Of a stretch of DNA of 32,166 bases, positions 1 through 32,166 are shown one piece after another; the stretch's first letter is position 1; each line of letters opens with the position of its first letter. The stretch comes from Gemmataceae bacterium (GTDB taxonomy: Bacteria > Planctomycetota > Planctomycetia > Gemmatales > Gemmataceae): positions 1-32,166 of the forward strand of contig JAIEQO010000847.1 of NCBI GenBank assembly GCA_019747655.1, in the 5' to 3' direction. Under the pieces are notes generated by a model. The model was given only the letters and a program-made list of their open reading frames with translations, did no database searches and had not been told where the DNA came from. Both the position numbers and the translations under genes were made by a program.

Positions 1-3000
1 GGCAGGAATGTCGCCCGCGGCCGCGTCCGCGAGACCGCCTGCGGCACGGCTTGGTCCCGCGGGGCGGCCGACTCGGCCCGCGGTTCCGGGCCCCCGCGGT
101 CGGCCGTCGGCGACGACTCGGCGGCCGACGCCCACCCGCTCAGGTCGGCGAAGAGGGCCCCCGGCAGCTCGTGCTCGTTCCCGACGTTCAGGTCCGAGGA
201 CAGGAGCGACCGCTTCGCCGTGCCGGGGGTCAGCGACTCGAACATGACGGACGCCGGGTCGGGCAGGTGGCCCAGCCCCAGCGCATGGCCCAGCTCGTGG
301 GTGATGACCGTCTGGAAGTCGAACTGGGCGGCCCCGGCGGCCGGGTCGGCCCCGGCGTACCAGTCCCAGCCGTCGATCAGGGTGATCTGGCTGGTGACCG
401 GGTCGTACACCGCCAGCACCCCGGCCGCCATCCCCCCGAGGACGGACTTGGGGGCGAGGTCGACGACCACGTTCGCGGCGGCCGGGTCGTCCACCTCGAC
501 CACGTCCACGCCGTACGGCTCGACCAGGGCGTCGATGCCGGCGACGGCGTCGGCGATCCGGGCCCGCTGGCCCGGGCTGAACGGGTCGGCGGCGTCGACG
601 TACACGAACAGGCTGGTCGGGAGCAGCTCGCCGGCCGGGTTCCCGTCCTCCACCCCGGACCCGGCCGCCGCCTGGCCGCTGGACGCGCTGCCGGAGGTGT
701 TCAGCCGGTCGACGACGAGCCCGGTGCGGACGGTGGCGACCGCCCCGGACAGGGTGAGCAGGGCCTTCGGGGCGTAGACGAACCCGCTGACCCCCTCCCG
801 GGCGCTGCCGCTGAACGTCATCGCCAGGGTGTTGTCGCGGGCCTGGAAGAGGGTGATGCCGGCGTAGGTGCCGGTGGCCGCGGGGGAGAGCGTGACGGCC
901 GCCGCCCCGCTGAACGAGGCCCCGCCGAAGGTCCCGCCGGCGCTCGGGTAGTTGCTCCCGGCCAGGTAGATCATCACCCCGCTGCCGGCCAGGGTGGCGC
1001 TACCGCTGACGGACAGCCCCCCGCCGGAGATGACGTAGACGCCCGGGTTGAGCGTCACCCGGGCCGCCCCGCTCACGTTGATCTGCGAGTACCGCCCCGG
1101 GTTCAGGGTGACGGCCGAGCTGCCGCCGATGGTGGCGTTGGTCGGCGTCCCGCCCGGGTTCGCGGGGACCGGCAGGTTGGCCAGCGGGTCGGCCAGCGCC
1201 GCGGCCCCGGTGGCTGGGGCGGGCGTGACCTGCGGGGCCCCGGACCGGGAGTACCCGCCCCGGACGCGGACGCTACCGGCGGTCACCCGCGCGCTGCCGG
1301 ACGCAGACAGGGCGGAGTTCGAGTTCGAGTTCACCACCAGGGCCCCGCCGATCCCGATGGTCGCCGCCCCGCTCAGGGTGACGGCCCCGCTCAGGGTCGG
1401 GTTGAGGGCGACGATCGAGGTGCCGACGGCGGCCGTGCTGGTGACCGTGACCGGGGCGCCGAGCCGGCGGGCGATCGAGATCGTGATCGTCGGCGGGGTC
1501 CCGAGGACGAAGTAGGTGTGCGGGGCGGACACGCTGAACACCCCGCCGGCCGGGCCGGTGATCGTGCCGGCCGAGGTCTGCCCGTCGCCCCAGTTGATGG
1601 CGGCGGAGTAGTAGGTGAGCGGCCCGGCCCCGTTCGGGTCGGTGAAGGTGGCCACCACCGGGGCGCTGGACAGGGCGGAGGCGTAGGGAACGGTCAGCCC
1701 GCCGGTCGCCGTCACCTTCCCGTACTCGACCACCGCGGGGCCCGAGGCGGTCGCCGCCGGGGAGCCGCCGTGGACGACGGTGACGGTCACGGTGAACGTC
1801 CCCACGGCGGCGTAGGTGTGGGTGCCCTTGACCGGGAACACGCCGTTGACCGCCGTGCCGATCGTGCCGGCGGTCGGGGTGGTGCCGTCGCCCCAGTCGA
1901 TCGTCGCCGAGTAGTTCGCCGCCGCGTCGGCCCCGCTCGGGTCGGTGAAGGTGGCCACCGTCTGGCCGGTCAGCGGGATGTCGATCACCCCCGCGAACGG
2001 GGCGAACGTCGGGGTGACGGCCGGGTTCGAGACGACGGCCGCCGCGGTCACGACCTTCGGGCCCGGCGAGGCCGACACGTGCCGGACGGTGACGGTCACG
2101 GTATTCGTGCCGGCGGCGTAGGTGTGCCCGCCGAGGACGCTGAACGTGCGGCCGTCGTCACCGAGGGCGATGGCGCCGGCGGCCGGGGCTGTGCCGTCGC
2201 CCCAGTCGATCGTGGCCGAGTAGGCGGCCGGGGCGCCCGGGCCGGCCGGGTCGGTGAACGTGGCCACCGTGACGAGGCCGGTCGGCGCGTTCCGGGTGGC
2301 GGCGACGCCGACGCCCTGGGCGACCAGGTACGGGTTGAGGACGGTCGCCGTGTCCGTCACCGCCGCGTCCGGCGACCCGGTGTGCTTGAGGGTGACGGCG
2401 ACGGTCTTCGTCCCGGTCGTCGCGTAGGTGTGGTTGCCGCGGACGGTGTACGTCCCGCCGCTCAGGCTGATGGTCCCGTCGCCCGTCGTGCCGTCGCCCC
2501 AGTCGATCGTCGCGGCGTAGGAGGCCGGGGCGTCCGGGCCGGTCGGGTCGGTGAACGTGGCCACCACCACCGGCCCGGTGTCGGCGGCCTTGGTGGCCGC
2601 CAGGGCGAACCCGCCGGTGCCGACCAGGGCCGGGGCCGTCACGGCGACTGCGGCCGTGACGGCGACCGCCGGCAGGGTGTCGTGGGTGAGCGTGACCCGG
2701 ACCGTGTAGCCGCCCGAGTTCGCGTAGGTGTGGGACCCGGTGACCGGGTAGGCACCGTTGACCGGGGCCCCGACGGTGCCGGCGGTCGGGGCGGTGCCGT
2801 CGCCCCAGTCGATCGTCGCGGCGTACCGCGCCACCAGCTCCGGGCCGCCCGGGTCGGTGAACGTGGCGACGGTAATCGTCCCGGTCGTCACCCCCTTGCC
2901 GGCGGTGAACGGGCCGCCCGCGGCCGGGACGATCGGCACGTTCGTGACCACCACCGGGATGGTGTAATCGGTGTACGCGCCGTTCTTGTCGACCACCCGA

Positions 3001-6000
3001 CCGTACACGGTGAACGTGCCGTCGTCGGCCCCGACGAAGGTGGTCGACGGCGAGGTGCCGGCCGCGGCGTAGGTCGCGGCCAGCCCCCCGGCGCTGAGGG
3101 CGAAGCTGTACCGGAGGCCGGCGGCGACGACGGCCGGGGCCGGCGAGAACGGGTTCGTGAACGTCAGGGTCGCCGACGTTCCTTCGGCGATGGCGAGGTC
3201 GGCCGGCGGGGTGGCGGTCGGCGGCACGCCCGCGGCCGTCACCGCGGCGGAGACGGACCGGGACAGCCCGCTCGCCGTTGTCACGGTGAATGTGACGGTG
3301 TAGACGCCGGCGTCCGGGGCGGTGAACGTGAAGGTGTCGCCGGTGCCCACCAGGGTCGTGCCGGCCACCGCCCACGTCCGGGTCAGGCTGGTGCGGTCGC
3401 CGGGGTACGAGTACGACCCGGCGAAGGAGACCGAGCCGCCGGCCGGGGTCGCCCGGGCCGGCAGCGGGTTCACGGCCGGGGCCACCTCGTCGACCGTGAC
3501 GGTCGCGGCCGTCGTATTCGACCCCACCTGCTGGTTGCCCAGCTTTTCGGTGACGGTGAGCGACACGCCGAAGGTGCCGCTGACGCCCGGGTTGAAGGGG
3601 AGGTCCTGACCGGAGTAGGCGGCGAACGGCTGGCCGTTCCGGGTGACGGTCCAGGCGTAGGCGTAGGTGTTCACCGCGACCGGGTTGGCCACACTGCCGC
3701 GGAGGGCGACGGCCGTGCCGACCGGGGCGGTCTGGTTGGGTGTCAGCGGCGTGAGGACCGGGGCCGCCGGGGCGACGGTGATGGTCACGGTCAGGGTCGC
3801 CGTCGCCCCGTCCGACGCGGTCGCCACGACGACCGCCGTGTACGTCCCGGCGTTGCCGGCCGGCCAACTGAACCGGCCGTCGGTGGCCCGGATGGTGGCC
3901 CCGGCCGGGGCCGAGGAGAGCGCGTACGTCACCGCCCGGCCGGGGTTGGTGACGGCCGCCGAGAACAGGAGCTGGCCGCCCTTGTCCACGGACTGGTTCG
4001 ACACCCCGGCCGGGAACTGGAGCGCCGGCGGGGTGCCGAGTACCTGCGTGAGGGCCGTGTTGCCCGCCGGGGTGACGACGGTGACGGCCGCCAGCGGGGC
4101 CGCCGACCGGTCGAGCACGTCCGCCCCGTTCCCGCCGATGACCGTGGTCGGGCCGGCGTTCGGGGCCAGCTTGAACAGGTTGTTCCCCTGCCCGCCGTAG
4201 AGCACGTCGCCGCCCGGTCCGGCCACCAGGGTGCTGCCGCCGCCCAGGCTCGCGCCGATCGTGAAGCTGGTGATGTACAGGAGGTAGTCGCCCTGCGACG
4301 TGTTCACCGCCCCGTCCTCGGCCCAGGTGTCGACCTGCACGTAGTACCGGCCGTCGGCCGGCAGCCGGAGGTCGAAGACGAGCGAGTCGAGCGACTCCAG
4401 CTCGTCGTCGTTGGTGGCCAGCAGGTTGCCGGCCGCGTCGTACACCCGGAGGACCGTGTCGAGCGGGCGGGGGTTGCCCGGCAGCACGCCCGACAACACC
4501 TCGAACGACATCAGGTCGCCCTGCCGGCCGGCGAAGGCGTACCAGTCGGACCGCGACCGGCCGGCGGCGTCCAGCCCGATCGACCCGGCCGCCGCCACCG
4601 CCGCCACCGCGAACGGCCGCCCGGCGTAGAGCGCCCCGGCGGCCAGGGTGTTCGGCACCACCAGCCCCGGCAGCGCGCCGAGGTCCTGGGCGGCGGCCAT
4701 CGACCCGTGCGGGGCGGCCTGGGCCGGGACGACCACCCCGCCCTGGGCGAACGCCAGCCGGATCGCCTCCCGCTCGCCGAAGAACAGGTCGTTCAGGGTG
4801 TCGAACCGGCTGATCCCGATGGACGCCGGCGACCCCATGACGTGCCGCACCGTCTCGGCCGCGTAGACCGTCGCCCCGGCCGGGACGGACGTGCCGCGGA
4901 CGATCGGGAGGAGGTCGGCGTCGGCCGACTGGGCGGCGGCCGGCTGTCGGAAGACCGGGTAGAAGTCGGCCGGGTTCAGGCCGCTCACCTGCCCGCCGTT
5001 CAGGAACACCTGGTAGCCGCCGCCGCCGATCGGGCCGAAGGCGTCGGTGTGCCGCAGCCCGGCCAGGTGGGCCAACTCGTGGGCCGCGAGCCCGGCCGAC
5101 AGGGCGACGAAGTTCGCGGTCGTCCGGTCCGGCTCGCCGGCCGCCCCGAGGATCAGGCTGGCGTTCACCGACGCGGTCCCGCCCAGGTCGGCGTTGGCGA
5201 AGTCGACCTCCTCGGCCTGCCCGCCGGCCGGCGGCTTGTTGAAGGAGATGGTGACGAACTCGCCGCCGGTCGGGCGGGTGAGCGCCCGGGCCGTCGCCGG
5301 GCTCTGGGTGAACACGTACCCGTTGCGGTAGGTCGTCGCGCCGGCGACGGCGGCCGAGGTGAAGGCGGCGTACATCCCCTCCAGCTTCTGCTGGATCGCG
5401 TCCCGCTCGGCCGGGGTGTAGACGTGGTTGTTCGGGCTGAGCGGGGTGTAGGTGTCGAAGTCGAGGAAGACGACCTGCGGCACCCCGGCCTGGAGGAAGT
5501 CGGCCCCGGCCCCGCCGGTCAGGCTGTCCCGGCCGCCGCCGCCGTAGAGCGACACGCCCCCGGCCCCGGCCGCCGGGTTCCCGGTCAGCGCGTCGCCGTA
5601 GATCGTGCCGACCACGCTCGCAACGGCCTGGGCGTCGGAGGCCCCGGCGAAGGTGATCGTCCCGCCGGCCACCGGCTGGGACGCCCGGCTCAGGTCGAAC
5701 GCCAGCGGGGCCCCGAGCTGGTGGAAGTTGAGGACCACGTTCCCGGGCGTCGGGGCGGTGATCGTGTTCTCGCCGAGGCCGGCCCCGGCGTACTTCAGGG
5801 TGGTCAGCCCGGACCCGGCGGTGACGACGTTGGCCCCGGTGGTCAGGGTGAAGCGGTTGTCCCGGGCGTTGCCGGTCAGGGTGTTCCCGAACGGGCTGCC
5901 GATCACGTCCGGCACAGTCGGGTTGGTGAGCGTGAGGGTGAGCGAGCCGGTGACGGCCTGGGCGGACGTGACGCCGAGGTTCAGGGTCGCCGCGGTGGTC

Positions 6001-9000
6001 AGCCCGGACAGGTCTATGATGTCGGTGTTGTTCGGGTTCGTCTGGGTGATGGTGTGCTGCCCGGCGGCCCCGCGGAAGGCGTAGGTGGTCTGCCCGCCCC
6101 CGCCGACGAGCGATGTCCGCCCGGACCCGGCCACCAGGGTGGCGTCGCCCGACCCGGCGATCAGGGTGGCGTTCCCGGCCCCGGCCACCAGCGAGTTGGC
6201 CAGGGCGTTACCGCGGATCAGGTCGTTCCCGGCGGCCGACCCGACGACCCCGCTGAACGGCCCGATCAGGTAGAGCGAGACGTTGGCGGCGACCGGCTGG
6301 GTGGCGGCCGCGGCCGCCGCCGCGGTGGCCGCACCACCGACCGACAGCCCGAGGTCGATCTCCACCCGGGCGGCGGTCGGGAAGAGGATGGTGTTGGTGC
6401 CCGACTGCAGCTCGTCCGTCGAGGACTGTTCGAGGCCGACCGTGCCGAGGGCGTCCAGGTAGCCGGTGAACGGGCTGGCCAGGCTCCCGGACAGGGAGTA
6501 GGTGTTGTCGCCGTTCTGGCCGAACAAGCCGACGTTCACCCCGCCGACGGCCTTCAGGTGGTCGGTCCCTCCGCCGCCGAAGAGCCGGACCCCGTTGCCG
6601 GCGATGGCGGTCAGCGACGCCAGCCCGTTCCCGCCGTTGACCAGGGTGTTGCCGGTGCCGGACCGGTCGGTCAGGGCGTTCGCCAGCCCGGTCCCGCCGA
6701 CGACGAGCACGTTGGTGCCGAAGGAGTTGTCGATCACGTTGCCGTTCCCGGCCCCGCCGAGGACCGTCGAGTCGAGCAGGTCGGCGGCGGTGAGCCGGTT
6801 GCCGTCCCCGGTCCCGCCGACGGCGAACACGTTCTTGCCGCCGGACGCCGAGACGAGGTTGCCGTCGCCGTTCCCGCCGAGGACGGTGACGTCGGTCCCG
6901 TTCACCGAGACGACCGTGTCGTTGTTCCCGGACCCGCCCAGGAGGGAGACGTTCGTGCTGCCGGTGTCGATCAGGTAGAGGTTGTCGCCGGACCCGCCGA
7001 CCAGGCTGACGTTCGTCCCGCCGCCCGACACGAGGGAGGCGTTGTTGCCGGACTGGCCGAGCAGGTACGAGTTCGTCCCGCCGGTCCGGGTGAGGAGGTT
7101 GTTCTTGCCCGACCCGCCGATGAGGACGACGTTGTCGCCGCCGGTGGCGGTCAGCGAGTTGCCGTCGCCGAACCCGCCGACGAGCACCGCGTTGTTCACC
7201 CCGGTCACGTCGAGCGTGTTGTTCTTGCCGAACCCGCCGACCAGCTCGGCCCCGGACACCCCGGCCGAGGCGGCCAGGGTGTTGTTGTCCCCGAACCCGC
7301 CGATCAGGACCACCCCGGTGCTCGCCCCGGAGGCGGACAGCGAGGCGTTCCCGCCCAGCCCGCCGATCAGCAGTGCCCCGGTGGCGTCGGCGACCGACAG
7401 GCGGGAGCCGTTGCCCGACCCGCCGACGAGGGAGACGTTCGTCCCGCCGGTCGCCGAGAGGGAGGCGTTGTTCCCCGACCCGCCGATGAGCGAGACGTTG
7501 ATCGACCCCGCCCCCGACACCAGCGAGGCGTTGGCCCCGGACCCGCCGACCAGCGACACGTTCACCGAGCCGGCCCCGGCCGAGAGGGAGGCGTTGCTGC
7601 CGGACCCGCCGACGAGGGTGACGTTCCGCGCCCCGGCCCCGGCGACCAGGGAGGCGTTGCCCCCCGACCCGCCGACCAGCGACACGTTCCCGCCGAGCGC
7701 GACCAGCGAGCTGTTGCTCCCCGACCCGCCGATGAGGGACACGTTCCGCGACCCCCCGCCGGCGACCAGGGAGGCGTTATTCCCCGACCCGCCGATCAGG
7801 CTGACGTTGGCCGACCCGCCGCCGGCCACCAGCGACGAATTGCTCCCCGACCCGCCCACCAGCGTCACGTTCGTCGAGCCGGCCCCGGCGATGAGGGAGG
7901 CGTAGCTGCCGGACCCGCCGACCAGCGACACGTTCCCGCCGAGCGCGACCAGGGAGCTGTTACTTCCCGACCCGCCGACCAGGGTGACGTTGGCCGATCC
8001 GCCGCCGGCGACCAGCGAGGTGTTGCCGCCCGACCCGCCCACGAGGCTGACGTTCCCGCCCAGCGCGACCAGCGAGGTGTTGCCGCCGGACCCGCCGACC
8101 AGGCTGACGTTCGCCGACCCGCCGCCGGCCACCAGGGTGGCGTTATTCCCCGACCCGCCGACCAGGCTGACGTTGCGGCTCCCCCCCCCGGCGACGAGGG
8201 AGGCGTTGCCCCCCGACCCGCCGACCAGCGACACGTTCCGCGAGCCCCCGCCGGCGACCAGGGAGGCGTTGTTCCCGGACCCGCCGACCAAGCTGACGTT
8301 CCCGCCGAGCGCGACCAGGGAGTTGTTGCCCCCCGACCCGCCGACGAGGCTCACATTGGTCGATCCGCCCCCGGCGACCAGGGAGGCGTTGTTCCCCGAC
8401 CCGCCGACGAGCGTGACGTTGGCCGACCCGCCGCCGGCGACGAGCGACGTGTTACCGCCCGACCCGCCGACCAGCGACACGTTCCCGGCCGTGGCGACGA
8501 GCGAGCTGTTGTTGCCGGACCCGCCGACCAGGGTCACGTTCCCCGACCCGGTTCCGGCGACGAGGGAGCTGTTGCCCCCCGACCCGCCGATCAGGCTGAC
8601 GTTACTCGACCCGGACCCCGCCACGAGCGAGCTGTTGTTGCCGGACCCACCGACCAGGCTGACGTTGCCGCCCAGCGCGACGAGGGAGGTGTTGCCGCCG
8701 GACCCGCCGACCAGCGACACGTTCGTCGACCCGGCCCCGGCGACGAGGGAGGCGTTGTTGCCCGACCCGCCGACCAGCGACACGTTCCCGCCGAGGGCGA
8801 CGAGCGAGCTGTTGCCGCCCGAACCGCCGATGAGGCTCACGTTGCTACTGCCGGCCCCGGCCACCAGGGAGGCGTTGCTTCCCGACCCGCCCACGAGGCT
8901 GACGTTCCCGCCGAGCGCGATCAGGGAGGCGTTACCCCCGGACCCGCCGACCAGCGACACGTTCCGCGACCCGCCGCCGGCGACGAGCGACGTGTTACCG

Positions 9001-12000
9001 CCCGACCCGCCGACCAGCGACACGTTCCGCGCCCCGGCCCCGGCCACCAGGGAGGCGTTGTTCCCCGACCCGGCCGCCAGCGTCACGTTGGTGGCGTTGT
9101 CCGCCTTCAGCAGGTCGCTCCCGCCGCCGCCCACGACGCTCGCCCCGCTCCCGGCCGTCAGGGTGTCGGCCCCGGCGGTGCCGATGACCGTCTGGAAGGT
9201 GCCGGTCAGCCGGACCGAGTTGCCGTCCCCGTCGAACGGCTGGGCGGCGCCGGTCGTCGTCAGGTCCAGGGTGACGCCGTCCTGCCGGGACAGGTCGAGC
9301 GTGTTCGCCCCCGTCCCGGCGGCCACGTTCAGGACGTTCCCGGTGCTGGCGTCCACCGTCACGGGCACGAACCGGTTGGGCCCGGACCCGCCGGTCAGGG
9401 TGTCGTTGCCGGACGCGAAGAAGGTGTTCGGGCCGCTCCCGCCGACCAGCTCGTTGGTGCCCGAGTCGCCGAAGAAGACGTTGGTCGACGCCCCGCCGGT
9501 GAACTTGTTCGACCCGCCGACGGCGATGAACTGGACGGTGGTGGCGGCGGTCAGGGACGGGTCGACGAACACCCGGTTGTTCCCCCGGGCCAGAACGACC
9601 GCGACGTTCGTGCCCGTCAGCAGGTCGGCGGCGGTGACGGTCTTCTGCACCGGGTTGGCGGCGGTGCCGGCGGCGACCGCCTGGACGGTGGTGGCGATCT
9701 CCCCGCCCGCGCTGGCCGAGTCGGCCACCAACACCCGAACCGTCGTCGGGCCGGCCACCGGCGGGATGCGGAAGGTGAAGGCCGACCCGCCCGGGGTGTC
9801 GTTGATGTACGTCCGGCCGTTGACCTGGACGGTGTACCGGAACGAGTAGACCCCGGCCGGGTTGGACACCACCGCCTGGAACCCGGTGGTGCCGTCGGCG
9901 GCGGTGTCCAGGTACCGCAGGGTCGGCCTGGGCGGGGCGTGGGCGACGGCGAACGTCGTGGTGGCCGTCCCCGACCCGCCGGTGAAGTCGCGGACCAGCA
10001 GGGTCGCGGTGTACGTCCCGGCGACGAGCGGGACGACGCCCAGGGTCGGCAACACCCCGACCTGGGAGAACCCGTTCGGCCCGGTCACCGTCCACAGGTA
10101 GCTGGCCTTCGACAGGTCCGACAGGTCCGCCCCGGGCTGGGTGGCGGTGCCGGTCAGGGTGACGGCGTCCCCCTCCAGGATGGCGGTTTGCGGCGGGGTC
10201 GGCGGGCTGACGGCGATCGACACACCGACCGCCGCCGGCGGGACGACGGCGGACGTGCCGGCCGCCGGCGGGCCGGCCGTGTACGGGACGCCGCCGGCGG
10301 TCGCGGTGACGGTCACGTCGTACCGGCCGGGGCGGGCGGCCGGCACGGTCAGCGTGCCGGTGGTGCCGGTGTCGTAGGTGCGGGTGATCCCGTCCGGGCC
10401 GAACACGCTCCAGGCGTAGGTCGTGCCGACGGCGGCCGGGGCGAGGGCGGCCGACCAGGTGAGCGACTGCCCGGCGGCCGGGTTGGCCGTCGGGGTGACG
10501 GCCAGCGCGCGGGCCGTGGCCGCCACCCCGACGACCACCGGGTAGGAGGTCTCCACCCCGTTCGGGTCGGTGGCCGTCAGGGTGACGACGACCGTGCCCG
10601 GGGCGGACGGGGTGAAGGTGAAGCTGCCGCCGGTGCCGGTCGCGGAGCTGAGTGTGCCGGCGGTGGTGGTGGCCCGCCACGACAGGGTGTAGGCGGTGCC
10701 GGTGCCGGACCCCGGCCGGTTCGGGTCGGCGTCGGTGGCCGTCCCGGTCAGGGTCAGCGGCACGCCGGGCGGCGCCGCCGTCGGGCCGGTGATGGTCACG
10801 GTGGGGACGGACCGGGCGACCCGGACGAGGACCGGGGTGCCGACGCCGGTGCGGCCCCGGTCGTCGGTGACCGCCAGGGTGACGGTGTAGTTGCCGTCCG
10901 CGGCCGGGGTGAAAGCGAACACCCCGGTGGCGTTGGTCGCCTGGGTGACCGGCTGGCCGTTGTCCGGGGTGACGGTCCAGGCGAACGACAGGCTCCGCCG
11001 CAGGGCGGCGTCGGTGACCACCGCCTGCAGCTCGACGACGGTGCCGGCCGCCACCGCGGTGCCGGGGCGGACGACCACCTGGGCCGCCGGGGCGGCGGTG
11101 TTGTACAGGCTGACATCGTCGGCCCCGGCGGCCTCCGTCCCGTCCCGCACCGCCAGGGTGGCCAGGTAGAGCCCGCCGGCGGTCGGGGTGAAGGTCAGCG
11201 TCGGGGCGGTGGTGACGGTCCCGGCCGGGAGGGCGAACGCCGCCCCGCCCAAGGTCACGCTCCACCGGTAGGTGTAGGCCGGGACGACGGCGAGGCCGGT
11301 CTTCGGGTCGGTGGCGGCCTGCCGCGGGTCGGCGACCCGGCTGGTCAGGGTGACCGGCTGGCCGGCCACGGCGGCGAACGGCACCGGGGTGCCGAGCGGG
11401 TTGCCGGTGATCGTCACCCCGAGGGTGGTGGCCGACACCACGATCTGGGCCGAGGTGGCGGTCGTCACCCCGCCGCGGCTGTCGGTGACGGTCACCGCCA
11501 GGACGTAGCTGCCGACCCGCTGGGGGGTGAAGAAGAACGTCTCCTGGTCGCTCGCCCCGTCGGCCACCACGGTGGCGTCGGGCAGGGCGACCGGGGAGCC
11601 GTTGAACGTCACCGTCCAGGCGTACCGGTACGTCTTGCCCGGGACGGCGTCGGTCAGGACCGGGGTGAACGGGACGGTGACGCCGACCAGGGCATCGGCC
11701 GGGGTGGCCAGGGTGACGGTCGGCGGGACGTTGGACAGGATGCTCTGGGCGAACTCGGACGTGTTCCCGCCGGCGTCGGTGGCGGTGACGGTCACCACCT
11801 CGCTGGTGGTCGTGGCGACGCCGACGAAGTTGACCGACACGGCCGCCCGGCCGGCGGCGTCGGTGGTGACGGCGGCCGACCCCAGATACCGCCGGCCCTC
11901 GCCGTACCCGCTCGGGTCGGCGGCGTCGGAGGCGTAGAAGTCGAGGGTGTAGGTGCTGTTCGGGGCGGCGGAGAGGGTGCCGCGGGGGTTGCTGGTCGCC

Positions 12001-15000
12001 CCCCCGCCGACGAAGGTGAGGAGCGGGTAGTTCTGGTTGTTGTTGGGGCCGGCGTCGGCGTCGTCGGCGTCGTTGGTGGTGACGCCGTCGCCGCCGAGGT
12101 CGATGCCCAGCCCGGTGTTCGAGTGGATCGAGTTGCCGCGGATGGTGTTGCCGGTCGTCGTCGGGTCGAGGACGGCCACCCCCGCCGTGGCGTTGTAGGC
12201 GATCGTGTTGCCCGCCCCGGCCGCCGTGCTGCCGACGGTGTTGTTCGCCGCGCCGCCATCGACGCGCACGCCGTCGCTGCCGTTGCCCAGGGCCGCCGTC
12301 CCGGCCGCGTTCGTCCCGATCAGGTTCCCGGCCACCACGTTCCCGGTGGCGGCGACGCCGCTGATCCATACCCCGTAGGACGTGTTCCCGCTGATCAGGT
12401 TCCCGTCCCCGGCCCCCGGGCCGCCGACCTGGGTGCCCCTCACGCCCTGCGACGCCGCAAGCCCCTGGATGCCGATGCCGACCGCGTTGGGGATCGCGGC
12501 GGTGCCGGCCTGGTTCGTGCCGATGTAGTTGCCGCGGATGAGGTTGTTGTTGCTGGCCCCGCCGGAGTCGTTGATCGCGATCCCGTACCCCGCGCTGCCC
12601 GAGATCACGTTCCGGGCGGCCGCGGTGCTGCCGCCGATCGTGTTGCCCGTCGAGCCGCTATTGATGATGACGTTGAAGCTGGTGTTGCGGAGGGCCGCGG
12701 CGCCGGTCTTGTCCGTGCCGATCAGGTTGCCCTGGACGGTGTTGGAAGAGGCCGCGAACAGGTAGACCCCGGCCCGGCCGTTGCCCGAGATCAGGTTCCC
12801 CTCGCCCGCCCCGGTGCCGCCGACCGCGTTGCCGGACGCCCCGCCGACGAGCACCCCGTCCTGGGTGTTGGCCACCCGGGCCGTGCCGTTGGCGTCGGTG
12901 CCGACGTAGTTGCCCACGACCCGGTTCCCGGTCGCCCCGGCCCCCCAAATGGACAGCCCGACGACGTTCCCGCTGATCACGTTCCTGGCCCCGGCCGCGG
13001 TGCCGCCGACCGTGTTCGCGGTCGCCCCGCCGGCGATTAGCACCCCCGCGTTGCCGTTGCCCAGCCCCAGCGCGCCGCCCGCGTCGGTGCCGATGTAGTT
13101 GCCGAGGACGGTGTTGGCGGTGGCGGCTCCGGAAACCAGGACGCCGCTGCCGGCGTTGCCGCTGATGACGTTCCGCTCGGCCGCGGTGGTCCCGCCGACG
13201 ACGACCCCGGACGCACCGGAGGCGATGGCCACCCCCTCGCTGTTGTTCCCCCGGTCGAGGGTGCCGGTGGCGTCGGTGCCGATGTAGTTGCCGACCACCA
13301 GCCCGCTGGTCGTGCCGGCGGAGTAGAAATACAGACCCGTGAGCTGGTTGCCGGAGATCACGTTCCGGGCGGCCGCCGTCGTCCCGCCGACGGTCGTCCC
13401 GGGGGTGCCGCCGACGAACACCCCGTACTGCCCGTTCCGGACCACCGTCGACCCGTCGCTGCCGAGCCCGATGGTGTTGCCGGCGATCCGGTTGTTCGTC
13501 CCGGCGGCGGTCAGGAGGATGCCGTCGAGGTCGTTCCCGCTGATGACGTTCCCGGCCCCGGCGACCGTCCCGCCGATCACGTTGCCGGTCGTGCCGTTCT
13601 GGAGCCGGACGCCCTCGTTCGCGTTGCCCCGGTCGAGCAGGCCGGTCGCGTCGGTCCCGATGTAGTTCCCCTGGATGGTGTTGCCGGTGACGCCGGGCCC
13701 GTCGAGGACGACCCCGGTCCCGGCGTTCCCGCTGATGACGTTGCGGGCCCCGGGGGCGGTCCCGCCGATCAGGTTGCCGGTCGCGTCGTAGACCAGCTCG
13801 ATCCCGTCGCCGGCCCCGGTCAGCCCGGCCGTCCCGGCGGCGTTCAACCCGATCGTGTTGCCCTGGATGACGAACCCGCTGCTGTCGATGGCGATGCCGG
13901 CGACCGTCCCGCCGATCAGGTTGCCGGCCCCGGGGGCGGTCCCGCCGATGGTGTTCACGGCCACCGTCCCGTCCGTGCCGTTGAGCAACACGCCGTAATC
14001 GACGAAGGCGACCGTGCCGGCCGCGTTGGTGCCGATGAAGTTCCCCTCGACCCGGTTCCCGGTGGTCAGGGTGGGGGCACCGCCGGAGATCTGGATGCCG
14101 CTGGCGAAGACGTTCCGGGCCCCGGCCGCGGTGCCGCCGAACCGGGTGTTCGTCGGGCCCCGGTAGATCCACTCGCCGTAGTTGTTCGGCAGGTACACGG
14201 TGCCGGTCCGGTCGAGGCCGAACAGGTTCCCCTGGACGACGGTGTTGTTCGTGCCGACGCCTTCGATGTAGAGGCCGGTCGTGGTGTTGCCGCTGATCAG
14301 GTTGCCGGCCCCGGTGCCCGGGGTGGGGGTGAGCCCGCCGACCGTGTTGTTCGCCGCCCCGGCCTCGATCCAGACGCCCACGTAGTTCGGGACGGCGGCC
14401 GTCCCGGTCGCGTCGGTGCCGATGAAGTTGCCCTGGATGACGTTGGCGGTGGTCCCGACGCCGCCGAGCCGGACCCCACTGCCGGCGTTGCCGCCGATGA
14501 CGTTTCCGGCCCCGGCGGCCGTCCCGCCGATGGTGTTGCCCGACGCCCCGCCGTCGATCTGGACGCCGCTGCCGGTATTCCCGACGACCGTGGACCCGTT
14601 CGGGGCGAGGCCGATGTAGTTGTTCAGGATGGTGGCGCCGGTGGCCCCGGCGCCGGTGAGCCGGATGCCGTCGCCGGTGTTGCCGCTGATGGTGTTGCGG
14701 CCGAGGATCGTGGTCCCGCCGACGGTGGCGTTGGCCGCCTGGATGATGATCCCGCCGTTGGCGTTGGGCAGTGCCGTCCCGGCCGCGGACAGCCCGATGG
14801 TGTTACCGCCGATCACGGCGCCGCTGGAGCTGCCGGCGAGGACGATGCCGGCGTCGTCGTTCCCCGAGATCAGGTTGCCGGAGACGCTGGCGTTCGGGGC
14901 GTTGGCGATGTCGACGCCGAAGGTGCCGTTGCCGCGGTCGAGGGTGCCGGTGAGGTCGGTCCCGACGTAGTTGTCCTGGATCGTCACCCCGGCCGCGCCG

Positions 15001-16406
15001 CCCGTCACGAAGATGCCGGACAGTTGGAAGCGGTTGACCGCCAGGCCCCGGATGACGGAGTTGGACGCCAACGCCGAGGTCACCGTCGGGCCGTACGAGT
15101 TGCCGGCGTTCTGGCCGCTCACCTCGATCAGCGGGGTGCCGGCGTACCCCGGCTGGGTGGTCCCGTCGAGCACGACCGTCCGGTTCATGACCGGGAGGGC
15201 CGAGGTCGGGGCGATGGTCTGGGCCCCGGTGCCGATCTTGAAGACGATCGTGTCCGTCCCGGCCACGGCGTTCGCGTTGGTGATCGCCTCGCGGAGCGAG
15301 CCGAGGCCCGCGTCGGTGGTGTTGGTGACCTTGAACAGGTACTCGTAGGCCCCGATGTCGGTGTTCCCGAACCGCGTCTGGGCGCGCTGGTCGGCCGCCG
15401 GGGCGCTGGCCGCGTTCCCGGCGTTGATCGCCGGGCTGTCGGGGAGCAGGGCCATCGTCCGGGTCGGGCCGCCGTTGTCGGCCAGCGGCCCCAGCCGCGG
15501 GTCGGTCACGCCGACGAGGTTGCCGCCCACCCCGTTGACCAGGCCGCCCGAGCCACCGGTGCCGATCAGGTTGTTCGACCCGGACACCGTCCCGTCGATG
15601 CCCCCCCCGGCCAGTTGGGCGGCGACGATCGTGTTCGTCAGGGTGACCGTCCCGCCGATGTTGTCCAGGTTGCCGGCGCCAGTGCTGGCGGAGTTGCCGC
15701 TGACGGTGCTGTTGACCACGCCGAGGGTGCCGCCGCCGGCGTTGGCGATGCCCCCGCCCCGCCCCGAGGTGTTCCCGGTCAGGGTGGTGTTGGTCAGCGC
15801 CAGGGTGCCATAGTTCTCCAGCCCGCCGCCCTCGTTCGCGGCGTTCGCGGTGAACAGGCTATCCGCCACGGTGGCCACGCCGGTGTTCCCGAGGCCGCCG
15901 CCGTAGGACCCGGAGTTGCCGCCGACGGCGAGGCCGGTGATCGCCACCGTGCCGTCGTTCCGGATGCCGCCGCCGATGAACGCCCCGGACCCGCCGGTGA
16001 CGGTCAGCCCCGACAGGCCCGCCGACGCCCCGGCGTTGATCAGGAACACCCGGCCGGCGCCGTTGCCGTCGACCGTCACCCGGCCGGCCCCGGGGCCGGT
16101 CACGGTGGTCGTCGCCGAGTCGGTGAAGGCGATCTCGCCGGAGGTCAGGGTGATTGTCTGCGGGGTGGCGAACACGCCCGCCGTGTCGAACACGATGGTG
16201 TCGACCCCGGCGGCTACGTTCGCCGAGAGGACCGCGTCCCGCAGCGACCCGGCCCCGGCGTCGTTGGTGTTGGTCACGATGAAGAGGGCCGGGACCGCCC
16301 GGTCTTCCAGCGGTTCCACGGCCAGCCGGGGGGGCGACACCGCCCGGCGGATCGGGCGGGTGGTGGGGCGGGCGAAGACCTTGCGGATCCAGGAGCGGGG
16401 GGTCAT
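1..16406 (-). CDS. Giant multidomain secreted/surface protein, partial (C-terminus beyond window edge): N-terminal LEPLEDR-like motif, parallel beta-helix repeats, Ig/PKD-like domains, GGSGxN solenoid repeats, PPC-like domain and two HExxHxxGxxH metalloprotease-type sites
   Basis: Minus-strand translation from ATG at 16406 reads MTPRSWIRKVFARPTTRPIRRAVSPPRLAVEPLEDRAVPALFIVTNTNDAGAGSLRDAV... and stays open to base 3. All short plus-strand shadow ORFs over this region start at positions congruent to 1 mod 3, and the long ones to 0 mod 3, so the coding phase is constant over 16 kb with no frameshift. Confidence 0.95.
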   Translation of the reverse strand, partial: MTPRSWIRKVFARPTTRPIRRAVSPPRLAVEPLEDRAVPALFIVTNTNDAGAGSLRDAVLSANVAAGVDTIVFDTAGVFATPQTITLTSGEIAFTDSATTTVTGPGAGRVTVDGNGAGRVFLINAGASAGLSGLTVTGGSGAFIGGGIRNDGTVAITGLAVGGNSGSYGGGLGNTGVATVADSLFTANAANEGGGLENYGTLALTNTTLTGNTSGRGGGIANAGGGTLGVVNSTVSGNSASTGAGNLDNIGGTVTLTNTIVAAQLAGGGIDGTVSGSNNLIGTGGSGGLVNGVGGNLVGVTDPRLGPLADNGGPTRTMALLPDSPAINAGNAASAPAADQRAQTRFGNTDIGAYEYLFKVTNTTDAGLGSLREAITNANAVAGTDTIVFKIGTGAQTIAPTSALPVMNRTVVLDGTTQPGYAGTPLIEVSGQNAGNSYGPTVTSALASNSVIRGLAVNRFQLSGIFVTGGAAGVTIQDNYVGTDLTGTLDRGNGTFGVDIANAPNASVSGNLISGNDDAGIVLAGSSSGAVIGGNTIGLSAAGTALPNANGGIIIQAANATVGGTTILGRNTISGNTGDGIRLTGAGATGATILNNYIGLAPNGSTVVGNTGSGVQIDGGASGNTIGGTAAGAGNVIGGNAGSGVRLGGVGTTANVIQGNFIGTDATGTAAVPNYVGVWIEAGAANNTVGGLTPTPGTGAGNLISGNTTTGLYIEGVGTNNTVVQGNLFGLDRTGTVYLPNNYGEWIYRGPTNTRFGGTAAGARNVFASGIQISGGAPTLTTGNRVEGNFIGTNAAGTVAFVDYGVLLNGTDGTVAVNTIGGTAPGAGNLIGGTVAGIAIDSSGFVIQGNTIGLNAAGTAGLTGAGDGIELVYDATGNLIGGTAPGARNVISGNAGTGVVLDGPGVTGNTIQGNYIGTDATGLLDRGNANEGVRLQNGTTGNVIGGTVAGAGNVISGNDLDGILLTAAGTNNRIAGNTIGLGSDGSTVVRNGQYGVFVGGTPGTTVGGTTAAARNVISGNQLTGLYFYSAGTTSGLVVGNYIGTDATGTLDRGNNSEGVAIASGASGVVVGGTTAAERNVISGNAGSGVLVSGAATANTVLGNYIGTDAGGALGLGNGNAGVLIAGGATANTVGGTAAGARNVISGNVVGLSIWGAGATGNRVVGNYVGTDANGTARVANTQDGVLVGGASGNAVGGTGAGEGNLISGNGRAGVYLFAASSNTVQGNLIGTDKTGAAALRNTSFNVIINSGSTGNTIGGSTAAARNVISGSAGYGIAINDSGGASNNNLIRGNYIGTNQAGTAAIPNAVGIGIQGLAASQGVRGTQVGGPGAGDGNLISGNTSYGVWISGVAATGNVVAGNLIGTNAAGTAALGNGSDGVRVDGGAANNTVGSTAAGAGNTIAYNATAGVAVLDPTTTGNTIRGNSIHSNTGLGIDLGGDGVTTNDADDADAGPNNNQNYPLLTFVGGGATSNPRGTLSAAPNSTYTLDFYASDAADPSGYGEGRRYLGSAAVTTDAAGRAAVSVNFVGVATTTSEVVTVTATDAGGNTSEFAQSILSNVPPTVTLATPADALVGVTVPFTPVLTDAVPGKTYRYAWTVTFNGSPVALPDATVVADGASDQETFFFTPQRVGSYVLAVTVTDSRGGVTTATSAQIVVSATTLGVTITGNPLGTPVPFAAVAGQPVTLTSRVADPRQAATDPKTGLAVVPAYTYRWSVTLGGAAFALPAGTVTTAPTLTFTPTAGGLYLATLAVRDGTEAAGADDVSLYNTAAPAAQVVVRPGTAVAAGTVVELQAVVTDAALRRSLSFAWTVTPDNGQPVTQATNATGVFAFTPAADGNYTVTLAVTDDRGRTGVGTPVLVRVARSVPTVTITGPTAAPPGVPLTLTGTATDADPNRPGSGTGTAYTLSWRATTTAGTLSSATGTGGSFTFTPSAPGTVVVTLTATDPNGVETSYPVVVGVAATARALAVTPTANPAAGQSLTWSAALAPAAVGTTYAWSVFGPDGITRTYDTGTTGTLTVPAARPGRYDVTVTATAGGVPYTAGPPAAGTSAVVPPAAVGVSIAVSPPTPPQTAILEGDAVTLTGTATQPGADLSDLSKASYLWTVTGPNGFSQVGVLPTLGVVPLVAGTYTATLLVRDFTGGSGTATTTFAVAHAPPRPTLRYLDTAADGTTGFQAVVSNPAGVYSFRYTVQVNGRTYINDTPGGSAFTFRIPPVAGPTTVRVLVADSASAGGEIATTVQAVAAGTAANPVQKTVTAADLLTGTNVAVVLARGNNRVFVDPSLTAATTVQFIAVGGSNKFTGGASTNVFFGDSGTNELVGGSGPNTFFASGNDTLTGGSGPNRFVPVTVDASTGNVLNVAAGTGANTLDLSRQDGVTLDLTTTGAAQPFDGDGNSVRLTGTFQTVIGTAGADTLTAGSGASVVGGGGSDLLKADNATNVTLAAGSGNNASLVAGAGARNVSLVGGSGGNTSLVAGGGSRNVSLVGGSGGNASLIALGGNVSLVGGSGSNASLVAGAGSSNVSLIGGSGGNSSLVALGGNVSLVGGSGNNASLVAGAGSTNVSLVGGSGGNTSLVALGGNVSLVGGSGNNSSLVAGSGSSNVSLIGGSGGNSSLVAGTGSGNVTLVGGSGNNSSLVATAGNVSLVGGSGGNTSLVAGGGSANVTLVGGSGNNASLVAGGGSTNVSLVGGSGGNNSLVALGGNVSLVGGSGNNASLVAGGGSRNVSLVGGSGGNASLVAGGGSRNVSLVGGSGNNATLVAGGGSANVSLVGGSGGNTSLVALGGNVSLVGGSGGNTSLVAGGGSANVTLVGGSGSNSSLVALGGNVSLVGGSGSYASLIAGAGSTNVTLVGGSGSNSSLVAGGGSANVSLIGGSGNNASLVAGGGSRNVSLIGGSGSNSSLVALGGNVSLVGGSGGNASLVAGAGARNVTLVGGSGSNASLSAGAGSVNVSLVGGSGANASLVSGAGSINVSLIGGSGNNASLSATGGTNVSLVGGSGNGSRLSVADATGALLIGGLGGNASLSASGASTGVVLIGGFGDNNTLAASAGVSGAELVGGFGKNNTLDVTGVNNAVLVGGFGDGNSLTATGGDNVVLIGGSGKNNLLTRTGGTNSYLLGQSGNNASLVSGGGTNVSLVGGSGDNLYLIDTGSTNVSLLGGSGNNDTVVSVNGTDVTVLGGNGDGNLVSASGGKNVFAVGGTGDGNRLTAADLLDSTVLGGAGNGNVIDNSFGTNVLVVGGTGLANALTDRSGTGNTLVNGGNGLASLTAIAGNGVRLFGGGGTDHLKAVGGVNVGLFGQNGDNTYSLSGSLASPFTGYLDALGTVGLEQSSTDELQSGTNTILFPTAARVEIDLGLSVGGAATAAAAAAATQPVAANVSLYLIGPFSGVVGSAAGNDLIRGNALANSLVAGAGNATLIAGSGDATLVAGSGRTSLVGGGGQTTYAFRGAAGQHTITQTNPNNTDIIDLSGLTTAATLNLGVTSAQAVTGSLTLTLTNPTVPDVIGSPFGNTLTGNARDNRFTLTTGANVVTAGSGLTTLKYAGAGLGENTITAPTPGNVVLNFHQLGAPLAFDLSRASQPVAGGTITFAGASDAQAVASVVGTIYGDALTGNPAAGAGGVSLYGGGGRDSLTGGAGADFLQAGVPQVVFLDFDTYTPLSPNNHVYTPAERDAIQQKLEGMYAAFTSAAVAGATTYRNGYVFTQSPATARALTRPTGGEFVTISFNKPPAGGQAEEVDFANADLGGTASVNASLILGAAGEPDRTTANFVALSAGLAAHELAHLAGLRHTDAFGPIGGGGYQVFLNGGQVSGLNPADFYPVFRQPAAAQSADADLLPIVRGTSVPAGATVYAAETVRHVMGSPASIGISRFDTLNDLFFGEREAIRLAFAQGGVVVPAQAAPHGSMAAAQDLGALPGLVVPNTLAAGALYAGRPFAVAAVAAAGSIGLDAAGRSRSDWYAFAGRQGDLMSFEVLSGVLPGNPRPLDTVLRVYDAAGNLLATNDDELESLDSLVFDLRLPADGRYYVQVDTWAEDGAVNTSQGDYLLYITSFTIGASLGGGSTLVAGPGGDVLYGGQGNNLFKLAPNAGPTTVIGGNGADVLDRSAAPLAAVTVVTPAGNTALTQVLGTPPALQFPAGVSNQSVDKGGQLLFSAAVTNPGRAVTYALSSAPAGATIRATDGRFSWPAGNAGTYTAVVVATASDGATATLTVTITVAPAAPVLTPLTPNQTAPVGTAVALRGSVANPVAVNTYAYAWTVTRNGQPFAAYSGQDLPFNPGVSGTFGVSLTVTEKLGNQQVGSNTTAATVTVDEVAPAVNPLPARATPAGGSVSFAGSYSYPGDRTSLTRTWAVAGTTLVGTGDTFTFTAPDAGVYTVTFTVTTASGLSRSVSAAVTAAGVPPTATPPADLAIAEGTSATLTFTNPFSPAPAVVAAGLRYSFALSAGGLAATYAAAGTSPSTTFVGADDGTFTVYGRVVDKNGAYTDYTIPVVVTNVPIVPAAGGPFTAGKGVTTGTITVATFTDPGGPELVARYAATIDWGDGTAPTAGTVGAPVNGAYPVTGSHTYANSGGYTVRVTLTHDTLPAVAVTAAVAVTAPALVGTGGFALAATKAADTGPVVVATFTDPTGPDAPASYAATIDWGDGTTGDGTISLSGGTYTVRGNHTYATTGTKTVAVTLKHTGSPDAAVTDTATVLNPYLVAQGVGVAATRNAPTGLVTVATFTDPAGPGAPAAYSATIDWGDGTAPAAGAIALGDDGRTFSVLGGHTYAAGTNTVTVTVRHVSASPGPKVVTAAAVVSNPAVTPTFAPFAGVIDIPLTGQTVATFTDPSGADAAANYSATIDWGDGTTPTAGTIGTAVNGVFPVKGTHTYAAVGTFTVTVTVVHGGSPAATASGPAVVEYGKVTATGGLTVPYASALSSAPVVATFTDPNGAGPLTYYSAAINWGDGQTSAGTITGPAGGVFSVSAPHTYFVLGTPPTITISIARRLGAPVTVTSTAAVGTSIVALNPTLSGAVTLSGAATIGIGGALVVNSNSNSALSASGSARVTAGSVRVRGGYSRSGAPQVTPAPATGAAALADPLANLPVPANPGGTPTNATIGGSSAVTLNPGRYSQINVSGAARVTLNPGVYVISGGGLSVSGSATLAGSGVMIYLAGSNYPSAGGTFGGASFSGAAAVTLSPAATGTYAGITLFQARDNTLAMTFSGSAREGVSGFVYAPKALLTLSGAVATVRTGLVVDRLNTSGSASSGQAAAGSGVEDGNPAGELLPTSLFVYVDAADPFSPGQRARIADAVAGIDALVEPYGVDVVEVDDPAAANVVVDLAPKSVLGGMAAGVLAVYDPVTSQITLIDGWDWYAGADPAAGAAQFDFQTVITHELGHALGLGHLPDPASVMFESLTPGTAKRSLLSSDLNVGNEHELPGALFADLSGWASAAESSPTADRGGPEPRAESAAPRDQAVPQAVSRTRPRATFL
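267..299 (-). other. Metzincin-type zinc-binding motif HELGHALGLGH (second, matrixin-like site) with Met-turn candidate ASVMFES
   Basis: In-frame translation FQTVITHELGHALGLGHLPDPASVMFESLTPG. Confidence 0.88.
1500..2960 (-). repeat. Tandem PKD-like domains (ATFTDPxGP...YSATIDWGDGTxxxxGTI...HTYAxxGxxTVxVTVxH), about six copies
   Basis: Repeated WGDGT and HTYA motifs in translation; the nucleotide motif gtcgccccagtcgatcgt recurs. Confidence 0.85.
5049..5081 (-). other. Metzincin-type zinc-binding motif HELAHLAGLRH (first metalloprotease-like site)
   Basis: In-frame translation AAHELAHLAGLRHTDAFG matches HExxHxxGxxH, followed by a candidate Met-turn RHVMGSPASIG. Confidence 0.85.
6900..9110 (-). 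repeat. Long tandem GGSGxNxSLV / AGGGSxNVSLV repeat array inside the giant CDS, becoming degenerate down to about 6100
   Basis: Translation: NVSLVGGSGGNTSLVAGGGSANVTLVGGSGSNSSLVALGGNVSLVGGSGSYASLIAGAGSTNVTLVGGSG... The nucleotide motif gacccgccgaccagcgacacgttcc recurs throughout. Confidence 0.95.
12100..15020 (-). repeat. Right-handed parallel beta-helix repeats (NTIGGTAAGAGNVISGN..GV.I.G..TGN.I.GNYIGTDATGT)
   Basis: Translated repeats such as NVIGGTVAGAGNVISGNDLDGILLTAAGTNNRIAGNTIGLGSDGS and NTVGGTAAGARNVISGNVVGLSIWGAGATGNRVVGNYVGTDANGT, about 15 times. Boundaries approximate. Confidence 0.88.
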
Positions 16407-16894
16407 GGGGATACCCTGGATTCGGACGGGGGGCGGGTCGTAACGAATCAGGCCGGCCGCGGGGGCCGGGGAGGAACGTCGGGGGGGTCAGGGCAGATCG
16501 GCGGCGCGGGCGCGGGCCGACATGCCGGCCCGGCCGGTAGCGACGCCCCGGGGTGCCGCAGGGGAACGGGGAGGCCCGGGGTGTGGGCGGCGCGGAGTGG
16601 TGCCGGGCCCCCGGGCACGGGGCGTGTCGGGTCCGGCGATCGACGGGCAGGGGCGTGCTGCGTCGTCATGAGAACGGCCCGGAACCAACCCGGAACCACG
16701 GCCGCGGGGCGGACGCGGCACACCCCGGGGCGGGTACGACCCGCCGCCGAAGCCCGACCGGTGCCGGAGCACCGATCGGTCCGGAGGAACCGCCGGCGGG
16801 CTCCGCCGGCGGGCGAGTGAGCTCAAGCTACTAGCAATGCGACGGACGCGCGAAATCACGCCAACATTTCGCCGAAGTTCCCGGCCGGCCCGGG

Positions 16895-19800
16895 TCACCT
16901 CCCCTCGACACCCCGCCAGAACTCGGCCGCCGGCTGGTCGTTGATCGTCTTGAGCGTCTTGAGCGCCCGCAGGACGGCCGCGTCCCGGTCGGCCCGGAAG
17001 GCGGCGAACTGGAGCGTGTCCAGCGGCATCCCCTTCAGCGGCGACAGGTCGGTGACGAGCGGCCCGGCGTGCAGGTACTCCAGCGGCAGTCCCTTTAGCG
17101 GGGACAGGTCGGCCGCCACCTCCGAGCTATACAGCCGCCTGAGCGTGGTCATCCCCGCGAGCGGCGACAGGTCCGTCACCTTCGTGTCGGCGATCGAGAG
17201 GATCCCGAGCGGCATGCCTTTCAACGGGGCCACGTCGGACACCCCGGAGCCGTTGCAGGCGAACTCGTGCAGCGGCATCCCCTTCAGCGGGGCCAGGTCG
17301 GTGACGGCCGGCCCGACGCTGAGGTGGGTGAGCGGCATCCCCTTGAGCGGCGTCAGGTCGGCCGCCGGCGTCCCGTCGAGGACCAGCCGGGTCAGCCGCA
17401 TCCCCCGCAGCGGGGCGAGGTCGGCCACCTTCGTGTACCCGCAGTCGAGTTCGGTCAATGGCATCCCCTTGAGCGGCGACAGGTCGTAGACGAGCGAGCT
17501 GCCGAGCCGGAGGGAGGTCAGCTTCATGCCGCGGAGCGGCGTCAGGTCGTAGACGTTGGAGTTGACGCAGCTCACGCTGGTCAGCGGCAAGCCCTTGAGC
17601 GGCGACAGGTCGCTCAGCCCGGTCTTGCCGGTCGCCCGGACCTTGACCGTGCCGTTCGCCTCCTCGACCAGTTGGCCCTTGAACGCGTCGCTGCCGGAAC
17701 AGGCGAGGGACCGCAGCCCGGGGAGGGCCCGGACCGGCGACAGGTCGAGGACGTGGTCGGCCGAGAACGCCAGCCCCCGCACCACGCCGTTCTCGACGGC
17801 GCTCTCGACCGCCCCGTCGAACCCGGGGTTCAGCTCCTGCAGGCGGCGGGCGACGTCCTTCACCTGCTCGACCGCCGGGAGCCCGGCGACGCCCTTCTCC
17901 CACGTCGCCGCGTCGGGGGCCGGCCGCACCCCCAGCCCGGCCTCCCGCCGGAACTCACCCCGGTCGTGGCGGGCCCAGAACTCCGCCGCCGGCCAGTGGT
18001 TCGGCTCCCCCGAGGGCTGGGGGTTGTAGTCGACGCCGACGGTCTTCAGGCTCTTCATGCCGCGGAGGACGTCCAGACCCCGGGCGATGTCCGCGGGGGT
18101 CAGGAGGACCTCTTCCAGCGGCATCCCCGCGAGCGGCCTCAGGTCCGTGACGCCGGTCCGGTAAATCAGCAGCCGCTTCAGCGGCATCCCCCGGAGCGGC
18201 GACAGGTCGGACACCGGGGTTTCAAAACAGACGAGGGCGGCGAGCGGCATCCCCCGGAGCGGCGACAGGTCGGACACCCCCGTCCGGTAGCACACCAGGG
18301 AGGTCAGCCTCAGGCCCGTGAGCGGGGACAGGTCGGACACCTTCGTCATGGTGATGTCCAGGCTTCTCAGCGACGCCATGCCCTTGAGCGGCGACAGGTC
18401 GGCCACCCCCGCGTCGGGGATGCTCAGGGACGTGAGCTTCACGTCCGCCAGCGGGGACAGGTCGGTCAGCCCCTGGCTGTCCACATGCAGGCGGGTCAGC
18501 TTCAGGCCCTTCAGCGGCGACAGGTCGGACAGCCGGTCGCCGGCGTCGCACTCGAAGGACTTCAGCCCCGGCAGGGCCCGCATCGGCGAGATGTCGGTGA
18601 CCGTGTCCTTGGCCTGCCCGTGTAGGGCCAGCTCCGTCACCACCCCGCCCTCGATCTTGTGAGTCACCCGCCCCCCGCCAGCCCCGAAAGCCGGGTTGAG
18701 GTCCTTGAGGCGGGCGGTGACGAGCTGCACCTGTTGTTCGGCGGACAGGCCGGCGACGACCCGCTCCCACGCCACCGCGTCGGCCGGGATCGGCTTCGGG
18801 GCAGTGCCGGCGGCCTTCGCGTCCGGCGGCTCCTGGCTGACCCGCACGACCCGCCGGCCGTTCCGCTCGACCGTCACCAGCTCCTGGCGGACGAGCTTGC
18901 CGCCCTTGGTGGCCTCGACCGTGTGCCGGCCGGCCTTCAGCCGGATCTCCTGGACCCCGGCCCCGGTGATGACCAAGTCCGACCCGTCGACCTTGACGCT
19001 CACCCCGGGGTCGTCGACCTCGACGACCAGCGTCCCCTCGGGGGACAGCAGCCGGATGACGGTGCCGCGGACGTTGGTGACGCCGGCCGCCTCGGAGAAC
19101 CCCAGGCCGCCGAGGAGGAGCAAGACCGCGGCGGCGAGGGCGGCCACCAACCGGCGGGACCGCGGGCCTCCGGCCCGCATGCGGGCCGGAGGCCCGCGGT
19201 CCACGGACGGATGTGCCGGCTCCCTGTCGGCGAGGTGCCGCGCGAGCAGGTCGGCCACCTCCCGGGCGGACGGGAACCGGTCGGCCGGGTCCTTGGCGTG
19301 TAGCTTGCCGATCAGGTCGCACAGCCACCCCGGCGTCTCGGGGGCGAGGTCCCGGACCGGCGGCGGGTCGTCCTCGGCCACCCGCCGCAGGACCGCCAGG
19401 GCGCCCTGGGCCCGGAACGGTGGCCGGCCGGTGGTCATGACGTACAGGACGCTCCCGAGGCTGAACAGGTCGGCCCGGTGGTCGACGTGCTCCCCCTTGG
19501 CCTGCTCCGGGGCCATGTACATCGGGGTCCCGGCGACCTGCCCGCTGTGGGTCAGGGTGGCGTCGTCGGCCGCCCGGGCCAGCCCGAAGTCGGTCAGCTT
19601 GACGTGCCCGCGGGGGCCGCTCTCGAGCAGCACGTTGGTCGGCTTCACGTCCCGGTGGACCAGGCCGTGCTCGTGGGCCGCGTCGAGCCCGTCGGCGAGC
19701 TGCCGGCCGACCCGGGCCACCTCGGCCGGGTCGAGCGGGCCGGCCTGGTCGAGCCGCTGCTGGAGCGTCTCCCCGGGGATGTACTCCATCACCAGGTACG

Positions 19801-20350
19801 GGAGCGGCAGCTCGCCGGCCTCGTACACCTGGACGACGTTCTCGTGCCGGACCCGGGCCGACGCCCGGGCCTCTCGGAGGAACCGCTTGCGGGCCGCCGG
19901 GGTGACCGCCAGGAGCGGGGCCAGCACCTTCACCGCCACCACCCGCTGGAGGGCCTCGTCGAACGCCCGGAAGACGACCCCGAACCCGCCCCGGCCGAGG
20001 ACCTGGAGGACCTCGTAGTGGCCGATCCGGCCGAGCGACCCCGGCCGCCCCGGCGGGGCCAGGAAGGCGAGCGGGTCGGGGGCCGGCTCGGGCCGCCCGG
20101 AGTCCCCGGCCGTCGGGTCCTCGTCCGGGTCCGGGGTCGGTACGAAGGCCCGGGTGGCGGCGTGGTCGGGGGCCGGCAGGGCGACGGCCGGGACGGCCAG
20201 GAAGTCGCCGGCCTGCTCGTGGGAGCGGAGCAGGGCCTCGACCCGCCCGCGGAGGGCCGCGTCCGCCCCGCACGCTCGGCGGAGGTGGCGGGCCCGGGCG
20301 GCCGGGTCGGGCAGGTCGATCGCCGCCAGGAAGAGGTCGCGCTCGGTCAT
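16895..20350 (-). CDS. Ser/Thr protein kinase with TM segment and C-terminal internalin-like leucine-rich repeat ectodomain
   Basis: YEVLQVLGRGGFGVVFRAFDEALQRVVAVKVL, HRDVKPTNVLL, DFGLARA, GTPMYMAPEQAKGEHVDHRADLFSLGSVLY; TM LVAALAAAVLLLLGGLGF; about 20 DLSPLKGMPLTxLxCxxTxV repeats. Start chosen at MTERDLFLAAI rather than the ORF-track start at 20401. Confidence 0.95.
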   Translation of the reverse strand: MTERDLFLAAIDLPDPAARARHLRRACGADAALRGRVEALLRSHEQAGDFLAVPAVALPAPDHAATRAFVPTPDPDEDPTAGDSGRPEPAPDPLAFLAPPGRPGSLGRIGHYEVLQVLGRGGFGVVFRAFDEALQRVVAVKVLAPLLAVTPAARKRFLREARASARVRHENVVQVYEAGELPLPYLVMEYIPGETLQQRLDQAGPLDPAEVARVGRQLADGLDAAHEHGLVHRDVKPTNVLLESGPRGHVKLTDFGLARAADDATLTHSGQVAGTPMYMAPEQAKGEHVDHRADLFSLGSVLYVMTTGRPPFRAQGALAVLRRVAEDDPPPVRDLAPETPGWLCDLIGKLHAKDPADRFPSAREVADLLARHLADREPAHPSVDRGPPARMRAGGPRSRRLVAALAAAVLLLLGGLGFSEAAGVTNVRGTVIRLLSPEGTLVVEVDDPGVSVKVDGSDLVITGAGVQEIRLKAGRHTVEATKGGKLVRQELVTVERNGRRVVRVSQEPPDAKAAGTAPKPIPADAVAWERVVAGLSAEQQVQLVTARLKDLNPAFGAGGGRVTHKIEGGVVTELALHGQAKDTVTDISPMRALPGLKSFECDAGDRLSDLSPLKGLKLTRLHVDSQGLTDLSPLADVKLTSLSIPDAGVADLSPLKGMASLRSLDITMTKVSDLSPLTGLRLTSLVCYRTGVSDLSPLRGMPLAALVCFETPVSDLSPLRGMPLKRLLIYRTGVTDLRPLAGMPLEEVLLTPADIARGLDVLRGMKSLKTVGVDYNPQPSGEPNHWPAAEFWARHDRGEFRREAGLGVRPAPDAATWEKGVAGLPAVEQVKDVARRLQELNPGFDGAVESAVENGVVRGLAFSADHVLDLSPVRALPGLRSLACSGSDAFKGQLVEEANGTVKVRATGKTGLSDLSPLKGLPLTSVSCVNSNVYDLTPLRGMKLTSLRLGSSLVYDLSPLKGMPLTELDCGYTKVADLAPLRGMRLTRLVLDGTPAADLTPLKGMPLTHLSVGPAVTDLAPLKGMPLHEFACNGSGVSDVAPLKGMPLGILSIADTKVTDLSPLAGMTTLRRLYSSEVAADLSPLKGLPLEYLHAGPLVTDLSPLKGMPLDTLQFAAFRADRDAAVLRALKTLKTINDQPAAEFWRGVEGR
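19157..19202. repeat. Perfect 46-nt palindrome inside the kinase coding sequence
   Basis: ggaccgcgggcctccggcccgcatgcgggccggaggcccgcggtcc equals its own reverse complement. Confidence 0.95.
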
Positions 20351-20434
20351 CGCGGCGGGTCTCGACGGGTGCCGGCGGGGCGGGGGATGACCAACCACCA
20401 ATGCGTCGTCGCGGCGGAATCACGCCAGAATTCG

Positions 20435-21022
20435 TCAGGCCCCCGGGTCGGCCCCGGCGGCGGTCAGCTCGCGGTGCAGCCAGGCCCGGGCGAACGCCCA
20501 CACCCGGTCCGCCGTCCGCGGCGACACGCCCAGGACTTCTGCCGCCTCCGGAACGGTCAGTCCGCCGAAGTGGCGGACCTCGACCAGCCGGGCGGCCAGG
20601 GGGTCCTCGGCCGCCAGCCGGGTCAGGGCCGCGTCCAGGGCGACGAGGTTGTTGAACCGCTCCGGGTCCGGGGTCGGGGCCGTGACCGGGACGGCATCCA
20701 GGCCGACCCGGCGGCGGTCCCCGCCGTGCTTCCCCCGCTTCTTCTTCCGGGCGGCGTCGACCAGGATGCGGCGCATGGCCTCGGCGGCGGCCGCGAAGAA
20801 GTGTCCGCGGCCGTCCCACCGGACCCCGTCGGCCGACCCGACCAACCGCAGGTAAGCCTCGTGGACCAGTGCGGTCGGCTGGAGGGTCTGGTCGGTCGGC
20901 TCGTCCGCCATCCGGGCGGCGGCGAGCTTCCGCAGCTCGTCGTAGACCAGAGGGAGCAGCTCGCCGGCCGCCTGCCGGTCGCCGGCCGCGGCCGCGTCGA
21001 GGAGGCGGGTGATGTCGGGCAT
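20435..21022 (-). CDS. ECF-type RNA polymerase sigma factor (TIGR02999/Sig-70_X6-like)
   Basis: MPDITRLLDAAAAGDRQAAGELLPLVYDELRKLAAARMADEPTDQTLQPTALVHEAYLRLVG...GHFFAAAAEAMRRILVDAARKKKRGKHGG...VRHFGGLTVPEAAEVLGVSPRTADRVWAFARAWLHREL. Confidence 0.95.
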   Translation of the reverse strand: MPDITRLLDAAAAGDRQAAGELLPLVYDELRKLAAARMADEPTDQTLQPTALVHEAYLRLVGSADGVRWDGRGHFFAAAAEAMRRILVDAARKKKRGKHGGDRRRVGLDAVPVTAPTPDPERFNNLVALDAALTRLAAEDPLAARLVEVRHFGGLTVPEAAEVLGVSPRTADRVWAFARAWLHRELTAAGADPGA

Positions 21023-21077
21023 CCCCGTCGAGTGTAACACCTTCTCGCGGCGGGACAACGGTAAAACCGCACACCGA

Positions 21078-21938
21078 TCACGACGCCCCCGGCCCGACCA
21101 TCCCCAGGTACGCGGTGCCGTGGTGCCGGACCTCGAAGAAGTCGGCGTTCTCGGCCGCCGGCTTGTACACCTCGAAGGTCCGCATCACCCCCAGGGTGGC
21201 GGCGCTCTCGAGCGCCCCGACGAAGGCGGTGGACCGGTCGAGGAAGTACGGCGACCGGGCCCACCGTTCCATCTGGGCCGCGGAGAGGAAGAAGCAGCCG
21301 GCATGGGGGTTCGTCGTGGTGCGGAACACGACCGGCCGGCCGAGCACCTCGGCGGATAGCTCGGCCTGGCCCGCCGGCGGCCGGAACCCGGCCGCGTAGT
21401 CCGCAGGGAGGTCGCCGTCGACGTACATCTTGTCCACGAGCGGGTGCGGGCCGGCCTCGAACCGGTTCGGTTGGAGCAGCCGGCCGTCGCCGAACCGGTT
21501 GCGGAACCAGTCGAGCTTCCGGAAGTGCCACGGATCGGTCATGACGATGTCGTCTTCCAGGTAGCAGTAGTAGTCGTACCCGCCGAGCCGGTCCCGCAGG
21601 ACGGCGTGGCACTCGTACCCGAGCAACGGCGGGTCGGCGTCGGTTGGGTGGTGTGCCCAGCCGGTGACGGCCGGGGGGAGGGAGCCGAGCAGGTGGTTCT
21701 CGCCGGCGGTGCAGACGACCACGTCGGCGGTCGCATCGCCGGGCATCCGGTGGGCCTGCCGGTCGGCGTGGGACAGGACGCACGCCCGCGGACAGGCCAC
21801 CTCCCGGATGGCCGTCAGGCAGGCGGCCAGCGCGTCGACCCGCGGCCGGGGGTCGCGGCCGACCGACCCGTGGGCCCGCCCGTCCGGGGCCGCCCCGACC
21901 GGCCGGAAGTAGTGCGGGATGACGAACAGCGCCTTCAT
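21078..21938 (-). CDS. Glycosyltransferase-like protein of unknown specificity
   Basis: MKALFVIPHYFRPVG... with YDYYCYLEDDIVMTDPWHFRKLDWFRNRFGDGRLLQPNRFE. Start inferred from ATGA overlap with the upstream gene; the 526-aa track ORF has a spurious N-terminal extension. Confidence 0.8.
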   Translation of the reverse strand: MKALFVIPHYFRPVGAAPDGRAHGSVGRDPRPRVDALAACLTAIREVACPRACVLSHADRQAHRMPGDATADVVVCTAGENHLLGSLPPAVTGWAHHPTDADPPLLGYECHAVLRDRLGGYDYYCYLEDDIVMTDPWHFRKLDWFRNRFGDGRLLQPNRFEAGPHPLVDKMYVDGDLPADYAAGFRPPAGQAELSAEVLGRPVVFRTTTNPHAGCFFLSAAQMERWARSPYFLDRSTAFVGALESAATLGVMRTFEVYKPAAENADFFEVRHHGTAYLGMVGPGAS

Positions 21939-23167
21939 CCGGTCGCCTGCGTTCGGACCTTGCGGACCGTCACCGCGTCCTGGTACAGGTGGAGCATCCG
22001 CGGCAGGCACGCCTCCAAACTGTAGCTCTCGCGGATCATGGCCGCGCCGTTCTGCCCCAGGTGCCGGTAGTCGGCCGGCCGGTCCAGGACCTGTTCGATC
22101 CGGTCGGCCATCGCCTCCACGTCGAAGAAGTCGGTCAAGAGGCCGTTCTCCCCGTCGCGGATCATCTCCCGCACCGGGGCCGTATCCGACGCGAGGACGG
22201 TCGCCCCGCACGCCAGGGCGTTCATCAGCGACCAGCTCAGCACGAACGGCACCGTCAGGTAGACGTGCAGGTCGGTGACGGCAAACAGGTCGGCCAGCTC
22301 GCCCGGCGGCAGGGTGCCGGTGAAGTGGAACCGGGACAGGTCGTACTCGTCCCGGGCCAATACCCACTCCTTGAACGACTGGTTGCCGGTGAACTCGGCG
22401 TCCCCGCCGTAGCAGACCCGGTCGTCGCCGACCACGACGAAATGCACGTCGGCCCGCCGCCGGCAGACGACGTTGGCCGCCCGCATGAAGAGGTCGAACC
22501 CGCGGATCGACTCCATCCCGCGGGAGACGTAGGAGACGAGCTTGACGCCGTCGGCGACAGCGAAGCGGCCGAACCGCCGGGGGCGGCCGGGCTGCGGCCG
22601 CCAGACGGCCGTGTCGACGCCGTCGAAGATCACCCGCACCTTCGGCCGGTACGTCCACGGCAGCCGGTCCCGCTGCCAGGCGGTCGGGCTATAGCCGAGG
22701 TCGCAGGCCTCCAAGTCGAGCAGGAGGACGGCGTTGCGGGCGTGGGCCCGGAGCCGGTTGGCCTCCGGGTTCGGGAACTCCGGGCGGTAGTCCATGTCCG
22801 CCCCGGAGGTGTGGTAGTAGTACTCGAAGTAGTTGACGATCGGGCAGTCGGTGAGTTCCCGCAGGTAGGCCGTGTTCAGGTAGCCGGAGTGGCCGACGAC
22901 GAGGTCCGGCCGCAGGTCCGGCCGGGCCTTCAGCGCGTCGAAGACCGCATGGCTGTGCCAGACGGCGCTCTCGAACGACCGGCTGCTGTAGTGGGTGGCC
23001 TCGGTCGCCCCGCCGCGGAGGGCGTACTGCACCCGCTCGACCCCGTCGTCGAAGCCGGGCGGCGCTTGAGACACGAACGTGCAGCGAAACCCGTGCGTCT
23101 TGGCCAGGTAACTGGCGATGTGGCCGAACTGGGCGGGAAATGTCTGGTGGATGAAGACGATGTTCAT
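21935..23167 (-). CDS. Glycosyltransferase family 4 protein (Glyco_trans_4_3 N-terminal type)
   Basis: MNIVFIHQTFPAQFGHIASYLAKTHGFRCTFVSQ...; C-terminal MNALACGATVLASDTAPVREMIRDGENGLLTDFFDVEAMADRI. Confidence 0.93.
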   Translation of the reverse strand: MNIVFIHQTFPAQFGHIASYLAKTHGFRCTFVSQAPPGFDDGVERVQYALRGGATEATHYSSRSFESAVWHSHAVFDALKARPDLRPDLVVGHSGYLNTAYLRELTDCPIVNYFEYYYHTSGADMDYRPEFPNPEANRLRAHARNAVLLLDLEACDLGYSPTAWQRDRLPWTYRPKVRVIFDGVDTAVWRPQPGRPRRFGRFAVADGVKLVSYVSRGMESIRGFDLFMRAANVVCRRRADVHFVVVGDDRVCYGGDAEFTGNQSFKEWVLARDEYDLSRFHFTGTLPPGELADLFAVTDLHVYLTVPFVLSWSLMNALACGATVLASDTAPVREMIRDGENGLLTDFFDVEAMADRIEQVLDRPADYRHLGQNGAAMIRESYSLEACLPRMLHLYQDAVTVRKVRTQATG

Positions 23168-23220
23168 GTCAGGTGGTGGACGGCGCGGCCGCCGGCGCCA
23201 AGTATTCGGTCGGGCGGCTT

Positions 23221-23345
23221 AGGCCGTGTGGGCGGCGGGGTGCCCGGCACACTGTAGCGGGGTCCTGGGCGGCCGGGGCGGCCCGGCGGGACCCTCGCGG
23301 GGCCGCTAAACGACCGGCCAGCCGCACCCACTGCCCACACGGCCT
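23221..23345. repeat. Intergenic element with 13-bp terminal inverted repeats (MITE/REP-like or structured RNA)
   Basis: aggccgtgtgggc ... gcccacacggcct, with inner gggtcc/ggaccc pairing. Confidence 0.6.
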
Positions 23346-23360
23346 CATTCTGCTCCCGAC

Positions 23361-24560
23361 CTACTTCCCGATCCGGTAGAGGTGCTTGTCGGTCCGGATG
23401 AACAGGCTCCCGCCGGAGATGGCTGGGGTGCCCAGCACCTCCTCGCCGAGGTCGTTGGTGGCCAGCGGCTCGAACGTCTCCTTGTCGGCCGGGAGCACCG
23501 TCGTGACGCCCTTCTCGCTGGTGACGTACACCTTCCCGTCGCCGGCCACCGGCGAGGCCGAGGCCGCTCCCTTGGTCCGCTCCTTGTAAAGCTGCTTGCC
23601 GGTCTTGGCGTCGGCCGCCGTCACGAACCCCTGGCCGTCGACCGTGAACACCTTGCCCATGTACACCAGCGGCGACGCCATCCCCGGCCGGGCGGTCCGG
23701 GCCGTCATCGCCGGCTTCTCCTCGGCCCCCTTCTCGCCGAGTTTGACCGCCGCCACCCCGCCGGCCGGGTAGTACAGGAAGCCGCCCGCGATCGACGCCG
23801 TCGGGATGTCGCCCTTGGCCTCCTTGTACACCCACCGCTGCTTGCCGGTCGCGGCGTCGTAGGCCGTCATCCCGCCCGGCCCGGCGAACAGCACCTCGGT
23901 GGTGCCCCCGGCCTCCCGGACCAGCGGCGTCACCCAGTTGATCGCCTTCGGCCGGTCGGCCTTCCAGACGTTCTTCCCGTACCGGGTGTCGACCGCCGCC
24001 AGGAACGACTCGCCGTCGTTGTCCATCGGGACGATCAGCCTGTCCCCGACCAGGACCGGCGACGCCGCCATCCCGACCTGGTTGGTGATGGTCGGGTAGT
24101 CGCCGACCAGCGACCGGTACCACCGCAGCGTCCCGTCGGCGTCGAACGCGGCCACGTCGCCGGAGGCGAACAGGGCGTACACCCCGGTCTCGTCGGCCAC
24201 CGGGGTCGGGGCGGCCATGCTGCTCATCGGGTGGCAACTCGTCGGCCCGGTGGCCAGGAGCTGCCGGTGCCACAGCTCCTTCCCGGTCGTGGCGTCGTAG
24301 GCCAGGACGTGGAGCTTGTCGTCCCGCTTACCCGACGCGCAGGTGACGTACACCCGGTTGCCGACCACCACCGGGCACGACACCCCGCGGGCCGGCAGGG
24401 CCGTCTTCCACTTGACCCCCTTGTCCTTGCCCCACTCGACCGGCAGGCCCTTCTCGTCCGACACCCCGGCCGCGTTCGGCCCCTTGAACTGGGCCCAGTC
24501 GGCGGCCGACAGCGGCAGCGAGAGGAGCGACAGCCCGACCGTCAGCATGAGCCGGTGCAT
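23361..24560 (-). CDS. Secreted PQQ-binding-like beta-propeller repeat protein
   Basis: MHRLMLTVGLSLLSLPLSAADWAQFKGPNAAGVSDEKGLPVEW... with repeated YDATTGKELWHRQ, YDAATGKQRWVYKE, ADAKTGKQLYKE blades. Start 24560 from signal peptide and TGATG overlap. Confidence 0.93.
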   Translation of the reverse strand: MHRLMLTVGLSLLSLPLSAADWAQFKGPNAAGVSDEKGLPVEWGKDKGVKWKTALPARGVSCPVVVGNRVYVTCASGKRDDKLHVLAYDATTGKELWHRQLLATGPTSCHPMSSMAAPTPVADETGVYALFASGDVAAFDADGTLRWYRSLVGDYPTITNQVGMAASPVLVGDRLIVPMDNDGESFLAAVDTRYGKNVWKADRPKAINWVTPLVREAGGTTEVLFAGPGGMTAYDAATGKQRWVYKEAKGDIPTASIAGGFLYYPAGGVAAVKLGEKGAEEKPAMTARTARPGMASPLVYMGKVFTVDGQGFVTAADAKTGKQLYKERTKGAASASPVAGDGKVYVTSEKGVTTVLPADKETFEPLATNDLGEEVLGTPAISGGSLFIRTDKHLYRIGK

Positions 24561-25765
24561 CAGTTGTCCTCCTTGCGGACGGTCGGGTTCGGGTTGAAGC
24601 CCAGCGGCACGGGCTTGCCGTCGGCGTCGAGCTGGGCCAGCCCCGGCAGCCGGCCGCCGGTCGGGTCGCACACCCGGGCGGCGAACTGCCACTTCTGGGC
24701 CCACGGCTGCTTCTGGTCGTTCTGGCAGACCTTCACCACGATCACGTTCGGCCCGGCCTTCAGCACCCCGGCCCCGACGTTGTAGTCGAGCTGCTCGCCG
24801 TGGTGGTATTCTTCCCGCTCGAACAGCTTCTTGCCGTTGAGGAAGATTTGCACCGCGTTCTGGGTCGTCACCCGGATCTCGGCCGGCGTCTCCTTCTCAA
24901 CCGTCACCACCGCCAGGGCGTAGGCGGCCGCGTCCTTGTGGACGCCGATCGCCTTCGTCAGGTCGACCGCCCCGATCTTGTCGGTGGTGGTGTGCGGCTT
25001 CCACGTCACCTCGGCATCGGCCTTCCCCTTGAAGGTCCCCTTCGGCTCGGTCAGCGTCTCCGGCGGGTGGCTCACGGTCAGGGCCTTCCCCTGCTCGCTC
25101 GGGAACGGCCCGACCAACTGCCAGCGGTTGATGAAGGCGTAGTGCTCGGTGACACTCACCGGCGACTTGTGGTCGTCCTCCAGCTTCTTGGCGATGGCGT
25201 CGACCTGGTCCTCGTCCCGGCTGGCCGCGAACAGCTTCAGCAGGCCGGCCTTGGCCGCCGCCGGGTCGGCCTTCTCCAGCTTGGCCAGCTCGGCGGCGAT
25301 TGCCTCCCGGCGGAGGTCCGGGCTCTTGTCGTTCAGGAACCCCGGCAGCAGCCGGCCTTTGGCGGCCGGGTCCTGTTTGCCGAGCAGGTCGAACGCCACC
25401 CGCCGGGCCGACGGGGCGTTCTTCGTGTCCTTGGTGAACGCCTCCAGCTTGCCGGCCGGGAGCGGCCGGCCGGCCTTGCCCTCGGCCTCGGCGATCGCCA
25501 CCACCGCCGCCCGCAGCCAGTTCCCGGCCCGCGGGTCGGCGTCGTCGATGGCGGCCAGGGCCGGCATCAGGGCCTCGCCCCCGGCCCCGACCAGGGCCCT
25601 CCAGGCCGGGCCGGCGGTCTCGTTGTTCGTCCCCTCCCGGCCGACGCCCTTGAGGGCGGCGATCGCCCGGTCCACGTCGCGGTCGGCCGCCGGCAGCGGG
25701 GCGGCCAGAACCAGCGCGGCGAGCGCGGCCCACCATTTCGCCTGGAACCGTCGGGTCATCCGCAT
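24560..25765 (-). CDS. Secreted protein with HEAT-like helical N-terminal region and C-terminal carbohydrate-binding-like beta domain
   Basis: MRMTRRFQAKWWAALAALVLAAPLPAADRDVDRAIAALKGVG... alpha-helical repeats, then TTQNAVQIFLNGKKLFEREEYHHGEQLDYNVGAGVLKAGPNVIVVKV. Exact start uncertain (25759, 25765 or 25795). Confidence 0.85.
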   Translation of the reverse strand: MRMTRRFQAKWWAALAALVLAAPLPAADRDVDRAIAALKGVGREGTNNETAGPAWRALVGAGGEALMPALAAIDDADPRAGNWLRAAVVAIAEAEGKAGRPLPAGKLEAFTKDTKNAPSARRVAFDLLGKQDPAAKGRLLPGFLNDKSPDLRREAIAAELAKLEKADPAAAKAGLLKLFAASRDEDQVDAIAKKLEDDHKSPVSVTEHYAFINRWQLVGPFPSEQGKALTVSHPPETLTEPKGTFKGKADAEVTWKPHTTTDKIGAVDLTKAIGVHKDAAAYALAVVTVEKETPAEIRVTTQNAVQIFLNGKKLFEREEYHHGEQLDYNVGAGVLKAGPNVIVVKVCQNDQKQPWAQKWQFAARVCDPTGGRLPGLAQLDADGKPVPLGFNPNPTVRKEDN

Positions 25766-26011
25766 CCCCTTCACACTCACGGTCGGGTCGAGCATGGCAG
25801 CTACTCCCCCCTCCCCCCGCACGAGTCGGCAACCATTGCCGACGTAGTCGCTGACAGGATCACATGTTGCGTCATCCGGGCGGCTTTACCATCCTGCCGT
25901 GACCGGTCACGGGTGATGACCGAACTCGTTCCCCAGACAGGGCTTCGATTAGGTCTCGTCCGTTGCCGTCCCCTGTCACGGTCGTCACCCTCGGGTCCGA
26001 ACCACCCACCG

Positions 26012-26650
26012 CTACCCGAGCGGCAACCGGCCCCCGCCGGTAACCTCCATTTTCCTCCGCAGGTCGGCGAAGTAGGAGGTCAGTTGTTCACTATTCTTCA
26101 CCACCCCGCGGGAGCACGACCCGGAAGAGCAACCGCCACCCGTCCCGCACGACGAGCACCCACCGGCGGTCGTCCCGCAGCCCGGCTTGCCGCACCCGGC
26201 CGGCTCGGGCGGGTCCGTCGCGCTCGGCGTCCGGGACAGGTCGAGGAGCCGGACCGCCAGCCCGAACCGGTCGGACAGGGTCGCTAGCAGCGGGTCGGCG
26301 TCGCACCCGGCCCAGGGTAGGGCGTGCAGGACGGCCGAAGCCCCGTCGAGCATCACCTCGACATCGACGAACGCCAGCGGCAGGTCGGCCCCGGCAACGG
26401 CCGCGGCGTCCAGCAACTCCCGCCCCACCGCCTCGTTCCTGACGACGGCCGCATCGTCCTCGGGCGTGATGGTACGGAGTAGGTCGCCGTCGGGCTCGTC
26501 CGTCCCGGTCGTCGCGCACAGGACGGTGCCGACCTCGACGCCGCGCGGGCCGCGGACGACCACCCGCCCGCCCCGCGGCGGGGCGGCGTCGGACCGGAAC
26601 CGGCCGACGAACCCCGGCCGGCCGTACTGGACCAACACCACCTGCCCCAT
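26012..26650 (-). CDS. PSP1/RicT-like domain protein with Cys-rich C-terminal segment
   Basis: MGQVVLVQYGRPGFVGRFRSD...RGGRVVVRGPRGVEVGTVLCATTG; CGKPGCGTTAGGCSSCGTGGGCSSGSCSRG; LTSYFADLRRKME. Confidence 0.85.
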   Translation of the reverse strand: MGQVVLVQYGRPGFVGRFRSDAAPPRGGRVVVRGPRGVEVGTVLCATTGTDEPDGDLLRTITPEDDAAVVRNEAVGRELLDAAAVAGADLPLAFVDVEVMLDGASAVLHALPWAGCDADPLLATLSDRFGLAVRLLDLSRTPSATDPPEPAGCGKPGCGTTAGGCSSCGTGGGCSSGSCSRGVVKNSEQLTSYFADLRRKMEVTGGGRLPLG

Positions 26651-26659
26651 GAGCCCACC

Positions 26660-26769
26660 CCCGGGGCTGTCGCCCCGGGCTCTGTTGTCGCGGCCCTTCG
26701 GACCTGAAGAGCCGGGTCGCTTGAGGGCCGAAGGCCCGACACAGCATAGCCCGGGGCGACAGCCCCGGG
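26660..26769. repeat. Paired REP-like inverted repeats, 22-bp perfect arms
   Basis: cccggggctgtcgccccgggct (26660-26681) is the reverse complement of agcccggggcgacagccccggg (26748-26769). Confidence 0.9.
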
Positions 26770-26774
26770 CACGC

Positions 26775-27401
26775 TCACCGGCTCGGCTCGTCCTCGAACC
26801 CGAGGAACTCGCGCATCTGTCGGTCGTACTCGCTCTGGCCGAACTCCGAACTCAGGTCGAGCCGGAGTTCGTTGATGACCTTGATGCTCAGGTCCTTGAA
26901 CCAGAGATTCCAGCACGCCGAGCAGATCGATTGCTGGATGCGGACGCCGATCTCGTCCGGGATCGGCGGGGCCGGCAGCGGCTTGGCCCGCTTCCCCTCC
27001 ATGCACCCCGGCCGCTGGCAGCGGAACCCGGTGTCCGGGCCGTCGTCGGCCGTGGCTGATGCGGCCGGCTTCGGGACCGGGGCCCCGAGGCCGGTCAGGA
27101 GCTTGCCGATGGCCTCCTTCGGCAGCCGGTCGCCCCGCTCGTCGGCCACCGTGTGGCCCCGGGTCAGGACCTCGACCGCCTTGCCCTTCTGGCCGGCGGC
27201 GATGAGCGACTCGCCGAGCAGTTGGAACGCCTTCGAGAACTCCGGGCTCAGCTCCAGCGTCCGCTCGAACGACTGGGCGGCCTCGGCGTGCTGGCCGTCC
27301 TCGGCCAGCAACTGCCCGAGCCGGAAGTGGCCCAGCTCGTTGTCCGGGTCGTCGGCCGCCATCTTCCGGAACTGGGCGATCCGCTCGGCGAGCTGGCTCA
27401 T
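26775..27401 (-). CDS. TPR protein fused to C-terminal Fe(2+)-trafficking (YggX)-like domain
   Basis: TPR: DNELGHFRLGQLLAEDGQHAEAAQSFERTLELSPEFSKAFQLLGESLIAAGQKGKAVEVL. C-terminal: PPIPDEIGVRIQQSICSACWNLWFKDLSIKVINELRLDLSSEFGQSEYDRQMREFLGFE resembles YggX PPYPGxxGxRIxxxVSxxAWxxWxxxxTMLINExRLxxxxxxxRxFLxxxMxxFLFGE. Confidence 0.88.
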   Translation of the reverse strand: MSQLAERIAQFRKMAADDPDNELGHFRLGQLLAEDGQHAEAAQSFERTLELSPEFSKAFQLLGESLIAAGQKGKAVEVLTRGHTVADERGDRLPKEAIGKLLTGLGAPVPKPAASATADDGPDTGFRCQRPGCMEGKRAKPLPAPPIPDEIGVRIQQSICSACWNLWFKDLSIKVINELRLDLSSEFGQSEYDRQMREFLGFEDEPSR

Positions 27402-27424
27402 GGTGGGGTCTCGGGTCGCAGAGG

Positions 27425-27523
27425 CGGAAAAAGAATTTCGACAGGATAACAGGATGAAACAGGATCAATATCAACATCCTGTATTTTATATCTTGTTTGT
27501 CTTGTTACCCTGTCAAGAATCCG
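27425..27523. repeat. AT-rich imperfect inverted-repeat element (GACAGGATAACAGGATG...CATCCTGT...GTTACCCTGTC)
   Basis: Marked local drop in GC; arms gacaggataac and gttaccctgtc, inner acaggat / atcctgt. Confidence 0.7.
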
Positions 27524-27530
27524 CTTGTTT

Positions 27531-28376
27531 TTAGTTTGCCGGCAGGACGGTGAGCGGCATCTCGGAGGTGGCCTTCTTGTTGGCCACCCGGTCGGTGGCG
27601 GTGGCCCGGACGGTGAACTTCCCGGGCCGGCTGAGGAAGATCGGCAGCGACAGCTTGAACGCCACGTCCTTCTCGTCCAGCACCCGCTCGGCCTTCGCGT
27701 CCTGGACCTTGACGACCGGCTTGGCCAGGATCGGCTGCCCCTTCTCGTCCAGGATTTGGTACTCGACCAGCACGTCCGGCTGCTTGGTCCGCGGGTCCCG
27801 GGCGAAGACGACGGCGGTGTGGTTGACGTTCAGGGTCTGCCCGACCACCCCGGTGGTCGGGGCGACCAGCACCCCGTTCGGGTCGTGGCTGGTGTACGCC
27901 TGGACGAGCCCGAACTCCGGCCGGGCGACCTCGAACTTGACGGACGCGGTGGCCCGGGGCTTCTCCTCCGGCTTGGCCCCCGGCCCCTTCAGGTCCACGG
28001 CGGTCAGCTTGCAGGTGTACACCCCGGGCGGCTGGTCGAGCCCGACGGTGATGAACGCCCCGGCCGGCATCCGGCCGCCCCGCAGCAGGACCAGGGTGGC
28101 CTGCTCGGCCGGGTCCTGGCGGAAGGCCAGCTTGCCGGCCGCGTCGGACACCTCCAGCCCGATCTGGTAGCGGGTGGCCCCGTCCGGGTCGATGGTCAGC
28201 CCGTCGATGTCGTACCGGACGTACAGGATGTCGCCGGGGATGACCCGGCCGTCCTTGCGGGTCGGCCCGAGTTCGCCCTGGGTGTACCGGACGTTCCCGA
28301 GCTGGAGGCCGCCGGTGGCGGGCGGCTGGGCCGGGGCCAGGCCGACGGCCGCGGCCAGAGCGAGCGGGGTCCACAT
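27531..28376 (-). CDS. Hypothetical secreted protein with Ig-like/beta-sandwich repeats
   Basis: MWTPLALAAAVGLAPAQPPATGGLQLGNVRYTQGELGPTRKDGRVIPGDILYVRYDIDGL... to ...GKFTVRATATDRVANKKATSEMPLTVLPAN. Start at a signal-peptide-like ATG, shorter than the track ORF. Confidence 0.85.
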   Translation of the reverse strand: MWTPLALAAAVGLAPAQPPATGGLQLGNVRYTQGELGPTRKDGRVIPGDILYVRYDIDGLTIDPDGATRYQIGLEVSDAAGKLAFRQDPAEQATLVLLRGGRMPAGAFITVGLDQPPGVYTCKLTAVDLKGPGAKPEEKPRATASVKFEVARPEFGLVQAYTSHDPNGVLVAPTTGVVGQTLNVNHTAVVFARDPRTKQPDVLVEYQILDEKGQPILAKPVVKVQDAKAERVLDEKDVAFKLSLPIFLSRPGKFTVRATATDRVANKKATSEMPLTVLPAN

Positions 28377-28466
28377 GGCGGGGCGGTCCTCCGGGCGGGT
28401 GCTGACGGGCTCATTGTCGCCGGGGGCGGCGGGCATGACCAGTGGAGCGGGGCACGGCTCGGGTTT

Positions 28467-28527
28467 GGTGGCACAGGCAGGAATGCCCGTGCAGGGTAGC
28501 AGCACAGGCAGGAATGCCTGTGCCACC
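28467..28527. repeat. REP-like doublet: two copies of GCACAGGCAGGAATGCC(C/T)GTGC, outer 13-bp inverted repeat
   Basis: ggtggcacaggca (28467-28479) is the reverse complement of tgcctgtgccacc (28515-28527). Confidence 0.8.
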
Positions 28528-28731
28528 GAGAGCGGGTTCAGCCGGGTGGGGACGTTCGGCACTTGGTCCGACCCGGGCGATTTTCCGCCCGGCCGGGCGC
28601 GAACCCGGGTAAAATGTCGGTGTCCGAACAGGATGTCGTGCGTCCGTGGCACGACGGGCTCAAGGCCTCCGGTGGTTCGCACTGGTACGCGGGTCGCCGC
28701 TGGCGTCACCCGAAGTAAAGGAGGTGATCCT

Positions 28732-28776
28732 GTGAGTAGTAGTTGTTACCAGGGTTTGAAGGGCCGGCTGGCCTAA
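28732..28776 (+). CDS. Micro-ORF, 14 codons: (M)SSSCYQGLKGRLA (GTG start)
   Basis: AAAGGAGGTGATCCT-GTGAGTAGTAGTTGTTACCAGGGTTTGAAGGGCCGGCTGGCCTAA; GGAGG is 7 nt from the GTG. Confidence 0.45.
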   Translation: MSSSCYQGLKGRLA

Positions 28777-28818
28777 CGGCCGCATCACGGGTGGACCGTT
28801 AAGCCGGCCTACCCACCG

Positions 28819-28855
28819 GACCCCCGGGGCCTCAAGCCCCGGGGGTCTGTTTTTT
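28819..28855 (+). terminator. Rho-independent terminator
   Basis: gacccccggggc-ctcaa-gccccgggggtc (12-bp perfect stem) followed by tgttttttc. Confidence 0.88.
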
Positions 28856-28868
28856 CGGGAAGCGAGCG

Positions 28869-28976
28869 CACGCGGATGACGCGGATTGGAGGACGCGGCG
28901 AACACGCGGATCGGTCCAACCGCTGATTCCGGTCTGATCCGCGTGGGTCCGCGCTCTTCTCCACGTCATCCGCGTG
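28869..28976. repeat. Inverted repeat element, arms cacgcggatgacg / cgtcatccgcgtg, with internal cgcggat repeats
   Basis: Arms 28869-28881 and 28964-28976; the right arm overlaps the EVE stop codon. Confidence 0.75.
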
Positions 28977-29373
28977 CCATGTCTTCGATTCTCCCCCACA
29001 ACTCCGCCGGGACCGGCATCACCGACAGCCGGGGCAGGCGGACCAGCTCCCAGTCGGCGAACGCCCCGTCGGCCTTGATCGCGGCCAGCGTCACCGGCCT
29101 TCCAAGCGGCTTCACCGGCTTGACCGTCACCACCACCCGCTTCCCGGCCGGGTCGCCGGGGTCCGGGGTCGGGCCGGCCGTCACCTCCATCACCCCCACC
29201 ACGGCCTTTTCACCGCCGGTGTGGTAGAGGAAGGCCCGGTCGCCAGGCTTGGCCGCCCGCAGGTGCTTCTGGGCGACCGGGTTGGCGACGCCGTCCCAGA
29301 CGGTCGAGCCGTCCCGGGCGAGGTCGGCGAACGAGTAGCAGTCCGGCTCGGTCTTGAACAGCCAGTTGGCCAT
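28966..29373 (-). CDS. EVE domain-containing protein
   Basis: MANWLFKTEPDCYSFADLARDGSTVWDGVANPVAQKHLRAAKPGDRAFLYHTGGEKAVVGVMEV... Confidence 0.93.
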   Translation of the reverse strand: MANWLFKTEPDCYSFADLARDGSTVWDGVANPVAQKHLRAAKPGDRAFLYHTGGEKAVVGVMEVTAGPTPDPGDPAGKRVVVTVKPVKPLGRPVTLAAIKADGAFADWELVRLPRLSVMPVPAELWGRIEDMARG

Positions 29374-29396
29374 GTGCGTTTCCCTAAGCGTTTTCT

Positions 29397-29453
29397 GAGG
29401 CCCGACCGTGAGGGAGGGCTCCTTCGGGAAGCCCTCCCTCACGGTCGGGCCTC
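29397..29453. repeat. REP-like palindrome, 24-bp perfect inverted repeat with ccttcggga loop
   Basis: gaggcccgaccgtgagggagggct / agccctccctcacggtcgggcctc, immediately upstream of the EVE gene start. Confidence 0.9.
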
Positions 29454-29646
29454 GGACGGTCGGGTTGTACCGGATCGGGTATCCCGCCCGCAACCGACGT
29501 TGCGGCAGGGTAGGGGGGCCGGGCAGAATCCGGCCGTTTTGTGAAGGTCGTCGGTGCGGCCGGCCGATGTACGCCCGGCGGTAGCGGTGGCAGGCTGATC
29601 CTGCCACGATGGTGGTGTCGCCCGCCACCCGCCGGAGGTGTCGGCC

Positions 29647-30213
29647 ATGAGCGTGCTCCCGGACTGGATGATCGAGCGGGACGTGAAGATCGAGCCGTTC
29701 GCCCCGCAGCAGCACCGCCCGGGGGTCATCTCCTACGGGGTGACGAGCTACGGGTACGACGTGCGGGTGGACCGGAAGTTCAAGGTGTTCACGAACGTCT
29801 GGGGCCGGGCCGTCGACCCCAAGCACTTCGACGCCAAGTCGTTCGTGGACATCGAGGCCGACTCGATCCTGATCCCGCCGAACAGCTTCGCCCTGGCCGA
29901 GACGGTCGAGTACCTGGAGATTCCCCGGGACATCCTGTGCGTGTGCGTCGGGAAGAGCACTTATGCGAGGTGCGGTATCATCGTGAACGTAACGCCCCTG
30001 GAGCCGGAGTGGCGGGGGCGGGTGACGATCGAGATTTCCAACACCACGCCCCTGCCGGCCAAGATTTACGCCGGCGAGGGAATTGCTCAGATCATCTTCC
30101 TCAAGGCGCAGGATGTGTGTCGGACCAGTTATGCCGACAAGAAGGGTAAGTACCAGGACCAGGCCGGGCTGACCCTGCCTTTCGTCCCCGGAACTACCCC
30201 GCCGGCCGGGTAG
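29647..30213 (+). CDS. dcd: dCTP deaminase
   Basis: [50 protein letters not shown]...[78 protein letters not shown]; ggaggtg upstream. Confidence 0.95.
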
Positions 30214-30394
30214 CCGGGCAAGAATAACGGTTGCCGTCCGGGCCCGGTCCGGATTTCGTGCTGTACACGGGATCAATCGTCGGGTACACTTGTCCACGCC
30301 GGTGGCCCGTCGCGTTTCGCCGACGCCCGATCCGTAACCCACTGCCGCGCTGCGGGGTTCGACCCCGCGGGCGGTCTGACGCGGACCCCGCCCC

Positions 30395-32166
30395 ATGCAG
30401 ATCACCCGCCGGTTCACCCGCGAAGGCCAGGACCCGTTCGCCGCCTTGGAGTTCGCCCCCCGGGACTCCCGGATCGTCAACCCGAACGGGTCGGTGGTGT
30501 TCGAGGCCAAGGGGGTGCTGGTCCCGGCCGGGTGGTCGCAGGTGGCGGTGGACATCCTGGCCCAGAAGTACTTCCGCCGGGCGGGTGTGCCGGCCAAGAC
30601 GGCCCACGTCGCCGAGGACGGCGTCCCGGCGTGGCTCCAGACGAGCCGGGCCGAGGCGGATGACACGCAGCTCGGCGGGGAGACGGACGCCCGGCAGGTG
30701 TTCCACCGGCTGGCCGGGTGCTGGACGTACTGGGGGTGGAAGGGCGGGTACTTCGACAGCCAGCGGGACGCCCGGGCGTTCTACGACGAGACGTGCCACA
30801 TGCTGGCCGCCCAGATGGCGGCCCCGAACTCGCCGCAGTGGTTCAACACCGGGCTGCACTGGGCGTACGGGATCGAGGGGCCGCCGCAGGGGCACTACTT
30901 CGTCGACCCGCTGACCAACGGGATGACGCGGTCCACGTCCGCCTACGAGCGGCCGGCACCCCATGCGTGCCTGCCGTACCACGCCCCCGTGACGACCCCG
31001 GCCGGGCCGATCCCGATCGGCGAGATCGTCGAGCGGAACATGGTCGGGCTGCCGGTCTACGACAAGTCCGGCGTCACCCGGGTGGTGGCGGTCAAGTACA
31101 ACGGTGTGAAGCCGGTCTACCGGGTCCGGCTGGCCAACGGGAATGCCATCGAGGCGACCGCCGACCACCTCGTCCTGGCCAGCGACGGGCACAAGACCGA
31201 GCGGCGGTGGGTCGAGGTCGGACGGCTCCGGCCCGGGATGCGACTGACCCAGCGGACCGACACCGAGATCGCGGCCGGGGGCGAGCACCATCCCGCGGCC
31301 GAGGCGGCCCTGGCCGGGTGGCTCCAGGCGGATGGGTTCGTCGGCCAGTACGACCACGGGACGAACCGGAGCCTGACGGTCGAGGCCATGACGGTCAACG
31401 CCGGCGAGCGGGAGTACGTCGCCGCGCTCGTGAATGAGGTCTTCCCCGGTGCTCACCGGCACGAGCGGTCCGCCCACAGCCAGGACGACCGGCTCGACAT
31501 CCGCCGGCTGCGGCTGTACGGCGAGCACCTCCGGCCGTTCGTCGAGCGGTACGGGCTGCTCGACCGGCGGCTCGACATGCAGGTGCCGGCCGCCGTCCGG
31601 ACCGGCGGACACGCCGTCGTCGCGGCGTACTTGCGGGCCGTATTCCAGGCCGACGGGTGCGTCCGAATCCGGCCCGAGCGGCAGAGCAGCGACATCGTCC
31701 TCGGGACGATTTCCCCGAAACTGGCCGTCGGGGTGTCGCAGCTCCTGCACAACCTCGGCATCTACAACCGGGTCCAGCTCTGCGACGACAGTCGGGAGGA
31801 CCGGCAGGACTACTACCACGTCGTCATCGCCTGGAAGAGCGAGAAGGAGAAGTTCGCCGAGTGGGTCGGGTTCGTCTCGCCGGACAAGCAGGCCAAGCTG
31901 GTGACGGCCCTGAACATGCCCGGCCGGTCGGTCGCCCGGCTGCGGGGCGAGGTGGTCGAGGCCGTCGAGTACGTCGGCGAAGAGGACGTGTACGACATCG
32001 AGACGGAGAGCCACGACTTCCTGACCAGCAACGTCGTCGTCCACAACTGCTTCATCCAGCAAGTAGACGACGACCTGGTGAACGAGGGCGGGATCATGGA
32101 CCTGTGGGTCCGCGAGGCCCGCATCTTCAAGTACGGCAGCGGCACCGGGTCGAACTTCTCGGCCCT
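30395..32166 (+). CDS. nrdJ: Adenosylcobalamin-dependent (class II) ribonucleoside-diphosphate reductase, intein-containing, partial at window end
   Basis: Extein: MQITRRFTREGQDPFAALEFAPRDSRIVNPNG...AAPNSPQWFNTGLHWAYGIEGPPQGHYFVDPLTNGMTRSTSAYERPAPHA / CFIQQVDDDLVNEGGIMDLWVREARIFKYGSGTGSNFSA. Open frame to the window end. Confidence 0.93.
   Translation, partial: MQITRRFTREGQDPFAALEFAPRDSRIVNPNGSVVFEAKGVLVPAGWSQVAVDILAQKYFRRAGVPAKTAHVAEDGVPAWLQTSRAEADDTQLGGETDARQVFHRLAGCWTYWGWKGGYFDSQRDARAFYDETCHMLAAQMAAPNSPQWFNTGLHWAYGIEGPPQGHYFVDPLTNGMTRSTSAYERPAPHACLPYHAPVTTPAGPIPIGEIVERNMVGLPVYDKSGVTRVVAVKYNGVKPVYRVRLANGNAIEATADHLVLASDGHKTERRWVEVGRLRPGMRLTQRTDTEIAAGGEHHPAAEAALAGWLQADGFVGQYDHGTNRSLTVEAMTVNAGEREYVAALVNEVFPGAHRHERSAHSQDDRLDIRRLRLYGEHLRPFVERYGLLDRRLDMQVPAAVRTGGHAVVAAYLRAVFQADGCVRIRPERQSSDIVLGTISPKLAVGVSQLLHNLGIYNRVQLCDDSREDRQDYYHVVIAWKSEKEKFAEWVGFVSPDKQAKLVTALNMPGRSVARLRGEVVEAVEYVGEEDVYDIETESHDFLTSNVVVHNCFIQQVDDDLVNEGGIMDLWVREARIFKYGSGTGSNFSA
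30968..32047 (+). mobile_element. Intein (360 aa) with Hint splicing domain and LAGLIDADG/DOD homing endonuclease motifs
   Basis: Starts CLPYHAPVTTPAGPIPIGEIV, ends VYDIETESHDFLTSNVVVHN before C+1; endonuclease blocks LAGWLQADGFVG and YLRAVFQADGCVRIR. Confidence 0.95.

Follow-up and report, generated by a model that had tools for sequence, protein, structure and literature searches.

The window, a stretch of 32,166 nt from a Gemmataceae bacterium (contig JAIEQO010000847.1), carries a locus that is best read as a stand-alone gene for a structured RNA of about 220 nt, conserved through Planctomycetota. From 5' to 3', the RNA comprises the hairpins P1 and P2, an extended Shine-Dalgarno (SD) sequence, a micro-ORF, a third hairpin, P3, with the stop codon inside it and a terminator, which was read directly for the window. 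As far as the comparison of relatives can tell, the gene is real and old, its structure is well supported and its translatable track is under selection. It is absent from Rfam, a search at the locus having returned no family at the gathering threshold. Planctomycetota seem to have few described regulatory RNAs, and a literature search for an sRNA of this type in the phylum found no report. A literature search for anti-SD-complementary sRNAs or decoys also found none. An RNA that is phylum-wide, mostly single-copy and built around the mRNA-docking sequence of the ribosome is likely to have a basic role.

The SD sequence AAAGGAGGUGAUCC (28717 to 28730, + strand; AAAGGAGGTGATCC in the DNA) is an exact complement, over 14 nt, of the 16S rRNA 3' end of its own genome. 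The initial annotation had claimed such a perfect complement, and the tail from the same genome bears it out. A scan of the whole 7.33-Mb assembly for AAAGGAGGTGATCC yielded two exact copies, the one at 28717 to 28730 and one formed by the 16S gene's own 3' terminus, read as its complement on the opposite strand; the 16S gene was identified via Rfam SSU_rRNA, and a control pattern gave 0 matches. Since the sequence occurs in these two places only, the complementarity to the own 16S tail is exact and unique outside rRNA. The SD is followed by the micro-ORF VSSSCYQGLKGRLA (28732 to 28776, +), which has the GTG start and the 14 codons previously ascribed to it and ends with TAA at 28774 to 28776. 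The MFE fold of 28715 to 28856 has an energy of -75.5 kcal/mol compared with -56.4 (sd 4.4) for shuffled sequences (z = -4.3), and no shuffle was equally stable. It contains both the stop-codon hairpin and the intrinsic terminator (28818 to 28855, +; a GC stem followed by TGTTTTTT), two elements that had already been recognized in the initial annotation. The RNA is longer than the part described there: the 5' hairpins P1 and P2 and the pseudoknot described below had been missed. A pairing proposed between a loop sequence AUCAC and GUGAU in the SD did not withstand comparison: AUCAC is replaced by AUAAC, GCAAC or GUAAC in four of five same-genus relatives. A coding-looking ORF of 34 codons at 28613 to 28718 was rejected; it overlaps P1 and P2 and is absent in relatives.

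By DNA search, the locus was found in all five genomes of the same genus, with hints in other genera that display the parts in the same order. Within the class, a covariance model built from the 3' half of the RNA matched 299 of 398 genomes, which represent 148 of 186 genera and mostly have one copy each; of 297 genomes sampled from the phylum, it matched 83. Twenty loci were fetched from outside the class, at least one of which (L275) may be a chance match; 19 of them show SD, short ORF and then a GC-rich hairpin region in the same order. Hence, SD, ORF and hairpin, whose joint conservation had been suggested as a test of the locus, are kept together through the class and in the sampled other classes. 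Of 100 relatives, 91 match the 16S-tail complement exactly over a run of at least 10 nt. The SD core AAAGGAGGUG hardly varies; the sequence that extends it does (AUCG, GUCC, UUCC).

Support for the helices comes from covariation. Sixteen pairs were scored on 63 sequences: 94.9% of the alignment cells are paired, compared with 86.3% in shuffled and 25-46% in slid controls, and changes on both sides occur in 107 cells, compared with 30 in shuffled and 3-33 in slid controls. On each of the measures, none of 500 shuffles reached the observed value, and these values are far above the slid controls; as the relatives are non-independent samples, the shuffle figures are not to be taken as probabilities. 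P1 (28635 to 28655, +; GUCGUGC-GUCCGUG-GCACGAC) is a 7-bp hairpin that lies 57-70 nt before the SD in most relatives and exposes a conserved CGUG or CGCA motif in its loop. All seven pairs have changed on both sides, and 97.0% of the cells are paired (63 sequences). Of 100 relatives, 75 have a P1-type hairpin of at least 7 bp at a distance of 50-100 nt upstream of their SD, vs. 1% of shuffled sequences. Since P1 lies outside the search model, its presence upstream of the matches provides independent support. P2 (28665 to 28704, +; apical loop ACUGGUAC at 28681 to 28688) is a long hairpin in folds of relatives, and its pairing is conserved in form; its pairs were left out of the per-pair count because the MAFFT alignment of P2 was too loose. 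P3 (28762 to 28809, +) begins with the last ORF codons. Its outer stem GGCCGGCU/AGCCGGCC encloses the stop codon and an inner hairpin with a conserved (G)ACGG motif. In the 63 sequences, 92.3% of the cells in the outer and 95.2% in the inner stem are paired. Covariation in this stop-containing hairpin, which the initial annotation had put forward as a check, is seen in six of nine pairs as paired changes on both sides. Furthermore, P3 can form two mutually exclusive inner hairpins of at least 5 bp each, both of which are possible in 42 of 100 relatives; each alone occurs in shuffled sequences at a rate of 0.6% and 5%, respectively. ACG-type loops are presented by both P1 and P3. Among the loci L264 to L283 of other classes, several have, as read by eye, a P1 of 8 bp whose tetraloop is exactly GACG, a motif that P3 carries as well.

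The P2 loop and the micro-ORF are predicted to form a pseudoknot. In the window, the loop sequence ACUGGUA is able to pair with UUACCAG in the ORF, CUGGUA (28682 to 28687, +) providing the 5' side and UACCAG (28747 to 28752, +) the 3' side; the pseudoknot follows the start codon at a distance of 15 nt. Averaged over 76 relatives, each loop pairs with its own ORF at a duplex energy of -7.88 kcal/mol, compared with -6.75 kcal/mol (sd 0.21) for permuted partners, and none of 5000 permutations was as low. A cruder repetition with wider windows gave 6 of 10000, which is weaker and points in the same direction. Compensatory variants include GAUUGCC/GGCAAUC (L243), UUGGUC/GACCAA (L064), GGGUC/GACCC (L217), GGCUA/UAGCC (L054), ACGGC/GCCGU (L055) and GCUACAA/UUGUAGC (L202). 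In family f3, the pseudoknot is limited to the 4 bp CUGG/CCAG. The SD lies on the segment that connects P2 to the pseudoknot and is, therefore, probably displayed for 30S binding. Some translational riboswitches also have their SD within a pseudoknot connector. This arrangement and the ACG-type loops on P1 and P3 would suit an RNA that senses a ligand or protein and lets its pseudoknot govern whether the SD is accessible; here, the micro-ORF would be a readout only insofar as it occupies or frees the RNA. Such a sensor is, however, decidedly improbable, as there is no gene controlled in cis, no large invariant pocket is evident and the sequences of the pairing loop vary freely provided that pairing stays.

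The micro-ORF itself was analyzed in 100 distinct relatives. It starts with GTG in 84, TTG in 9 and ATG in 7 of them; the spacing between the GGAGG core and the start codon is 6-8 nt in 99, and the length is 10-15 codons in 99 of the 100. Extraction of the relatives demanded an ORF of 7-22 codons so that its openness is not evidence in itself; L225 and L226 yielded no ORF, the former because its SD is GGAGGCAAUC. Measured from the start codon, a fixed point in P3 lies at a distance of 22, 25, 28, 31 or 34 in one clade and of 27, 30, 33 or 36 in the other. This means, within a clade it varies by multiples of three only, which applies to 60 of 63 sequences; in the three that deviate, a stop codon is nonetheless found inside P3. 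The stop codon is always located 7-11 nt past the GG of P3. Purifying selection on amino acids was sought by counting substitutions at codon positions 1, 2 and 3, which number 475, 581 and 549 in the 5' half of the ORF and 635, 475 and 456 in the P3 half; there is no third-position excess, although these counts mix RNA and coding constraints and weak peptide selection could stay hidden in them. Since frame and stop are kept and a third-position excess is absent, the RNA preserves a translatable track and a stopping place, and not evidently a peptide. Translation itself appears to matter rather than the peptide. A frame that is kept while its peptide apparently is not is also relevant for small-protein annotation.

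These data bear on the abundant micropeptide that the initial annotation had offered as one option. The product of such a gene would be a peptide of 10-15 residues, M..(N/S)QR(G/R)(L/G)xA, and start, frame and stop are indeed conserved and the C-terminal residues Q-R/G-R-L-A recur. However, the codon positions carry no signature of amino-acid selection. Moreover, the conserved residues coincide with the pairing of pseudoknot and P3, and length and N-terminal residues vary freely. A micropeptide gene is, thus, very unlikely. The codons before the pseudoknot are strongly biased to NNU (AGU, UGU, GGU, UAU, GAU), with U at 280 of 490 third positions. These NNU-rich codons of the class occur in mostly GC-rich genomes.

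A -10-like box, TAAAAT (28610 to 28615, +), is the putative promoter element of the RNA's own gene. Upstream of the P1 loop centre, boxes that resemble TATAAT (5/6 or better) are clustered at 25-35 nt and boxes that resemble TTGACA at 46-56 nt across relatives. Bounded by these promoter-like boxes and the terminator, the predicted transcription unit is stand-alone. In the window, the locus is flanked by a divergent gene upstream and a convergent one downstream, the latter encoding an EVE-domain protein (Pfam PF01878). The next plus-strand gene, which had already been described as distant, is dcd at 29638 beyond the EVE-domain gene. Across 21 planctomycete loci, no neighbour gene family was common to more than four, and the sharers were all close relatives. 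A combination of SD, short ORF, two mutually exclusive hairpins and terminator resembles an attenuator, and an amino-acid or ribosome-status leader peptide controlling a downstream gene might be built in this way. This reading is largely refuted and keeps only the slimmest of chances: the unit has its own boundaries, neither a neighbour nor a co-directional downstream gene is conserved, and the gene that follows in the window is convergent. The sequence evidence supports instead the autonomous short transcript with extreme SD, short ORF and own terminator that had been postulated initially.

We propose that this RNA is a ribosome-gated switch, i.e. an autonomous RNA that ribosomes unfold by loading on its extreme SD; whether this proposal is correct is about an even call. 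30S subunits with a free 16S tail would load on the SD, and the initiating and elongating ribosome would open the pseudoknot. Termination at the stop codon inside P3 would open P3, and the two mutually exclusive inner hairpins of P3 might allow later refolding. In this way, the RNA would alternate between a folded state, in which P1, the P2-pseudoknot and P3 are displayed, and a translated state, and this alternation could report the availability of ribosomes or 30S subunits. Its output might run through base pairing in trans or through a protein recognizing the conserved ACG loops on P1 and P3. Where P1 and P3 share the GACG motif, as in several loci of other classes, the two hairpins may have one protein as common reader. 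The RNA provides a defined object for asking whether bacteria gauge ribosome availability directly by RNA.

The extreme SD could also be explained by a 30S decoy or hibernation RNA that holds 30S subunits or stalled initiation complexes and lowers the number of free ribosomes under some condition; here, the short ORF would merely clear the RNA. The 16S-tail complement, exact and unique in the genome, and the nearly invariant SD core are compatible with a decoy. Furthermore, initiation complexes on extended SDs are unusually stable in F. johnsoniae (PMC9976891), and an extended SD helix is visible by cryo-EM in S. aureus (PMC13009471). However, a decoy would need neither a frame-conserved ORF with a fixed stop nor a covarying ORF pseudoknot and P3, and the SD extension beyond the core is variable. 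Hence, a decoy is rather unlikely. The planctomycete RNA has counterparts in layout among known RNAs.

One of them is CC2171, a Caulobacter sRNA (Rfam RF01867). Its consensus opens with GAAAGGAGGUGAUCCAGUG, followed by an open micro-ORF, hairpins and a terminator. Sub-threshold CC2171 matches sit on SD and ORF of several planctomycete loci, with at best 25.5 bits and 19.7 bits in the window (cut-off 75). The layout is common from the SD on, whereas ORF and hairpins differ. Since the CC2171 model begins just before the SD, it has no P1-P2 domain, in contrast to the planctomycete RNA. In GTDB genomes, the exact 19-mer GAAAGGAGGTGATCCAGTG was found mostly in alphaproteobacterial micro-ORF RNAs of CC2171-like layout, which encode the peptides MSHCHQP..., MSRVILERGVGT... 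and MSYTKRCHLAGIAR, and elsewhere in two Phycisphaerales, one Nitrosomonadales and one 'Deltaproteobacteria'. Among 143 evenly drawn alphaproteobacterial genomes, 14 contain AAAGGAGGTGATCCNGTG, one copy each except for the query (control: 0). In a set comprising L082 and 20-odd Rhodobacterales loci, the alphaproteobacterial super-SD micro-ORF RNA is, in most of the Rhodobacterales, flanked by genes for a Vut_1 transporter and an RF-1-domain protein, the latter of the ArfB/YaeJ-like ribosome rescue type.

Similarly, the actinobacterial sRNA Ms_IGR-5 (Rfam RF02471) has an extended SD, a short ORF and a GAGGUGGCUGCC hairpin. Its model reached 20.8 bits in one planctomycete locus (L011; cut-off 45) and did not match at the window locus, and a deltaproteobacterial relative with a clear super-SD micro-ORF (L142), the one that contains the 19-mer, scored 41.3 bits. 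Neither P1 and P2 nor the pseudoknot were seen in the Ms_IGR-5 consensus, and the reading frame over the hairpin differs. Membership in CC2171 or Ms_IGR-5 was rejected, as planctomycete loci remain far below both gathering cut-offs. tmRNA, which combines a tRNA-like domain with a tag reading frame devoid of an SD, was also rejected: ARAGORN found none in the window, there was no Rfam tmRNA match, and the ORF has a full SD. In dual-function sRNAs like SgrS/SgrT and RNAIII/hld, a structured RNA contains a translated small ORF, the function of the peptide is known and the SD is ordinary. At the sequence level, the planctomycete RNA likewise keeps both its fold and an open frame within a single conserved unit, but its peptide is apparently unselected and its SD extreme.

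In mycobacteria, Ms_IGR-5 homologues bear ribosome footprints (PMC4974804); in Caulobacter, two ncRNAs known from earlier predictions, unnamed in the main text, were found to be translated (PMC4117421). Ribosome sensing by an SD is known from the bS21 autoregulation in Bacteroidota/Flavobacteriales, where rpsU has an extended SD that occurs about once per genome and senses ribosomes with an exposed 16S tail (PMC9976891). The likeness lies in one exceptionally strong SD per genome; the ORF there is a ribosomal protein gene, whereas here it is a 10-15-codon frame in a structured RNA. It is tentatively suggested, with the chances against it, that the planctomycete RNA, the CC2171-like RNAs, Ms_IGR-5 and the delta- and betaproteobacterial examples form one functional class, which would directly sense free 30S subunits or ribosomes whose 16S tail is exposed. 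Members of this possible class would be stand-alone, usually one per genome, and combine an exceptionally strong SD with a frame of 10-25 codons running through a refoldable structure. The comparison suggests one shared design for sRNAs scattered over other phyla without an assigned function, such as CC2171 and Ms_IGR-5.

The surroundings of the locus contain further structured sequences. Directly 3' of the terminator, an imperfect inverted pair is located around cacgcggatgacgcggat / atccgcgtgggtccgcg...cgtcatccgcgtg (28866 to 28978). Between the EVE-domain gene and dcd, a near-perfect long palindrome, gcccgaccgtgagggagggct-ccttcggga-agccctccctcacggtcgggc, spans 29400 to 29452. Upstream, an AT-rich block amid a GC-rich region (27436 to 27530) looks like an inverted repeat (gacaggataacaggat ... 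atcctgt ... gttaccctgtc). Two matches to the Acido-Lenti-1 RNA (RF01687) are inverted relative to each other at 26660 to 26705 (+) and 26724 to 26769 (-), with 41.3 and 53.3 bits, respectively.
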